A stretch of 64,000 nucleotides of DNA from Pseudobdellovibrionaceae bacterium (lineage in GTDB: Bacteria > Bdellovibrionota > Bdellovibrionia > Bdellovibrionales > Bdellovibrionaceae). This document shows, piece by piece, positions 1 to 64,000 of this stretch; within the stretch, counting starts at the first letter, position 1, and every line of letters begins with the position of its first letter. The stretch spans positions 124,001 through 188,000 of the forward strand of contig CANFQX010000005.1 of NCBI GenBank assembly GCA_947449255.1. The letters are read 5' to 3'. The translations under genes were made by a program, and so were the position numbers. The notes under the pieces were generated by a model. That model saw only the letters and a list, made by a program, of their open reading frames with translations, made no database searches and was not told where the DNA came from.

Positions 1-1
1 T

Positions 2-463
2 TCACAAGATCTCACTGCTGCACTTCAGGATCTTGAAGGACTAAAGGACATCAATGATCTTCTTCACTTAGCCACTGAGCTTTCAAAGAAACCTCTCTTT
101 CATTTTGTAGCGGACTTAATTGTTTCAGCGAATTTGCTTTCACAACTGGCGTTGCTACCTATCGATGCCATTGAAAAAAAAATGAAACGTGAATTAACTG
201 TCGAAGAAAAAGATTTGATCTGTTCAAAATTTGCACGACTTCATTTGGACAGTCTAAGCCGGTGCCAGGGGAAAAAACTGATCTACTCGGATCGAAAGGT
301 GATCTATAAAGATCCCCAAGGACAGACCATTTATGAAGGACAATATCCCGTGGACTTCAGTGACTTTAAGAAAGTAAAAACCTGGACTTGGACCCTAGCC
401 CCACTGGGTGAGGCGGCGAAGGATTCTTCTATCGAGATGGATATTGAAGCCTACGGCAGATAA
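2..463 (+). CDS. Hypothetical protein, 5' end outside the window
   Basis: The reading frame is open from the first bases of the window, so the TTG at 134 is probably not the start and the gene begins upstream. The visible 153 residues are mostly helical at first (a stretch rich in Leu, Lys and Asp). A more polar C-terminal part follows, with the segments SDRKVIYKDPQG and GQYPVDFSDFKK. I see no catalytic motif and do not recognise the family. The gene stands alone and is followed by about 70 bases of nonspecific sequence and then by gene remnants. Confidence 0.6.
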   Translation, partial: SQDLTAALQDLEGLKDINDLLHLATELSKKPLFHFVADLIVSANLLSQLALLPIDAIEKKMKRELTVEEKDLICSKFARLHLDSLSRCQGKKLIYSDRKVIYKDPQGQTIYEGQYPVDFSDFKKVKTWTWTLAPLGEAAKDSSIEMDIEAYGR

Positions 464-536
464 AAGGCTCCTAACCTGCCACTATTTTTTGGATAATTTT
501 TAAATCAATGCTTTTCCAATGCCTAGCTCCGGTCTT

Positions 537-835
537 CTATTCAAAAAGCTGCGCAAAAGTAATCGTTTTATAAAAATACTTTTGGAAGGCTTCTCTCGTT
601 TTTACTGTGGTTTCTGCCTCATAGATCAATACTGTTTTCAGTGATGATCTTCTCGGCAGTTGCAGAAGCGCAGTCTTTTTTTGAACTTCTTTTATGACTG
701 CTTGGTCCAGTTCTTTTCGACATTTAAATTCACAGAGATAGAAGACATCTAAATTTGTGTGAATGAGAAGATCGATTTACCGGGGTGATATATTTTAGTT
801 TTGATGGCATTCCCTAATCCTTCTTCGATGGACTA
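537..835 (-). pseudogene. Remnant of an AAA ATPase with C-terminal PD-(D/E)XK-like domain
   Basis: On the minus strand, 776 to 537 encodes about 79 residues starting IDLLIHTNLDVFYLCEFK and ending with a TAG. The spacing D...E-x-K (IDLLI then LCEFK) is the core of the PD-(D/E)XK fold at the C terminus of a large family of mobile-associated ATPases of the DUF234/PF01637 type. Just upstream, the next frame continues the same protein (EEGLGNAIKTKIYHPG), so there is one frameshift near 777. The P-loop and the rest of the ATPase are missing. Only the last fifth or so of the gene survives. The family assignment rests on motif recognition by eye. Confidence 0.6.
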
Positions 836-972
836 AAAACTGACCCACTAAATTGTTGATACCACTTATTGATTAGATATTTTGGCATCAAGCGAACGAT
901 GCGATTCATGAATGCTGCACGTGATGACCAGACTAGGTCATCATCGAGGGCAGCTGGATATAAGATCTGCCA
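814..972 (-). pseudogene. Remnant of the C-terminal tail of an unidentified protein
   Basis: On the minus strand there is an open frame of about 52 codons between a TGA at 973-975 and a TAG at 814-816. It reads like real protein, with a segment such as NRIVRLMPKYLINKWYQQF. Such a basic, amphipathic tail resembles the C-terminal end of some short-chain dehydrogenases, but this is a weak impression. No start codon or ribosome site fits. It overlaps the edge of the ATPase remnant, so the junction between two deleted genes probably lies near 815-835. A hairpin with 8-bp arms (922-929 and 936-943) lies inside it. Confidence 0.3.
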
Positions 973-1045
973 TCAAAAATTTGAGGGCAATAACGAGATC
1001 CCCAGTAAGAAGATTTTTTGGCCCATAAAAAGTAGCAGGCAAAAC

Positions 1046-1462
1046 TCAGGACCAAGAATCCAGATGCTTAAAAATGGCCTCATTAAACTCATCAAAATCT
1101 CCAAGATGTTTACTGATTATAGAAGCCACTATTTCGGGCTTGATTGTCTCGTAATCATGAACAGAGATATTGCGAAAACCAACCATGCTGACCATTTTTT
1201 TTGTTAACTGATCATTGATTAATCCATGATTATTTAATAAGTGAAAGGCCTGCTTGTAACTATTGGGAAGTCCCAGACCGTCTTTTGCTAAAACACAAAG
1301 TGCCATGTCAATGCAGGCTTGGATCGCCCTTTGCAGGTTGAGCTCGAAAAGTCCTTGTTTGAAGCTTGGATCTTGTACAGATTTCTGAACTTTTTCTATC
1401 GCCATCAAACAATTTTTTACGATGTTGATTTTAGAATATAAGACATCTTTTTCACTGCTCAT
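1046..1462 (-). CDS. hepT: HEPN-domain RNase toxin HepT
   Basis: A 138-residue all-helical HEPN protein (DUF86/HepT family). It carries the catalytic motif R97-N-I-S-V-H102-D-Y104, which is the R-x4-H-x-Y form. In characterised HepT-MntA pairs this motif makes the RNase active site, and the tyrosine is AMPylated by the antitoxin. The Tyr is present here, so both the toxicity and its neutralisation look intact. The start ATG overlaps the mntA stop by 4 bases (ATGA), which suggests translational coupling with the antitoxin made first. The pair sits beside gene remnants, as expected for an acquired module. Confidence 0.9.
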   Translation of the reverse strand: MSSEKDVLYSKINIVKNCLMAIEKVQKSVQDPSFKQGLFELNLQRAIQACIDMALCVLAKDGLGLPNSYKQAFHLLNNHGLINDQLTKKMVSMVGFRNISVHDYETIKPEIVASIISKHLGDFDEFNEAIFKHLDSWS

Positions 1463-1845
1463 GATTTTTTCCTGTTTAAAATATTTTTTTCGATGACAGA
1501 GCGATCGACTTTAAAGTCGACATACATGGAAGTGCTTGAGCATTTCCATTGCAATAAGAGGGCTGGATTGTCATTGATCAGTTCTCGCCCTGTCTCAATC
1601 ACCTGTCTTGCAAAAATAGGATCGATAAAGTTAAGTTCAACAAGATCAACATCTCTCTCTGTAAGATCTTCTAGAGCTCCCCAGATTTTTAATTTATCTT
1701 CTTTGGCAACATGAGCTTTATAATAAACAGCCAAATCAATATCGCTATCCGATCTATATCGAGGAGTTCCAAACGAACCCAGAACGAAAGCAAATTCAGT
1801 AAAAGGCGCTAAGATTTTGATTGTTTGTTGCAAAATTTCTTCCAT
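1459..1845 (-). CDS. mntA: MNT-type nucleotidyltransferase antitoxin MntA
   Basis: A 128-residue minimal nucleotidyltransferase. The motif G23-S-F-G26 is followed by D35-x-D37 (SDSDIDLAVYY), the nucleotide- and metal-binding signature of the polymerase-beta superfamily. In the known type VII toxin-antitoxin system, MntA transfers AMP from ATP to the HepT tyrosine and silences the RNase. It is the first gene of a two-gene minus-strand operon with hepT. I see no strong ribosome site before the ATG. An 8-bp inverted repeat (1875-1882 and 1911-1918) lies in the 85-base upstream gap and could be an operator. Confidence 0.9.
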   Translation of the reverse strand: MEEILQQTIKILAPFTEFAFVLGSFGTPRYRSDSDIDLAVYYKAHVAKEDKLKIWGALEDLTERDVDLVELNFIDPIFARQVIETGRELINDNPALLLQWKCSSTSMYVDFKVDRSVIEKNILNRKKS

Positions 1846-1930
1846 TGTATTTTAGATGTTAAACGTTCCTCACAAAAAAGGTCAAGGTCACCATTTTTTG
1901 CATGTCATGAACCTTTTTAAGTGAAACTCC

Positions 1931-2593
1931 CTAAGACCTCTTCAAAGCAATAAACAACCCCTCCGCAGTAGGAGCAATCGCACTTTCATAGAGATCAGGA
2001 TTAGCCAGCCGTTCATTGAACTCCCGCAGGATCCGAATTTGTTTTTCAGAAAATTTTTGGGCCGTTGAATCACCCCAAACCGAACCAGATAAAAAGATAT
2101 TATCCCCAAGAACCAAGCCCCCAGGACGAAGATTTTTCTCAGCCCATAAAAGGTAATCCAAATAGGCCGCCTTATTCCCATCAATAAAAATGCCATCAAA
2201 GGGCCCTAGATCTGAAAGCTTTGTCAGCTCTTCGCGAGCATCGCCCAGCACTAAATGAATTTTCTTATCATTTTGATCAAGATTTGTAAAAACCTGCCGC
2301 GCTTTTTCTCCATGGCGAGGGTCCTTTTCAAGAGTCCACAACTCCCCACCTTTGGGCATTGCATCAAAGATATATTGCGCCGAAAGGCCCGTCAGAGTCC
2401 CAATTTCAACAAATTTTTTGCATGCATGCATTTTCACCATCAGTGATATTAAAGCCGCTTCGGGGGCAGAAATGCTAATGCGAGCCAAACCCAGTTCTTC
2501 CGCAAATTGCCTGGATAGTTTTTTGTTCTCATTCTCGACTGAAAATAAAGAATCTAGGTATTTTTCTTTATTAGAAAGCTCCACTTCACGCAT
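1931..2593 (-). CDS. SAM-dependent O-methyltransferase (class I, COMT-like)
   Basis: A 220-residue protein of the O-methyltransferase family 3 type, related to caffeoyl-CoA and catechol O-methyltransferases. The SAM-binding loop is visible as FVEIGTLTGLSAQYI, the acidic residue closing strand 2 in LEKDP, and the metal/substrate Asp in FDGIFIDGNKAAYLDYL followed by LVLGDN. The length is usual for the family. It probably methylates a small hydroxylated aromatic compound; the substrate cannot be told. It is divergent from the HAD gene that follows. The ATG at 2593 is the first residue of a well-conserved N terminus. Confidence 0.88.
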   Translation of the reverse strand: MREVELSNKEKYLDSLFSVENENKKLSRQFAEELGLARISISAPEAALISLMVKMHACKKFVEIGTLTGLSAQYIFDAMPKGGELWTLEKDPRHGEKARQVFTNLDQNDKKIHLVLGDAREELTKLSDLGPFDGIFIDGNKAAYLDYLLWAEKNLRPGGLVLGDNIFLSGSVWGDSTAQKFSEKQIRILREFNERLANPDLYESAIAPTAEGLFIALKRS

Positions 2594-2655
2594 AAAATGT
2601 CCTCTTTTTTATCTGCCACCTTGTCCGCTGACATCGAATGAGGCAGAATCATTAC

Positions 2656-3318
2656 ATGAATCCACTATTAGTCTTTGACCTTGATGGCACCTTAATAGAT
2701 TCAGCCCCCGATATTGTCACGGCAATGAATCGAACACTTGAAAATAATGGCAAAGCACCTTTGAGTGACGCCAAAATCATTTCTCATATTGGTGAAGGTC
2801 TGAAAAAATTATTATCAGACTTGTTTGTCGACGAGCCGCTTTCTGCAAGCAAGCTAGTAACTCTTGAAAATGAATTCCTCAGTTACTACGAAACCGAGAT
2901 GCTCAATAAAACTTCGATCTATGCTGGTGTCGAAACTTTTCTAGAAAGCTATCGTGGCCCCATTGCGATCATCACTAACAAAAACGAGGCTCCTGCTCGC
3001 AAAATTCTGGCCCATCTAAACCTGCATCGGTTCCCCTGGGTTAATATTTTTGGTGCTGATACTCTCGCTGAGCGAAAACCCAGCCCACTGCCCTTACAAA
3101 CCATGATGAAACAGGCTGGTTACGATACAGAAAACACAATCATGATTGGGGATGGAATTCCTGATATTGTTTCTGCACAAAGTGCCAACGTGACTTCAAT
3201 TGCAATCGATTTTGGCTACACAGATCTCAATATCTTAAAAAAGTACAAACCTGATGGAATTTTAAGTCATTATAGCGATCTTCATGGGTTGATTCGCCAA
3301 TTGCTCATGATCGAGTGA
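2656..3318 (+). CDS. gph: HAD hydrolase, phosphoglycolate phosphatase-like
   Basis: About 220 residues with the four HAD motifs: FDLDGTLIDS at the N terminus (nucleophile Asp), ITNKN (motif II Thr), the Lys in AERKPSPLP (motif III) and MIGDGIPDI (motif IV). The helical cap between motifs I and II is of the C1 type seen in Gph. Gph removes 2-phosphoglycolate formed during DNA repair, but related enzymes act on other sugar phosphates, so the substrate is inferred. An in-frame ATG at 2638 also exists. I prefer 2656 because the HAD motif follows directly and an AGGCAG sequence lies about ten bases upstream. Confidence 0.85.
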   Translation: MNPLLVFDLDGTLIDSAPDIVTAMNRTLENNGKAPLSDAKIISHIGEGLKKLLSDLFVDEPLSASKLVTLENEFLSYYETEMLNKTSIYAGVETFLESYRGPIAIITNKNEAPARKILAHLNLHRFPWVNIFGADTLAERKPSPLPLQTMMKQAGYDTENTIMIGDGIPDIVSAQSANVTSIAIDFGYTDLNILKKYKPDGILSHYSDLHGLIRQLLMIE

Positions 3319-3419
3319 CGCGTTACCTCAAAAAAAAGGACTTGGTCTCTTTTCACAACTTGCCTCATGGCAGCGTGAATTATATAAGATGAAACCTTTC
3401 AAAACGGGGGTTGTCTCCA

Positions 3420-4409
3420 GTGAGTGAAGTTCTTTTAGATGTTCAAAATTTGAAGACGCGGTTTAAAACTGACGAAGGCTCTTTTTATGCCGTCGATGAC
3501 ATCAGTTTTTACGTAAAAAAAGGCCAAACCCTTGGAATCGTTGGCGAGTCCGGCTGTGGAAAATCAGTCACTTCCCTCTCGATCATGCGGTTGATCCAAA
3601 AACCAGGCAGTATAGAATCTGGAAAGATCCTTTTTAAGGGTCGTGATCTGCTTTCTTTCTCAGATGATGAAATGCGCAGCGTACGTGGCAATGAGATTGC
3701 CATGATCTTCCAAGAGCCAATGACTTCACTGAATCCCGTCTATACTATTGGGGATCAGATCGAAGAGGCCATCTTGCTTCATCAAAAATCACTCAATAAA
3801 ATTCAGGCCCGTGAACGTGCGGTCGAGATGCTTCGCTTGGTTGGCATTCCTGCACCAGAAAAACGATTCCACGAATTCCCCCACCAACTTTCGGGCGGAA
3901 TGAGACAGCGCGTAATGATCGCTATGGCCATTTCATGCAATCCAGAACTGCTGATTGCAGATGAACCAACGACAGCCCTTGATGTGACGATACAGGCTCA
4001 GATTCTTGATTTAATGCGAAAACTGCAAAAAGAGTTCAATGCCGGCATGATTCTCATCACTCATGACTTGGGTGTTGTGGCTGAAATGTGTCAAGAAGTT
4101 GCAGTCATGTATGCTGGACGAATCGTTGAATTTGGAACTGTGGAAGATATTTTTTATCGTCCAAAGCATCCCTATACACGAGGTCTTTTAGATTCTATTC
4201 CTCACTTTGAGACCGGTCACAAACTGACGGAGCTTAAAACAATTAAAGGCATGGTTCCAAGTCTTTACAATCTTCCTAAAGGCTGTCGATTTGAAGATCG
4301 TTGTCCCTATGCAAAGGATGACTGTCGACAAGTTTATCCAACAACTGAAAATTTACGTGGCATCCACCGCGTAGCCTGTCATCACCCTTTATCTGAAGAG
4401 ATTAAATAA
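3420..4409 (+). CDS. dppD: Peptide ABC transporter ATPase, DppD/OppD type
   Basis: About 329 residues. Walker A is GESGCGKS, the signature is LSGGMRQR, Walker B is [12 protein letters not shown], and the switch His lies in [11 protein letters not shown]. The C-terminal extension has the Cys motif of oligopeptide ATPases ([14 protein letters not shown]), which in this family can bind an Fe-S cluster. The reading frame extends to a TTG at 3411, but that codon touches the GGGGG at 3406-3410. The GTG at 3420 has the same G-run at good spacing, so I chose it. The gene is two bases from dppF. The matching permease and binding-protein genes lie about 11 kb away on the other strand. Confidence 0.92.
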
Positions 4410-4411
4410 GA

Positions 4412-5380
4412 ATGAATACTCCTCTTTTAAAAGTTCAAAACCTAGTAAAAAACTTTCCAATTCATGCAGGGCTTTTAAACCGCGAAGTGGCCAGCGTGAA
4501 AGCAGTTTCAGATGTTTCCTTTGAAATAAAAAAAGGCGAAACACTGGGGCTGGTTGGAGAATCAGGTTGCGGAAAATCCACTCTTGGTCGCTGCCTAACA
4601 AGACTGCATGACACAACTTCAGGGCAGATTTTTTACAATGGAAAAGACATCACACATATTAAAGGTGATGAGCTGCGAGAGATTCGTAAAAAAATTCAGA
4701 TTATTTTCCAAGATCCATTTGCTTCGTTAAATCCGCGCATGACCATTGGTTCAATTCTAGAAGAGCCCTTGATCATTCACAACCTCGGAGAAACTCAAAA
4801 AGATCGCTATGATCGCATTCACGAGTTAATAGATTTAGTCGGACTCCGCAAAGAGCATCTGAATCGCTACCCGCATGAATTTTCAGGGGGCCAACGTCAG
4901 CGAGTAGGTATTGCCCGGGCACTGGCTGTCAATCCAGAGCTCATCATCTGTGATGAGCCTGTTTCAGCCTTAGACGTATCCATTCAGGCACAGGTGATTA
5001 ACCTTCTGATGGAACTTCAAAAGAAACTTGGCTTGACCTATGTCTTTATTGCTCATGACTTAAAAGTTGTAGAACATGTCTCAAATCGAGTGGCAGTGAT
5101 GTACCTAGGTAAAATCGTCGAGATGGCAGAGGCTGAAGAGCTCTACAAAAATCCAAAACATCCCTACACAAAAGCTTTAATGTCAGCCATCCCAGTCCCT
5201 GATCCGCGTCCAAAAGAAGAACGTATCATTTTGACTGGGGATGTCCCATCTCCGATAAATCCTCCCACTGGCTGTCACTTTCATCCAAGATGCCAGATGG
5301 CGATTGAAGAATGTAAAACAACAAGACCTTCTTTAAAGGCTAAATCCGAAGATCATACTGTTTCCTGCATTCGTGCATAA
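4412..5380 (+). CDS. dppF: Peptide ABC transporter ATPase, DppF/OppF type
   Basis: A 322-residue ATPase with Walker [12 protein letters not shown], signature FSGGQRQRVGIARAL, Walker B LIICDEPVSALD and switch His in FIAHDLKVVEH. The C terminus has the family Cys motif (CHFHPRCQMAIEEC). It pairs with the preceding ATPase to form the asymmetric nucleotide-binding dimer of a di- or oligopeptide importer at the inner membrane. The ATG lies two bases after the dppD stop (TAAGA then ATG), so the two are co-translated. A hairpin follows the gene at 5408-5431. Confidence 0.93.
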   Translation: MNTPLLKVQNLVKNFPIHAGLLNREVASVKAVSDVSFEIKKGETLGLVGESGCGKSTLGRCLTRLHDTTSGQIFYNGKDITHIKGDELREIRKKIQIIFQDPFASLNPRMTIGSILEEPLIIHNLGETQKDRYDRIHELIDLVGLRKEHLNRYPHEFSGGQRQRVGIARALAVNPELIICDEPVSALDVSIQAQVINLLMELQKKLGLTYVFIAHDLKVVEHVSNRVAVMYLGKIVEMAEAEELYKNPKHPYTKALMSAIPVPDPRPKEERIILTGDVPSPINPPTGCHFHPRCQMAIEECKTTRPSLKAKSEDHTVSCIRA

Positions 5381-5407
5381 AGTAGTCCAAATAAAATCCG
5401 ATAAGTT

Positions 5408-5431
5408 TTCTGAGGAGATCTCTCCTCAGAA
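5408..5431. promoter_or_regulatory. Perfect inverted repeat before the PilZ gene
   Basis: Two 11-base arms (TTCTGAGGAGA and its exact complement) are separated by two bases, ending 11 bases before the PilZ gene's ATG. The AAGGCG ribosome site overlaps the right edge. There is no T-tract, so it is a poor intrinsic terminator for dppF. It could be a protein-binding operator, or an RNA hairpin that hides or sets the PilZ ribosome site. Confidence 0.5.
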
Positions 5432-5442
5432 GGCGAATTTTC

Positions 5443-6312
5443 ATGCAAGAAGAAGTATGGTTCATTTTTGATGCCGAAAGCGATATTCAGTCTAAGCCCA
5501 TGACAGTGGGTCAGGTCTTGGCTCATATTATCAATCTTAAAACTTCTAAGAAAAAAAATATTTATTTATGGAAACCTGGATGGCCTGATTGGATGAGCCT
5601 TAAGGATTTTATAGCCTCACAAAATAGCAACTCAATTGGACTTCAGCCACCGACTCCCTCAGTGACTTTCAATAAGTCCTTTGATCAAGACCACGCAAGT
5701 TTAAATCCAATGAAGCTTTCAGAAACTATAGTCCCCTCAATAGATACAATTAATACTTCAGAATCAAAAGTGATCAACCTTGAAAAAAAAATAGACAACC
5801 CCTATACGGAAGTTAGCATTGCCGTCAATTCAACACTATCTCGGGATTTTAATGGCTCCGAATTGAGTCTTGAAAAAATCAAAAAGGTGAAAATTGATTT
5901 TTCAACTAGACAAAAACTTTCTGGAAAAGAGCAGGACACAAAAGAAGCGCAAATCCAACCCGAAGAGCGTCGAAAGCACCCTCGGCACAATTTTAAAATA
6001 GAAATTATCCTTATGGCTAGCTTTGGCTCTTTCAGAACCCACTCTCATGATATTTCACTGAGTGGGACTCAGCTCGTTGACAAAATTCCTGCCGAATTCC
6101 TAGATCAGCCTTTTGATGTCATTATTGTAAATCCATTTGAAACTAATCCGGCAATAGCTCGTCTAATTTTACCCGTAAAACTCGTGGGTAATCCATCTGA
6201 TTTATGGCGACTTCAGTTTGCCAACCAAAATCAAAATCAAGTCTCAAAATTAAGCGCCCTGCTCAATGCTTATATAGCCCATCAAAGTAAGATAAACCAA
6301 AAAAGCGGTTGA
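5443..6312 (+). CDS. PilZ-domain c-di-GMP receptor with GYF_2-like N terminus
   Basis: A 289-residue protein. The C-terminal third is a PilZ domain with both c-di-GMP-binding motifs: the RxxxR type in ERRKHPRHNF (around residue 180) and DxSxxG in HDISLSGTQL. The first 60 residues (EEVWFIFDAESD, VGQVLAHI, IYLWKPGWPDWMSLKDF) look like a GYF_2-type domain, in which tryptophan-rich strands read out a neighbouring peptide. A Ser/Thr-rich linker without clear folds joins them. There is no membrane segment, so it should be a cytoplasmic adaptor that responds to c-di-GMP. Its target is unknown. Confidence 0.85.
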   Translation: MQEEVWFIFDAESDIQSKPMTVGQVLAHIINLKTSKKKNIYLWKPGWPDWMSLKDFIASQNSNSIGLQPPTPSVTFNKSFDQDHASLNPMKLSETIVPSIDTINTSESKVINLEKKIDNPYTEVSIAVNSTLSRDFNGSELSLEKIKKVKIDFSTRQKLSGKEQDTKEAQIQPEERRKHPRHNFKIEIILMASFGSFRTHSHDISLSGTQLVDKIPAEFLDQPFDVIIVNPFETNPAIARLILPVKLVGNPSDLWRLQFANQNQNQVSKLSALLNAYIAHQSKINQKSG

Positions 6313-6336
6313 TCAAGAAAGCGCTTTTGCAAGCAT

Positions 6337-6834
6337 CTAAGCGTTTAGCCTTAATAATGTGTCTACTGTCTTTTTCAACTTTTCAACATCAAAAGGTTTT
6401 TTGATGTAATCATCAGCTCCAAGTTCAAAGGCTTTCTTAATGTCTTCATCTGAAGACTTGCCAGAAACAAATACCAGAGGAATCTTTTTAAGATCTCTGT
6501 GGTCCTTCAACAATTGAGCGAGCTCAAAACCATTGATCCACGGCAGACCCACATCCATAAGAATCAAATCAACTGGATGATCATCAAGCACCATTGAAAG
6601 CTCTGTCCCATCTGCAGCCAATTTGGTAACGTAGCCTTCTGATTCTAAAATTCTCTTCATTGCCAAGCGCATGGTCTCATCGTCTTCGATGACTAAAATT
6701 ACCTTTGGGTCCAATTTCTTTTTTGCTTCACGAAACTGATCCAAAGGCACGACATCTTGCCCAGCAATTCGAGCCTTAGTCATTTTTTCAATTTTATCGA
6801 CCAAATCCTTGGTGTTGATTTTCTTATTTCTCAT
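6337..6834 (-). CDS. Single receiver-domain response regulator
   Basis: About 165 residues: a charged 45-residue N-terminal segment followed by a receiver domain. The acidic pocket (VIEDDETM), the phospho-acceptor Asp in LILMDVGLPWING, the switch Ser in VFVSGKSS and the conserved Lys in YIKKPFD are all visible. There is no output domain, so it probably acts through protein contacts, as CheY-like regulators do. The frame opens at 6879, but GAGGGAG sits just upstream of the ATG at 6834, which I take as the start. That leaves a 7-base gap after the trxB stop. Confidence 0.88.
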   Translation of the reverse strand: MRNKKINTKDLVDKIEKMTKARIAGQDVVPLDQFREAKKKLDPKVILVIEDDETMRLAMKRILESEGYVTKLAADGTELSMVLDDHPVDLILMDVGLPWINGFELAQLLKDHRDLKKIPLVFVSGKSSDEDIKKAFELGADDYIKKPFDVEKLKKTVDTLLRLNA

Positions 6835-6841
6835 AACTCCC

Positions 6842-7795
6842 TCAGTGTGCTTCGTTTCCTTCAAGCCATCGCTCTGCATCGATCGCAGCCATACAACCTG
6901 TTCCTGCAGCCGTTACTGCTTGCCGATATACATGATCCTGTACATCTCCTGCTGCAAAAACCCCTGGAATATTTGTGTAAGTGGATTGCCCCTGAGTTAT
7001 AAGATACCCTGTCTCGTTCATATCGAGAACACCTTTAAATAAATCTGTATTCGGCTTATGACCGATGGCTAGGAACAAACCTGTCACCGCCATATCTTTG
7101 ACACTTCCATCGACTAAATTTCGGACTTTAGCCCCATTCATTCCCTTGCTGTCGCCTAAAACTTCAATGACCTCAGAATTCCAGACCACCTCGATCTTTG
7201 GATTTTTCATTGTTCTGTCTGCCATGATTTTTGAAGCTCTAAATTGATCTTTTCTATGAACAATAAATACCTTTGAAGCGAATCGAGTTAAAAATTGAGC
7301 CTCTTCCATCGCTGTATCGCCACCACCGACAACGATGATTTCCTGGTTACGGAAGAACGCACCATCACAAGTTGCGCAGGCAGAAACTCCACGATTCATA
7401 TAAGTTTTCTCTGAAGGAAGGCCAAGAAATTTAGCACTTGCACCCGTTGAAATGATAACAGATTTGGCTAAATACATATTTGCGCCAATCAAAATTTTGA
7501 AGGGCTGCGTGGTGAAATCAACCTTAGTTACATTGCGAGTAATAAATCGTGTTCCAAACTTTTCGGCTTGTTTTCTCATAACACCAATGAGCTCTGAGCC
7601 GGTCACACCATGTTCAAAACCAGGAAAGTTTTCAACTTCAGTGGTCAGCATCAACTGGCCACCGGCTTCCTCGCCTTCTATCATCAGAGGAGCCAAATTT
7701 GCTCGCGCTGAATAAATAGCTGAAGTCAGTCCTGCTGGACCCGAACCGATGATAATTAAGTTTTCAATTTTGTTGTTTTGTACTGCTTCAGACAT
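6842..7795 (-). CDS. trxB: Thioredoxin reductase
   Basis: About 317 residues, the normal length. The FAD-binding Rossmann motif is at the N terminus (IIGSGPAGLTSAIYSARA), the redox-active CATC pair in SACATCDGAFF, the NADPH-binding motif in VVGGGDTAMEEA, and the C-terminal FAD motif in GVFAAGDVQD. It reduces thioredoxin with NADPH in the cytoplasm. The frame extends to 7822, but GAGGTG lies 5 bases before the ATG at 7795, which also gives a typical N terminus. It is followed closely by the receiver gene; the two may share a transcript. Confidence 0.95.
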   Translation of the reverse strand: MSEAVQNNKIENLIIIGSGPAGLTSAIYSARANLAPLMIEGEEAGGQLMLTTEVENFPGFEHGVTGSELIGVMRKQAEKFGTRFITRNVTKVDFTTQPFKILIGANMYLAKSVIISTGASAKFLGLPSEKTYMNRGVSACATCDGAFFRNQEIIVVGGGDTAMEEAQFLTRFASKVFIVHRKDQFRASKIMADRTMKNPKIEVVWNSEVIEVLGDSKGMNGAKVRNLVDGSVKDMAVTGLFLAIGHKPNTDLFKGVLDMNETGYLITQGQSTYTNIPGVFAAGDVQDHVYRQAVTAAGTGCMAAIDAERWLEGNEAH

Positions 7796-7882
7796 GTTCA
7801 CCTCGACCAGGAAAGCTACCAATAAATGCTTTTCTTTTCATTAGTTCTTTACTTGTTTTGGACCGCGTCAGTAGAATAAGTC

Positions 7883-8170
7883 ATGCCGTTGATTTCATTT
7901 AAGAAAGCTCAAACAATTCTTACCGTCCCTGCGGGCTCCAATCTGATGATAAATCTCCAGGCGGCAGGGATCCCTGTGGCCTCAAGTTGCAATGGCGATG
8001 GCGTCTGCGCAAAGTGCAAAATTACAATTCTAGAAGGCGCAGAAAATCTAAGTCCAGAGAATGAGATTGAGATTTTTTTAAGAGAAAAAAATGAAATCCC
8101 AATCCATCAAAGAATCAGCTGCCAAACAAAAGTCTTTGGCGACATTAAAATCGATGCCAGTTATTGGTAG
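7883..8170 (+). CDS. 2Fe-2S ferredoxin
   Basis: A 95-residue small ferredoxin. Cluster ligands follow the pattern C-x5-C-x2-C (SSCNGDGVCAKCK) with a fourth Cys in RISCQTKV, typical of plant/adrenodoxin-like beta-grasp ferredoxins. It would carry single electrons in the cytoplasm; its partners are unknown. It lies alone between the divergent trxB operon and the convergent trmB gene, whose stop directly abuts its own. Confidence 0.9.
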   Translation: MPLISFKKAQTILTVPAGSNLMINLQAAGIPVASSCNGDGVCAKCKITILEGAENLSPENEIEIFLREKNEIPIHQRISCQTKVFGDIKIDASYW

Positions 8171-8890
8171 TTAAACCGTCTTTTGTAAACGTACAAAATT
8201 AATTTTAATGCCTTCGCGCAAGAAAATTTTCTCAAAAGCTGTTTCAAAATTTTCAGCTTTGATTGGAGAATTATGTAAGTCCTGTGTTTCAAAGAGGATC
8301 TTATATGAAGATTCTCTTATCTCATCCATCGCCCATAAAAAATACTCTAATGAATCTGTTTTAAATTCAATGATCGCTCCTGGCTTTTGCAAGCGATGCA
8401 GAACCTCTAAATTGCTTTTACATACAACTCTGTTCTTTGGCTTCTTAGGAGAGGTCCATGGATCTGGAAAATGAATAAAAACATTATCGATTTCGCCTTC
8501 AGAAAATAGCTCATCAATATTAAATGCATGAAACCGGGCTACCGCTGCATTTTTACATAAAGCATTCAGCGCACGACGAATGGTTTGAATCAGAGGCTTG
8601 TATTTGAGCTCAAGGCCAACAAGCGCACGATGAGGATTTTTTTGAGCATAATGGGCAAAGTGTGTGCCATTTCCCGTGCCAATTTCTACGTCCAGGGGAA
8701 TTGAATTTTCAAATTTGAATATTTTAGAGATCCATTGTCCCTTATTGAGCGGCGCTCGAACCTCGTCAAAAGCAACATGAGAATACTCACCATTCAAAGC
8801 CAGAGTGTACTCAGTCTGATGAGGGAGCTCCGTTGTGATATTAATTTGCCTTCGCGGTGAATCACTATATTTGGATTGGTCAGTTTTCAT
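8171..8890 (-). CDS. trmB: tRNA (guanine-N7)-methyltransferase
   Basis: A 239-residue SAM-dependent methyltransferase that modifies G46 of tRNA. The SAM loop is DVEIGTGNGTHFAHYA, and the family-defining segment FIHFPDPWTSPKKPKNRVV is present with its catalytic Asp. The first 50 residues are a polar extension. The start at 8890 overlaps the end of the cation efflux gene by 11 bases, so the two genes are in one operon. Confidence 0.93.
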   Translation of the reverse strand: MKTDQSKYSDSPRRQINITTELPHQTEYTLALNGEYSHVAFDEVRAPLNKGQWISKIFKFENSIPLDVEIGTGNGTHFAHYAQKNPHRALVGLELKYKPLIQTIRRALNALCKNAAVARFHAFNIDELFSEGEIDNVFIHFPDPWTSPKKPKNRVVCKSNLEVLHRLQKPGAIIEFKTDSLEYFLWAMDEIRESSYKILFETQDLHNSPIKAENFETAFEKIFLREGIKINFVRLQKTV

Positions 8891-9908
8891 AGGCCCCTTG
8901 ATTAGTCGCCACAGGCCCTTTGGTCAAGCTTTTCACATTAAATGACCGCAAAGCCTTAAATGGCAGCTTTCGGATGGGACAATTTTCAATGTCACAGACC
9001 TCACAAAAAGACCTTTTACAGGGGTCCATATGGAAGGCAATTTCACCACCTACAAAATAATTTTTTACGACATCGGATTCAAAGTCATGCACTTCATTGT
9101 GAGCAGTGAGAACATCCCAATATTCGGGTACGACAATATGTGCATCAACATGGTGAAAACTTCCTGAGCGAATGACTTTCAGGTGATGAATATCAATAAT
9201 CCCCAGTTTTCTGCACTTTTCAAAAGATTGCGCAAGGTTTTCAAGAGCCCTGCTGTCCACTTCATCAAGCAAACCGCCCCAAGACTCTATGACGATCTTA
9301 AAGCCAGAATACGCCAGATGTGCACCCACTAAAATAGCAATCAATGGATCCAACCATGAAATCTTAGTTAGCATCACCAAGCCAAGGCCGATCATTATCC
9401 CCAGCGACGTGTAAGCATCTGATAACACATGGGCACCGCTAGCGCTCAGGGCTTCTGAATTGTGAGTTTTGCCAACATGTTTAAGGTAAAGACCCAACAA
9501 TAAGTTCAGCAGCGAAGCTGCACCAATAATAATCAATCCAATATCTAATTTTTGAGTTGGCTCTTGATAGATGAGTGCCTTAATACTTTCGCCAATAATC
9601 ATCAGAGCAGCAAAAAAGATCAAGCCGCCCTCGAAGGCTGCTGAAAAATACTCTGCTTTGCCATGGCCATAAGGATGCTCGGCATCGGCAGGCTGAGAGG
9701 CAAACCTAATTACGAATAAAGCCACCATGGCTGCCACAACATTAACAATGCTTTCTAATGCGTCTGACAAAACTGCAGCAGAACCTGTCATTTTATAGGC
9801 CACAATTTTCAAAATCAAAATCACCGCGCTTGCAAGCGCTGAGACCAGAGCCGCTTTATTTCGAAAACTTTCAGAACTATTTTTAGACTGGCTTGAATTT
9901 ATTAGCAT
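8880..9908 (-). CDS. Cation diffusion facilitator (divalent metal efflux)
   Basis: A 342-residue inner-membrane protein with six predicted transmembrane helices. The metal-site residues of TM2 (SDALESIVN) and TM5 (HVLSDAYTSLG, an H-x3-D motif) are visible. A cytoplasmic ferredoxin-like domain follows (HHVDAHIVVPEY). The tail has a Cys cluster, PCKRSFCEVCDIENCP, which may bind metal and regulate transport. Zn, Fe or Mn are possible substrates. It precedes trmB and overlaps it slightly. Confidence 0.9.
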   Translation of the reverse strand: MLINSSQSKNSSESFRNKAALVSALASAVILILKIVAYKMTGSAAVLSDALESIVNVVAAMVALFVIRFASQPADAEHPYGHGKAEYFSAAFEGGLIFFAALMIIGESIKALIYQEPTQKLDIGLIIIGAASLLNLLLGLYLKHVGKTHNSEALSASGAHVLSDAYTSLGIMIGLGLVMLTKISWLDPLIAILVGAHLAYSGFKIVIESWGGLLDEVDSRALENLAQSFEKCRKLGIIDIHHLKVIRSGSFHHVDAHIVVPEYWDVLTAHNEVHDFESDVVKNYFVGGEIAFHMDPCKRSFCEVCDIENCPIRKLPFKALRSFNVKSLTKGPVATNQGAYEN

Positions 9909-9969
9909 AGTTGAGTTTTGCTAGCTTGCAGGAAAACAGTCAATATTTAATTAAAAGGGAATTTTATGT

Positions 9970-10971
9970 TTAATTGCCAGAAGCTTTTTTTCGAAAATTA
10001 AATTCGGAAATATTTAAATTTAGGTTCGACAGTTCAGGATTGTAAGACTTCACCTGATCACGTCCATTGCGTTTAGCATCATAAAGTGCCTGATCGGCCA
10101 TCCGGACAAGTTCTTTTCCTGAAGCAAATTCCCCAGGCGTGCTAATGGCAAAACCCAACGATGCCGTTAAATGAATGGAGTCTTCTCCACTTTGAAAAGT
10201 CTTCCTTCGGATGTTATCGCAAAGTCTCTGACAAAAATGGACAGCACCCTCATAATTAGTTTCGGTTAAAACAAAAAGAAACTCATCCCCACCATAGCGG
10301 GCTGGAATATCAATATTCCGGGTATTGGCCTTTATGATTTTTCCAACTTCTGAAAGAACAAAGCTTCCAAATAAATGGTTGTGTCCATCATTGACTGTTT
10401 TAAAATGATCCATATCCATCATAACTACGCAAACATCCCGATTGTATCGCTTAGCGCGTTCCAACTCGAAATCCAATCGCTGATAGACTGATCTCATATT
10501 GAACAAACCAGTTAGATCATCAATATCAACCAACTCTTTTAACTTTTCATTGGCACAAACAAGTTGTTCATGCAAATCACGAATTCGCAACTGTGAGCGA
10601 ATTCGCGCTAAAAGCTCCAAGGGTACAAATGGTTTTACAATGTAATCATCTGCACCGGCATCTAGAGCCTCAATAATTGAATCTGTCGATGAATTATCAG
10701 AAACAAAAACACATGAAACGTGGCTGATTCGCTCCCGAATTGAGCGCAGGATACTTAATCCCGCCATTGTCGGCGCCATCCAGTCTAAAATAACAACATG
10801 GGGCACCCAAGACTCGATAAGAGTGTACACATCCTCTTCAACTGAAACGCCGCAGGTGTCGTAGCCTTCCCATCGAAGTGGCTCCAACAATATTTCCATA
10901 CTATCTATGTCATCATTGATAACTAGAATTCTTCTGCTTTTAGGATGTTTTTGCTTGTCTTCAAAATTCAT
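9970..10971 (-). CDS. Receiver-GGDEF diguanylate cyclase
   Basis: About 333 residues: a receiver domain (INDDID pocket, phospho-Asp in VVILDWMAP, Lys in YIVKPFVP) and a GGDEF domain with intact active site in RYGGDEFLFVL. An RxxD inhibitory site (RNID) lies exactly five residues before the GGDEF motif, so product feedback is likely. This is the architecture of response-regulated diguanylate cyclases that make c-di-GMP. The frame opens at a TTG at 11073, but the receiver fold begins after the ATG at 10971, which has a GGAA upstream. It may supply signal to the PilZ protein at 5.4 kb. Confidence 0.9.
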   Translation of the reverse strand: MNFEDKQKHPKSRRILVINDDIDSMEILLEPLRWEGYDTCGVSVEEDVYTLIESWVPHVVILDWMAPTMAGLSILRSIRERISHVSCVFVSDNSSTDSIIEALDAGADDYIVKPFVPLELLARIRSQLRIRDLHEQLVCANEKLKELVDIDDLTGLFNMRSVYQRLDFELERAKRYNRDVCVVMMDMDHFKTVNDGHNHLFGSFVLSEVGKIIKANTRNIDIPARYGGDEFLFVLTETNYEGAVHFCQRLCDNIRRKTFQSGEDSIHLTASLGFAISTPGEFASGKELVRMADQALYDAKRNGRDQVKSYNPELSNLNLNISEFNFRKKASGN

Positions 10972-11126
10972 CTTACGTTCCAATATATAGCGTTTGATAA
11001 ACCTTTCGGCGATTTTTTTTACATCTTGAGCAAAAAGGCTTCGCCCCGACCACTTTTCTGGCCTAAAGTCCAAAGGCTTTTTTCAATACTATTGGGACAA
11101 TAATTGACAGATAAACGTCCCATGAA

Positions 11127-11192
11127 AATTCCTCAGGAATTTGTAAACCAGGACACTTAAACCCAACAGAGGGTCTAGGTGCTTGAGGAATT
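11127..11192 (+). promoter_or_regulatory. Folded leader upstream of leuS
   Basis: The region from 10972 to 11284 holds no gene. Within it, AATTCCTCA (11127-11135) pairs with TGAGGAATT (11184-11192). Inside that, CACTTA pairs with TAGGTG (two G-U pairs) and ACCC pairs with GGGT around an AACAGA loop. This nested structure lies about 90 bases before the leuS start. I see neither a T-box AGGGTGG motif nor a T-run, so its role (attenuation, processing or protein binding) is open. A TTGACA at 11104-11109 could be a -35 box. Confidence 0.4.
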
Positions 11193-11284
11193 ACTTCTCA
11201 GGATATATATGGTTTGAAATGTTCCCAAAATTTGGTTATTAAAAATAGCGATCAGCTAAAAAACTTTCTGAATAAGGCAATACT

Positions 11285-13696
11285 ATGAGTTTGAATTTTT
11301 CCGTTTATGAATCCAAGTGGCAGAAAAAGTGGGCAGCGGCTGAAGCGTTTAAAGCTGAGGCAAACTCCACCAGACCAAAGTACTATTCCCTGGATATGTT
11401 CCCCTACCCTTCAGGTTCTGGGCTTCATATTGGTCACATCGCTTCATACACTCCTGGCGACATCGTCTCCAGATACAAACGAGTCAATGGCTTCAACGTG
11501 CTGCATCCGATGGGCTATGATTCCTTTGGATTGCCCGCAGAGCAATACGCCATCCAAACTGGAATTCATCCGGCTATAACAACTGAAAAAGCCATTGAAA
11601 GCTTTCGAAAAACTCTTCAATCCTTCGGTTTCAGTTTTGACTGGAATCGCGAAATCTCAACGTGCGATCCGAAGTATTATAAATGGACTCAATTTATTTT
11701 CCTAAAGCTTTATGAGCGTGGTTTGGCCTATCAAAAAGAAGTTCCCGTCAATTGGTGCCCAGCTTTAAAAACGGTTCTGGCCAATGATGAAGTGGTTGAT
11801 GGCAAATCCGAGCGTGGTGGTCATCCCGTAGTTCGAGTGCCGATGAAACAGTGGATGTTGAAAATCACGGACTATGCAGAACGACTCTTGAATGATCTCG
11901 ACAAAGTGGATTGGCCCGAACGAACAAAAGAGGCCCAACGCAACTGGATTGGTAAAAGCGAAGGTGCTCGCGTCACTTTTAAAATTGACGGCCATGAAAA
12001 ATCTTTCGAGGTCTTCACCACTCGCCCTGACACATTGTTTGGGGTGACCTTTATGGTGCTCGCCTCTGAGCATCCCTTAGTTAAAATAATTTCAACTCAA
12101 GAGCAGATGCATTCAGTCCATGGATACATCGAGGCGACAGCAAGAAAATCAGAAGTTGAAAGAAAAGCCACTACAGAAAAAACAGGAGTTTTTACTGGGG
12201 CCTATGCTGTTCATCCAATCACTCACGAAAAAATTCAGATTTGGATTGCCGATTACGTTTTGACGGATTATGGAACCGGCGCCATTATGGCCGTGCCTGG
12301 ACATGACGGTCGCGATTTCGAATTTGCTAAAAAATTCTCTCTGCCCATAAAGCGTGTTGTTGAAGGTGGTGAAAATCTTCCTTTTGAGGGTGATGGCAAT
12401 TTGGTCAACTCTGCATTTCTTGATGGACTTCAAAAAAAGGAAGCCATAAAAAAAATGCTTTCTCACCTCGAAGAGCAAAAAATTGGGCTCAGAGAAATTC
12501 AATACAAGCTTCGTGATTGGCTTTTTAGTCGACAACGCTATTGGGGCGAACCCTTCCCGATTGTTAACTTTCCTTTGGCTGGCCAAATGGGAGTCTCCGT
12601 TGACGAACTGCCTGTGTTGTTACCCGAAGTGGCTGATTATGAGCCTTCTGATTCTGGTCAGGCTCCACTTTCAAGAAACCCTGATTTTGTAAAATATATT
12701 GGGAAAAGTGGCGCTTCTTTAGGCGAATTAGGACAACGAGAAACAGACACCATGCCTGGAGCTGCTGGATCTTCTTGGTATTTCCTAAGATACATTGATC
12801 CTAAAAATGATGCAGCTCCGTTTAACCCTGAAGCAGAAAAATATTGGATGCCCGTGGATCTATATGTGGGTGGCCCTGAGCACACTGTGGGTCATTTGCT
12901 CTACTCACGCTTTTGGATGAAAGTGCTTTTTGATTGCGGGTTAGTGACTCACGATGAACCTTTCCAAAAGCTTGCTCACCAAGGAATGATCTTAGGACCT
13001 GATGGCGAAAAAATGTCGAAATCTCGAGGAAATGTCATTTCACCTGAAGAGATTGCAAAAAGCCACAGTGCTGACGCCCTTCGAACATTCATCAGTTTTA
13101 TGGGACCCTTGGACAAAGATAAACACTGGTCGCCGACAGGGATAGATGGCGTTAAGCGCTTCTTGGATCGCGTTGCGCGCATGGTGGTCACTGACGATGG
13201 CGTTTACAACGCCAATAAAGATGAGTTAACAGCTGAAACCCTAAAGCTTCTTCATAAAACCATCAAAAAAGTCTCTGATGATATTGAAAACATGAGCTTT
13301 AACACAGCCATCAGCGCCATGATGATTCTTGTCAATGAAATGTACAAACTGGAATGTCGCTCTGAAATGGCTCTGAAACCTTTGGTTCAGTTGCTAGCAC
13401 CATTTGCACCACATCTCGCTGAAGAGCTTTGGGAAAAAATGGGCGGTGCCGGACTTTGCTCTTTGGCTCCGTGGCCAATATATGATACGACCCTGTGCTC
13501 TGACGACAAGGTGAAAATTGGCGTGCAAGTGAATGGCAAAATGCGTGGTACCATTGAAATTGGTGTGACTGCATCGGAACAGGAAGCTGTTCAAGCAGCA
13601 AATGAAATTGCCGGAATCGCTTTAGCTTTGGGTGGAAAAAATCCTGATAAAGTGATTTATAAAGCCGGCAAAATTTTGAATTTGATTGTGAAATAA
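11285..13696 (+). CDS. leuS: Leucyl-tRNA synthetase
   Basis: 803 residues, somewhat short for a bacterial LeuRS (about 860), so some insertions are probably reduced. Class I signatures are present: HIGH at residues 48-51 (SGLHIGH) and KMSKS near residue 577 (GEKMSKSRGN). The CP1 editing domain shows the Thr-rich motif (FTTRPDTLFG) and the GTGAIMAVPGHD segment. The C terminus ends in the KVIYKAGKILNLIV segment typical of LeuRS. It charges tRNA-Leu in the cytoplasm. speA follows after 25 bases. Confidence 0.97.
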   Translation: MSLNFSVYESKWQKKWAAAEAFKAEANSTRPKYYSLDMFPYPSGSGLHIGHIASYTPGDIVSRYKRVNGFNVLHPMGYDSFGLPAEQYAIQTGIHPAITTEKAIESFRKTLQSFGFSFDWNREISTCDPKYYKWTQFIFLKLYERGLAYQKEVPVNWCPALKTVLANDEVVDGKSERGGHPVVRVPMKQWMLKITDYAERLLNDLDKVDWPERTKEAQRNWIGKSEGARVTFKIDGHEKSFEVFTTRPDTLFGVTFMVLASEHPLVKIISTQEQMHSVHGYIEATARKSEVERKATTEKTGVFTGAYAVHPITHEKIQIWIADYVLTDYGTGAIMAVPGHDGRDFEFAKKFSLPIKRVVEGGENLPFEGDGNLVNSAFLDGLQKKEAIKKMLSHLEEQKIGLREIQYKLRDWLFSRQRYWGEPFPIVNFPLAGQMGVSVDELPVLLPEVADYEPSDSGQAPLSRNPDFVKYIGKSGASLGELGQRETDTMPGAAGSSWYFLRYIDPKNDAAPFNPEAEKYWMPVDLYVGGPEHTVGHLLYSRFWMKVLFDCGLVTHDEPFQKLAHQGMILGPDGEKMSKSRGNVISPEEIAKSHSADALRTFISFMGPLDKDKHWSPTGIDGVKRFLDRVARMVVTDDGVYNANKDELTAETLKLLHKTIKKVSDDIENMSFNTAISAMMILVNEMYKLECRSEMALKPLVQLLAPFAPHLAEELWEKMGGAGLCSLAPWPIYDTTLCSDDKVKIGVQVNGKMRGTIEIGVTASEQEAVQAANEIAGIALALGGKNPDKVIYKAGKILNLIVK

Positions 13697-13721
13697 AATT
13701 TCACAGAAAGGGCCAGAAAAG

Positions 13722-15626
13722 ATGTCAAATTGGAGTCCTGAAAAAAGCGCTGACCTGTTCGGTATTAACAACTGGGGTAACGGTTATTTCAGAATAAATG
13801 GATCGGGAAATGTGTCCGTGACTCCGATGGGGGCAAATGGGCCTTCTGTAGATCTCTTTGAGTTGACTCAAGATCTGTTGGACCGCGGCATACGCGTTCC
13901 CATCATGATTCGCTTTCCAGACATCATCAAAGCCAGAGTTGAACTTTTAAATAATTGCTTCAGCAAAGCTTTCGCTGACCATGGCTATCGGGGTTCTTAT
14001 CGAGGCGTCTATCCCATCAAAGTGAATCAACAAAGACATCTGGTTCAAGAGCTCGTCAAATATGGCAAAGACTACAGCATGGGACTTGAGTGCGGCTCTA
14101 AGCCTGAACTTCTTGTGGTTCTAGCTCTGATGCACACTCCTGATGCCTTGATTATCTGCAACGGTTTTAAGGATGCAGAATATATCGAGACAGCTATACT
14201 TTCGCAAAAATTGGGCCGCAATACCATCATCGTTGTGGATCGAAAAGAAGAACTAAAGATGATCATCGATGTGGCGAAAAAATTTAACTCGCGCCCAAAA
14301 ATTGGTTTCCGAGCAAAATTAAATACTCAAGGCGCTGGAAAATGGGTCGATTCCTCAGGTGCCCGATCAAAATTTGGCTTAACCTCGGTTGAAATTGTCG
14401 ACGGCATTGAAGTTCTAAAACAAGAGGGCATGTTGGATTGCCTCGAACTGCTGCACTATCATATTGGCTCTCAAGTCCCATCGATTCAAAGTATAAAATC
14501 CTCGTTGAAAGAAGGCGCTCGCTTCTTTACTGAAATTTACAAAATGGGTGCTGGACTTAAATACATCGATGTCGGCGGTGGACTTGGTATCGATTATGAT
14601 GGCTCGGGCAACTCAGACAGCTCAGTGAATTACTCTGAACAAGAATATGCCAATGATATCGTTTCAGTACTTCAAACTTTGTGTGACGAAAAAGGCATTC
14701 CTCACCCAAGTATTGTTACGGAATCAGGCCGATTCTTGGTTGCTCATCACTCCGTGCTGGTGTTCAACGTCATGGGTGTCAATGATCTTCATCGCAATGA
14801 ACCTCCATCTCCAGCCTCAAAATCTGATCCATCAATCATGCAGGACTTGCAGTATATATTTGAAAAGGTGAATAAAGATAATATCAATGAGTGTTTTAAT
14901 GACCTTTTTCAGGCCAAACAAGAAACTCTTCAATTGTTCACGTATGGCGTTTTATCCCTTGAGCAGCGCGCATGGTGTGAAAGTATGTACTTCACCATTG
15001 CGACGAAGATGATGATTATGGCGAAGAGTGTGCCTGACACTGACGACATCATTGCAAACCTTTCCAAAGAACTTTGTGATACTTATTATTCAAATTTTTC
15101 ACTTTTCCAATCGCTTCCAGATTCATGGGCCGTAGGCCAGCTTTTCCCGGTGATTCCTATACACCGTCATGAGCAAGAACCCACCAGAGAAGCCACCCTC
15201 GCAGATCTAACCTGTGATTCTGACGGCGTCATTGAAAAATTTATTGATACAAAATCTGGCGAACCGAAAGAAACCCTCAGCCTTCATCAATTCAATATTG
15301 GTGAGCAATACTATCTTGGAGTTTTCTTAACCGGAGCCTATCAAGAAATTCTTGGCGATTTACACAATCTTTTTGGTGATACAGATGCCGTCCATATTTC
15401 ATTGAATGGAATTGGCTATACAATTGACCATTATGTTCCTGGAGACACGGTCACAGAAGTGCTGTCTTATGTTCAGTACGGACGCTCGGAAATGGTTGAT
15501 AATGTACGTCAAGCCACAGAAGAATCAATTCAAAAAGGCACCATCACAAAACAAGAAGCAAAGCTCCTCATCAAACATTATGAAGAAGGTCTTTCCGGCT
15601 ACACGTACTTAGAAGAATTAGAGTAA
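13722..15626 (+). CDS. speA: Biosynthetic arginine decarboxylase
   Basis: A 634-residue PLP enzyme of the SpeA type (fold III, alanine-racemase-like barrel). The PLP lysine lies in YPIKVNQQRHLV, the glycine-rich phosphate loop in IDVGGGLGIDYDG, and the ESGRFLVAHHS segment is conserved. It makes agmatine from arginine. An agmatinase-like gene lies 4 kb downstream, separated by an opposite-strand transporter operon, so both steps to putrescine are present. It follows leuS closely and may be co-transcribed. Confidence 0.95.
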   Translation: MSNWSPEKSADLFGINNWGNGYFRINGSGNVSVTPMGANGPSVDLFELTQDLLDRGIRVPIMIRFPDIIKARVELLNNCFSKAFADHGYRGSYRGVYPIKVNQQRHLVQELVKYGKDYSMGLECGSKPELLVVLALMHTPDALIICNGFKDAEYIETAILSQKLGRNTIIVVDRKEELKMIIDVAKKFNSRPKIGFRAKLNTQGAGKWVDSSGARSKFGLTSVEIVDGIEVLKQEGMLDCLELLHYHIGSQVPSIQSIKSSLKEGARFFTEIYKMGAGLKYIDVGGGLGIDYDGSGNSDSSVNYSEQEYANDIVSVLQTLCDEKGIPHPSIVTESGRFLVAHHSVLVFNVMGVNDLHRNEPPSPASKSDPSIMQDLQYIFEKVNKDNINECFNDLFQAKQETLQLFTYGVLSLEQRAWCESMYFTIATKMMIMAKSVPDTDDIIANLSKELCDTYYSNFSLFQSLPDSWAVGQLFPVIPIHRHEQEPTREATLADLTCDSDGVIEKFIDTKSGEPKETLSLHQFNIGEQYYLGVFLTGAYQEILGDLHNLFGDTDAVHISLNGIGYTIDHYVPGDTVTEVLSYVQYGRSEMVDNVRQATEESIQKGTITKQEAKLLIKHYEEGLSGYTYLEELE

Positions 15627-15665
15627 GAAAGATTTTATTTGAAACTAAAAACTCGCGGCTAAAAA

Positions 15666-15755
15666 TGACTTCGGCCTGAAGCGCACGATGCGCTAAAGGC
15701 AAGGCCGCTCAGGATGGCCAGATTATCAAACAACAGTGAATAGCTGTAATAAAAA
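15666..15755 (-). repeat. Dispersed hairpin element, copy A
   Basis: One of three related copies of about 88 bases (others at 40633-40718 and 57373-57460). Read on the minus strand it has the shared TTACAGCT start, the TGATAATCTGGCCATCCT core and a GCGCATCGTGCGC stem-loop. The lower stem is degraded here by two mismatches. It lies 17 bases after the dppC stop in the same orientation, between the convergent speA and dppC genes, as a shared terminator would. Confidence 0.8.
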
Positions 15756-15771
15756 TCCGGAACCAACCCAA

Positions 15772-16800
15772 TTACATCTTAGAGTCAAATGCATCCCGAG
15801 TAGCAGTTCCAATATTGTTCATTAAGATCAAAGTCAAAATGATGGCAACCAAAGGCCCCCAAACCAGCCACTCTGCCGTAGTAAACCATTTTTGTGCTTG
15901 AGCCATAAGCTCACCCCATGACGGCGTTGGTGGACGCAGTCCTAAACCTAAATAGTCTAGAGTTGATAGCGCATATACGTTTGCAGAAATAGCAAATGGA
16001 GCAAATGTTATAATCGGCGTTAGAGCATTAGGTAAAATATGCTTACTAATAATGCGGCGATGGTCTGCACCAAGTGCCCTTGCAGCTTCCACAAACTCAC
16101 GGTTGCGGATAGATAAAAACATCGCACGCATGTAAGCGGAAATACCCGTCCAAGCAAACATTGAAATAAAGACAATCAGTAAAGGCAAACTTGGAGTAAA
16201 AATCGAAATAACAGTGATCAGGACAAATAATGTTGGCGTACTTTCAACAATTTCAACAAAACGCTGACCAACTAAATCGACCTTGCCCCCAGCATATCCC
16301 ATAATCGCACCAATCGTGATGCCAATGACATAGGTCAAAAACCAGGCCCCAATAGCAAAAACCATGGTGTATCTGAACCCATAAAGTAGGCGTGTCATGA
16401 CGTCACGACCACTTTCATCAGTTCCAACCCAGTTCTGCTGAGTTGGCGGTGATGGATAGGTGCTTACATCTTTATTACTCTCATAGGGATCCCATTGAAT
16501 GATAGGCCAAACAGCCCAATCCTCTTTGCTCAATTCTAAATTGTGATAGTCCATCACAAAAATATCCTCACGATCAAACTGCGTGGGATGATACTCGACA
16601 AAAAGCGGGAAATAAATTTTCCCATGATAGCTCATGATGTGAGGTCTATTATTAGCCCAAAGCTCTGCCGTGAAACTAAAGAAAAACATCGCCAGCAAAA
16701 TCCACACAGAAGCTACGGCTATGCGATCTTGCTTAAAACGGTTGTACCGTTTTAGCGTCAGCTCATTCCTGATAAGATATTTTTGAATTGGATCCATCAT
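15772..16800 (-). CDS. dppC: Peptide ABC transporter permease, DppC/OppC type
   Basis: A 342-residue inner-membrane permease. A first transmembrane helix near residues 30-50 is followed by a long periplasmic loop (about 80 residues). A block of five helices then carries the EAA loop (EAARALGADHRRIISKHILPN), which docks onto the ATPases. The segment PPTPSWGELM is typical of OppC/DppC. It overlaps dppB by 4 bases and ends the A-B-C operon. No ATPase gene follows, so it presumably uses the DppD/DppF pair at 3.4-5.4 kb. Confidence 0.92.
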   Translation of the reverse strand: MMDPIQKYLIRNELTLKRYNRFKQDRIAVASVWILLAMFFFSFTAELWANNRPHIMSYHGKIYFPLFVEYHPTQFDREDIFVMDYHNLELSKEDWAVWPIIQWDPYESNKDVSTYPSPPTQQNWVGTDESGRDVMTRLLYGFRYTMVFAIGAWFLTYVIGITIGAIMGYAGGKVDLVGQRFVEIVESTPTLFVLITVISIFTPSLPLLIVFISMFAWTGISAYMRAMFLSIRNREFVEAARALGADHRRIISKHILPNALTPIITFAPFAISANVYALSTLDYLGLGLRPPTPSWGELMAQAQKWFTTAEWLVWGPLVAIILTLILMNNIGTATRDAFDSKM

Positions 16801-17822
16801 TTAAAATCAATCCTTGGGTCAATAAGAACATAAATCAAGTCACTCAGAACTCTTCCAGCCATTAACAGCAGAGATGAAATAAAGGTCAGTCCCATGATTA
16901 CATTGTAATCACGAGCTAAGACAGATTGGTATCCTAGCAGGCCAATTCCATCCAAATTGAACATCTGCTCAATAATCAAGGACCCTGCCAGGAATGAACC
17001 AAGAAAACCACCCAGGCCAGTCGCAATTGGAATCAAAGCATTTCGAAGAGCATGTTTAAAGACAACCACTCTTTCTGGCAGTCCTTTAGCTCTTGCAGTT
17101 CGAATAAAATCTGACTTTACAATATCCAACATTGAATTTTTCATCAAAATTGAAAGTTCTGTAAAGCCACCGATCATATAGCAAACTAATGGCAGAACAA
17201 AGTGATGTGCTCGATCAAAAAAACGTCCAGACAAAGAGAGCGTGTCATAATCATCCGACTGGAACCCACCGATTGGAAACAAATTTAATTTCCCCGAGAG
17301 CATCACAATCATAAAAATACCTAATATCAGAGGAGGAATCGCGTAAGTAAAATTCAATATGAAGCCTGAAATTCGATCGAATCCAGTCCCCACTTTAACC
17401 GCTTTTCTTACACCCAGTGGAATACAAACCAGATATGTCATTATCAAAGAAGCCAAGCCAAAAGACAAAGACACTGGAAGTTTACTGGCTATCACATCAA
17501 TCACAGGCTCCTGATAAGTAAAACTTTCGCCAAAATCCAATTTAGAGATATTCTTTAACCATATAAAATAGCGAATATGAAGAGGCTTATCAAAACCATA
17601 TTGCTTTTTGAGCGCATCAATAATCTCTTGATTCACACTTGTGTCGCCACGAGTGTTAGCACCAGAAGATCCTGATCCCGCGGCAGACCCAAAGCGGATC
17701 GCCTGCAGTTTTTGCTCAACCGGACTGCCTGGAGCCAAGTTGATAAGAATAAAGGTCATAACTGTGATCCCAAGAAAAGTTGGGATCATAAGCAATATTC
17801 GACGAATCAAATAAACAAACAA
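16797..17822 (-). CDS. dppB: Peptide ABC transporter permease, DppB/OppB type
   Basis: About 341 residues with six transmembrane helices. The N terminus is typical for the family (YLIRRILLMIPTFLGITV) and the EAA-like loop is TARAKGLPERVVVFKHALRN. A low-complexity Gly/Ser stretch (GSAAGSGSSGANTRGD) lies in the first periplasmic loop. The open frame reaches 17879, but a GGAG six bases before the TTG at 17822 marks the better start. That start leaves 19 bases after the binding-protein stop and gives the standard N terminus. Confidence 0.92.
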   Translation of the reverse strand: MFVYLIRRILLMIPTFLGITVMTFILINLAPGSPVEQKLQAIRFGSAAGSGSSGANTRGDTSVNQEIIDALKKQYGFDKPLHIRYFIWLKNISKLDFGESFTYQEPVIDVIASKLPVSLSFGLASLIMTYLVCIPLGVRKAVKVGTGFDRISGFILNFTYAIPPLILGIFMIVMLSGKLNLFPIGGFQSDDYDTLSLSGRFFDRAHHFVLPLVCYMIGGFTELSILMKNSMLDIVKSDFIRTARAKGLPERVVVFKHALRNALIPIATGLGGFLGSFLAGSLIIEQMFNLDGIGLLGYQSVLARDYNVIMGLTFISSLLLMAGRVLSDLIYVLIDPRIDFK

Positions 17823-17841
17823 AGCGACACTCCAAAATCTA

Positions 17842-19461
17842 TTATGGTTTTTTCCACCAGAAGTCTTTACCAATATCAAACTTAAATGTTTCTGCCGGCA
17901 TGCCTACTTTTGATGAATTTGCATAAAAATCAAATTTATCATTAAAAAGGAATGCATAAGGCGCCTCTTCAGCGATCCTTCTGTAAACCTCTTTGAGTAA
18001 TTTTACACGCTTTGTTTTTACTGGCTCAATGCGAGCCTCATCTATCAATTTATCAATTTCAGAGCTCTTGAAGGCAATAAAATTAGATCCACCTGGAACT
18101 GCACCAGAAGAATGCCAAATTTGCTTTGGATCCGGATCAACAGATCCGCCACCCCAAGCCATTGTCACAGCATCAAAATTACCTTCATCCACTAATTTCA
18201 AGAATGAATTCCACTCTTGGTATTTCAATTCAAGCTCAATACCAGCCTTTTTTAAGTCTTCACGATACATTGTGAAATACTTTTCTTGATCTTTATTGGC
18301 ATAAATCAAAGTAAACTTAAGTTCTGTTTTTTTACCGTTGATTGTTTTTTCAAGAACACCATTTTTATCAGCATCCGACCAGCCAGACTTCGACAGTAAT
18401 TCCTGTGCTTTTTTTGGATCAAATCCAAGTGCTTTATTTCCAGGATTGTATTCACTGCGTAGATAAACTGCGCCGTTTGCCAAATCAGACATACCATAGC
18501 GGAATTTCTTGTTCATTTCTTCACGATTTAGCAAGTGAGCAAGAGCAATACGAAGATTTTTGTCTTGAAACAACTCACGACGTTGATTCCAACCGATAAA
18601 ACCAAATGATTTTGGCGCATCATTGGCTACCTTATGCTTTAAGACTGTAGTTCCCCAAGGTGCACCCTCAGTCTTTTTCATAAAGGATTCGACTTTAAGA
18701 TCTATATAGTCCAATTCACCTTTTTTTGCTCGCTCAAGAATAGCATTTTCATCCTTATAGAAGCGCAGGGTGATGTTTTCGAAGTTGTACATTCCCTTAA
18801 AGATCGGATCGTTATTTCCATACCATTTATCAAATTTTTTAAGTTGAATCATTTGTCCACGGTCAAACTTAGAAACAGTGTATGGACCTGCACAGATCAG
18901 TTCACGATTCATTTTTTTTGATTTAGCGATATCGGAATAGATGTGTTTAGGAATTACAGTCAATGATGCCGCTGATTCAAAATTTTGAAAGTACAAATCT
19001 TTTGTAGTGAATCTCACTGTTAATGGGTCAATCACTTCAACTTTTGCAATACCTTCATAATAAGGACGCATATGCGCAGCTTCATATTTAGGTTCAAATA
19101 TAGCATCAAATGAGAACTTTACGTCTTCAGCCGTCACAGGCTTGCCATCATGAAAAACAGCGTTTTTGCGAAGATGGAAGGTAAATACTTTATTGTCTTT
19201 AGAAACTTCCCATTTTTCTGCTAGGCGAGGCACCCAATCATAAGTTTCAACATCACGGGCTGCCATTGAATCACAGGCATAGTTTTGAACATTACGAGCA
19301 TAAACATCTGCTGATGTGATTGGATGAATTGTTGGGGGTTCACCACCAAGGTTGTAGACGAAATTTCCACCCACGGGCGCAGCAGCATTTGGCTTAGTAG
19401 CAAAAGCGCGATTTGCTAAAACTGAGCTCAAAATTAGAGCTATAATTCCTATCATTTTCAT
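17842..19461 (-). CDS. dppA: Periplasmic peptide-binding protein (SBP family 5)
   Basis: 539 residues with a clear signal peptide (MKMIGIIALILSSVLANRAFA) and no lipobox. Family-5 landmarks include the segments WEVSKDNKVFTFHLRKNAVFHDGKPVTAEDVKFSFD near the N terminus and ALAHLLNREEMNKKF in the middle (here split for reading as separate blocks). It captures peptides in the periplasm for the two permeases encoded downstream. An upstream gap of 275 bases separates it from the divergent agmatinase gene and should hold both promoters. The true ligand (peptide, murein fragment or other) is not determined by sequence. Confidence 0.92.
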   Translation of the reverse strand: MKMIGIIALILSSVLANRAFATKPNAAAPVGGNFVYNLGGEPPTIHPITSADVYARNVQNYACDSMAARDVETYDWVPRLAEKWEVSKDNKVFTFHLRKNAVFHDGKPVTAEDVKFSFDAIFEPKYEAAHMRPYYEGIAKVEVIDPLTVRFTTKDLYFQNFESAASLTVIPKHIYSDIAKSKKMNRELICAGPYTVSKFDRGQMIQLKKFDKWYGNNDPIFKGMYNFENITLRFYKDENAILERAKKGELDYIDLKVESFMKKTEGAPWGTTVLKHKVANDAPKSFGFIGWNQRRELFQDKNLRIALAHLLNREEMNKKFRYGMSDLANGAVYLRSEYNPGNKALGFDPKKAQELLSKSGWSDADKNGVLEKTINGKKTELKFTLIYANKDQEKYFTMYREDLKKAGIELELKYQEWNSFLKLVDEGNFDAVTMAWGGGSVDPDPKQIWHSSGAVPGGSNFIAFKSSEIDKLIDEARIEPVKTKRVKLLKEVYRRIAEEAPYAFLFNDKFDFYANSSKVGMPAETFKFDIGKDFWWKKP

Positions 19462-19736
19462 CGTCTTCCCTCCAGGGAGTTACATAAGCAGATTCATAAG
19501 GAATTTACCATCCAGTATCAAGTGGCATTTTGCTGCAAAACCTCGCAGAAAAACCCTCCAGATCCCAGAGTCGGGTTAAAATGAGATATGCGCCAAAAAT
19601 AATCAAGTTATTGCTCTAATGACCAGGTGCGCTACTACTTGGGGATCACGAAGATTAGCTACTCTTTTTTTAATTTATTCAATATCACAAAGCCTCTGAA
19701 TTGTTTGAATAATTGGCCACCAATGAGGAAGCCCCC

Positions 19737-20801
19737 ATGCTAAATACACCAGCAAAAAAAACCTTCGACCCCACCATAACTATCTCGGCTGAGTTTGGCA
19801 TTTTTGGGATTCCCTCTACAGAGGCTGAATCCCAGGTTGTCTTAATCCCTGTCCCCTGGGAGGTGACCACTTCGTATGGAAATGGAGCTTCCAGAGGGCC
19901 TCAAATGGTGCGACAAGCCAGCGAACAGGTAGATCTTTTCGATCTAGAGGTGGGCAAGTCCTATGAAGCTGGTTACTACATGAGAGACTTCCCCAGTGAT
20001 TTATACGCAAAAAATGAAAAACATAAGGGCCTGGCTCAAGAACTGATCGGCATGCGCACTGAACTCAGCAATGATCTTGAGAAAATGGACTCCCTCGCCG
20101 CTCAAGTTAACATGGCTTGCACGGAAATGACCCAGTGGGTCTACGAACAAGCAAGATCTGTTCTGCAGGATAATAAACTTCTTGGAGTTGTTGGCGGCGA
20201 TCATTCTACTCCACTAGGCGCCATTCAAGCGATCAGCGAACAGTACAATGGAAATTTTGGGATTTTGCATCTCGACGCCCATGCGGACTTGCGTAAAAGC
20301 TATCAGGGCTTCACTCAATCCCATGCCTCAATCATGTACAATGTGATGAACGATCCCAGAAAACCTCAGAAACTTGTTCAAGTTGGTATTCGAGACTTCT
20401 GCGAAGAGGAATACAATTTTATTCAATCCCGATCTGACATTAAAACCTTTTTTGATATTTCCTTAAAACGTCGACTGTTAAAGGGCGAAACCTGGGAAGC
20501 TCTTTGCCAAGATATTATCAAGGAACTCCCGCAGAATGTTTACATCTCTTTCGATATTGATGGACTGGATCCGGCATTCTGCCCGCACACTGGAACACCT
20601 GTGCCGGGCGGACTCAGTGTGGATCAAGTGTTTTTTCTATTTAATGAAATTTATGCCTCGGGACGAAAGATCATTGCCTTCGATCTCAATGAAGTCTCTT
20701 CGGGAGGTCTCGAAGACTCTGAAGCTGAATGGGATGGCAATGTTGGGGCAAGGATTCTTTATAAACTTTGTGGCTGGCTAGTAAAGTGCCATTCCAACTA
20801 G
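19737..20801 (+). CDS. speB: Agmatinase / arginase-family ureohydrolase
   Basis: About 354 residues, longer than the usual 300-310 because of an N-terminal extension and an insert of acidic helices near residues 85-140. All Mn-binding motifs are present: GVVGGDHST, LDAHADLR and FDIDGLDPAF. With speA upstream, an agmatinase role (agmatine to putrescine plus urea) is the best guess, though arginase or a guanidino-acid hydrolase cannot be excluded. The frame opens at a TTG at 19713, but GAGGA lies 8 bases before the ATG at 19737. Confidence 0.85.
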   Translation: MLNTPAKKTFDPTITISAEFGIFGIPSTEAESQVVLIPVPWEVTTSYGNGASRGPQMVRQASEQVDLFDLEVGKSYEAGYYMRDFPSDLYAKNEKHKGLAQELIGMRTELSNDLEKMDSLAAQVNMACTEMTQWVYEQARSVLQDNKLLGVVGGDHSTPLGAIQAISEQYNGNFGILHLDAHADLRKSYQGFTQSHASIMYNVMNDPRKPQKLVQVGIRDFCEEEYNFIQSRSDIKTFFDISLKRRLLKGETWEALCQDIIKELPQNVYISFDIDGLDPAFCPHTGTPVPGGLSVDQVFFLFNEIYASGRKIIAFDLNEVSSGGLEDSEAEWDGNVGARILYKLCGWLVKCHSN

Positions 20802-20835
20802 CAATTTGGGTCATTTTTTTTATTGGTTGCTTGAA

Positions 20836-21705
20836 CTAAACAACTAAAACAGGAACAAACTTTTTTGAAATGAGCTCATGGGCCTTGTCTGCGACAACTC
20901 CACGGTCGTCATCCAGGGTTGAATGAATTTGGTCTAAAAATTCAATTTCAGCCTTTACAGATTTTAAGGTCAGTGAATTCCAAAGCGACACTGCGAAGGG
21001 CATATCTCCATACCAGCACAAATGATCCCTCCATTTTGTGCTGAATTTCTCTCCATTAACTTCGCGAAAGTTCACGACAACGGGTTGAATTGGAACTCCT
21101 GCGTGCGCAGCTGCCATCATCAAAGTCCGCTTAAACGGCAAAACTTTTTCGCCATTTGTGGAAGTGGCCTCTGGATAAAGCACAATCTTAAAGCCATTTT
21201 TTAATGCCGATATCAATGAGTTCAATTCATCTGATATTTTTTCTCGATTGCGGCGCTCTACATAAACACAACCGGCCATCTCTGTGATCAGACCCAAAAA
21301 TGGAGTGTTGCGCATTTCAATAGAGGTTACAAAAACAGAAGGAAAAACAGAGCCAATGAGCAGGATATCAATAAATCCCATATGATTGCTCACAACCAAA
21401 AACTTTTCAGAATCGGCGGGCTTGTTTAAAACATTCAGTTCAACACCAAAAGCTTTAAGCATAAGCCCTGAAAAAAAATGCGAGTTCTTAGTGAACAAAG
21501 TCTGTCGCTTGGAGGGATTTCTAATCACCAAATGACAAAGATACGACCACACCAAATAGGTGCAAATAATAAACAAAAATAAAATAAGTCTTAAGACTGC
21601 ACGCAGTCCATTATAAATATCATCCACAGTAGTTAAATTGTGGCTTTTCACTACAGCTGGGTCAAGAACTATGTGCTTTAACAATTCAAAGGTTCTGATT
21701 GGCAA
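20836..21705 (-). CDS. 1-acyl-sn-glycerol-3-phosphate acyltransferase-like (PlsC family)
   Basis: 289 residues. An N-terminal membrane helix (residues 37-60) is followed by the acyltransferase motif NHMGFID (H-x4-D), an arginine-bearing VYVERRNR and the YPEATSTNG block in the place of the usual EGTR. It should add the second acyl chain to lysophosphatidate at the inner membrane, or act on a similar lipid. The start is uncertain: 21705 is a TTG with no good ribosome site. It is convergent with the agmatinase gene. Confidence 0.85.
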   Translation of the reverse strand: MPIRTFELLKHIVLDPAVVKSHNLTTVDDIYNGLRAVLRLILFLFIICTYLVWSYLCHLVIRNPSKRQTLFTKNSHFFSGLMLKAFGVELNVLNKPADSEKFLVVSNHMGFIDILLIGSVFPSVFVTSIEMRNTPFLGLITEMAGCVYVERRNREKISDELNSLISALKNGFKIVLYPEATSTNGEKVLPFKRTLMMAAAHAGVPIQPVVVNFREVNGEKFSTKWRDHLCWYGDMPFAVSLWNSLTLKSVKAEIEFLDQIHSTLDDDRGVVADKAHELISKKFVPVLVV

Positions 21706-21733
21706 AAAATATCAAACAAAGTAAACACAGAAT

Positions 21734-22279
21734 ATGCCAAATTTTGCTAGCCAATTCAGCACAATTATTCAAAACCTCACTTTTACAAATGAGGCCAGCT
21801 CATATCTTAAAGAGATCGAAAAAAACTTAGAGAGTGATCTTCCACCCACTCACGGTGGATATTTTTCCCAAGAATCAAGTCAAGCCATTGCCAGGGAGGC
21901 GGCAGCAAAACTGCGCGCTCATTTAGAGAACAAATTAAGAATCGAGCGAAATGACAATAGTGAAGTCGTCGATTTTGAAACACTTCGCAATGAGTGGACT
22001 AAAGTTGTGATTGATTTTCATAAAAATGAAAACTGGGGCTTCGTCAGTCAAAAAGAAAAGCCTCAAAAAAATCTATCTGAAGATCAAAAGGTGGCTCGCG
22101 AATTGATGCCTTATTTTGGCTTAATTCTTTTGATTGCCACAATCACTAAGACTGCTTTTTTCTATTATGGAATGCACATGGCTTCAAATCCAAATGAAAC
22201 TAATAAATCGGGCTTATTGATTACGGTGTTCTTGTTTTTTGCTGCGATGATATTTTTTGCCTGGAAAAAATATAGATAA
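21734..22279 (+). CDS. Small membrane protein of unknown function
   Basis: 181 residues. The first 120 are hydrophilic and mostly helical. Two transmembrane segments follow near the C terminus (YFGLILLIATITKTAFFYYG and LLITVFLFFAAMIFFAW), ending in KKYR. It looks like a cytoplasmic domain anchored by a helical hairpin. I do not recognise the family. It starts 28 bases from the divergent acyltransferase gene and ends convergent with the Sua5 gene. Confidence 0.7.
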   Translation: MPNFASQFSTIIQNLTFTNEASSYLKEIEKNLESDLPPTHGGYFSQESSQAIAREAAAKLRAHLENKLRIERNDNSEVVDFETLRNEWTKVVIDFHKNENWGFVSQKEKPQKNLSEDQKVARELMPYFGLILLIATITKTAFFYYGMHMASNPNETNKSGLLITVFLFFAAMIFFAWKKYR

Positions 22280-22289
22280 ATTTCTAAAG

Positions 22290-23318
22290 TTAAAGAATAA
22301 GACTGGCGGCCTTGTTTAATCTATCAAAAAGTGAATCCCATCTTTCACCAACTTGATAAGTTTCTCGGTAAAAAATGATCGCATCCTTTCCTTGGCTGGC
22401 ACAAACACGCAGTTGTCCATAAAATTCGCGAGTGGCCAAAAGAGGATCCAGAGAAAGCATCATCACCTCCGCGGATTGAATCCCATTTTTAGGTTTAAAA
22501 ATTTTGATACTTTCGATTTCATCAGGCAGTAAATTAATTTTTTGATTTACTTCCAACAACACATCGTCGACGGATCGGCTTTTATCCGTGCACACAATAA
22601 GTGGAACAGATGGCATATAGTGATGTTTCATATGCCCGGGGGATTCACGCTTGTCGATATGCTCAAGGAATTCAAAATGAATTCCTTTTTTTAAAAGAAC
22701 ATCTTCAATTTCAGATTTCAAAATATGACCGCGCCTAAGGATAGAAAGTTTTACTTTATCTGCTTCCTGGCGAACCCAAAGAACCGTAGATTCAATCCCA
22801 ATTTGACAGTCCCCGCCGTCCAAGACGAAAATATTTTCTCCTTTAAACTCTGCTTCAACGTGTGCAACAGAAGTTGGCGAAGTCCGCCCAAACTTATTTG
22901 CACTAGGAGCAGCCAGCGGAGTTCCAATTTCAGCAATCAATTTTAAGGCCAAGGGATGACTAGGCATCCTCACACCAACAGATTCTAAACCTGCTGTGAT
23001 CATAGAATTGATGTCTGGATGTTTTGGTATAATCAATGTTAAGGGGCCTGGCCAAAACGCCTCAGCCAAGACTTGATAAGCCTCTTTCCATTCGCTGCTG
23101 GTTTTTTTCGCCATCTCGATAGAAGAAACATGAACAATCAGGGGATCAAAAAAAGGGCGCTCTTTAACTTTAAATATTTTTTCAATGGCCTGTGGAAGGT
23201 CAATACGAGCTGCCAGCCCATAGACAGTCTCTGTGGGAAGGCCGACAACCCCCCCTGCGAACAAGATGTCTTTAGCTTTTTTTAAATTTTCAGAAACATC
23301 ATTGGCTGTGGCAGTCAT
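22290..23318 (-). CDS. L-threonylcarbamoyladenylate synthase, Sua5 type
   Basis: 342 residues, the long Sua5 form. The YrdC domain comes first (GLPTETVYGLAA, then KVKERPFFDPLIVHV and PLAAPSANKFGRTSPTSV, which line the ATP/threonine site). A linker with SPGMKHHYMPSVP-like sequence (SPGHMKHHYMP) and a C-terminal Sua5 domain follow. It makes the threonylcarbamoyl-AMP used for the t6A37 modification of tRNAs reading ANN codons. The other t6A genes are not in this window. Confidence 0.93.
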   Translation of the reverse strand: MTATANDVSENLKKAKDILFAGGVVGLPTETVYGLAARIDLPQAIEKIFKVKERPFFDPLIVHVSSIEMAKKTSSEWKEAYQVLAEAFWPGPLTLIIPKHPDINSMITAGLESVGVRMPSHPLALKLIAEIGTPLAAPSANKFGRTSPTSVAHVEAEFKGENIFVLDGGDCQIGIESTVLWVRQEADKVKLSILRRGHILKSEIEDVLLKKGIHFEFLEHIDKRESPGHMKHHYMPSVPLIVCTDKSRSVDDVLLEVNQKINLLPDEIESIKIFKPKNGIQSAEVMMLSLDPLLATREFYGQLRVCASQGKDAIIFYRETYQVGERWDSLFDRLNKAASLIL

Positions 23319-23387
23319 TATTCAATCCCTTAAACCGATTTTCAAATCTGGATAAGTCTACCTCAACTCAGCATAAAGAGCAAAGCC

Positions 23388-25949
23388 TCAACCCTCTTGC
23401 CTAAGAATTCCAAGGGCACTTTCCTTTACAATATCCTGACTCGCCAAAAAACTAATTACAAGGCTCAAGCCCGTGATGGCTAGAACTGACAACATCGGCT
23501 CAACCCATGAAAAAACGAAATTCCCCTCAAACATAACTCTATTCAAAAGATAACTGGCTACAATACTCAAAAGTGCCCCAAAAAGAGAACTTAAAAAGGA
23601 TAGAAATGCAAATTCAGTCAAAATGAATCCCGAAACTGAAGCCTGACTGGCTCCTAGAATCTTGAGCATATTCAGCTCCCAACGTCGAAGTTTGATTTGG
23701 CTTCGCACAATTGAAAACAGCACGATATATCCGGTGATTAATGCTAAATAGGCCATCAGCTCTAGAGACCAACTCATTCGATCAGCGGTGGACAATATCT
23801 CTTCCACAAGCCTGACCACGTCTATTACAGAAACATTGGATATTTTTTTTGAGATCTCAGTTTGTAGGTGCTCTCTTTTTTCTGAATCCATTGAGGGAAT
23901 CGCGGCAATGAAAGTCTTCGGAGCCTCATTCAGCACGCCGTTTTGCACCAGAATGAAAAAATTTGGCTGGAAACTAGTCCATTTTACTTTGCGAAAGTTA
24001 ACGATTTGGCCTTCGACTTGGATCCCCTGCACATCAAAAACTAAAATGTCATTTATCCGAAAGTTCATTCGATCAGCAAATCCTTGCTCCACCGAAAGCT
24101 CAGCATATTTTTGCTTCGTTAAATCAAAATTTGCAGTGATTGGCCGGCCCTGGGTTATCTCTTCGCTGCTCGAAAGTTTTTCACGATAGGATAAATTCAC
24201 ACCACGATTTCGGAATCTGGCATCCGTTTCTTCTTCGCGGGTTTTAAAACCTCCGGCTTCTATTTTTCGCTCATATTCTTGCCCATTCACGGTCGAAATA
24301 CGCGCCCTGACCATCGGGGAAATGGCGAGCGGCTCAACTTGATTCTCTGTCAAAATCTCCTGGACCGCATTGAGTTGCTCATCCTGGATATCAAACAGGA
24401 ATAGGGCTGGAGTTTTTGCCTTGCCACCTGATTTACTTTCGACATTGAAATCAGCCTGCAGTGAATTTTTAAGCTGAGGCAAAATATTAATGAGCAAGGC
24501 CCCAACGCCTAATGAAACAAAGATGGCAAGACTGGATATGGCCCTTCGCGATAGGCTTAAAAAACTAAATCTTATGACCCAGTGATTGAAATTTTGAAAT
24601 AGCTTCGCTGATTTAATAACCACATAGCCAACCGCCAATAATATAAGAATAACAAGGGCCAGAACCCCTACAAAGATAGAGCCTATTTTCCATGAGTGCG
24701 CTTGATAAACTGAAAGCAGCAAAAATAAAAATACAGCAGGAAGGTAGGGCCAAATTTTGAAACCACCAAAATCTGAACCGGCAAATTTTTCTTCACTAAA
24801 GAGCTTTGCCGCCTTCAGGTTAAAGATCTTAACTAAAAATGGCAGACTCAAAACGAAACAACCAACCACCGCCATCAATAAACAAAGGCCGAAGGTTTCC
24901 ATATTCAATCTGGGCTGCAGTGTAAATGGACTGAAGGTTGCCAGCAGCTTGGTCAGGAAAGGCAGAACCAATTCACTGAAAAGCATCGCCGGAAAAGTTG
25001 AAAAAATTCCTAATAAGGTTGCCTGCAAAACATAAACACCAACAGCCTGTTCGCTCTGCAATCCGAGAGTTCTTAAAATTGCGATTTCCTTCATCCGACT
25101 TGTTAAAAATAATCGGTAAATATAAGACGCTCCAAGAGCCGACATGAATAATGCAATTAAAGCCACCAATCCAAGGTAATCAGATAAATACCCAAGTTGT
25201 CGCCCGGCACTTTCTCCAGCAGTCTTAGGAGTATCTACTGATATTTGAGGATCTTTCAGTTTTTTATAAATTTCCTGCTTTAAGAGCTCTTCATCAGTGT
25301 CTGAAGGCAACTTAAAAACATAGGAGGCTGTGAAGGTGCTTCCAAACTGAATCAGGCCCGATTCCCTCAATAATGCCCGATCAATAAAAATCCGTGGTGC
25401 CATACTTGCAGCCCGAAAAGTTTGAGTCTGATCTTTAGAAACCACGTCTGCAATTTTCAGTTTCAACTGGCCCAATTGAACTTTATCGCCAGGGTTAAAG
25501 CCCATCTGCGTTTGAATTTCAGGGTAAATCCAAACATTTTTTTGTCCAATGATCTGTTCAGACCCTTTCTCTATTTGCTGGGCTGATTGCAACTGAAGTT
25601 GACCATAAAAGGGATACGTTTGATCCACGGCCTTTACCAAAACAAGTCTCGATCGACTGTCCGCACTCAACATCGCAAAGAATTCATAGACCTTGCCTTC
25701 ACTTGTTCCTTTCGGAAGGATCTCATGCAGGGCCTGAATTTCTTCATTCGTCAATTCTCGGCGTGACGACACCGTCAAGTCCCCAGACAGAATGGACTTG
25801 GCGTTGATTTTAATTTCATCCACCAAAGCGCTGTTGAACGTTTGAAGCGCTACGAATCCGGCCAGACCTAAGCTCAAATTGAAAATAAAAAACAAACTAA
25901 AGCGCCAACTGCGCCTAAGCTCGCGAAGAGCTAACCATAAAAGAATCAT
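23388..25949 (-). CDS. ybbP: FtsX-like ABC transporter permease, YbbP type
   Basis: 853 residues. It has one N-terminal helix, a large periplasmic domain, two blocks of membrane helices (around residues 250-470 and 690-840) and a second periplasmic domain. This is the ten-helix layout of YbbP-like permeases. The tail SALGILRQEG is typical of FtsX-family proteins. Its start overlaps the ybbA stop by 4 bases. Together with YbbA it should form an export or lipid-extraction complex at the inner membrane; the substrate is not known. Confidence 0.88.
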   Translation of the reverse strand: MILLWLALRELRRSWRFSLFFIFNLSLGLAGFVALQTFNSALVDEIKINAKSILSGDLTVSSRRELTNEEIQALHEILPKGTSEGKVYEFFAMLSADSRSRLVLVKAVDQTYPFYGQLQLQSAQQIEKGSEQIIGQKNVWIYPEIQTQMGFNPGDKVQLGQLKLKIADVVSKDQTQTFRAASMAPRIFIDRALLRESGLIQFGSTFTASYVFKLPSDTDEELLKQEIYKKLKDPQISVDTPKTAGESAGRQLGYLSDYLGLVALIALFMSALGASYIYRLFLTSRMKEIAILRTLGLQSEQAVGVYVLQATLLGIFSTFPAMLFSELVLPFLTKLLATFSPFTLQPRLNMETFGLCLLMAVVGCFVLSLPFLVKIFNLKAAKLFSEEKFAGSDFGGFKIWPYLPAVFLFLLLSVYQAHSWKIGSIFVGVLALVILILLAVGYVVIKSAKLFQNFNHWVIRFSFLSLSRRAISSLAIFVSLGVGALLINILPQLKNSLQADFNVESKSGGKAKTPALFLFDIQDEQLNAVQEILTENQVEPLAISPMVRARISTVNGQEYERKIEAGGFKTREEETDARFRNRGVNLSYREKLSSSEEITQGRPITANFDLTKQKYAELSVEQGFADRMNFRINDILVFDVQGIQVEGQIVNFRKVKWTSFQPNFFILVQNGVLNEAPKTFIAAIPSMDSEKREHLQTEISKKISNVSVIDVVRLVEEILSTADRMSWSLELMAYLALITGYIVLFSIVRSQIKLRRWELNMLKILGASQASVSGFILTEFAFLSFLSSLFGALLSIVASYLLNRVMFEGNFVFSWVEPMLSVLAITGLSLVISFLASQDIVKESALGILRQEG

Positions 25950-26611
25950 GACTGCCTCAATTGGCCTTGTTCAAGTCGCAGAATACGATCACACTTATCC
26001 GCAAGAAGATCACTGTGAGTCACCAATATGGTTGTGATTTTATGCCGACGAACAACTGAAAAAAAGACATCCATCACTTTTTCTCCAGTCTGAATATCAA
26101 GATTTCCACTGGGCTCATCAGCCAACAATATTTTTGGTTTCATCACTAAGGCCCTGGCAATAGCGACACGTTGACACTCGCCACCACTTAATTGGTTTGG
26201 AAAATGATTCAGGCGATGGCCCATTCCTAGCTCTAACAAAGCTTCCTCAGCGCGTTGCTTCGGTTTTTCAATTTTTAAAATTTCAAGCGCAATCATTACA
26301 TTTTCGAGTGCAGTCAGATGGGCAATCAAATGATATTGTTGAAATACGATAGAGATATTCTGTGCACGAAACAAGGTGAGTGCTCGCTCGGTGAGGTTCG
26401 CAAGATTCACACTGTCGACTAGTATCTCGCCGCTATTGGCACGTTCCAAGCCTGCTAGAATCGAGAGAAGTGTAGACTTTCCACTTCCTGATTGCCCCAC
26501 TATGGAAACCACTTCAACTGGCTCTATCTCAGCATTTAAATTGACTAAAACGGGAATTTCAACTTCACCCTGGCGATAGGTTTTCGAAATGTTTTTTAAA
26601 ATTAAGCTCAT
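25946..26611 (-). CDS. ybbA: ABC transporter ATPase, YbbA/LolD type
   Basis: 221 residues: Walker A GQSGSGKSTLLS, signature LSGGECQRVAIARAL, Walker B ILLADEPSGNLD and switch His in LVTHSDLLA. The size and motif forms match the MacB/LolD/YbbA class that works with FtsX-like permeases. It overlaps both neighbours by 4 bases, in the order tesA-ybbA-ybbP, so a single translationally coupled operon is likely. Confidence 0.92.
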   Translation of the reverse strand: MSLILKNISKTYRQGEVEIPVLVNLNAEIEPVEVVSIVGQSGSGKSTLLSILAGLERANSGEILVDSVNLANLTERALTLFRAQNISIVFQQYHLIAHLTALENVMIALEILKIEKPKQRAEEALLELGMGHRLNHFPNQLSGGECQRVAIARALVMKPKILLADEPSGNLDIQTGEKVMDVFFSVVRRHKITTILVTHSDLLADKCDRILRLEQGQLRQS

Positions 26612-27270
26612 AGATTGCCCTTCAAAACTAAAAAAATATTTTCAGCAATAATTTTGTGACCTTCTTCATTGGGATGAATACCGTCTGCCAAATTAAATTT
26701 TGGATTGCCCGCGACGTGCTCTAATACAAAAGGTATAAAAATGAGATTATATTTTTTGGAAAGGCTAATATACATCTTCTTAAAATTTTCGGTGTATTTC
26801 TTGCCATAATTAGGAGGCATATAAAGGCCACCTAAAATAACTTTAACTTTCTGCGACTGTGCATAACTAATTGCTGCAGAAAGATTATTTTCTGTTTCAT
26901 CAATCTTTAATCCACGCAGCCCATCGTTGGCACCAAGAACTAGTAATATAGCTTCAGGCTTGGATTTTATATGCCACTTCATTCGACTTAAGGCAGAAGC
27001 CGTTGTTGATCCGCTGACTCCAGCGTTGATAACCTGCCAATTCCCAATGCTGGCTTCCCGAAGTTTTTTTTCTAAGACTGCAGGATAGGCTGAATCTTTG
27101 GAAACTCCATAGCCCTCGGAGAGAGAGTCTCCAAGAACAACCAACGTTTTTGGTGGGCTTGATTGTCGACTGCTCTGAGTTTTATCCCCAAGGGACACCG
27201 AGGCCGTGAGACAAAAAGAAATCGAAAGTAAAACAGAATAAATACATCTTAAAATAAAAAAAGGTCTCAT
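26608..27270 (-). CDS. tesA: SGNH/GDSL esterase, TesA-like
   Basis: About 221 residues with an N-terminal signal peptide (RPFFILRCIYSVLLSISF, cleaved near SLG). SGNH blocks are visible: VVLGDSLSEGYG (Ser), the Gly in INAGVSGSTT, VLGANDGLRG (Asn) and the catalytic ADGIHPNEEGH (Asp, His). TesA-type enzymes are periplasmic thioesterases/lysophospholipases/arylesterases. The ATG at 27270 lies inside the 3' arm of a terminator hairpin and has no clear ribosome site. A GTG at 27297 is the alternative. In E. coli tesA is divergent from ybbA; here it leads the operon. Confidence 0.88.
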   Translation of the reverse strand: MRPFFILRCIYSVLLSISFCLTASVSLGDKTQSSRQSSPPKTLVVLGDSLSEGYGVSKDSAYPAVLEKKLREASIGNWQVINAGVSGSTTASALSRMKWHIKSKPEAILLVLGANDGLRGLKIDETENNLSAAISYAQSQKVKVILGGLYMPPNYGKKYTENFKKMYISLSKKYNLIFIPFVLEHVAGNPKFNLADGIHPNEEGHKIIAENIFLVLKGNL

Positions 27271-27290
27271 AGTTTTTCTATGAGACCTTT
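27254..27290 (-). terminator. Intrinsic terminator of the RRM gene, overlapping the tesA start
   Basis: On the minus strand, AAAGGTCTCATAG pairs perfectly with CTATGAGACCTTT around an AAAAA loop and runs into a seven-T tract followed by ATTTTA. It lies about 57 bases after the stop of the RRM gene. The 3' arm contains the ATG of tesA. Confidence 0.85.
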
Positions 27291-27346
27291 GAAACACTTC
27301 TAATTCAAGACCAGCTTAGTCAATCCAATCTGGTTCGATGAAAGTC

Positions 27347-27718
27347 TTATCGAGGACCGCGTCCGCCGCCGCCACCGAAACCGCCACGACCACCGCCGCC
27401 GCCATTTCCGCGTGCACCGCCGCCACCACCACCGAAACCACCACGACGTGGACCGCCACCTTCACGAGGTGCTTGAGGACGAGCTTCTGAAATATTGATC
27501 ATACGACCATCTAATTCAGCTCCGTTGCCTCTTTCGATTGCTTGGTCAGCTGCAGAATCATCTGACATTTCAACAAAGCCAAAGCCTTTTGAACGACCAG
27601 AGTCTCTATCCATGATTACTTTTGCAGAATCAACAGCACCGAATTGAGTGAAGTGATTATGAAGACTTTCATCATCAACTGAGTAGGGTAAATTGCCTAT
27701 ATATAACTTCTTAGCCAT
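27347..27718 (-). CDS. RRM-domain RNA-binding protein with Gly-rich tail
   Basis: 123 residues. One RNA recognition motif (residues 3-80) has RNP2 as KLYIGNLPY and RNP1 as KGFGFVEM. The tail is almost entirely Gly with Arg and Phe (RGGFGGGG type). This is the form of the bacterial cold-inducible glycine-rich RNA-binding proteins, thought to act as RNA chaperones. AGGAGG precedes the ATG. About 137 bases of leader separate it from yajQ, and a strong terminator follows. Confidence 0.92.
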   Translation of the reverse strand: MAKKLYIGNLPYSVDDESLHNHFTQFGAVDSAKVIMDRDSGRSKGFGFVEMSDDSAADQAIERGNGAELDGRMINISEARPQAPREGGGPRRGGFGGGGGGARGNGGGGGRGGFGGGGGRGPR

Positions 27719-27855
27719 GAAGACCTCCTATTGGTCTGAGAAACCCGAGGAAGCCTTCGAACAACATAAAATCGAGAACACTCACACGGGACCGTACCTT
27801 TTTAATAAAACTTAAGTTAAGGCTAGCATAGTCAAAAAAACCTGCAAGCGCATTT

Positions 27856-28341
27856 TTAAGATCTCATATTATTAAATTGTAAAGGTACTGCAAAACTGGC
27901 CGAACGTACCGTTGCAATACATTCTTGCAAATCATCAATACTTTTTCCGGTCACCTTTAATTTGTCATCTGCTATTTGAGGCTGAACTTTTAGTTTCGAA
28001 TCTTTAATCAATTTAATAATTTCTTTTGCCACATCACGGTCAATGCCCTGCTGCATAAGCACTTTCTGGCGAAGCATGCGGCCTCCAGCTGGTTCAATCT
28101 TTTCAAATTTTACAGCTTTAATATCAACACCTCGACGGTGCAGCTTGGTCTGCAAAATGCTCCCCATTTGCTCTATTTTATATTCATCTTCTGCTGATAG
28201 AATAATTTCTTTCTTATCCCATTCTATTTCACATTTGCTACCTTTGAAATCATAGCGACCCTCAACTTCTTTACGTGCTTGGTTGATGGCATTATCGACT
28301 TCCTGAAGATTCAATTCTGAAACAATATCAAAAGAGGGCAT
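27856..28341 (-). CDS. yajQ: YajQ-family nucleotide-binding protein
   Basis: 161 residues, full length and strongly conserved from the first residue: PSFDIVSELNLQEVDNAINQ, then RYDFKGSKCEIEWD, and a C terminus with SFAVPLQFNNMRS. YajQ proteins have two RRM-like folds. Some bind c-di-GMP and act as effectors with transcription factors, which would fit the c-di-GMP genes at 5.4 and 10 kb, but that link is inference. It lies between the RRM gene and slyD on the same strand. Confidence 0.95.
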   Translation of the reverse strand: MPSFDIVSELNLQEVDNAINQARKEVEGRYDFKGSKCEIEWDKKEIILSAEDEYKIEQMGSILQTKLHRRGVDIKAVKFEKIEPAGGRMLRQKVLMQQGIDRDVAKEIIKLIKDSKLKVQPQIADDKLKVTGKSIDDLQECIATVRSASFAVPLQFNNMRS

Positions 28342-28391
28342 TTAAAATACTCCAAAAAAAATTATTAATTAAATAAGTATTTGATTCTAAA

Positions 28392-28871
28392 TTAGTGGTG
28401 GTGTCCAGCATTCCCATGCAAACCGTGGGGATGGCCGTGCAGAACTTCTTCCGTCGTTGCTTCCCTAACTAGGGCCATTTCAATTTCAAACTCAAGCGGC
28501 TGGCCAGCTAAGGGATGATTGCCATCTAGGGTTACATGAGTCTCACTCATTTTAGAAACCCGCACCATATGCGCACCGCCGCTCAACTCCAAACGCAAAT
28601 GCCCACCAATTTCAAGGCCTGGCAAATGAGCTAATTCTTCCTTAGGTACATCCATGAACATATTTTCACGAACTTCGCCATAAGCGTCTTCTGCCGCTAA
28701 TTTAACAATTTTCTTTTCGCCCTCTTTAAGGTCCTTAATTTCTTCCTCAAGTTTTGGAAGAATTTGCCCAGCTCCCTCAAGATAAGGAAGTGGCTGATTC
28801 TGTTCAGAAGCATCAAGGATATTGCCGTCTGAACCCTTTAGAACATAATTAAACGCTAATACTCTTCTCAT
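28392..28871 (-). CDS. slyD: FKBP-type peptidyl-prolyl isomerase, SlyD-like
   Basis: About 159 residues. The FKBP fold is split by an insert-in-flap domain (EDAYGEVRENMF to VTLDGNHPLAGQPLEF), the hallmark of SlyD chaperone-isomerases. The tail is His-rich (HGHPHGLHGNAGHHH) and should bind nickel or other metals. The frame opens at 28910, but AAGGAG lies 8 bases before the ATG at 28871. It is divergent from the HNH gene. Confidence 0.93.
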   Translation of the reverse strand: MRRVLAFNYVLKGSDGNILDASEQNQPLPYLEGAGQILPKLEEEIKDLKEGEKKIVKLAAEDAYGEVRENMFMDVPKEELAHLPGLEIGGHLRLELSGGAHMVRVSKMSETHVTLDGNHPLAGQPLEFEIEMALVREATTEEVLHGHPHGLHGNAGHHH

Positions 28872-29011
28872 TTTGATACTCCTTTGCAAATTGAGCGGCA
28901 GGTATCCCATCTAACGGGACCTTAGGCAACCTGAAAAGTGCCGGACTTGAAAACATGGCCGGAACCAAGATACAATAAAGACTTAGAACTCACACCCATA
29001 AAGGAGGACAC

Positions 29012-29554
29012 ATGAATACCATGGCCTCAGTGAGGTCCTTGTTATTAAACGCCAGCTATGAGCCTATGAAAATAGTCAGCTGGCAAAAAGCCTTAATTTT
29101 GTGGTTCCAAAACAAAGTTGATGTGCTTGAATATCATACGACCTATGCAAGAACAGTTCAGTTGAAGTTTCAGCTTCCCAGCGTCCTCAGATTAAAAGCC
29201 TACGTTAGACCCAAGAACTTTCACGTCGTTCGCTTCTGCCGAGAAAACGTGTACATCCGAGATAACTTCACCTGCCAATACTGCGGCGTTAAATTTTCTA
29301 CAAAGCACCTTACCTTAGACCACGTCGTGCCCGCTTCGCACAACGGTCCAAAAAACTGGACAAATGTAACCACGGCATGCCGAGACTGCAACCAGAGAAA
29401 AGCAAACAGAACTCCCCGATCTGCAAACATGCCCCTTTTAAAAGACCCACAAATTCCCTCCTGGCTGCCCACCCTCGGACTTCAACTCAGTGAAGAGCAG
29501 ATGCCAGCGGATTGGGTTCCCTATTTATTTTCTCGAGAAAGAAAGGCCAGTTAA
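29012..29554 (+). CDS. HNH endonuclease-domain protein
   Basis: 180 residues. The HNH core has two zinc CxxC pairs (CQYCG and CRDCN) around LTLDHVVPASHNG, with the catalytic His in the DHV segment. The N-terminal 80 residues (LLLNASYEPMKIVSWQKALIL) are conserved in the chromosomal HNH family found in many bacteria, whose role is unclear. A good AAAGGAGG ribosome site lies 8 bases upstream. There is no restriction or phage gene near it, so I see no defence context. Confidence 0.9.
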   Translation: MNTMASVRSLLLNASYEPMKIVSWQKALILWFQNKVDVLEYHTTYARTVQLKFQLPSVLRLKAYVRPKNFHVVRFCRENVYIRDNFTCQYCGVKFSTKHLTLDHVVPASHNGPKNWTNVTTACRDCNQRKANRTPRSANMPLLKDPQIPSWLPTLGLQLSEEQMPADWVPYLFSRERKAS

Positions 29555-29587
29555 CCAGCCGATCCGCCGCCTACATCACTCAAAAAC

Positions 29588-31300
29588 ATGTACAAACCCC
29601 TCACGGCTCTAGTAAACTCTGAGTTGGAGGATTTACTTGTGAATAAGAACGTTCATAATCAACTCGTGACGGCACTGACGACAATTATCAGTGAGACCAA
29701 CGGCCTTTCTTTATCCGATACCATCGACCTTTTGATCTCTTCGGGTTTAGATAAAACGCACCCTGAAGCCTACAATGTCACTGTTGAGTTTCGAAATCTC
29801 TTAAATCAATTTCAAATCAATCAGATCACAATTACTTCGCTGCTGAAGCACCCTATCTCTGAGGCTCTTTTTGATTTTTTCTGTAATTTTCCACTTAAAT
29901 ACAATGAAGAGCATATTCATTTAACTGGGGCTATTTCAGCTGAATTTATTTATCCAAGACTAAAAAAACTTCTCGAGGGTCCCGATAAAGAAATCTACAA
30001 ACAAAAAATCATGGAAGTTTATGGCCCGGATGCATTTCCAATCGATAGCATCGCGGACGTGGACCGCTTAATTCGATTACAAGAAAACGAAGGCTTCTCT
30101 CGTTATCTAAAAATACTTTATCTACCAAAATTAATTTTTTTAGATCGACAAGTGCATGCCGAAGCCGCCTATCATTTAGCAAAAGAACTTAACGATAAGT
30201 ATAATGTCGGATTTATCCGCTTGAAATTTTCATTGTCACGGTCAACCTCCAGCTCCTCAGAGCAAATACCTGGCATCGAGAATGTCACGGCTGAAGATGT
30301 TGTTTTAGGTTTATATGAAGGCTTCAAAAAATTTCAGTCCGAAAACCCGGGCTTTAATTTTGTACTGTCGCCTTCTTTTCGAAAAGAGCCTAGCCACTTT
30401 GATGCCGAAAAATTTGGAACCAGAAAAGATCATTTTTTAGCTCAAGTTGATGAGCTTGTCTCAATGCTGGATCGATTTCCTTTTCTTGTGCCCCACATGA
30501 CTGATGTTGATACTGTCGGTGATGAGCGTGAACTTTATCGTAAAGAGCACTTTAATGAAATGCAATCGGGCCTCAGAAAACTGCAATATCGTGGATTTAA
30601 AATACGCTCGCATCATGGTGAGACCTGGCACACGCTCAAAAAAGGCATTCAAGCCGTCGATAATGCAATGAACATTTGGCATATTGATACGCTCGAGCAT
30701 GGTATCAGCCTTGGCATCAACCCCAACAAATACTTTCATAGAATCTATCAAGAGATTGTTGCCAAAAACCAAAAGGGTACACCAATTACAGCAAAAGATC
30801 CACTCTCCAGAGAGCTCAATGAGCTCTACTGGGGACAGAACACGGCCGTTCTTGAAAAACTGGTTAAAGGCGAGGTCCTCACCGATTCTGAAAACATCCT
30901 TTTTGTGAAAGCTAAATTTCATACGGCACGTGAGGTTGAACACTATCAACATGACGTCTTAAATCGCATGATCCAAAAAGATGTGACTTTGATTTCATTG
31001 CCCTCTTCGAACAATAAACTCACTGGAAAATTTGAAGATTATAAAGATCATCCTTTTTCTTGGTGGGAAAAAAAGGGTGTTCAACTAGGAGTGGGAACCG
31101 ACAACCATATCACCCTCAACACCAATTTTATTTATGAGATGTTGATCTTGCTCTATACAGATGCGGTGAACCTTAAAATAACAAAACTGTTAATGGTCAC
31201 GACCGGCGAAACCCGAAGACCCTACATCAGTCACCTGCTATGGAAGATGAGAAAAAAGTTAAAGTCCTCAGCAGGGAATAAAGAATTTGTTAGAAATTAA
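29588..31300 (+). CDS. Adenosine deaminase-like amidohydrolase
   Basis: 570 residues, much longer than a standard adenosine deaminase (about 340). The amidohydrolase pattern can be followed: EEHIHLTGAIS near residue 115 (first metal site, with only one of the usual two spaced His evident), RSHHGETWHT (Glu/His), IDTLEHGISLG, and GVGTDNHITLN where adenosine deaminases have the SxDDP-type motif. The extra length is mainly N-terminal helices and an insert. The substrate may differ from adenosine. It follows the HNH gene by 33 bases and precedes ampG. Confidence 0.75.
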   Translation: MYKPLTALVNSELEDLLVNKNVHNQLVTALTTIISETNGLSLSDTIDLLISSGLDKTHPEAYNVTVEFRNLLNQFQINQITITSLLKHPISEALFDFFCNFPLKYNEEHIHLTGAISAEFIYPRLKKLLEGPDKEIYKQKIMEVYGPDAFPIDSIADVDRLIRLQENEGFSRYLKILYLPKLIFLDRQVHAEAAYHLAKELNDKYNVGFIRLKFSLSRSTSSSSEQIPGIENVTAEDVVLGLYEGFKKFQSENPGFNFVLSPSFRKEPSHFDAEKFGTRKDHFLAQVDELVSMLDRFPFLVPHMTDVDTVGDERELYRKEHFNEMQSGLRKLQYRGFKIRSHHGETWHTLKKGIQAVDNAMNIWHIDTLEHGISLGINPNKYFHRIYQEIVAKNQKGTPITAKDPLSRELNELYWGQNTAVLEKLVKGEVLTDSENILFVKAKFHTAREVEHYQHDVLNRMIQKDVTLISLPSSNNKLTGKFEDYKDHPFSWWEKKGVQLGVGTDNHITLNTNFIYEMLILLYTDAVNLKITKLLMVTTGETRRPYISHLLWKMRKKLKSSAGNKEFVRN

Positions 31301-31333
31301 ACATCGAGTGAAAGCTACTGAAAGTAATCAAAT

Positions 31334-32587
31334 ATGAGCACAAAAAAAAGCATCCTGAAGGAATTGTTCAGCAAACACATGTTAATTATTTTTTTCCTGG
31401 GTTTCTCTAGCGGCCTTCCGCTGGCCTTAACCGGTGGAACTTTAAAAACATGGCTATCAAGAGAGCATGTAGACATCACCACCATTGGCTACTTTAGCTG
31501 GGTAGGGATTGCGTATTCGCTGAAATTCTTGTGGTCACCTCTTTTGGATCGCTTTACTTTATTTAAATCCGGCAGGCGCCGCAGCTGGATGATGACGATG
31601 CAGATGGCTTTAATCGGCAGTTTAATATGGATGGGATCACTCAATCCTCAAGTGGATCTTTCCATGATGGCCTTTTTTGCTGTCTTGATCGCCTTTTTTA
31701 GTGCCACTCAAGATATTGCCATCGATGCGTACAGAAGAGAGCTCTTATCAAATGAAGAATTGGGCTTGGGTTCTTCCCTTAATATTTACGGCTATAGAGT
31801 GGCCATGCTGATTGCTGGTGGTGCCGGGATTGGCCTTGTCGGATCTAACTTTTGGCCACTTCAGTGGGGACAACTTTATTATTTAATGGCCGCCTTCATG
31901 CTCATTGGATTAGTTACAACTTGGTATGCGCCGGAGCCCAAACTTGACTCCCCTCCACCAAAAACATTGCTTGAAGCTATCGTAGATCCCTTCGCAGAAT
32001 TTCTGCGTCGACCAGGAGCTTTATCAGTTTTAGGTTTCGTGTTGCTGTTCAAGTTGGGCGATGCCCTCGCTATTTCGCTGCTCAATCCCTTTTACGTCGA
32101 ACTGGGATTTAGTAATGCTGATATTGGACTGATTGCCAAAACTTTTGGCTTAGCCTCTTCTATGCTTGGATTTTTCTTAGGGGGAGTTGCCATTTATTAT
32201 ATGGGAATTTATCGCTCTTTATGGACCTTTGGAATTCTTCAGACGGTGTCAACGGCGTCGTTTGCACTGCTCACCTACACCGGTGCTAAGTTAGTTCCCT
32301 TCGCATCCATCGTGATTTTTGAAGATATTAGTACAGGCATGGCCACATCCGCCTTTGTTGCCTTCATGGCGTCACTGAGCAACAAGAAATACACGGCCAC
32401 TCAATATGCGATACTTTCAAGTGTGGCCACTTTAGGCCGAACATTTTTCTCTGGCTTTTCAGGAAATATGGTTAAGACACTGGGCTGGGCCAATTTTTTC
32501 TATGTGTGTGCACTGATCGCAATTCCTGGACTATTGATGCTTTTGCAAATGAAGAAATATCAGGTGGAAGAGGCTTCAGGGATTTAG
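31334..32587 (+). CDS. ampG: AmpG-like major facilitator permease
   Basis: 417 residues with about 12 membrane helices. The N terminus (FLGFSSGLPLALTGGTLKTW) and the segments SWVGIAYSLKFLWSPLLDR and ATQDIAIDAYRRELL are characteristic of AmpG, the inner-membrane permease for anhydro-muropeptides. In a predator this could serve recovery of its own or prey wall fragments, but that is inference. The gene is likely in a run with the deaminase-like gene (33-base gap). Confidence 0.9.
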   Translation: MSTKKSILKELFSKHMLIIFFLGFSSGLPLALTGGTLKTWLSREHVDITTIGYFSWVGIAYSLKFLWSPLLDRFTLFKSGRRRSWMMTMQMALIGSLIWMGSLNPQVDLSMMAFFAVLIAFFSATQDIAIDAYRRELLSNEELGLGSSLNIYGYRVAMLIAGGAGIGLVGSNFWPLQWGQLYYLMAAFMLIGLVTTWYAPEPKLDSPPPKTLLEAIVDPFAEFLRRPGALSVLGFVLLFKLGDALAISLLNPFYVELGFSNADIGLIAKTFGLASSMLGFFLGGVAIYYMGIYRSLWTFGILQTVSTASFALLTYTGAKLVPFASIVIFEDISTGMATSAFVAFMASLSNKKYTATQYAILSSVATLGRTFFSGFSGNMVKTLGWANFFYVCALIAIPGLLMLLQMKKYQVEEASGI

Positions 32588-32708
32588 GCTAGAGATTCTG
32601 CGACCTTTTCTTAAATTTTTGCTAATGGGTAAGGCTATTGATAAATTGGTAATAATCTACCAATGGGATCATTTTCAGGCGGATTAATAAAAAATATTTA
32701 TGTGAAAA

Positions 32709-32733
32709 AATTTGGCGGATTCGCCGCTAAATT
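32709..32733. terminator. Possible terminator hairpin after ampG
   Basis: AATTTGGCGG pairs with CCGCTAAATT (one G-U pair) around an ATTCG loop. It lies in the 206-base gap between the convergent ampG and secreted-protein genes. The T-run after it is weak and interrupted, so it is only a fair intrinsic terminator. I see nothing else in this gap. Confidence 0.4.
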
Positions 32734-32793
32734 AATAGTTTTAACTGCTTAGCGAATTTTCTGTGCTATAATAGCAGAAAAATGAACTTAAAC

Positions 32794-33378
32794 TTATAAT
32801 TCAAGTTCTGGACAATATTCTTTCTTAAATTTTTTAGTCAACTCACACTCTTCGCCTTCACAACCTTTACGGGTTTTAAATCGATGAAGAAATCCGACGC
32901 GCTCCATTTGTCCTCTGTCGTTCTTTTCTTCCTTAGTAATACTCGAAGCTGAAATGCAAGCGTGCAATGTTCCTTTCATAATTTTTTTCAAGGCCTTTAC
33001 AAAGTTCCTACAATCTCGAATTGGCCATGGCCGTCGCTCGAAGAATTTATACCTCATCTCACTATCATGGGCATCAATATATACACGTCCTACATGGCCT
33101 TCTGTCTCATCAACGCCCGCATCATAACAGGTTGGCAAAATGCTTTTATTTTCAAAACAAATCCAATATTCATATGTATTTGTAGCGCCTGGAATAAATG
33201 CAGGTGGCTTAAGACGGCAAGCATTAAGAGCTAAGTCTTCCACACTCAAAACTCCATAATCATCACTTAACAATCCATTTGGAAATTTTGATTTTAACTT
33301 TGCCAAATTAGCACTATCTGCTCCATTGGCTAAAATTGAACTTAAAAGAATGAAGAATAAAATCTGAAGAGCCCTCAT
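32794..33378 (-). CDS. Secreted Cys-rich protein of unknown function
   Basis: About 194 residues with a signal peptide (MRALQILFFILLSSILANGA). The mature part has around ten Cys residues, suggesting disulfides outside the cytoplasm. Notable blocks are DDYGVLSVEDLALNACRLKP, FFERRPWPIRDCRNFVKAL, GTLHACISAS and RFKTRKGCEGEECEL. A clear paralogue lies at 61192-61785. The start ATG overlaps the upstream gene's stop (ATGA), so the two are translated together. I know no family for it. Confidence 0.75.
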   Translation of the reverse strand: MRALQILFFILLSSILANGADSANLAKLKSKFPNGLLSDDYGVLSVEDLALNACRLKPPAFIPGATNTYEYWICFENKSILPTCYDAGVDETEGHVGRVYIDAHDSEMRYKFFERRPWPIRDCRNFVKALKKIMKGTLHACISASSITKEEKNDRGQMERVGFLHRFKTRKGCEGEECELTKKFKKEYCPELEL

Positions 33379-33824
33379 GGTTTCCCACATTTTTTAAGTT
33401 CCTCATAAAATTTATTAAATGTCTTTTTAATTCTTTCAGCATCTTCTTTCGTTTTAGCAATGAGGTCGTCATATTTATTACCATCGACCCCAAAGATTAG
33501 AGATCGCGGACACGGTTTATTTTTTAAGTTCGCAAAATTCTGACTTGCTATTTCTTGGATCTCATCTGGATAAAGTTGGTCTTTGCCAGAAGGATTTCGA
33601 GCGCAATGTTCATGACGAGTTGCCACCGAACCCTCGGGATGATTTTTGCTTGGAGAAACGTGCATTGGATGAGTTCTGACCCAATGCTCTCCATAAGGAC
33701 ACACTCTCCAAGAGTGAACTGGCGAGCGAGGAGGTTTCAGATCTCCACCGATATTTTTAATAACCGATGGAGACTTAAGAATCGTCGCCTTGCGTTTTAA
33801 CTTTTGTGTATTTCTTTTTGACAT
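33375..33824 (-). CDS. Cys/His-rich cytoplasmic protein of unknown function, paired with secreted protein
   Basis: About 149 residues, no signal peptide, basic N terminus. The middle holds a Cys/His-rich block: WRVCPYGEHWVRTHPMHV, then RHEHCARNPSGKDQLYPDE. Farther on is KNKPCPRSLIFGVDGNKYD. From memory, an NPSGKDQ...YDDLIA arrangement like this precedes the lysozyme-like domain of some phage or effector transglycosylases; here no such catalytic domain follows. The frame opens at 33857, but an AGG before the ATG at 33824 gives the better start. It overlaps the next gene by 4 bases. Confidence 0.65.
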   Translation of the reverse strand: MSKRNTQKLKRKATILKSPSVIKNIGGDLKPPRSPVHSWRVCPYGEHWVRTHPMHVSPSKNHPEGSVATRHEHCARNPSGKDQLYPDEIQEIASQNFANLKNKPCPRSLIFGVDGNKYDDLIAKTKEDAERIKKTFNKFYEELKKCGKP

Positions 33825-33997
33825 AAAAAACCTAGTCACTAGATTGTCTAGCGCCAAATCATTTCAATGAATTTATTCATAATAAGCTCTTATTTATTAT
33901 GATTCAATAATATTACATACCAGAACAGCAAAAAAGCCAAATCCTGCGCTTAAGATGAAGCTCCGTCATTTTGCATCCTCCATGATACCTTAAACTA

Positions 33998-34462
33998 AAG
34001 CGCACCCACAGAGGCGCATACTTCAAATTTTTCTTAAGCTCAGCCGCTGTCGTCCGTTCAAAAATCTTTTCACGCGGGCACGAGCGACATCGTCAATATG
34101 ATCCTTGCCAAAATTCTTCAGCGCTTGAATCACGAGGCCTACTTTTGTGCCCGCAGAGTGCATCGTTTTCTCTCTCGTTGTTCGAAACATAATTTCGAGT
34201 TTTCCGAATTTTACTTTCTTCGAAGGTCCATTCGTCAAAAAAATGACACGCCCAGGAACTTGCTCTGAAAGACGAACAAGATTTGCTGCATAAGCCCCGG
34301 AGGGCTGAATACGAATTCCATTTTTTTCGGCAAGAGCTTTTCAAACCTCTTCAACCTGAGGGGGGAGAATACCTAAGACCTCATACTCTCGGGGGTACTT
34401 ATAAAGCCCCTGCCATGACCTAAAATCCTATTTTTAACTGCATTTACAACACTTTGAGCTAT
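33998..34462 (-). pseudogene. Decayed AbiEi/DUF6088-type antitoxin
   Basis: Read on the minus strand from 34462: an AGGA and 9 bases precede ATA-GCT-CAA, which looks like a lost ATG. It then encodes AQSVVNAVKNRILGHGRG, the usual N terminus of DUF6088 regulators. The helix-turn-helix region is deleted and the frame shifts into LYKYPREYEVLGILPPQ. A TGA at 34341-34343 interrupts it. The frame resumes as EKNGIRIQPSGAYAANLVRL through GKDHIDDVARARVKR, and a last frameshift leads to LKKNLKYAPLWVR. The partner nucleotidyltransferase toxin is missing. The family is recognised from motif memory. Confidence 0.8.
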
Positions 34463-34480
34463 ATTAAAGCTTCCTCTTAA

Positions 34481-34506
34481 CCACAAAAAATACTAACTTT
34501 TTGTGG
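34481..34506. promoter_or_regulatory. Palindrome upstream of the decayed antitoxin
   Basis: CCACAAAAA and its exact complement TTTTTGTGG are separated by 8 bases, 19 bases before the lost start codon of the antitoxin pseudogene. Antitoxins of this kind repress their own promoter through inverted repeats, so this is probably the old operator. The rest of 34507-34682 holds no gene that I can see. Confidence 0.5.
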
Positions 34507-34682
34507 CATAAGTTTGAGGATATTTGAGCGCTAAAATGCAAATTACCCTTTTTTTGGCGCTGGCTCTTCAAACATTTATAGCTGGCTCGAACGTTCAGAG
34601 TTATTTCACACAATAGTGTTCAGGAAAGCTCACCTTAGATGATTTCAAATTCGTTTTTAGTATTTTTTTATTAGATGTAAAT

Positions 34683-34773
34683 TGGCGGAGAAGAAGAGAT
34701 TCGAACTCTTGTTACCTTTAAGGGGTAAACTCGCTTTCCAAGCGAGCGCCTTCAGCCACTCGGCCACCTCTCC
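34683..34773 (-). tRNA. tRNA-Ser (anticodon GGA)
   Basis: The minus strand reads GGAGAGGTGGCCGAG at the 5' end, anticodon arm CTCGCTTGGAAAGCGAG with GGA in the loop, a long variable arm (TACC...GGTA), the T arm GAGTTCGAATCTC, and CTTCTCC-G-CCA at the 3' end. The acceptor stem pairs with one G-U. CCA is encoded. The length (about 91) and long variable arm are proper for a class II serine tRNA. Confidence 0.97.
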
Positions 34774-34836
34774 GCAATGAGGAATTAAAGACATGTAAAG
34801 ATAGCATCGGCGACGACAGCAAATCAAGATGTTCTC

Positions 34837-36102
34837 TTATTTTTTGCCGCGGAAAGCATTTCGCTTTTGAGGACCGCCAGATTTCTGATCTTGATCCCGG
34901 CGACCAACAGATTTAGCCTCAAATTTCTGAGAGCGATCAATGAAGCTGAAATTGGGAAGAGCTTTAATTTCCTTGGCTCCAGCTAGTGTGGGCTTAATTT
35001 TTTCATACATTCGTCTGTCTGAGGGAGTGATAAAGGTGATCGCCATGCCGGTTCGGCCGGCCCGCGCAGTGCGCCCAATTCGATGCAGAAAGTCTTCTTC
35101 CTTGAAAGGTAGATCATAATTAAGGACATGATCAACGTGAGGGATGTCGATTCCCCTGGCTAGCAAATCTGTTGCAACCAGGATACGAAGCTCTCCTTCT
35201 CGAAACTCTCTGACGACGCGGTTGCGATGTCCTTGTGATAGTCCACCATGAATGAGGTCGATGGAATATCCATACTCTTTAAGATGAGCCCCGACAAATT
35301 CACAGCTTTCTTGGCTTCCGGTGAAAACAATCACACCGCTCTTGGTGGCATTGAGTTCATCGAGTAAGCGATCGTTTTTGATGGATCGATCAAGAAAAAT
35401 CACTTTTTGTTTTAAAGTGGAAACGGGAGCTTCGGATTTTTCTGAGCGAATCATAACGACTTTGTGTTGCATAAAAAGTTGTGCGATCGATTCCACGGAT
35501 TGGCTGAAACTTGCCGAAAACATCATCGTTTGCCGCTGTCCACGCAATGTATTTTGAATGCTTTTTAATTGAGGAGCAAAACCCATGTCCAACATGCGGT
35601 CAGCCTCATCGATCACGACAATTTCAACGTTTTGCAGCAATAATTTATTTCCTGTTAAATGATCATTCATTCGCCCGGGTGTGGCTATTATCACACGGGG
35701 ATGTTTTTTTAATTGATTGGCCTGCTTTGAACCTGTTGTTCCGCCAATGGCCAAACAAACTGAGATTGGTAAATCTGCACAAAGAGACAAAAGCACATTA
35801 TAGATCTGCTGAGCCATCTCGCGGCTAGGCGCTAAAATTAAGGCCCGAGAATCTGGCTTTGAAAGCAATTTATCCAGAGCTGACAGTGAATAAGCTAATG
35901 TTTTGCCACTTCCTGTTTGCGCCACGGCAATGAGATCAGTACCGGTCTGGGCCGTGGGTATCGCTTCACTTTGAATTCGAGTGGGTTTGGAAATCTCAAT
36001 CTTTTTAAGTGCGGCATGCAACAGGGGATTGAGATTCATTTCTTGAAAACTTTTTACAAATAAATCAGAGCTTAGAATTTTCATAGGGAACAGGCTTACC
36101 AT
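34837..36102 (-). CDS. DEAD-box RNA helicase
   Basis: 421 residues with all core motifs: the Q motif region (PTRIQSEAIP), AQTGSGKT, PSREMAQQ, TPGRMNDHL, VIDEADRMLD, a variant FSASF in place of SAT, and HRIGRTARAGRTG. A short basic tail (RRDQDQKSGG, RNAFRGKK) follows. It unwinds RNA, probably in ribosome assembly or mRNA decay. The start may be the ATG at 36102 (GGGG upstream) or the one at 36084. It is divergent from rsmG, 69 bases away. A second helicase of the class lies at 58 kb. Confidence 0.95.
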   Translation of the reverse strand: MVSLFPMKILSSDLFVKSFQEMNLNPLLHAALKKIEISKPTRIQSEAIPTAQTGTDLIAVAQTGSGKTLAYSLSALDKLLSKPDSRALILAPSREMAQQIYNVLLSLCADLPISVCLAIGGTTGSKQANQLKKHPRVIIATPGRMNDHLTGNKLLLQNVEIVVIDEADRMLDMGFAPQLKSIQNTLRGQRQTMMFSASFSQSVESIAQLFMQHKVVMIRSEKSEAPVSTLKQKVIFLDRSIKNDRLLDELNATKSGVIVFTGSQESCEFVGAHLKEYGYSIDLIHGGLSQGHRNRVVREFREGELRILVATDLLARGIDIPHVDHVLNYDLPFKEEDFLHRIGRTARAGRTGMAITFITPSDRRMYEKIKPTLAGAKEIKALPNFSFIDRSQKFEAKSVGRRDQDQKSGGPQKRNAFRGKK

Positions 36103-36171
36103 AAGCCCCGCAAATACGAAAACTTAAACTCTGCCCTTTCCCTTTTTGCCCCAACACCGTATAAGTAGTTT

Positions 36172-36783
36172 ATGCATTTTGAAAACAGAATCCCACTTAT
36201 ATTGAGTCTTGGCTTTCGTGAAGAGGCCATACCTTCCTTAAAATCTTACATCGATCTCCTGTGGATTTCGAATGAGGAACTAAACCTCATCAGTCGTAAA
36301 ATGACCTTCGAAGACCTGATCGACAATCATGTTATCGATTGTTTACTTCCATTAAAGTCATTTCCAAAATCAGTTAAGAATGTTGCTGATTTTGGCTCTG
36401 GTGGGGGCCTTCCTGGAATTATTTATGCGATCCAATTTCCTGAGATCAAATTTAGCCTTTACGAAAAAAGCCCCAAAAAACAAGAGTTTCTGAATCTCTG
36501 TAAGAAAATAGCACCCAATGTAGAAGTTCTTGGTGATATTCCACAAAACCTAGAGGGCGTGGAATTGGTGACCTGCCGGGCCTTCAAACCCATTGATGTT
36601 ATTCTCGACATCAGCCGTAAATATTATTCACAAGGCGGAAAGTATTTCTTACTTAAAGGTCGCCTAGAAAAAATTGACGAGGAAATTGGCCTGGCAAAAA
36701 AGAAATTTAAAGACCTTAAAGTCGCCGTCGAGCCTTTAAAATCTCCAATCCTTGAAGTTGAACGAAATTTGGTCACTATCTAA
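36172..36783 (+). CDS. rsmG: 16S rRNA (guanine527-N7)-methyltransferase RsmG
   Basis: 203 residues. The SAM loop VADFGSGGGLPGIIYAI and the following LYEKSPKKQEFL are diagnostic of RsmG/GidB, and VTCRAFKPIDVIL matches the conserved RA motif. It methylates G527 of 16S rRNA; loss gives low-level streptomycin resistance in other bacteria. No mnmG (gidA), parA or parB gene is adjacent, unlike the common arrangement near the origin. Confidence 0.95.
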   Translation: MHFENRIPLILSLGFREEAIPSLKSYIDLLWISNEELNLISRKMTFEDLIDNHVIDCLLPLKSFPKSVKNVADFGSGGGLPGIIYAIQFPEIKFSLYEKSPKKQEFLNLCKKIAPNVEVLGDIPQNLEGVELVTCRAFKPIDVILDISRKYYSQGGKYFLLKGRLEKIDEEIGLAKKKFKDLKVAVEPLKSPILEVERNLVTI

Positions 36784-36879
36784 ATTTAATTCATACTCCG
36801 AGGCATTTGGGTTGTCCTCCTTTACAAGCGCAAGAGCCGTCTGTTAAAACTCGAGCACATTTCCTAAGGAGAAAACTCA

Positions 36880-37635
36880 ATGCTTAAAAGTACTCTTGTT
36901 TTAGCTATGTTCCTTTCTGCGACTCTTGCTCATGCGAAAGATTCTTGCTCAACTCTTCCTGATTATAAGGCCCTTAAGGCTGCTCTGACTGAGGCAAGAA
37001 AAGATGCCAATGGTGGTCTTAATTTAGATATGTGGGGCACAATTGTCGATCGCAGCGGGACTGTCTGTGCTGTGGCCTTCACTGGAGAAAAATTTGATTC
37101 TCAGTGGCTTGGAAGCCGAGTGATTTCAGCTCAAAAAGCAAATACGGCCAATGCCTTCAGTTTAAAAGGCTTGGCTCTTTCTACTGCTAATTTATATTCT
37201 GCGGTTCAACCTGGCGGCAGTTTGTTTGGACTTCAAGAAAGCAACCCTGTCGACACTAAAGTAGCTTACGAAGGTGATAGCACTAAATTTGGAACTGCAA
37301 AAGATCCAATGACAAGCAAACGCATCGGTGGAGTCAACGTGTTCGGCGGAGGTCTTGCTCTTTATAATTCTAATGGTGAGATTATCGGAGCTTTAGGCGT
37401 CAGTGGCGATACGTCTTGTGCAGATCATAACATCGCTTGGAAACTTCGAAATAAGTTAAATCTTGATTTTGTTCCTGGCGGAGTAAGTGCTGATAAAAAT
37501 GACCAAATCATCTTTGATATCACAAACGGAAAAAGCACAGCCGGCTTTGGACACCCTGATTGTGGCGGCAAAGAACAAGGGATTTCAAAATCTCTTCCAG
37601 CAACAAAAACTGCACATAAAATCGCTGGAAAATAA
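36880..37635 (+). CDS. Exported GlcG/HbpS-like protein
   Basis: 251 residues with a signal peptide (MLKSTLVLAMFLSATLAHA). The rest matches the GlcG/HbpS fold: ALTEARKDANGG, WGTIVDRSGTVCAVAFTG, then GGVNVFGGGLALYNSNGEIIGALGVSGDTSCADH. HbpS members bind heme or cobalamin-like ligands in the envelope; others are of unknown role. The four or so Cys residues could form disulfides. An AAGGAG lies 9 bases before the ATG. A strong terminator follows at 37712. Confidence 0.85.
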   Translation: MLKSTLVLAMFLSATLAHAKDSCSTLPDYKALKAALTEARKDANGGLNLDMWGTIVDRSGTVCAVAFTGEKFDSQWLGSRVISAQKANTANAFSLKGLALSTANLYSAVQPGGSLFGLQESNPVDTKVAYEGDSTKFGTAKDPMTSKRIGGVNVFGGGLALYNSNGEIIGALGVSGDTSCADHNIAWKLRNKLNLDFVPGGVSADKNDQIIFDITNGKSTAGFGHPDCGGKEQGISKSLPATKTAHKIAGK

Positions 37636-37711
37636 CATTTAAAAATAATTTCAAACATCCAGGCCCATTGCAAATGGTCTGAACTTGAAAGCTTAGCTTA
37701 GTTTATCTAAT

Positions 37712-37748
37712 AAAAAAGTACGATCCGAACGATCGTGCTTTTTTATTT
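37712..37748. terminator. Bidirectional intrinsic terminator
   Basis: AAAAAAGTACGATC pairs with GATCGTGCTTTTTT (one G-U) around CGAAC, with A-run on one side and T-run on the other. It sits between the convergent GlcG-like gene and hmgA and can stop transcription from both directions. Confidence 0.9.
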
Positions 37749-37770
37749 TTGGGAAAGTGTTGTATTAAAA

Positions 37771-39060
37771 CTATCCCTTAAAATGTTTTTTAAACCCCTG
37801 CCAGCAGTCTTGATAATCATCCTGTAAAAAACCTTTTTGCATCGCAAAATCAGTCAACAAATAGGGAACTCGACACTCAAACATGAAGGCCATAGTTTGA
37901 TCAATTTTATGAGGCTTAAGTTCAATATGGCTGGCCGTTTCAAAAGCATCACAATCGGGCCCATGAGCTGCAAAGAAATTATGCAAGCTGCCGCCACCGG
38001 GAACAAATCCCCCGCTTGTTTTAGCATCGTACACTCCTGAAATCAGACCCATATACTCGCTCATGCAATTGCGATGAAAATAAGGGGGGCGGAATGTATT
38101 TTCAGCAACCATCCACCGGGGTGGGAAAATCACAAAATCGATATTTGCTGTTCCTGGCGAGTCACTGGGTGATGTTAAAACTGTAAATATAGAAGGATCT
38201 GGATGATCAAAACTGACCGTGTTGATCGCATTAAATTTTCGCAAGTCATATTTATAAGGAGTGTAGGTCCCGTGCCATGCCACCACATCCAATGGAGAGT
38301 GACCCATTTCAGCCGACCACAATTCGCCACCAAACTTGCCGATCAATTCAAACCTGCCTTCAAGATCTTCGAAAGCAGCCACAGGTACTAAAAAATGCCG
38401 CCGATGAGCCAGTCCATTTGCCCCAATAGGTCCCAACTCAGGGATAACAAAAGGCGCTCCAAAGTTTTCACCAATATAACCGTTGCAGGTGCTGCCCTGC
38501 AATGGATTGACTTGGAATTTTATACCACGAGGAACAACCACAATTTCGCCAACTTCAACCTCTAAGAGGCCCATTTCAGTTTTGACTTCCATTATTCCTG
38601 ACTGGGGAACAATCAAAAAATCGCCGTCGGCATTCATGAAGTACTTATTGCCCATGGACTTACTGAAAGTATAGAGATGAATATGAAGTCCACGCTGCTC
38701 TGAGCTGGCTCCCGTGCCACATACAGTTCTGATGCCTTCAACAAAGTTTTGCTCTGCTGAATTTGATGGATTTGGATTCCATCTCATCTGATTGGGGTTA
38801 AGGTGTTTAGGTTTGAAGAAGGTTTTTTCTGTTAATTCCTTCAATGGATGGAAGGCCTTATGCATCACTGATGGTCGCACCCGATATAGCCATGAAAAAA
38901 GATTTTGAGCTCTGGCCACCGTGAAGGCTGTCCCACTCAATTGCTCAGGATAAAGTCCAAGAGGTGCTAACTGCGGAGAGTTTTGATTTAAGGGCAAGGC
39001 GCCATTTTGTGCTTCTGTAGAAAAGTGATTCCCAAAACCAGATTGATATTTTTTTTCCAT
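37771..39060 (-). CDS. hmgA: Homogentisate 1,2-dioxygenase
   Basis: 429 residues, the usual length. The N terminus YQSGFGNHFSTEAQNGALP and the segments GASSEQRGLHIHLYTFS and FPPRWMVAENTFRPPYFHRN are characteristic; the latter carries the iron ligands His and Glu. It opens the ring of homogentisate to maleylacetoacetate in tyrosine breakdown. The next two enzymes are encoded nearby (maiA at 42.6 kb, fumarylacetoacetase at 40.7 kb) but in separate units. The 4-hydroxyphenylpyruvate dioxygenase gene is not in the window. Confidence 0.97.
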   Translation of the reverse strand: MEKKYQSGFGNHFSTEAQNGALPLNQNSPQLAPLGLYPEQLSGTAFTVARAQNLFSWLYRVRPSVMHKAFHPLKELTEKTFFKPKHLNPNQMRWNPNPSNSAEQNFVEGIRTVCGTGASSEQRGLHIHLYTFSKSMGNKYFMNADGDFLIVPQSGIMEVKTEMGLLEVEVGEIVVVPRGIKFQVNPLQGSTCNGYIGENFGAPFVIPELGPIGANGLAHRRHFLVPVAAFEDLEGRFELIGKFGGELWSAEMGHSPLDVVAWHGTYTPYKYDLRKFNAINTVSFDHPDPSIFTVLTSPSDSPGTANIDFVIFPPRWMVAENTFRPPYFHRNCMSEYMGLISGVYDAKTSGGFVPGGGSLHNFFAAHGPDCDAFETASHIELKPHKIDQTMAFMFECRVPYLLTDFAMQKGFLQDDYQDCWQGFKKHFKG

Positions 39061-39252
39061 GGGCGAAATCTAATCAGGTCTAACGGCACGTTGTCAACTC
39101 TTCGAGTAGGCAAACTAAATAAGCCCTGCCCCATCAAACCTTAAGAAATATTCGAGTTCAATCCCTGAGTAGGCCATTAAATCTGAGCAATAGAGGCCTT
39201 TTTCATTTTTTCTAAGTTGATATTTCATAGGTCTTTCGGTCATAACCTAGGC

Positions 39253-39564
39253 ATGGATTTATCAAAAATACCAATAGACATTGATGCCGACCTTCAAGAG
39301 TTGATTCCGAAATTTCTGGACAATCGCAGAATTGACATCCTGTCATTGAAATCCTTTATAAACGAAAATGATCAGACCGCTATTGCCCACCTTGCACATA
39401 AAATAAAAGGATCAGCCGCGGGATATGGTTTTATTGGACTTAGCGAGATGGCCCTCGATATTGAAAATGCCTTAAAAAGCCATGAGCCAGAGAAACTGCC
39501 AAAAATTGCTGATGAAATGACATCCTATTTAGAAAAAATTGAAATCAGTTATATTGCTTTTTAA
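39253..39564 (+). CDS. Hpt-domain phosphotransfer protein
   Basis: About 103 residues, a single Hpt four-helix domain. The phospho-accepting His lies in AHLAHKIKGSAAGYGF. A helix with LSEMALDIENALKS follows, as in other Hpt domains. It would pass phosphate between a hybrid kinase and a receiver. The receiver gene 118 bases downstream on the same strand is the obvious candidate partner. The frame opens at 39217; I prefer the ATG at 39253, where the domain begins and an AGG lies just upstream. Confidence 0.88.
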   Translation: MDLSKIPIDIDADLQELIPKFLDNRRIDILSLKSFINENDQTAIAHLAHKIKGSAAGYGFIGLSEMALDIENALKSHEPEKLPKIADEMTSYLEKIEISYIAF

Positions 39565-39681
39565 CTGCTTTTCTTATTTAGATCATTCCAGAACCAGAGG
39601 ACAGTCAGGTTAAGCCTAGGATAATTTATTGTACAAAAATTTGTTTGTTTGATAGATTAAAAAAATAATTAACTGAATTCC

Positions 39682-40197
39682 ATGAGGTTCGCAGTGATTG
39701 AACATGATGAAAAAAGTCGACTGCTGATTGTCGAAGATGATTCAGATATCCGTGAGCTCTTAAAATACTTCCTAAAAGATTTTGTGGATGAAATTATAGA
39801 AGCCGAAAATGGCAAGTTGGGTCTTGAGTTAGTCAAAAATCAAGAATTTGACACCATCCTATCAGACATCGAAATGCCAGAAATGAATGGCTTGAAATTC
39901 TTAGCCTACGTTCGCTCCTTAGGAAAAATGACTCCTTTTGTAGTGTTGACTGCTCATGGTGATCACTCCAGAGCATTGGAAGCGCTTTCATTGGGAGCTT
40001 TTGATTTCATTACCAAAGATTCTAAAAAGAAGATTTTTGTTGAAAGTGTTTGTGCGGCACTTAAACTTGGTCGAGAAATTAAAACATCTAAAAATGATAC
40101 CATTCACTCAAATCATCTGCGAAAATTATACACTGAGATGGCTAAATCTTCAGAACTACGGCTCCGTAAAATCATTGCAGATATGGCCACAACTTGA
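39682..40197 (+). CDS. Receiver-domain response regulator
   Basis: 171 residues: a receiver domain (IVEDDSDIREL, phospho-Asp in ILSDIEMPEMNG, Thr in VLTAHGD, Lys in FITKDSKKK) and a 40-residue charged helical tail without a known output domain. It probably acts as a signalling relay with the Hpt protein upstream. The gap between them contains no terminator that I can see, so they may be co-transcribed. Confidence 0.88.
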   Translation: MRFAVIEHDEKSRLLIVEDDSDIRELLKYFLKDFVDEIIEAENGKLGLELVKNQEFDTILSDIEMPEMNGLKFLAYVRSLGKMTPFVVLTAHGDHSRALEALSLGAFDFITKDSKKKIFVESVCAALKLGREIKTSKNDTIHSNHLRKLYTEMAKSSELRLRKIIADMATT

Positions 40198-40229
40198 AAT
40201 ATTAAACTAGCATAATTGGTGGAGACTTC

Positions 40230-40637
40230 ATGGTAAAAATGTTAGCAACTTATCAGGGCGAAAAACATTGTGAAGTAGTCCACCAGCCCTCGAACTCCGC
40301 CATCTCTACCGATGCTCCTCGTGACAATCATGGCAAGGGAGAGACCTTTTCTCCAACCGATTTGATTGGTGCCGCAATGGCAACTTGCATGCTCACAACA
40401 ATGGCGATTCTTAGCGAAAAAGACTCCCTGAATCTGATGGGAGCACAGGTCTCTATTAGCAAAGAGATGGCCACGAATCCTCGCCGCATTGGTGAGCTCT
40501 CCATAATTCTGCGGCTGCCGAGAAATATTCCTGAAAAACACAGAGCAAAGATTGAAAGCTACGCCCTCAACTGTCCCGTTGCACGCAGCCTTCATCCTGA
40601 ATTAAAAATACCTGTTGAGTTCATTTACGATATTTAA
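40230..40637 (+). CDS. OsmC-family peroxiredoxin-like protein
   Basis: 135 residues. The two OsmC cysteines are visible in AAMATCMLTTM and ALNCPVARSLHPEL, and the FSPTDLIGAA motif precedes the first. OsmC/Ohr proteins reduce organic hydroperoxides; this short form is of the general OsmC subgroup. The stop codon TAA lies inside the left end of dispersed element copy B, so the gene ends directly in the hairpin element. Confidence 0.9.
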   Translation: MVKMLATYQGEKHCEVVHQPSNSAISTDAPRDNHGKGETFSPTDLIGAAMATCMLTTMAILSEKDSLNLMGAQVSISKEMATNPRRIGELSIILRLPRNIPEKHRAKIESYALNCPVARSLHPELKIPVEFIYDI

Positions 40638-40718
40638 TACAGCTGCCCTCGGTATGAGTTGATCTGGCCATCCTATGCAGCCTTCCTCAAGCGCATCGTG
40701 CGCTTGAGGGCAAAGTAT
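40633..40718 (+). repeat. Dispersed hairpin element, copy B
   Basis: Starts TTTAATACAGCTG, passes through GATCTGGCCATCCTATGCAG and ends in a stem-loop CCTCAAGCGCA-TCG-TGCGCTTGAGG at 40685-40709. Compared with copy C, the stem has a C for G at the fourth position and the matching G for C on the other arm, so pairing is kept by a double change. It lies between the convergent osmC and fumarylacetoacetase genes and supplies the stop codon of osmC. Confidence 0.85.
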
Positions 40719-40732
40719 ACAATCAGTAATTT

Positions 40733-41719
40733 CTAAAGATTCTTTCCTGCAACTTTTTGATTGATAGTTCCAAAAATATTCTGACCATTTTCGCCTAGCA
40801 TTTTTATTTCTATCGTATCGCCGGACTTCATAAATGGTGTTTTTGGCATACCCGTTTCAATTGTTTCAATCATTCTTACTTCAGCCAAACAGCTTGAGCC
40901 CATTTTGTGATCTTCATTAGAAACAGTTCCACTTCCAATAATGCTGCCAGCCGCTAAGTTCCTGGTTTTTGCTGCATGAGCGATCAACTGTCCAAAATGA
41001 AAATGCATTGCACCCGCATTGGCCTTGCCAAAAAATTGACCATTATAGTCTACTAGCAATGGTAAATGAACTCGGCCTTCCTTATAGGATCCACCCAATT
41101 CGTCTGCAGTCACAGCAAAAGGTGAAAGAGCAGATGCAGGCTTACTTTGGAAGAAACCAAATCCCGACGCCAATTCTTCTGGTATTAACCCACGCAGAGA
41201 CACATCATTTATCAAAACAAATAATTTAATATGCTTCAATGCCTCTTCTGCTGAAATTCCCATGGGCACAAAATCTGTAATAACTCCAACTTCACCTTCA
41301 AAGTCAGTCCCATGTGCAAAATCGACCTGAGGAATATTTTCAGTTGGCGCCAAAAACTTCCCACACTCGCCTTGATACATCAGTGGAACTGTCGTCAAGG
41401 TCTCTGGCAGGGGTGCCTTTCTTGCCATTCGTACAAGCTTCACATGATAAATAAAAGCTGAACCATCAGCAAACAACCAAGTTCTTGGCATTGCTGAATG
41501 AAAATCAGATTCATTGACCGCGAATGAATTTACTGCATTTCCTTGATTTAAAGCTGCATAAATATTTGCCAGCTCTGGCTCAAGTTCATTCCACTTTTCA
41601 ATTGCCTCGCGAAGACTTGGGCAAAGGTGAGAAGCATCAACAGCAGTCTTTAAATCACGACTGACAACACACAATGTGCCATCTGGCCGATCTTTCGATT
41701 TCAATGAACCAAATTTCAT
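40733..41719 (-). CDS. Fumarylacetoacetate hydrolase
   Basis: 328 residues of the FAH superfamily. The C-terminal catalytic domain shows VDFAHGTDFEGEVGVITDF and the metal-binding Glu/Asp residues, FVLINDVSLRG, and the GSGTVSNEDHKMGSSCLAEVRM block (here shortened in wording). With hmgA and maiA nearby, cleavage of fumarylacetoacetate to fumarate and acetoacetate is the likely role. Its closely spaced downstream partner is an outer-membrane protein gene read before it on the same strand (8 bases apart). Confidence 0.88.
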   Translation of the reverse strand: MKFGSLKSKDRPDGTLCVVSRDLKTAVDASHLCPSLREAIEKWNELEPELANIYAALNQGNAVNSFAVNESDFHSAMPRTWLFADGSAFIYHVKLVRMARKAPLPETLTTVPLMYQGECGKFLAPTENIPQVDFAHGTDFEGEVGVITDFVPMGISAEEALKHIKLFVLINDVSLRGLIPEELASGFGFFQSKPASALSPFAVTADELGGSYKEGRVHLPLLVDYNGQFFGKANAGAMHFHFGQLIAHAAKTRNLAAGSIIGSGTVSNEDHKMGSSCLAEVRMIETIETGMPKTPFMKSGDTIEIKMLGENGQNIFGTINQKVAGKNL

Positions 41720-41727
41720 AAATATTC

Positions 41728-42351
41728 CTAATTAAATGTAATGAACAAATTAGCACCGACAGCTCTATAGTTTGTTAAACTATAGTTATCGACTGGAGAC
41801 TTAGCTACCGTATCACCATAGCTCTCAAAATAGATAGTTGCGCCAAACTGTGGCGCAAATTTAAAGCTGGCTCCAAAAATAAAAGGAACCATTAGATTTT
41901 TAACTTCAGAGAGCCTGCAGTTTGGAAGATCACAAGACTTATCTAAGTTCATGCCTAAAGATACTCCGGCAAAAACCCCCGCATGATCTTCAAAATTAAA
42001 TAGGAATGCCAAAGGGACATCTAGATAATTCATTTTGATTTTATTTTCAATCCCACCACTGGTCACGGCTAAAGGGCGTTGAGTATATAACATTCCGGTT
42101 CTGATAAATAATTTTCCTGAAACAGGAAAATGGACTACCCCACCAAATTGTGAAGTTGTTTGTGAGGTCGTAGAGAAAGTGCCTCCCTCAACGTCACCAG
42201 ATTGTGAGCGCACACCTATTTCTACCCCATAATCAGCATCGGCCAAAGCCGCAATATCAGCCTTGGCAGATATTGCCAAAAAGCTCAAAAACAGAAAACC
42301 CGTCATACTGATAATAGACCCAAAAGCACTGAGCAGAGTTTGTTTCTTCAT
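41728..42351 (-). CDS. Outer-membrane beta-barrel protein
   Basis: 207 residues with a signal peptide (ending near AISAKA). The mature part alternates hydrophobic and polar residues in strands (FIRTGMLYTQRPLAVT, GVFAGVSLGMNLD, FGATIYFESYGD) and ends in an aromatic residue pattern (NLFITFN), typical of small OmpX/porin-like barrels. Two Cys near residue 145 could pair. It lies 8 bases before the fumarylacetoacetase gene on the same strand; a functional link is not obvious. Confidence 0.78.
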   Translation of the reverse strand: MKKQTLLSAFGSIISMTGFLFLSFLAISAKADIAALADADYGVEIGVRSQSGDVEGGTFSTTSQTTSQFGGVVHFPVSGKLFIRTGMLYTQRPLAVTSGGIENKIKMNYLDVPLAFLFNFEDHAGVFAGVSLGMNLDKSCDLPNCRLSEVKNLMVPFIFGASFKFAPQFGATIYFESYGDTVAKSPVDNYSLTNYRAVGANLFITFN

Positions 42352-42581
42352 GAAACCTCCTAATTTGAATAAAGTCTTTCACATATTGGTAAAATTATCA
42401 AAACACCTCATGGCATAACTTAAATTTCAATCCTCACTGCATGTTGGGCGGATGCCATCGAGGAATCCGATGATGCATAACATCTCATTCTGAAGAAATA
42501 CTGCCTAATGCCAAACTCTGAGGTTAGATAAACAAGTCGACTTAGTGTTTGTAAGATATTTTTAAAAAATTGGAATTCATC

Positions 42582-43241
42582 ATGCCTCATCTTGTCCTGT
42601 ATAATTACTTCCGAAGCTCAACTTCTTTTCGTGTCCGGGCGGCTCTCCATCTAAAAGGGCTAGATTTTGAATATAAACCAGTCAATCTGCTTAAAGGCGA
42701 ACAACATCTGCCGCAATATCGAAACATAAATCCAATGGGTGGTGTTCCGGCCTTGGTTCACAAAGAGAAAGTGATTTCGGATTCGACGGCGATCTTAGAA
42801 TATCTCAACGAAGTCTTTCCTGAACCCAATTTATTCCCTGAGGATCCCTATCTCAGAGCTCGAGTTCGGGAAGTTTGTGAAATTGTGAATTCATCAATGC
42901 ATCCCTATGGAAATTTGAAAGTTTTGCAACACCTGACAGTAGCTCACGGCTATACCCATGAACAAAAAGATCAATGGGTGCAGAAATGGACAACCCAAGG
43001 GCTTGAGGCACTTGAAACTATTTTATCCAATTTTGCTGGCGATTATTGCTTTGGCAATAGAGTCACAATGGCTGACCTCTATGTCTTCCCACAGCTGATC
43101 ACCTGCCAACGTTTCAACGTGGACTTATCAAAATATAGCCTCTTGATGAAAATATTTAAGAATTGCGAATATCATCCAGATTTTATTAAAGCACATTTAT
43201 CAAATCAGATTGATACTCCGGAGGAGCTGAGAAAATCTTAA
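42582..43241 (+). CDS. maiA: Maleylacetoacetate isomerase (zeta-class GST)
   Basis: About 219 residues. The N-terminal thioredoxin-like domain has YFRSSTSFRVRAALHLKG, where the zeta-class active site is usually SSCSxRVR; Thr replaces Cys here, while both flanking Ser and the Arg remain. NPMGGVPALV and SDSTAILEYL bind glutathione. It converts maleylacetoacetate to fumarylacetoacetate. The frame opens at TTG 42570; GGA seven bases before ATG 42582 favours the latter. A hairpin (CATCG/CGATG) lies in the 230-base upstream gap. Confidence 0.92.
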   Translation: MPHLVLYNYFRSSTSFRVRAALHLKGLDFEYKPVNLLKGEQHLPQYRNINPMGGVPALVHKEKVISDSTAILEYLNEVFPEPNLFPEDPYLRARVREVCEIVNSSMHPYGNLKVLQHLTVAHGYTHEQKDQWVQKWTTQGLEALETILSNFAGDYCFGNRVTMADLYVFPQLITCQRFNVDLSKYSLLMKIFKNCEYHPDFIKAHLSNQIDTPEELRKS

Positions 43242-43258
43242 TGTGAATGGGGAAAACT

Positions 43259-44137
43259 CTAACCTCGTCCTAAGAAAAGAAAGTTCCACTTATCAATCAC
43301 TGGGATTAAAATAAAAATCAACATGCTGACATTAAGCCACATAAAAAAGGCCAACCAGCGCTGTTCGCCTTTTGATTTATAGTACCTAACGAGCTCTTGA
43401 ATAATTTTAAAAACAAGGGGCAATGTTAACAAAATATACAGCCAGTTCACATGAACAAAAAGTGGCGCCGCCAGAGCAACCCCAACATAAGCGAAGGTGT
43501 ACATAACGATTTGATATAAAGTGATATCTAGTCCCTTTGCCACTGGCAAAGTTGGTATTCCACCGGCTGCGTAATCATCTTTATACCGAATAGCAAGCAC
43601 CCAAAAATGCGGCATCTGCCACAGAAACATAATCAGAAAAAGGTAAATAGATTCAGAATTAAAAATATCAGGATTCGCTGCTGCATAACCGATGGTCACC
43701 GGCAGCGCCCCAGGAATAGCACCAGGGACCGCGGCATAAGCCCATTTTCTTTTTAGATATAATGTGTAGGGCCCATTGTATAAAAACACACTCAAAAGAC
43801 CGACCAATCCGGCAACCACTTGAACCTCGAAAAGCAATTGCAGTCCAACTAGTGTAAATAACACGGCCAAAATTGCGGCAGCAGCGGGCTTAATTTTACC
43901 AGAGGGGATTGGGCGCAAAATGGTTCTTGGCATTTTTGCATCAAGCTTTGCGTCTTGAACCTGATTTAGGGCAAGGCAACCGGAACTCAAAAAATAAATT
44001 CCGAGAATGACCTTCAGAAATATTTTCCAATCAAAAGAATCTTCATTCTGAAAACCAGTGGCATAGCCTGCCAATCCCGCAAGGACTGAAAAAACAACTA
44101 TGCCAAACTTAGTAAGGTCTGCGAATAATTTTAACAC
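43259..44137 (-). CDS. ctaB: Protoheme IX farnesyltransferase (heme O synthase)
   Basis: 292 residues with about eight membrane helices. The prenyl-diphosphate motif is seen as NQVQDAKLDAKMPRT followed by RPIPSGK, and a second polar loop as DDYAAGGIPTLPVAKG. It makes heme O for the adjacent oxidase. It is the last gene of the cytochrome oxidase operon, three bases after coxD. Confidence 0.95.
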   Translation of the reverse strand: MLKLFADLTKFGIVVFSVLAGLAGYATGFQNEDSFDWKIFLKVILGIYFLSSGCLALNQVQDAKLDAKMPRTILRPIPSGKIKPAAAAILAVLFTLVGLQLLFEVQVVAGLVGLLSVFLYNGPYTLYLKRKWAYAAVPGAIPGALPVTIGYAAANPDIFNSESIYLFLIMFLWQMPHFWVLAIRYKDDYAAGGIPTLPVAKGLDITLYQIVMYTFAYVGVALAAPLFVHVNWLYILLTLPLVFKIIQELVRYYKSKGEQRWLAFFMWLNVSMLIFILIPVIDKWNFLFLGRG

Positions 44138-44140
44138 TGA

Positions 44141-44479
44141 CTAAAGTGGACTGACTTCAACAACACGAGTCACAATATCAATCACACAGAATATCAACAA
44201 TACTGCCAGCATAATGAAGCCAGTACTGAAAATGATTCGATTCATATTGTTGTCGTCTTTCAAATGCATAAAATAAAGCAAAACAAATGTCGCTTTAACA
44301 GCTGCAATGATGAAAGCAATAGGAGCAGCAAATGCACCTAGTTGAGTGTGAAATTGATGCGCAATCACAGTTAAGAACGTCAATGCAAACAAGACTCCTG
44401 CCACTTTAAAATAAGTAGACATCGGTGCAATGTGCGGATGAAGAACATTTGGATCATTTTTATGATTATTGCCAGCCAT
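44141..44479 (-). CDS. coxD: Cytochrome c oxidase subunit IV (bacterial small subunit)
   Basis: About 112 residues with three membrane helices (YFKVAGVLFALTFLTVIAH, AFIIAAVKATFVLLYFMHL, IFSTGFIMLAVLLIFCVID). The FVLLYFMHLK block is the signature of the prokaryotic subunit IV. The frame opens at 44572, inside coxC, but GGTGGG before the ATG at 44479 and the family N terminus support the shorter form, which leaves two bases after the coxC stop. Confidence 0.92.
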   Translation of the reverse strand: MAGNNHKNDPNVLHPHIAPMSTYFKVAGVLFALTFLTVIAHQFHTQLGAFAAPIAFIIAAVKATFVLLYFMHLKDDNNMNRIIFSTGFIMLAVLLIFCVIDIVTRVVEVSPL

Positions 44480-44481
44480 GT

Positions 44482-45150
44482 TTAACCCACCAAATAAAGA
44501 AGAGGGAAAAGGAAGATCCAAATCAAATCGACGATATGCCAGAAAATTCCAACACCCTCGACTGGGATCCAATACTGCGAATGAAAATCACCGCGAATAG
44601 TTCTGATCAAAAGCCAAGTGATCAATCCCATTCCAATCAATACATGCAGTCCATGAAGCCCCGTCATGCAGTAATAAAAACCGAAGTACATGCCAAGATT
44701 TGCATGTTCAGCCCCAACCTTAGCAGCATCCAGATAGCGACCTGGGTACAATCCTAAATGGAATTTATGTGTGTACTCAAAATACTTGATACACATAAAA
44801 ATAGCGCCACAAAGAATTGTGGTACCCATTGCAATCGCAGCCTTCTTAGTTTGATTCTTTTGAACGAATGAAATTGAAATAGCCATTGTGAAGGAAGAAA
44901 ATATCAACACAAGCGTATTGATGAAACCCATTTTCCAATCCAAAGACTTTGCACCCTCTGCAAACATTTCTGGATAAATAGCATGAAAAATCGAATAGCC
45001 AACCAAGATCGCCCCAAACATGAGAATCTCAGTGACCATAAATAACCAAATACCCTGCTTACCACTTTCATACTCTTGATTCGCATCTCTAAAGTGATGA
45101 GAAACATGAGCCGTCGGTGTTTTACCGTGTGCTGTGCTATCTGTACTCAT
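44482..45150 (-). CDS. coxC: Cytochrome c oxidase subunit III
   Basis: 222 residues with five to six helices. [18 protein letters not shown] and the [14 protein letters not shown] block with conserved His are typical, and the C terminus ends [18 protein letters not shown]. It stabilises the catalytic core and proton uptake. Its start overlaps the coxA stop by 14 bases. Confidence 0.95.
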
Positions 45151-46744
45151 AGGGCCCCGCTGTTACAATTGGTTCAACATCAAAATTAAAATGTGGAGGA
45201 GGAGATGACGTTTGCCACTCCAACGTTTTAGAACCCCAAGGATTCATTGGCGCTTTTTCACCACTTCGAAGTCCTCGAACAAGTGTATACAAGCTGATTA
45301 AGAAACCCGCCATAATCAACCATGAACCAACAGTCGATACCTTATTCAAAGTTTCATAAGCTGGGATATAGTCAAAATACCGACGTGGCATTCCCATCGC
45401 GCCCAAAATAAACTGCGGGAAGAATGTGACATTAAAACCGATAAAGATGAAAACGAAGCTCATGCGAGCCCAAGCATCACTGCACATTCTGCCAAACATT
45501 TTTGGGAACCAATAGTAAAGACCGCCCATCAAGGCCATCAATGTTCCACCCACCATCACGTAATGAAAATGCGCGACTACAAAATAGGTGTCATGAAAAT
45601 GCACATCAATAGGAAGGACAGCAAGCATAATGCCCGTCACGCCACCAATTGCAAAAAGGAACATAAATCCTAAAGCATAGAGCATTGGCGCATCAAATCG
45701 GATAGATCCTTTATACAAGGTTGCTACCCAATTGAACATTTTGATGGCTGTAGGCACACCCACTAGCATCGTAATAAACGAGAAGAGAATTCCAGCAAAC
45801 GATGATTGGCCGGACACAAACATGTGATGTCCCCAGACAAAGAAGGAAACTGCGGCAATCCCCAATGAAGAATAAGCAATAGCGGTATAACCAAAGATAA
45901 CCTTGCGAGAGAAAGTTGTAATCAATTCTGAAACAACACCCATCGCTGGTAAGATCATAATATAAACCGCTGGATGAGAATAGAACCAGAAGAAATGCTG
46001 GAACAACACTGGATCTCCACCCAGTTTTGGATCAAAGATGCCAACACCAAAAATTTTCTCTGCGGCCAAAAGGAGCAGTGTGATTGCCAAGACTGGAGTC
46101 GCCAACATTTGTAAGATTGCAGTTGAGTATAACGCCCAGACAAACAATGGCATTCTGTGCATAGTCATGCCAGGAGCTCTTAATTTATGAACAGTCACAA
46201 TAAAGTTCAAACCAGTCAGAACCGAAGACATCCCCATAACAAAGGCACCCAGAACCATCATGACAGTGGATGTTCCTGTTCGTATTGAATAAGGAGTGTA
46301 GAAGGTCCAACCTGTATCAATTTTACTTGCGAAGAAAGTGCCGATTGCTAGCGAAGCCCCAAACATAAAGCAATACCAACTGGCCAAATTGACCTTTGGA
46401 AAAGCAACGTCTTTGGCACCAATATGAATTGGTAAAAAGAAATTTCCCAGAATTGCTGGAATGCCCGGAATGATCACCATGAAGACCATGATGGCGCCAT
46501 GATAAGTCAGGACTTGATTGTAGATATCGCCGCTTTTCAAAACTTGTCCAACACCAGCTACCGCATTAGGTGCGAACAATTCAGCACGAAGCAACAAGGC
46601 CATTACGCCGCCTACAAAAAAGAAAAACAAAACTGTGATCATGTACATCAGTCCGATTCGTTTATGATCAACCGTAGTTAACCATGACCAAAGGCCTTTT
46701 TCATGATTCAAATAATTTTCACCGTGCGCTGATGAATGTCCCAT
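45137..46744 (-). CDS. coxA: Cytochrome c oxidase subunit I (heme-copper, A2-like)
   Basis: 535 residues, twelve membrane helices. Heme and copper ligands are visible: the low-spin His in [11 protein letters not shown], the CuB His with its cross-linked Tyr in [13 protein letters not shown], the His pair in WGHHMF, and the last His residues in [13 protein letters not shown]. The YSHP form, with Ala where A1 enzymes have the proton-channel Glu, is the mark of A2-type oxidases. The K-channel Lys is in [11 protein letters not shown]. It reduces oxygen and pumps protons at the inner membrane. Confidence 0.96.
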
Positions 46745-46755
46745 AAGCTACACTC

Positions 46756-47718
46756 CTATTTTCCACTTAAGCTTTTAACGTACTCGACAAGTGCGCCAAG
46801 CTCGTTTTCATTAATTTGACCCTGGAACGTCGGCATAATGCCGCGAGGGTAACCTTTTACAATCTTAGCATTTGGCTGCAGAATTGACTCACGGATGTAA
46901 TTCTCATCCACTGCAACTTTGCTTCCATCTTCTAAAATTTCATCAGAACCGAACTTTTTATACAATGATGGCCCCACTTTTACTGCGGGACTATCTACGG
47001 AGTGACAAGAAGCACAAGCTTTCAAAGCAAAAAGCTTTTCTCCACGTTTTACCAATGGAAGCTGCCCCTCTTCTTGACCTTTTTCCATGAAGCTATTGAA
47101 CTCTTCTTGGGTGACTACCTTCAACAGGCCAATCATTCCAGAGTGGCTTGTTCCACAGTACTCCGTACAGAAAATATGGAATTCACCCAGTTTGTTGGCG
47201 TTAAACCACAATGCCGTATAGCGACCAGGCACCGCATCTTGTTTAATACGGAAACTTGGCACATAGAACGAGTGGATTACATCTTGGGCAGCCAAGAGAA
47301 GTTTAACATCTTTGCCAATGGGCACGACAACTTCGTTGACTGCTTTGTAACCATTTTTATATTCAATTTCCCAAGCCCACTGCTTACCTAAAACGCTAAT
47401 TTCAATAGCATTTTTAGGCATAGTTCGCATGTCTTGATAAATGTACCAGCCCCACGCAAACACAATAAGGAATATCACTAGTGGTATAAACGACCACAGG
47501 AACTCCAAGGTTGTATTATGAGAAATATAAGCTGTTTTATCATTGTCAGATTTACGCTTGTACTTGTGTACAAAATAAATCATCCCACCAATAACTAGAA
47601 CGCAGGCAATGAAACTTGTAATAAGCAGAAAACCGTAAAGGTTATCTACCTGCTTAGCTATTTCAGTCCCATCTGTTGGCATGAAGGATTGGGCCTTCGC
47701 TAAATTATACCACATCAT
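46756..47718 (-). CDS. coxB: Cytochrome c oxidase subunit II fused to cytochrome c
   Basis: 320 residues. Two N-terminal helices anchor a cupredoxin domain with the CuA site: HSFYVPSFRIKQDAVPGRY, then CTEYCGTSHSGMIG. A C-terminal cytochrome c domain has KACASCHSVD (CxxCH) and an axial Met in RGIMPTFQG. This is the caa3-type subunit II, which can take electrons directly into the fused heme. The start lies within the end of the sco gene (14-base overlap), with GGAG upstream. Confidence 0.95.
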   Translation of the reverse strand: MMWYNLAKAQSFMPTDGTEIAKQVDNLYGFLLITSFIACVLVIGGMIYFVHKYKRKSDNDKTAYISHNTTLEFLWSFIPLVIFLIVFAWGWYIYQDMRTMPKNAIEISVLGKQWAWEIEYKNGYKAVNEVVVPIGKDVKLLLAAQDVIHSFYVPSFRIKQDAVPGRYTALWFNANKLGEFHIFCTEYCGTSHSGMIGLLKVVTQEEFNSFMEKGQEEGQLPLVKRGEKLFALKACASCHSVDSPAVKVGPSLYKKFGSDEILEDGSKVAVDENYIRESILQPNAKIVKGYPRGIMPTFQGQINENELGALVEYVKSLSGK

Positions 47719-48613
47719 GTACCTTTATCTCCCCGCCGACTTGTTTTTTTGCTCTGCGAGAGCGCATGTAAATCGGCAATAACCATAAAACCATCACCAG
47801 AACCATAAATGCTCCGCCCATTTTCATTACCTGAAATGCAGCCAGAACAAATTTACTTTGGTGTGGATCATACTTAAAACAATATAAAACTAAACTATCG
47901 ACAAAATTGCCAATTTTTCCTTCGGTAGCCTCATTCAATGCGATCTTGATATCTTGAGGCTGAAACAGTATTCCCGGAAGGTATCTCGAAATAGTCCCAT
48001 TTGGCGAAACCACGACAGCTGCAGAAGCATGGGCCCATTCCTTCGTAGCCTCTTCCCATCTGAACTTGAAACCAACATTAGAGGTAAAGGCTCTGACAGA
48101 GTCAGCAGATCCCGTCAAAAAATGCCAAGACGCACTCGTGCCCTCTCGACCATAAAGCTTCATGTAGGTTTCTTTTTTATGGGCTGCTAATTCTGAATTT
48201 TCTTTAGAATCAAAACTGATAGATAAGATTTTAAATTTCTTACCAACACTCCAGCTGTTATCCATCATTTTAAGTGCATCAGTGAGACCATTGAGATGAA
48301 AATTGCAGAGACCTGGACAAGAAAAATAAACCGGAGAGATAATTACAGGAAGCTTGCCATCGAAAAATGACCCGAGCAAAACCTCTTTGCCAGCCTCATC
48401 AACTAATTTAATATTGAAATCTAGTTTTTGCCCAAGCTTCTCATCAATTCCGATGCCTTTTAACTCAGGAACTTGCTCTCCCGCAGACAAACCCAGTTCC
48501 TTAGGCATATTTGCAAAAACTGGCGACTCTGAAAATAATAAAAGAAAAGCAGCTGACAAAATCAGCGCTGTTCTTCTTGTATTAAAATTCAGAATCTCAA
48601 AAATTTTAATCAC
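47705..48613 (-). CDS. Sco/SenC-family copper chaperone
   Basis: About 302 residues. A signal-like helix (TALILSAAFLLLFSESPVFA) is followed by a thioredoxin fold with the copper-binding C-x3-C (YFSCPGLCNFHL) and a downstream His (EWAHASAAVVV). An extra C-terminal membrane helix (GGAFMVLVMVLWLLPIYM) is longer than in classical Sco1. It assembles the CuA site of subunit II encoded next. The frame opens at 48661, but the GTG at 48613 with a GGA upstream avoids overlap with the cytochrome gene. Confidence 0.9.
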   Translation of the reverse strand: MIKIFEILNFNTRRTALILSAAFLLLFSESPVFANMPKELGLSAGEQVPELKGIGIDEKLGQKLDFNIKLVDEAGKEVLLGSFFDGKLPVIISPVYFSCPGLCNFHLNGLTDALKMMDNSWSVGKKFKILSISFDSKENSELAAHKKETYMKLYGREGTSASWHFLTGSADSVRAFTSNVGFKFRWEEATKEWAHASAAVVVSPNGTISRYLPGILFQPQDIKIALNEATEGKIGNFVDSLVLYCFKYDPHQSKFVLAAFQVMKMGGAFMVLVMVLWLLPIYMRSRRAKKQVGGEIKVHDVV

Positions 48614-48632
48614 TTTATTATTCCAATTTATT

Positions 48633-49166
48633 TTATTGTGCAGTTTTTGCAAACTCCGCAACTTTAGCGGGGTCTTCTTTGGATTTATTGGTTGTTATAG
48701 AATCGATGAATTGCAGCAAAGCCCAACGATCCGCAGCCTTAAAGTGAGCGTAAGAAGCCATAGAGCCCCCTTCAATTCCCACTTGAAGAACTTTGAAGTG
48801 ATCCGTGATCCCAGGTCCTTTTTTCCATTGACCTTCAACAAAGTTCCTTGGTTTTGGATTTAGATTTACACCGGCAACCCCATCACCCTTGCCCTCATTT
48901 CCATGACACATAGCGCAGTTTGTCATGAAAACTTTTTTCCCGTAAGCCACTAACTCAGGAGTGGAAACCCAGGGCTCTTTCACACTTGCGATATCAAACG
49001 CTACAACCACATTTGCAGTCTGGGCATTTGGATCTACAACGTTTTCGCCAAGATCAACTCCCTTATTAACAACAACAAGGTAAAAGAAAAATGCAAACAC
49101 AAAAACCATGCTGAATGCAAAGGCAAGCATACCACCGCGGTTATAATAATCTTTATCTTCCGACAT
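48633..49166 (-). CDS. Membrane-anchored c-type cytochrome
   Basis: 177 residues. One N-terminal membrane helix (MLAFAFSMVFVFAFFFYLVV) anchors a periplasmic cytochrome c domain with CAMCHGNEGKGDG (CxxCH) and the Met ligand in EGGSMASYAHF. It is the first gene of the seven-gene oxidase operon and may donate electrons to the fused heme of subunit II. A 169-base gap upstream should hold the operon promoter; I see no clear element there. Confidence 0.92.
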   Translation of the reverse strand: MSEDKDYYNRGGMLAFAFSMVFVFAFFFYLVVVNKGVDLGENVVDPNAQTANVVVAFDIASVKEPWVSTPELVAYGKKVFMTNCAMCHGNEGKGDGVAGVNLNPKPRNFVEGQWKKGPGITDHFKVLQVGIEGGSMASYAHFKAADRWALLQFIDSITTNKSKEDPAKVAEFAKTAQ

Positions 49167-49335
49167 AAGCTGACGCTCCCAAGGAGATGCAAAATATTTT
49201 TGTCACAATATAGTAATGTTAGAATACGATAAGTACCTGAAAAGCTTAGCACCTGCAACAAATTAGATCCCACCTCTTAGAGATGCCTTATTGCGGCGCA
49301 AAATTTATTTTTGACTTATTTTGATTTGGGAAATG

Positions 49336-49806
49336 CTACCGGATGGGCACAAAGTTTGGCAGATAATGAACTTTATCTTCACCTTTTAATTTAGCGTCAT
49401 AATTTTCGTAATCACTTCTAAAACGGGCTTGCTCGGATTGCTTCGTGATCTGGATTTCTGACTGCTGTCGATCTGATTCTAAATTCCGAGCGTCTTGAGC
49501 ACTTGCCGACTCCACCACGGGGGGCTGAGAAACTTCACCAGTATAAACCGCAATGCCGTTTATAAATTGAACTTCTTTTTCAAAGCGAATTTTGTCTTCA
49601 TAAAAATTATAATACCAACGGTCTTTACCATGAACACGCAATGTCTGATTTGGGCTGCCCATCAAGCCTATGACATCATTTTTCTCCATACCCGGCCTAA
49701 TAGATTCAAACTGTTTGACCATAGATGTCTGACAAGCTGTCGTGAACAAAACAACCACAGAAATCAAAATGGACTTTGAATGAATAGTTACTAAATGCTG
49801 GAGCAT
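49336..49806 (-). CDS. BamE/SmpA-like outer-membrane lipoprotein
   Basis: 156 residues with a lipoprotein signal (ISVVVLFTTAC, lipobox Cys near residue 25). FESIRPGMEKNDVIGLMGSPNQTLRVHGKDRWYYNF matches the BamE/SmpA/OmlA fold in its usual order (split here: GMEKNDVIGLMGSP, then DRWYYNF). A Gln/Ser-rich C-terminal extension (about 70 residues) is not in BamE. It may belong to the outer-membrane assembly machinery or be one of several paralogues. Confidence 0.8.
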   Translation of the reverse strand: MLQHLVTIHSKSILISVVVLFTTACQTSMVKQFESIRPGMEKNDVIGLMGSPNQTLRVHGKDRWYYNFYEDKIRFEKEVQFINGIAVYTGEVSQPPVVESASAQDARNLESDRQQSEIQITKQSEQARFRSDYENYDAKLKGEDKVHYLPNFVPIR

Positions 49807-49922
49807 GAGCCCTCCCCATCCTTTGAAAATATCACCCTTTGATGAGTTCTTAAAGCCTGCATGTTCAATTTCCCAAACTGAGACAGTTTTTCAAACTGGC
49901 GGGAGAGATGGGCACGGCGTGA

Positions 49923-50531
49923 CTATTTCTTTAAAACAAAGGGCTCAGAAAGTCCTTTGTTTTGTTTAGCCTTATTTAATTTTTCATTCGTTTCAACTTC
50001 AGCTGGAGTTTCATATTGAGATCGAACCTTTTTGAGGCTTTGATTCACTGAATTTGCCAGACTCAGCTGACCTTCAATTTCTTCCATTGGCTTTAACTCA
50101 ATGCGTTCGTATTCTCTTTTTTCAGATCGGCCTTTTTCTGGATACCTGTATTTCAACAGGGATCTTTGCAAATCATACTCCTTGATGTTTTTTTCAATTT
50201 CTTTATGAACAAGCATCATCTCTTTGATAATTTCTGAGACTTTTACAGGATCTTTGGTGTGCTGCTTTTCTTCAATTAACTTTTCTAGCTCTTCTTTGCC
50301 AGAGCGTATTTTAGCTTCAAAGGTTTGAACTTGAAGCTGCACATGAACATAAGAGTCTTCAACGGCTTTAGTCTTTTTTTCTTTACCCTCTTCTTTACCT
50401 TCGGGTTTTGACTCGGCCTTGCTCTCTGCTTTTTCTTCTTTATGCTCACCAGCTTGCGCTAAATCAAGAAAGGACACAAAAACAACACCCATAACGAGAA
50501 GGATTGGAAATTTAGGAATTTGAATGGACAT
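49923..50531 (-). CDS. Exported, highly charged coiled-coil protein
   Basis: 202 residues with a signal peptide (PILLVMGVVFVSFLDLAQA). The mature part begins with a Lys/Glu repeat (KAESKAESKPEGKEEGKEKK) and continues as heptad-rich helices (EKLIEEKQHTKDPVKVSEII). It should be a long periplasmic coiled coil. I do not recognise the family. It overlaps the end of the zinc-ribbon gene upstream by 20 bases, so it is in the secA operon. Confidence 0.7.
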   Translation of the reverse strand: MSIQIPKFPILLVMGVVFVSFLDLAQAGEHKEEKAESKAESKPEGKEEGKEKKTKAVEDSYVHVQLQVQTFEAKIRSGKEELEKLIEEKQHTKDPVKVSEIIKEMMLVHKEIEKNIKEYDLQRSLLKYRYPEKGRSEKREYERIELKPMEEIEGQLSLANSVNQSLKKVRSQYETPAEVETNEKLNKAKQNKGLSEPFVLKK

Positions 50532-51162
50532 CTTGCCTCCATGATATTTTCAAGGGCAGATACTTAATTCGGTTAATTAGCACAAAAGCTTTAGTTGGAC
50601 TTAGGCCTAGCAATTCTAATTGTCCGAGCTTCACAAGTGATAGCAGCTCCTCGACATCCCATCCAAAACGGGAGTCAGTCATTGCTTGCTTTAATTGAAT
50701 GAGCACTTGCGAGGTTTCAAGCCCTTGAATAACAACCCTGTAGGTCAATGGGCCCTTGTCTACATCTGCATTTCCGTAGTCTGCAATATCAGAAAAGTTT
50801 GAATTTTCAGTGGTAATATCAGAAATATTCTCAAGACCTTGTTCAACCGGAGTTTCTGCATTGAAATAGTCCTGCTGCTCCTGATTGGATTCAAATTTAT
50901 CATAGGGAACTGAAATGTCCTGAGTCTGCTCAGTCTCCTGAAAACCCTGAGCGACCTCATTTCCCTGTGACGACCAATCCGATTGCCGATCGAAGGAGGG
51001 GACTTCAGCCTGTGGCTCAATTTCTGGCTCAGCTTCTGCAACCTCTGCCTGACCGCTGAAATTAATATAGAAGACCGCAGCGCAATGGGGACAAGAAAAT
51101 AATGTCCCAAACTGCCGCTCTAAAATCTCGATCTGATTGTGGCAGTTTGGGCAAGAGATCAA
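50512..51162 (-). CDS. Zinc-ribbon (MJ0042-type) protein
   Basis: 216 residues. The first 35 hold a four-Cys ribbon, CPNCHNQIE...FSCPHCAAVFY, of the MJ0042 kind. A long acidic Gln/Glu linker follows, then a helical C-terminal domain of about 85 residues (YRVVIQGLETSQVLIQLKQA). The linker looks disordered. The start is a TTG immediately after the secA TAA; an AGGA within the end of secA serves as ribosome site, so translation is coupled to secA. The function is unknown. Confidence 0.75.
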   Translation of the reverse strand: MISCPNCHNQIEILERQFGTLFSCPHCAAVFYINFSGQAEVAEAEPEIEPQAEVPSFDRQSDWSSQGNEVAQGFQETEQTQDISVPYDKFESNQEQQDYFNAETPVEQGLENISDITTENSNFSDIADYGNADVDKGPLTYRVVIQGLETSQVLIQLKQAMTDSRFGWDVEELLSLVKLGQLELLGLSPTKAFVLINRIKYLPLKISWRQDVHSNS

Positions 51163-53844
51163 TTATCTTTTTCCTTTACCTTGCTTTTCCATACGCCTGC
51201 GCTCTTCTCTGTTCATGCTTCTATCGTCTCTGGCTGGTCCGCTTTGGAATGTCATTTTTCGCTTAGGTGGCTCAGCTTCAGAAGCCAACTCAGCTTCCAT
51301 AGCATGGCCAATATCATCTTCTGTTGGGGAAGAATAATCGAGGCTATCTAGATCCGCTTCTTCAGGTTGAAGACTTGCCAACATTTCTTGCTCTGATTGT
51401 TCAGAAACCAATTGAACACGCATAATTTTTTCGATGGCATCGGACTTAATGATATTATTCAAACTTTCAAAGGCATTGAATGCTTCCTTCTTATACTCAA
51501 TCAAGGGATCTTTTTGAGCATAGCCGCGCAACCCAATACTCTCTTTCAATTTATCAACGATAGCCAAATGCATTTTCCAGTGATTATCGATAGATTGGAG
51601 CAAGATCATTTTCTGAACTTGTTCAAAAAATGGTCCCATGGACGATTTTTGTTTTTCATAGATCTCGCGGACATCTTTCTTAACAGCTTCTAGAACAGAC
51701 TCTGAATTCCAAGAATTTGCTCCCAAATCCAATTTAAACCCAAAAGTCTGCGCCATGGAGTTATTTAAACCCTCAAGATTCCATTCTTCTTTGCGCTTAT
51801 TTTCGGGAGCATAGGTGTCTAGGAAACTTGAAACTACGTCACCAAGCATATCAAGCACAGTGCGCTCAACTTCGTTGCCCTCAAGAACCTTTCGTCGCAG
51901 CCCGTAAATGACATTCCTCTGATTATTCATCACTGAATCATAATCCATCAGATTTTTACGAATATCGAATTGATGGCCCTCAACTTTGCGTTGAGCCCCC
52001 TCGACAGCATTCGTCACCATTTTTGCGGTGATTGGCTCATCCTCAGGAATATTTAGCATTTCCATTATTTTTTGAATGCGCTCACCATTAAAAATTCGCA
52101 TCAAGTTGTCTTCTAAGGACAAGAAGAAACGCGATTCCCCTGGGTCACCCTGCCGTCCAGAACGACCACGCAATTGATTATCGATACGACGAGATTCATG
52201 TCTTTCGGTTCCTATGATACAAAGACCACCAGTTTGACGAACTTCTTCGCGCTCTTTTTCAACCTGCTTTTTAAATTTAACCAAGGCCTCTTCGTATTCA
52301 GGAGTATCGTCATTACCTACGAATACTTTTGCCAACATTTCGGCATTACCACCTAGCATGATGTCTGTTCCTCGGCCGGCCATATTTGTGGCAATTGTAA
52401 CGGATCCCTTACGACCCGCTTGGGCGACGATTTCGGCTTCGCGCTCATGGTGCTTGGCATTTAAAACTTCATGCTTGATGCCCTCATTGCGCAAAAATTT
52501 ACTGAGAGCTTCAGATTTCTCAATCGATGCAGTCCCCACAAGGATTGGCTGCCCCTTATCGGATCGCTCTTTAATATCTGCAGTGATCGCTTTAAATTTA
52601 GCTTTCTCTGATTTATAGACAACGTCTTCGTGATCAATCCGTTTAATAGGCTTATTGGTTGGAATAACATTAACATCGAGGTTGTAGATTTTTTTAAATT
52701 CTACGGCCTCAGTATCTGCTGTTCCAGTCATTCCTGAAAGCTTTGAATACATTCTAAAATAATTTTGGAAAGTGATTGTCGCTAAAGTTTGATTTTCACT
52801 TTTAACTTCAACGCCCTCTTTAGCTTCAATAGCCTGATGAAGCCCATCTGACCATCGACGTCCTGGCATAAGTCTGCCAGTGAATTCATCAACGATAACA
52901 ATTTCATCATCTTTAATCATGTATTCCACATCAAGGCGATACAAATAATGTGCTTTTAAGGCCTGATAAACGTGATGCAGAAGTTCGATATTTTGGGGAT
53001 CATACAGATTGCCAACAGCTAAAAGCTCTTCAACTTTTGAATTGCCCTCTTCCGTCAAGGAGGCTGTTTTGGATTTCTCTTCCATGGTAAAATGCAGATC
53101 TCGCTTAAGGTGAGGAACGATGGCATTGACCATTTGATATTTTTCAGTTGAAGCCTCAGCAGGCCCCGAAATGATCAAAGGTGTTCTTGCTTCATCAACC
53201 AAAATGGAATCACACTCATCGACAATGGCGTAATTATGACCACGTTGAACATAATCATTCAGATCAAACTTCATATTATCACGAAGATAATCGAAGCCCA
53301 ATTCGTTGTTCGTACAATAAGTGATATCAGCCGTATACATGGCTTTGCGCTCTTGATCGCTGAGACCATGCACAATAATTCCTGTACGAAGACCTAACCA
53401 CTGATACAGCCGTCCCATCCACTCAGAGTCACGGCGAGCCAGGTAGTCATTCACAGTGACCACATGCACACCCTTGCCCGTCAAAGCATTCAGATAGACT
53501 GGTAAGGTGGCGACCAAGGTTTTTCCCTCACCGGTTCTCATCTCGGCGATATTTCCTCGATTTAAAACGATTCCACCAATCAGCTGGACATCATAATGTC
53601 GCATCCCCAAAACCCGCAGTGAAGCTTCACGGCAAACCGCAAAAGCCTCGGGCAAGATGTCATCGACAGTTTCACCTTTTTTGAGGCGCTCCTGAAATTC
53701 AGGAGTCTTTGCTTTTAATTGATCGTCCGAAAGCGCCTTCATTGCAGGCTCAATGGCATTGATTTTATCCACCAAAGGTTGGATCTTTTTCATTTCACGA
53801 TCGTGCTTTGTACCAAATATTTTTGTAAGAATCTGTGTTACCAT
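51163..53844 (-). CDS. secA: Preprotein translocase ATPase SecA
   Basis: About 893 residues. Walker A is [14 protein letters not shown]-like Walker [16 protein letters not shown], and the second helicase domain has [14 protein letters not shown] and [10 protein letters not shown]. It drives Sec-dependent export at the inner membrane. The C terminus ends in basic [10 protein letters not shown] and lacks the CxCx8CH/C zinc motif that binds SecB in many proteobacteria. The frame opens at 53916, but the conserved N terminus ([19 protein letters not shown]) begins at the ATG at 53844. Confidence 0.97.
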
Positions 53845-53974
53845 AGTCTCTGAGGATAGCCTCAATATATCAATAACTGCAAGTAGTTGACGCGAGACTA
53901 CTTTAGAAAGTCGCACCTAGACCAAAGACTTTTAGAACTAAACACTGATTCATTCCAATTTTTTAATATAAACC

Positions 53975-54466
53975 CTAGCTTGTGGGCTTAACAAAATGCC
54001 GCTGCCGAAGCCCTTCATAAGCCGCAATGGCAACACTGGTGGCTAAATTCAAACTCCGCGCACCTTCTCCAACCATTGGAATGGTGACATTTTGGGCAGG
54101 ATATTGTGCTAACAAATCAGGATCCAAGCCTTTGGTTTCTTTTCCGAAAACCAACCAATCTCCGTCTTGATACTGGGGATCAAAATACGTTTTGCGGGTT
54201 TTGGTGGTGAACATCCAAACTCGAGATGGATCTTCAACTTTTTGCCACCAATCTGAAAAATTGGCGTGATGAAACCAGGTTAAATAGGGCCAATAATCCA
54301 GACCGGCTCTTTTCAGGTTTGTATCATTGATTTCAAAGCCCATTTTTCCAACGATATGCAACTCACAATTCGTCGCCACACAGGTTCGACCGATATTTCC
54401 AGTGTTCTGAGGAATTTCAGGCTCTATCAATACGACGCGAAAGAGCTTTTTTGAGTCAGACATCAT
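53975..54466 (-). CDS. trmL: tRNA (cytidine/uridine-34 2'-O)-methyltransferase
   Basis: 163 residues of the SPOUT class. The N-terminal VVLIEPEIPQNTGNIGRTC and the C-terminal knot segments LVFGKETKGLD and NVTIPMVGEGARSLNLATSVAIAAYE are diagnostic of TrmL. It methylates the wobble ribose of tRNA-Leu. Two adjacent ATG codons are possible starts. It is convergent with nothing and followed by secA on the same strand after 130 bases. Confidence 0.95.
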   Translation of the reverse strand: MMSDSKKLFRVVLIEPEIPQNTGNIGRTCVATNCELHIVGKMGFEINDTNLKRAGLDYWPYLTWFHHANFSDWWQKVEDPSRVWMFTTKTRKTYFDPQYQDGDWLVFGKETKGLDPDLLAQYPAQNVTIPMVGEGARSLNLATSVAIAAYEGLRQRHFVKPTS

Positions 54467-54588
54467 TCATCCAAATTCGAATATTTTTTTAAACTGCGCT
54501 TCTGCGGGTCAAGATACCAAAGTCCCAGCTTAGGCTCAATGGAATAGTGTTGGAATGCGTTATTTGAGTAAATTTATTTATAGATTTT

Positions 54589-54616
54589 TTGCATTCCATA
54601 ATTCCTTTGCTATGCT
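54589..54616 (+). promoter_or_regulatory. Likely promoter of glnB-glnA with inverted repeat
   Basis: TTGCAT at 54589-54594 and TATGCT at 54611-54616, spaced by 16 bases, resemble a housekeeping promoter, 32 bases before glnB. GCATTCCA (54591-54598) overlaps the -35 box and pairs with TGGAATGC at 54551-54558. This spaced inverted repeat could be an operator. I see no good -24/-12 sigma-54 site. Confidence 0.45.
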
Positions 54617-54629
54617 TCACCAAAATTAA

Positions 54630-54986
<357 letters not shown>

Positions 54987-55022
54987 CACTTTTCAAAACC
55001 ACTTTTGCAAGGAGACAGCAAA

Positions 55023-56438
55023 ATGACCGCGAAAGAAGCATTGAAGTTTGCGCACGAAAAAGGCGCTAAGATGGTAGACCTCAAGTTCTGTGACATAGTC
55101 GGAACTTGGCAGCATTTAACGATTCCACTTCATCAACTTGAAGAAGAGTCCTTTGAAAATGGCTATGGGTTTGATGGCAGCTCAATGCGTGGCTGGAGAG
55201 GGATTGAAGAATCCGATATGATCGTCATGCCCGACGCAAACACTGCAATGATGGATCCCTTCATGGAAATCCCGACTTTGTCCTTGATCTGTGATGTTTG
55301 TTTGCCGGAAACTCTGCAAGCCTACAATCGTGATCCTCGTCAAATCGTAAAAAAAGCGATCGCTTACATGCAATCTACCGGCATCGCGGACACAGCATAT
55401 TTTGGTCCTGAAGCTGAATTCTTTATCTTTGATGATGTTCGCTTTGAACAAACTAACAACTCTGCTTTTTACATGGTCGATAGCGACGAGGCCGCTTGGA
55501 ATACTGGCCGCGATGAAGGTGGCAACAACCTAGGCTATAAAATCAGAAGCAAAGAGGGCTATTTCCCAGCACTTCCAACTGACACTTTGCAGGATATTCG
55601 TTCTGAAATCTGCGTTGAGCTTGAAAACTGTGGAATGCGCGTTGAACGCCATCACCATGAAGTGGCTTCAGCTGGACAATGTGAAATTAATTTCCAATAT
55701 GATACGGCTTTAAATATGGGCGATAAAATGATGTGGTTTAAATACATCGTTAAAAACGTTGCAAAGCGTAACGGGAAAACAGCGACATTCATGCCTAAGC
55801 CTCTGTTTGGCGATAACGGTTCAGGCATGCATATTCATATGTCTTTGTGGAAAGATGGAAAAAATCTTTTTGCTGGAAATAAATATGCGGGACTTTCTGA
55901 AATGGCACTCCACTACATCGGTGGCGTGTTAAAACATGCTCCAGCGTTGTGCGGTATCATCAATCCAACCACGAACTCCTATAAACGATTAGTTCCTGGC
56001 TTTGAGGCTCCGACAAAATTGGCTTACAGCTTTAAAAATCGTTCAGCGGCGATGAGAATTCCAAACTCTGGGCCAAACCCTAAGGCAAAGCGCATTGAGT
56101 TTAGAACTCCAGATCCTACAGCGAACATTTATATGGCTGAAGCGGCGATCTTGATGGCAGGCTTAGATGGAATTATTAACAAAATAAATCCAGGTGAACC
56201 ACTTGATAAGGATATCTATGGACTGCCACCACAAGAAGCAGCTGCTATTCCTTCAGTTCCGGGAACACTTGAAGAATCTTTGAAAAACTTGGTTGAAAAC
56301 TGCAGCTTCCTTAAAAAAGGTGACGTTTTCTCTCAAGATCTTATAGACACCTGGGTGCAGTATAAAATCGACAAAGAAGTTCGACCAGTACAACAAAGAC
56401 CAGTTCCCTATGAGTTCCATTTGTATTACGATTGCTAG
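55023..56438 (+). CDS. glnA: Glutamine synthetase type I
   Basis: About 471 residues. Blocks include FDGSSMRGWRGIEESDM, GPEAEFFIFDD, HHHEVASAGQCEI, NGSGMHIHMSLWKDG and RIEFRTPDPTANIY. Tyr at about residue 399 in KDIYGLPPQEA matches the adenylylation site of the GSI-beta class. It makes glutamine from glutamate and ammonia. The frame opens at 55005, but AGGAG 8 bases before ATG 55023 decides the start. A strong terminator follows. Confidence 0.97.
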   Translation: MTAKEALKFAHEKGAKMVDLKFCDIVGTWQHLTIPLHQLEEESFENGYGFDGSSMRGWRGIEESDMIVMPDANTAMMDPFMEIPTLSLICDVCLPETLQAYNRDPRQIVKKAIAYMQSTGIADTAYFGPEAEFFIFDDVRFEQTNNSAFYMVDSDEAAWNTGRDEGGNNLGYKIRSKEGYFPALPTDTLQDIRSEICVELENCGMRVERHHHEVASAGQCEINFQYDTALNMGDKMMWFKYIVKNVAKRNGKTATFMPKPLFGDNGSGMHIHMSLWKDGKNLFAGNKYAGLSEMALHYIGGVLKHAPALCGIINPTTNSYKRLVPGFEAPTKLAYSFKNRSAAMRIPNSGPNPKAKRIEFRTPDPTANIYMAEAAILMAGLDGIINKINPGEPLDKDIYGLPPQEAAAIPSVPGTLEESLKNLVENCSFLKKGDVFSQDLIDTWVQYKIDKEVRPVQQRPVPYEFHLYYDC

Positions 56439-56449
56439 TAATAGAACGC

Positions 56450-56489
56450 ACAAGGCTTAGCTTAAAAAATTAAGTTAAGCCTTGTTTTT
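56450..56489 (+). terminator. Intrinsic terminator after glnA
   Basis: ACAAGGCTTAGCTTAA pairs with TTAAGTTAAGCCTTGT (one G-U/mismatch) and is followed by TTTTT. It begins 11 bases after the glnA stop and separates the nitrogen operon from the GcvH-like gene. Confidence 0.9.
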
Positions 56490-56547
56490 CACCAATCAAT
56501 AGGGTTTATAAACTTCCTTGAGAGCGGAATCTTGGAGAGAAAAAATA

Positions 56548-56964
56548 ATGGGATCAGACGACGTAAAACAATTTATGGGCTATATGTGGACACACCAAGA
56601 AGATGGAATCATCACTATTGGTATTAACGAAGATGGCCTTGCAGACTTTGAATCAATCAGTTCTGTTGAGCTTCCTTCTGAGCAAGAAGAAGTCAGCGCA
56701 GAAACAGTTATCGGAACAATTGAAACCAGTGACGGCCCCTTGGATATTTATGCCCCCGTCAGTGGAACCATTATTGAGATTAACTCTCAAGTCCTAGAAG
56801 ACCCTAGCATCATTATGGAAGATCCCTATGAAGAGGGATGGCTTGTCCGTATCGAAGCTGATGAAGATGAAGACTTCGATGAGGACGAGGATGAAGACGA
56901 AGATGACGAGGATGATGAAGACGACGACGATGACGACCTCGAAGATGAAGACGACGAAGACTAA
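56548..56964 (+). CDS. GcvH-like protein without lipoyl lysine, with poly-acidic tail
   Basis: 138 residues. Residues 1-102 align by eye to glycine cleavage H protein: TIGINEDGLADF, ELPSEQEE, IETSDGPLDIYAPVSGTIIE and DPYEEGWLVRI. The position of the lipoylated Lys (VESVKAASD in GcvH) is Asp62 here, so it cannot carry lipoate at the usual place. Residues 103-138 are almost all Asp/Glu. No gcvT or gcvP is near. The frame opens earlier, but GGAGAG before the ATG at 56548 sets the start. It is a single-gene unit with its own terminator. A role as a binding or scaffold protein is a guess. Confidence 0.8.
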   Translation: MGSDDVKQFMGYMWTHQEDGIITIGINEDGLADFESISSVELPSEQEEVSAETVIGTIETSDGPLDIYAPVSGTIIEINSQVLEDPSIIMEDPYEEGWLVRIEADEDEDFDEDEDEDEDDEDDEDDDDDDLEDEDDED

Positions 56965-56982
56965 TTCTTCCTTCTCTGCAAA

Positions 56983-57007
56983 AGGGCCGCACAAGCGGCC
57001 TTTTTTT
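56983..57007 (+). terminator. Intrinsic terminator after the GcvH-like gene
   Basis: GGCCGC-ACAA-GCGGCC followed by seven T, starting about 20 bases after the stop codon. A textbook rho-independent terminator. Confidence 0.93.
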
Positions 57008-57040
57008 ATGTCTAATCACTTGATTGAAAACTGACTTTGG

Positions 57041-57316
57041 CTAGCCGAGCCGCTTAATTAAATGGTATCCAAACTTTGTGCGCACGGGCTTCAAAGAGAT
57101 TTCACCCACTTTTAACGCCAATGCCGCTTCTGAAAAATCATCATCGAGTCGAGCCACGTCGACCGTGCCTAAATCTCCACCGGATTTTGCAGAGGAACAT
57201 TTCGAGAATTTCACAGCCAGGTCGGAAAAAGATTTGCCTTCTTTTAGGGCCCGCAAGAGGTCTTGGGCCTCGTATTCCTTGTCGACTAAAATATGACTGA
57301 CACTGATTTTTTTCAT
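57041..57316 (-). CDS. ppiC: Parvulin-type peptidyl-prolyl isomerase (PpiC-like)
   Basis: 91 residues, a single rotamase domain without signal peptide, as in E. coli PpiC (93 residues). VSHILVDKEYEAQDLLRAL, FSDLAVKFSKCSSAKSGGDLG and KPVRTKFGYHLIKRL are the standard blocks. It should act in the cytoplasm. It is convergent with the GcvH-like gene; upstream lies dispersed element copy C. Confidence 0.93.
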   Translation of the reverse strand: MKKISVSHILVDKEYEAQDLLRALKEGKSFSDLAVKFSKCSSAKSGGDLGTVDVARLDDDFSEAALALKVGEISLKPVRTKFGYHLIKRLG

Positions 57317-57372
57317 AATTTTTTTGAACCTTTACTAAAAACGGATACTTTAATTTTTTGATGCATACAATT

Positions 57373-57460
57373 TTTAATACAGCTGCTCTAGGGTAATTGA
57401 TAATCTGGCCATCCTGAGCGGCCTTCCTGAAGCGCATCGTGCGCTTCAGGCGAAAGTATT
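57373..57460 (+). repeat. Dispersed hairpin element, copy C
   Basis: The best-preserved copy: TTTAATACAGCTG, then TGATAATCTGGCCATCCTGA, GCGGCCTT, and the perfect stem-loop CCTGAAGCGCA-TCG-TGCGCTTCAGG at 57426-57450, ending GCGAAAGTAT. It lies between ppiC and the MazG-like gene, both on the minus strand, 16 bases beyond the latter's stop. The same order and length are shared with copies A and B. Confidence 0.85.
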
Positions 57461-57476
57461 CATATTCAAGAAATAT

Positions 57477-57827
57477 CTATTCATTGTATTTTTTGTTTGA
57501 GCCTTTTGATTTATCTATTGGATATTTTTCTTCATTCACTTGGATTTTTTGCTTAAGGCACTCCGATAGATCTAAGTTATTTTTTTGTGCGAATCGCAGC
57601 ACCATAAAAAAAATATCGGCGAGCTCATGCTCTACCTTTAACTTGAAATTGGGCTCTTGCATTTTGATTTCAATTTCACTATCAGTTTTAAACCTAAACA
57701 AATCTAGGAGTTCACTGGCTTCCGTGGAAATACCAATGGCTAGATCCTTGGGGGGATGGAACTGATCCCAGTCACGGAGCTCACAAAAAGTTTTCACTCT
57801 ATTTTGCAGTTCTGTGATTGTGCTCAT
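57477..57827 (-). CDS. MazG-like nucleotide pyrophosphohydrolase
   Basis: 116 residues, all helical. EASELLDLF and VEHELADIFFMVLRFA supply the E-x-x-E and E-x-x-D metal motifs of the all-alpha NTP pyrophosphohydrolases, close to the dCTPase/RS21-C6 group. It should hydrolyse abnormal or excess (d)NTPs to the monophosphate. It is a lone gene, read towards element copy C. Confidence 0.88.
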   Translation of the reverse strand: MSTITELQNRVKTFCELRDWDQFHPPKDLAIGISTEASELLDLFRFKTDSEIEIKMQEPNFKLKVEHELADIFFMVLRFAQKNNLDLSECLKQKIQVNEEKYPIDKSKGSNKKYNE

Positions 57828-58017
57828 ATTTTCCCCTTATAACAGCGCTAAAATTGGTCCGACCGTGAACGTAACCCCTGAATTTCCATTAAAAAAGGTA
57901 TTTTTTTTATGAAATCCTAGATAATGAATTTTTGATAAGATTTCTCTAGGGATATATCCCATTAAACGTTAAAGTCGCCGCTTTCTTCATACTATTTATT
58001 CTCAAGGATCTATCAAT

Positions 58018-59586
58018 ATGAACTCATTTAGTGATTTTGGGCTTTTGCCGAGCCTTCTTAAAACCCTCAAAGACATGCGTATAAACAAGCCCACGGATAT
58101 TCAAAAGCAAATTATCCCCATGCTCATGGGAGGACAATCCGCGGTGGGAGTCTCTGAGACTGGCAGCGGAAAGACCCTAGCTTATGCACTTCCCCTGCTG
58201 CATGCCCTAAAAGCCCTTGAAGATGAAGGCAGTCCCGTTGAGCAAGAAGCCAGTCCCCGAGCGATCGTCATGGTGCCCAGTCGAGAGCTTGGCGAGCAGG
58301 TTTCAAAGGTTTTTAAAACTTTGACTCACACAACTCGACTGCGAGTGAGACCTGCCCTTGGCGGTATGGCCATGGAACAAGCCCGCAGAAACACTTCGGG
58401 TCCTTTTGAAATTTTATTAGCAACTCCAGGTCGTTTGATTCAACTGCTGGATCAAGAACTCATCAATCTTACAGATGTTCGAGTTTTAATATTTGATGAG
58501 GCCGATCAAATGCTGGACCAAGGCTTCCTGCCTGATTCAAATCGCATTGTTAATACCTGCCCTGAAGAAATTCAATTGGCACTGTTTTCAGCCACTGTTT
58601 CAACTGCAGTTCAAGAGATGATGAATGATTTATTTGCCTCTGCTGAGATCGTTCGCAGCAAAGGCAGCGGCAAAGTCGTATCCAGCCTTGTCACTAAAAA
58701 TATGATCGTCGAGGACGGACAGCGGTGGCCTTTACTTGAAAAGCTGCTTGCACAAAAAATTGAGGGTGGAACAATGCTTTTCACCAACACGCGAGAACAG
58801 TGTGACAAGCTAGCTAAAGAATTGACAGAAAAGGGCCATGTGTGTGCCGTCTATCGTGGCGAGATGGATAAAAATGAACGCCGAATGAATTTGCGAAGTT
58901 TTCGCGATGGCAAAATTGAGCTGCTGGTTTCTACGGACTTAGCTGGACGAGGTCTTGATATTGAAAATGTCGGCCGGATCATCAATTTCCATTTGCCCAA
59001 ACAAATGGATAACTATCTTCATCGCGCAGGCCGTACAGCGCGTGCTGGACGCAAAGGGCTTGTAGTCAATCTTGTCACTGAGCGAGATCAGCGCTTAATT
59101 GAAAAACTAACTGGCAGCAAACTTGTCTTTAAACCAAGGCCCAATGCAAAAGATCAGAATGCTAAAGATCAGAATATTAAAGGTTCAGCGCGAGATGAAC
59201 GACAAAGTAGGCTCTCTAAAGCCACTTCTGCTGTTGCGGCTAAATCTGCATCGAAGTCGAGCTTTAGCTCTGATGCGAATTTTAAGTCTAAATCTTATTC
59301 GAAACCCAATGACCCCAGAGCAAAAAGCGCTCTAAAGTCTGAGAAGCCAAAATCAGAATTTAAGGCTAAAACCAGCTCGGGTAAAACTGAGTTTAAGCCC
59401 AAAACCAAGGGTAATTTCAAGGACCGCAGTTCTTCTGCTGAAGAAAGCCCTAAGAGCTCATTCAAAAAAGGAAAAAAATCTTTTGCTTTTGAAAGCTCCC
59501 CAAAAAACGAAAAAACTAAGTCCTTTGCACCAAAGACTATTTCCAAAAATATCTCTGGTAAATTTCGACCAAAAAAGAATTTCTAA
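58018..59586 (+). CDS. DEAD-box RNA helicase with long basic tail
   Basis: 522 residues. The helicase core (1-375) shows VSETGSGKT, VPSRELGEQ, TPGRLIQLL, IFDEADQMLD, LFSATVS, STDLAGRGLD and HRAGRTARAGRKG. The last 145 residues are a low-complexity Lys/Ser/Phe-rich tail (for example KSSFSSDANFKSKSYSKP) that should be disordered and bind RNA. The tail begins with a short tandem repeat, NAKDQNAKDQN. It is one of two DEAD-box genes in the window and is likely involved in ribosome or mRNA handling. Confidence 0.93.
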   Translation: MNSFSDFGLLPSLLKTLKDMRINKPTDIQKQIIPMLMGGQSAVGVSETGSGKTLAYALPLLHALKALEDEGSPVEQEASPRAIVMVPSRELGEQVSKVFKTLTHTTRLRVRPALGGMAMEQARRNTSGPFEILLATPGRLIQLLDQELINLTDVRVLIFDEADQMLDQGFLPDSNRIVNTCPEEIQLALFSATVSTAVQEMMNDLFASAEIVRSKGSGKVVSSLVTKNMIVEDGQRWPLLEKLLAQKIEGGTMLFTNTREQCDKLAKELTEKGHVCAVYRGEMDKNERRMNLRSFRDGKIELLVSTDLAGRGLDIENVGRIINFHLPKQMDNYLHRAGRTARAGRKGLVVNLVTERDQRLIEKLTGSKLVFKPRPNAKDQNAKDQNIKGSARDERQSRLSKATSAVAAKSASKSSFSSDANFKSKSYSKPNDPRAKSALKSEKPKSEFKAKTSSGKTEFKPKTKGNFKDRSSSAEESPKSSFKKGKKSFAFESSPKNEKTKSFAPKTISKNISGKFRPKKNF

Positions 59587-59622
59587 TTAGAAAAGCTCTA
59601 GATTGAACAGCAGAGGGTGTGC

Positions 59623-60495
59623 TTGGCGAAAAAATACACAAAGGTAAATATTGAAATTAGCAATATGTGCAACCTTCAGTGCAGTTTTTGTCCCGAGGTG
59701 ATGAGGGCCAAAAAGATCATGTCGATTGATCTTTTTCGGCGAATCATCCAGCAAGTGGCCCCTTTGACAGAGCAAGTCTGCTTTCATTTGATGGGGGAGC
59801 CTTTACTAAACCCCCATCTTTCTCAAATGATTGATATCTGCAACGAATTTTCTGTGCGCATTTTTCTGGTCAGCAACGGTGTTTTACTTAAAGAAAAACA
59901 ATCTGAACTTTTATTGAATCCGGCCTTTCGCCAAGTTAATTTTTCTTTACACAGTTTCAATGACAATTTTCCAGACCGTAACCCGACTGACTACTTACAT
60001 AAAATTTTTGAATACACTGAAAAAGCGCTTTCGGAGCGGCCTGATCTGTATATCAATTTTAGGCTTTGGAATTTACAGGATCCTCGCGGCTCTTCGGGCA
60101 ACAACCAGAATATGCTCCAAAGAATCAGCGAGCGCTTTCAAACCCCACTGGACACAGCGATCGATGTGCGCTCGCGAAAAAGCATTCATATCAAAAATCG
60201 TCTCTATCTTCACTTTGACACTGAATTTATCTGGCCCTCATTGGATTTGCCGATCCTTGGCAATTCGGGAAGCTGCTATGGGCTCTCCTCCCATTTTGGG
60301 ATATTAGTCGACGGCACAGTGGTCCCTTGCTGCCTTGATAAAGAGGGGTCTATCCCCTTGGGTGATATTCAACTGCAGCCTTTAACTGATATTTTAAATA
60401 GTCCAAGATCGGTCGCCATCCTTGAAGGTTTCCGCAAAAAAAAGTTGGTCGAAAATCTTTGTCAACGTTGTCAGTACATCGAAAGATTTAATTAA
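59623..60495 (+). CDS. Radical SAM protein with SPASM-like C terminus
   Basis: About 290 residues. The radical SAM cluster motif is C-x3-C-x2-C (MCNLQCSFC); LMGEPLLNPHL corresponds to the GGEP SAM-binding motif. C-terminal Cys residues (GSCYG, VPCCLD, LCQRCQY) suit a SPASM domain with an auxiliary cluster. Such proteins modify peptides or enzymes, or act in metabolism. I see no obvious precursor peptide beside it. TTG at 59623 with GAGGG upstream is the likely start; GTG at 59617 is an alternative. It overlaps the HD gene's end by 8 bases (convergent). Confidence 0.88.
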   Translation: MAKKYTKVNIEISNMCNLQCSFCPEVMRAKKIMSIDLFRRIIQQVAPLTEQVCFHLMGEPLLNPHLSQMIDICNEFSVRIFLVSNGVLLKEKQSELLLNPAFRQVNFSLHSFNDNFPDRNPTDYLHKIFEYTEKALSERPDLYINFRLWNLQDPRGSSGNNQNMLQRISERFQTPLDTAIDVRSRKSIHIKNRLYLHFDTEFIWPSLDLPILGNSGSCYGLSSHFGILVDGTVVPCCLDKEGSIPLGDIQLQPLTDILNSPRSVAILEGFRKKKLVENLCQRCQYIERFN

Positions 60496-61123
60496 GCTCG
60501 TCTGAAAATGAAGACAAATAGGCTTTCATGACGGCCACTCTGTGGTGGCCCTCGGCGATTCCTGCCGGTGTCTTTAATGTTTCTGCCGTTTTAAAAAGTT
60601 TTTTAAAAAAGTGATCGACGGTAAACTGTGAATCATCAGGAGTGCGACTTTCACAAAATGGATCCTGGTCTGAATAAAAAGGTCTCTTCAGTAAACCGGC
60701 CGTAGCAAAGCACCGCGCGATGCCGATGGCACCAAGACCATCCAAGCGATCAGCATCTTGAACTATTTGAGCTTCGATTGTTTTGACTTCAATATTCGCA
60801 CTGAAACTGTGTCCCTCAATAGCGTGAGCGATGTCCGCCAGGAACTCTGTTGGATACTGAATGCCTTCTAAAAAATCTACAGCGCCAAGAGCAGACAACT
60901 TTGAAGCCTGACTGCGAAGCGGGCTGTCCTTGGGGACGATGACAAAATCATGCAACCAAGCTGCGGGAACGACGATTTCGAATCTGGCTTTTTCAAGGGC
61001 ACAAAGTTTCTTTGCAGTCTGAACAACTCTTTTGAAATGAAGCAGATCGTGAGCCGGATCATCAGCTGTCGCAATGGATGATATTTTGCTTTCAAATTTC
61101 TGTTCCCAGGATGATAGATTCAT
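60488..61123 (-). CDS. HD-domain phosphohydrolase
   Basis: 211 residues. Metal ligands of the HD fold can be followed: HDLLHFKRVV (first His), AAWLHDFVIV (the HD pair) and DADRLDGLGAIGIAR (last Asp). This is the YedJ/YpgQ-like group of small HD hydrolases, which may act on nucleotides. The substrate is unknown. It ends convergent with the radical SAM gene. Confidence 0.88.
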   Translation of the reverse strand: MNLSSWEQKFESKISSIATADDPAHDLLHFKRVVQTAKKLCALEKARFEIVVPAAWLHDFVIVPKDSPLRSQASKLSALGAVDFLEGIQYPTEFLADIAHAIEGHSFSANIEVKTIEAQIVQDADRLDGLGAIGIARCFATAGLLKRPFYSDQDPFCESRTPDDSQFTVDHFFKKLFKTAETLKTPAGIAEGHHRVAVMKAYLSSFSDELN

Positions 61124-61191
61124 TTTTAGGTTCCTTGATTAGGGATGGGTAGATGGAGATGGAAATGGACAAGGACATGGTATCCTATTCA

Positions 61192-61785
61192 CTAGCGTGA
61201 TTCACCCTCATAGCCCTTGCGAGTTTTCATCCGATGAAAAATTCCAATCGATGACTTCTGCCCTGAATTATCTATATCGTTTTCGATGAAAGATGCTGAA
61301 ATGCAGGCATGCGAGGTTCCCCGCAACAATATCTTGAGATCTTTCACGAAACTGCGACATTCCCGAACTGGCCAGGGTCTGGATTCAATAAATTTGTGAT
61401 TTATTTGATTTGCATAGACCTTCACGGAAACTCGGCCAAATACTCCTTCTCCGTCAATCATTCCAATGCTTTCACATTCTGATAAAATGGCCTTGCTCTT
61501 AAAACACTGCCAATATTCATAAGGGGTGAACTTGCCAGGGACAAACGGCTCTGGCTTGATATGACGAGCATTAAGAGCTAAATCACCTATCGTCAAAACA
61601 CCATAGTCATCACCTATCAATCCATAGGGATATTTTGATTTTAAGCTCAACAAATGATCAGCAGGCGCTCCGAAGGCAATATTTGATATCAGACCCAACA
61701 AAATTATGAACAGATGGTAAATTATTTTTTTATTGCCGATCTGCGTTCTGACAGCTCTTATCACTCGCTTTGCTTTTTTCGCCAT
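61192..61785 (-). CDS. Secreted protein, orphan paralogue of the 33-kb protein
   Basis: About 198 residues with an N-terminal hydrophobic segment (IIYHLFIILLGLISNIAFG). It matches the protein at 32794-33378 through most of its length: LKSKYPYGLIGDDYGVLT, LALNARHIKP, YEYWQCFKSKAIL, FIESRPWPVRECRSFVK, GTSHACISAS, HRMKTRKGYEG. It lacks the Cys in ALNAC and the Cys-rich tail after RKGxEGE, and no copy of the first gene of the pair is present. The frame opens at 61833; GGGG upstream of ATG 61785 favours that start. Confidence 0.75.
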   Translation of the reverse strand: MAKKAKRVIRAVRTQIGNKKIIYHLFIILLGLISNIAFGAPADHLLSLKSKYPYGLIGDDYGVLTIGDLALNARHIKPEPFVPGKFTPYEYWQCFKSKAILSECESIGMIDGEGVFGRVSVKVYANQINHKFIESRPWPVRECRSFVKDLKILLRGTSHACISASFIENDIDNSGQKSSIGIFHRMKTRKGYEGESR

Positions 61786-61927
61786 TCGAGCATCCCCCAA
61801 CTTTTTTGCTAAACATATTAAGCTTTGAAGCAACTAAAGTCAGTACAAATTTCAGGCCTTTTACAAAGCTACGTTGGTATTGCTCACTAACTTAGACTTG
61901 AAGATCAGCAATAGACGAAGACCTTGC

Positions 61928-62308
61928 TTAGAGCTCAGAACAAATCTCTACGAGGAATCCATTACAGTCACGCACGTAGGATACGACTTGTCCCCAAGGT
62001 TTAGTTATTGGCTTGCACACCGAAATGGCGCCAGCACTTATGGCCGTATTAAAAGCTAATTCAACATCCTTAGTTACAAATCCAATTTCAAAAGCTGATG
62101 GATTTTTTTGCAAATTGGATTTTTCATATTCAAAACCATGAGAACCGGCAGTTTCATGGTTTACAAAGCCCAGTTTTGTTTCTCCGGTGATCATTTCTCC
62201 GTATTGGTTTTCATGTAAAAACCCCTTTTTCAAACCAAAGGCTTTTTCGTAAAAATCCATTGTTTTGGAAACATCATCGACATAGAAAAGTGTGTAACCG
62301 AGTTTCAT
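61928..62308 (-). CDS. Glyoxalase/VOC-superfamily protein
   Basis: 126 residues with the paired beta-alpha-beta-beta-beta units of the VOC fold: GYTLFYVDDVSKTMDFYEKAFG at the N terminus and the Glu-bearing strand GFLVEICSEL at the end. Such proteins include glyoxalase I-like enzymes and resistance proteins; the function here is not determined. GGGAGG lies just before the ATG, directly after the truncated methyltransferase. Confidence 0.9.
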   Translation of the reverse strand: MKLGYTLFYVDDVSKTMDFYEKAFGLKKGFLHENQYGEMITGETKLGFVNHETAGSHGFEYEKSNLQKNPSAFEIGFVTKDVELAFNTAISAGAISVCKPITKPWGQVVSYVRDCNGFLVEICSEL

Positions 62309-62325
62309 ATTAAACCTCCCAAAAT

Positions 62326-62640
62326 TTATTTTATCCCCGCACCTAAAATTACATATTGAGTTGCACCCTGTGCGACTTGTTCTTCAACAAGGTCTTCAAT
62401 AAAACGAGCACGTCCAACAATGGAAGCACGCATATTTTTTGAAAACTCCGGATTCATATCTGGACGATCTCGCCAACCATTTTCAGCAACTAGCTTTTCA
62501 CCGATCTCGTCGGTAAAAATATTTGGTTTGTTGTCAATGAGAACATGCAAGGCACGCCAGAGGGCAACTCTAACTGCGGTCTGTTCGGGTGCTATTGGAG
62601 TCTCAGTCTGATTCAAATCCATTGAATTTCTGTTTCTCAT
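62326..62640 (-). pseudogene. Truncated leucine carboxyl methyltransferase-family protein
   Basis: The N-terminal 104 residues of a class I SAM methyltransferase of the LCMT/TIGR00027 family. ARFIEDLVEEQ and YVILGAG are typical, but the frame ends at GAGIK just where the SAM-binding loop should continue as GAGLDTFA. Full-length members have about 270 residues. The VOC gene's ribosome site follows at once, so a deletion has probably joined the two genes. The start may be the ATG at 62640 or the one at 62622. Confidence 0.75.
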
Positions 62641-62888
62641 AGGAGTTTATTTTTATCAGCGTATCTTAGGTTTTTGGGAAACGTAAGGCTAAATTGGCAG
62701 GGGGTGATTTTGATAAATTTTCCGCAATGAAAATAGAAAGTTAGCTCATTCTGGGCGCTATTGGGCTTCATATAGAAATGAAATTCAAAAAAATAAACGG
62801 CATAAACCGACATTTTTTAAAAACAATGTCAAATTTTGCTAAAATATCAAATTCATATTTTCTGAACCATTTCGCGGCTTAGGGCAGA

Positions 62889-62939
62889 TCCGCATAAAAT
62901 GACATTTCTATTGAGAAATGTCATTTTATGCGGAATAAT
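62889..62939 (+). promoter_or_regulatory. abiE promoter embedded in a perfect palindrome
   Basis: Two 21-base arms (62889-62909 and 62914-62934), exact complements, flank an ATTG centre. TTGAGA at 62911-62916 and AATAAT at 62934-62939 have 17-base spacing and fit -35 and -10 boxes, so the right arm fills the promoter spacer. Transcription would begin at about the ATG at 62945, giving a leaderless mRNA. AbiEi antitoxins repress their own promoter through inverted repeats, so this is the likely operator. The rest of 62641-62888 is AT-rich and holds no gene that I see. Confidence 0.7.
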
Positions 62940-62944
62940 AAGAT

Positions 62945-63529
62945 ATGACTCAAAAACAAGACGCACAACTTAAAAAACTTGGCCCCTTTAATCTCGCGCA
63001 AGCAAGAGAGATCGGCATCAGCCATCAAGAGCTTTCAATTCTTGTAAAAGAAGAAAAGCTGCATCGCATGGAGCGAGGAATTTACCTGCACCCAAAAGCC
63101 AACATCCCAAGAGAAATTGATTTTCAGATCGCTTATAAAAAATTTGGCCCCAATTCTGCAGTGGGTGGCCTCACGGCACTTTTTCATTACAACCTTGCCA
63201 CTCAAGTGCCTAAGCAGACATGGGTTTTAGTTCCTCCTGAAAAACGAGTCAGCGCCAAAGGCTATCGCCTTATCCGCACAAAAACTTCCCTCAATGTCGG
63301 GATCATTGAGGGAAATGGCTATCGCTTAGTCTCTATTGAACGGGCCATTGTGGAAGGATTTAAACTTGCTAGTAAGATTGGAGAGCGGACAGCAATCAAG
63401 GCAGCTCGCATCGCCATACAACAAAAACAAACTACCCTTAAAAAAATTGGAATGATGGCAAAAGACCTTGGCCTTGATTCCTATCTCACTAAATACTTTG
63501 AGGCCATCATAGGAGCAATAGAAGGATGA
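62945..63529 (+). CDS. abiEi: AbiEi-family antitoxin / transcriptional repressor
   Basis: 194 residues. The N-terminal 60 residues form the winged-helix domain of AbiEi-like regulators (FNLAQAREIGISHQELSILV, then RMERGIYLHP). The larger C-terminal antitoxin domain contains AVGGLTALFHYNLATQVP and VSIERAIVEGFKLAS. In the AbiE type IV system it neutralises the nucleotidyltransferase toxin without stable binding and represses the operon. The stop overlaps the toxin's ATG by 4 bases. There is no good ribosome site, in line with a leaderless transcript. Confidence 0.9.
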   Translation: MTQKQDAQLKKLGPFNLAQAREIGISHQELSILVKEEKLHRMERGIYLHPKANIPREIDFQIAYKKFGPNSAVGGLTALFHYNLATQVPKQTWVLVPPEKRVSAKGYRLIRTKTSLNVGIIEGNGYRLVSIERAIVEGFKLASKIGERTAIKAARIAIQQKQTTLKKIGMMAKDLGLDSYLTKYFEAIIGAIEG

Positions 63530-64000
63530 CAACAAAAGCAAAAGGCGAATCCGTCAGACAAAAGTTGACCACTCTTTCTAAAAAAATGAGTGTGAAATTT
63601 AAAGAACTTGAAACCGTCTTTATGATTGAACGATTGGTTGCTCGCCTAATTTCGGACAAAAAATTGGCGAGCCATCTTGTTTTCAAAGGGGGATTTGTTG
63701 GTTTAAAAATCTATGAATCCCCGCGGTATACTATTGATCTGGATGCCTTACTTATAAAATCTAATATTGATGAAACTCTTGAATTGGTAAAGCAACAGGC
63801 AGAGTTTGATTTGAGCGATGGGGTTTGGTTCCGCTTTGAAAGTCAGGTGGATCTTGCCACCCAAGGGGAATATGGCGGGATCCGTCACTCATATAGAGCG
63901 GGAATTGGTGATGTCCTCAAAAATCTTAAAAAAGCACAAATCATCCATTTTGATTTGGGGATTGGTGATCCTATCACCCCGGGGCCACAGAAAAAACAAA
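63526..64000 (+). CDS. abiEii: AbiEii/AbiGii-family nucleotidyltransferase toxin, cut by window end
   Basis: Open from the ATG at 63526 to the window end (158 codons); the 3' end lies outside. FKGGFVGLKIYESPRYTIDLDALL is the AbiEii motif I (GG/S, then the DLD metal pair; shown in two parts as FKGGFVGLK and RYTIDLDALL). In AbiE systems this toxin blocks growth after phage infection, in some families by adding nucleotides to tRNA acceptor ends. Coupled to abiEi by ATGA overlap. The sequence present shows no damage. Confidence 0.9.
   Translation, partial: MTTKAKGESVRQKLTTLSKKMSVKFKELETVFMIERLVARLISDKKLASHLVFKGGFVGLKIYESPRYTIDLDALLIKSNIDETLELVKQQAEFDLSDGVWFRFESQVDLATQGEYGGIRHSYRAGIGDVLKNLKKAQIIHFDLGIGDPITPGPQKKQ

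Follow-up and report, generated by a model that had tools for sequence, protein, structure and literature searches.

Lipoate carriage in the H protein of the glycine cleavage system (GcvH) requires, by known chemistry, the lysine that bears the cofactor. H-like proteins also occur outside the standard system, such as GcvH-L of Streptococcus pyogenes, which is lipoylated and lies in a macrodomain context. The LbpA proteins of sulfur oxidation are lipoate-binding GcvH paralogues whose role lies elsewhere than in glycine cleavage; their lipoyl lysine is strictly conserved, and they are tied to hdr-like clusters (PMC6067878). Carrier domains that lose the modified lysine for a regulatory or structural role have rarely been described. 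One case is BADC, carrier-domain paralogues of BCCP that have lost the modified lysine and with it the biotin site, and that serve as non-catalytic subunits of acetyl-CoA carboxylase; whether they help to assemble the enzyme or inhibit it is under debate (PMC11926652). Besides, BCCP is bound by PII proteins, whose targets repeatedly include biotinyl/lipoyl-binding domains (PMC7646526). In the open-access paper library, which sets the scope of this statement, we found no description of a lysine-less GcvH or of the Bdellovibrio gene treated here.

The window, which means the whole stretch of 64,000 nucleotides that was analysed, contains a gene that we call gcvHx. The gene and the signals around it are as follows.

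56548..56964, plus strand: gcvHx, GcvH paralogue without the lipoyl lysine, 138 aa (open reading frame, profile, alignment and tree)
56548..56856, plus strand: H-protein-fold core, residues 1-103, net charge -22 (predicted structure, charge count)
56731..56733, plus strand: codon of Asp62, at the lipoyl lysine position (alignment)
56857..56961, plus strand: acidic tail, residues 104-138, 32 of 35 Asp/Glu, predicted disordered (AlphaFold2, charge count)
56534..56539, plus strand: ribosome-binding site GGAGAG (read from the sequence)
56450..56485, plus strand: terminator-like 16-pair hairpin with a T run behind it, in the gap from glnA to gcvHx (-22.1 kcal/mol, z -6.7)
56980..57005, plus strand: terminator-like hairpin 3' of gcvHx (z -4.5)

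The start codon is ATG, with GGAGAG 8 nt upstream. Residues 14-112 match the Pfam family GCV_H (PF01597) with E=2.8e-23 and 82.5 bits (cut-off 22.2), which confirms the clear H-protein resemblance that the preliminary description of this DNA had pointed out. The protein falls below the gcvH equivalog cut-off of TIGR00527 (72.5 versus 115.85 bits), and its matches to two curated families of GcvH-like proteins that are not GcvH, TIGR03077 (not_gcvH; 44 bits, cut-off 144.05) and NF045810 (GcvH_rel_desulf; 43.8 bits, cut-off 150), are weak and far below the cut-offs. The genome of the window (99.97% complete) has exactly two GCV_H matches, gcvHx and a normal GcvH with the lysine motif IESVKAV, which is part of a normal gcvT-gcvH pair on contig C8; therefore gcvHx is a paralogue and not the H protein of the cell. 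The gcvP gene is located on C8 too, and no glycine-cleavage genes lie near gcvHx, so that both the earlier remark on their absence and the proposed search for a separate true set were answered by this other contig. A third H-protein-like gene, which keeps the lysine, was seen in two other genomes (L072:3974-4348 in G002, IESVKNIH; L071:3905-4339 in G044, IESVKFTH), where it adjoins, or is one gene from, a gene that by eye looks like a Fur-type regulator.

The structure of gcvHx was modelled by AlphaFold2 from 40 aligned homologues, and the model was searched with Foldseek and VIA-align. The pLDDT is about 91-95 over residues 11-100 and about 49-55 over the last 28 residues (111-138). It turned out that the top structural matches are all H proteins, the best being the bovine one (3klr; Z 18.3, rmsd 2.1 over 109 residues); GcvH-L (5a35) gives Z 14.4, and BCCP and other barrels give Z <8. 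The predicted H-protein fold spans residues 3-112, and the C-terminal helix of H proteins is absent, with the acidic tail, predicted to be disordered, in its place. According to this prediction the fold of gcvHx is H-protein-like, as had been supposed, and not some structure unlike the lipoyl fold.

Asp62 aligns with the lipoyl Lys of the GcvH from the same genome. Among 64 distinct gcvHx orthologues the residue at this site is D in 42, Q in 11, E in 7, S in 2, G and N in 1 each, and Lys in none (0 of 64), versus Lys in 20 of 20 true GcvH, which were taken as comparison paralogues from the same or related genomes. The replacement of the modified Lys by Asp thus stands for the window, and the orthologue with Lys that could have contradicted it was not encountered; across the family it is the absence of Lys that is conserved, and Asp itself only in part. 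Judged by its sequence, gcvHx cannot carry lipoate by known chemistry, having no Lys. In the orthologue alignment the lysine turn is rebuilt as Thr60-x-x-Gly63 (Thr60 89%, Gly63 95%), and the residues around the lysine and in the next helix are unlike those of GcvH. The two proteins share a set of fold residues (Trp14, Gly25, Leu42-Pro43, Pro70, Gly73, Glu77, Asn79 and Trp98), while many GcvH-invariant positions are not kept, including His15, Glu16, Leu37-Gly38 and Tyr42 of GcvH. Since these residues and the C-terminal helix are lost, it is unlikely that the surface on which the glycine-cleavage enzymes dock has stayed as it was.

Nearly all of the 60 relatives examined carry gcvHx. Among 291 genomes of the phylum, matches well above the score of true GcvH were found only within the class Bdellovibrionia, a restriction that refers to these sampled genomes; outside the class the best matches reach at most 109 bits and mostly begin at profile position 10, in agreement with true GcvH in both score and span. 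When a public genome collection was scanned, 42 gcvHx loci came up, nearly all from MAGs or isolates with Bdellovibrionota-type titles, the exceptions being generic titles and one Streptomyces griseus. This last MAG (L094) has a Bdellovibrionia gcvHx with a neighbouring glnA, and its title is probably wrong. In a maximum-likelihood tree, whose alignment of about 136 columns leaves the inner forks poorly resolved, all 64 distinct gcvHx are set apart from the rest by one branch, supported at 100/100. As far as alignment and tree can tell, gcvHx is a real, old, single-origin paralogue family of GcvH. Core identity to the respective copy in the genome of the window is 46-80% for gcvHx versus 78-96% for GcvH, so gcvHx evolves faster, though by the same sequence comparison it stays constrained. 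Its persistence as one clade together with the conserved altered turn argues for a function. Five genomes of 1.2-2.0 Mb from one related family (G204, G234, G243, G252 and G262) are without gcvHx, and no full-length glutamine synthetase of type I or III was found in them by profile.

We tentatively favour, at somewhat less than even chances, the reading that gcvHx is an old GcvH paralogue that ceased to be lipoylated and that Bdellovibrionia have retained as a non-catalytic, strongly acidic binding module. It would be a "pseudo-carrier" subunit, an H-like barrel without the lipoyl arm, whose barrel may bind an enzyme with lipoyl or biotinyl domains as its usual contacts and may modulate the activity or assembly of this partner; by analogy, it would act like plant BADC, the non-biotinylated paralogues of BCCP. 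The likeliest targets would be the glycine-cleavage or lipoate machinery, or the linked ammonia assimilation. For this binding module we count the loss of Lys, the single clade, the constrained core, the conserved turn, the predicted H fold, the presence of GcvP in 79 of 80 genomes tested, the repeated adjacency to glutamine synthetase genes, the precedent of BADC and the binding of biotinyl/lipoyl-domain proteins by PII. Against it we count the lost GcvH-invariant residues, the absent helix, the losses of gcvHx and the co-occurrence with glycine cleavage, which is nearly universal in the class and therefore cannot discriminate between targets. Where gcvHx was lost, glycine cleavage has been retained, and in five of these lineages glnBA as well. 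The non-catalytic adaptor of the preliminary description is thus plausible, its non-catalytic half agreeing with the missing Lys, the predicted fold and the true GcvH elsewhere in the genome, and its binding half being our inference. In one assembly (G246) gcvHx is present, and gcvH, gcvP and gcvT are absent. This genome was set aside as a natural test of whether gcvHx depends on glycine cleavage, because a flanking tldD-type gene is absent as well and the assembly is 94% complete.

The conserved linkage of gcvHx to glnB-glnA and to a trmL/secA block had been overlooked in the preliminary description. In the window the neighbours are the following.

54648..54986, plus strand: glnB, PII signalling protein, ancestral neighbour
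55023..56438, plus strand: glnA, glutamine synthetase type I, ancestral neighbour
53975..54466, minus strand: trmL-like SpoU methylase, conserved divergent neighbour

Over 79 loci, which come from two overlapping sampling sets and are not independent, the neighbours of gcvHx are trmL (71), secA (65), a GGACT-like gene (64), glnA (37), glnB (32) and spoVR-yeaH (18; both named by eye). We read secA-trmL-GGACT / glnB-glnA-gcvHx as an ancestral block whose parts are separately dispensable. The GGACT (gamma-glutamyl cyclotransferase-like) gene, which in most relatives stands between trmL and glnB or gcvHx, is missing at the corresponding place, 54467-54647, of the window. The gap between glnA and gcvHx is 109 bp in the window and holds the 16-pair hairpin, and in relatives it is often 9-40 bp. 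The claim of a separate gene with its own ribosome site and terminator therefore fits the window, with GGAGAG and hairpins on both sides, but it does not make gcvHx independent of glnA, which gcvHx often follows so tightly in close relatives.

This arrangement suggests a rival reading, which we consider unlikely, that gcvHx serves PII (GlnB) and glutamine synthetase as an accessory, with PII or GlnA binding the H-like barrel and so tuning ammonia assimilation. Counted by hand from match coordinates, a GlnB-type PII lies within 5 kb of gcvHx on one contig in 27 of the 30 genomes that have both, and on different contigs in the other three; the short gaps behind glnA point the same way. Since BCCP and further proteins with biotinyl/lipoyl domains are bound by PII (PMC7646526), the link to glnB is worth testing. 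However, a PII domain protein is missing from 33 of 68 carriers, the closed genome G025 among them, so PII cannot be the sole partner, and a dependence of gcvHx on PII was rejected by this co-occurrence. Most of the PII-less carriers that were tested have only a larger, type III-like glutamine synthetase (type taken from length and profile span). One unrelated synthetase of this kind lies beside gcvHx in G030 (L045:1677-3893, minus strand; the same as L104), where the gene for 738 aa is 105 bp downstream of gcvHx on the same strand and glnB-glnA is absent; this single case is suggestive of the accessory role. On the other side, trmL-glnB-glnA is kept in five genomes from which gcvHx is gone, and the presence of GlnB is not associated with gcvHx: of 68 carriers 30 have a close GlnB, and of 12 non-carriers 5. 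Common descent of the locus accounts for the linkage without a shared function. A wider form of the idea, that a cofactor-less H protein links PII/glutamine synthetase signalling to glycine cleavage or lipoate metabolism throughout this class of predatory bacteria as a dedicated non-catalytic regulatory subunit, is in our view quite improbable. If true, it would make gcvHx the bacterial analogue of plant BADC, with the H protein as its basis.

Charge raises another alternative. The tail of the window protein has a net charge of -32 over 35 residues and the whole protein about -54, so gcvHx might be a general polyanion (nucleic-acid mimic, chaperone-like or cation-binding), in which the charge and not the H fold does the work; we give this little probability. 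In every orthologue that was parsed correctly (one mis-split row, L061, is left out) the core has a net charge of -17 to -25, and Lys and Arg together number only 1-7 per protein across orthologues. The acidic tail is coded with all four Asp/Glu codons and is thus not a simple DNA repeat. But the tail varies among orthologues from a net charge of about -39 to one of about 0, the conserved positions are mostly fold residues and a specific turn, which bare charge would not need, and part of the acidity is common to true GcvH (-15 to -17). The tail as the defining feature of gcvHx was rejected on this variation. The hyperacidic tail is a trait of some lineages, strong throughout the family of the window, and the conserved feature is the acidic core; the tail emphasized in the preliminary description is real in the window but not conserved, and its role as the key to function was not borne out.

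Similarly improbable is a dominant-negative decoy that simply competes with GcvH for the attachment of lipoate or for GcvT/GcvP. The predicted common fold and the true GcvH in nearly all carriers would allow it, but a decoy should have kept the docking surface, whereas gcvHx is unlike GcvH around the lysine and in the next helix and lacks the C-terminal one.

In conclusion, gcvHx offers a clean single-origin case of a carrier domain without its lysine, kept in most sampled Bdellovibrionia, for which the true GcvH of the same cell provides an internal control. Annotation by domain only would likely misname it "glycine cleavage system protein H" and mislead metabolic reconstructions. Compared with known systems, gcvHx shares with BADC the state of a carrier paralogue without the modified lysine, by analogy across different origins, since BADC comes from BCCP, not GcvH, and belongs to the plant plastid. 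GcvH-L has an H-like fold outside the standard system as well, but it is farther from gcvHx than true GcvH is (19% identity). LbpA is a GcvH paralogue too, and gcvHx has neither its conserved lipoyl lysine nor its linkage to hdr-like clusters. The closest relative is GcvH itself (PF01597, TIGR00527), which gcvHx resembles in predicted fold, GCV_H profile and the Gly/Pro/Trp core residues, and from which it differs in having an acidic tail, no lipoyl lysine (ESVKA turn) or C-terminal helix, no linkage to gcvT/gcvP and a score under the equivalog threshold.
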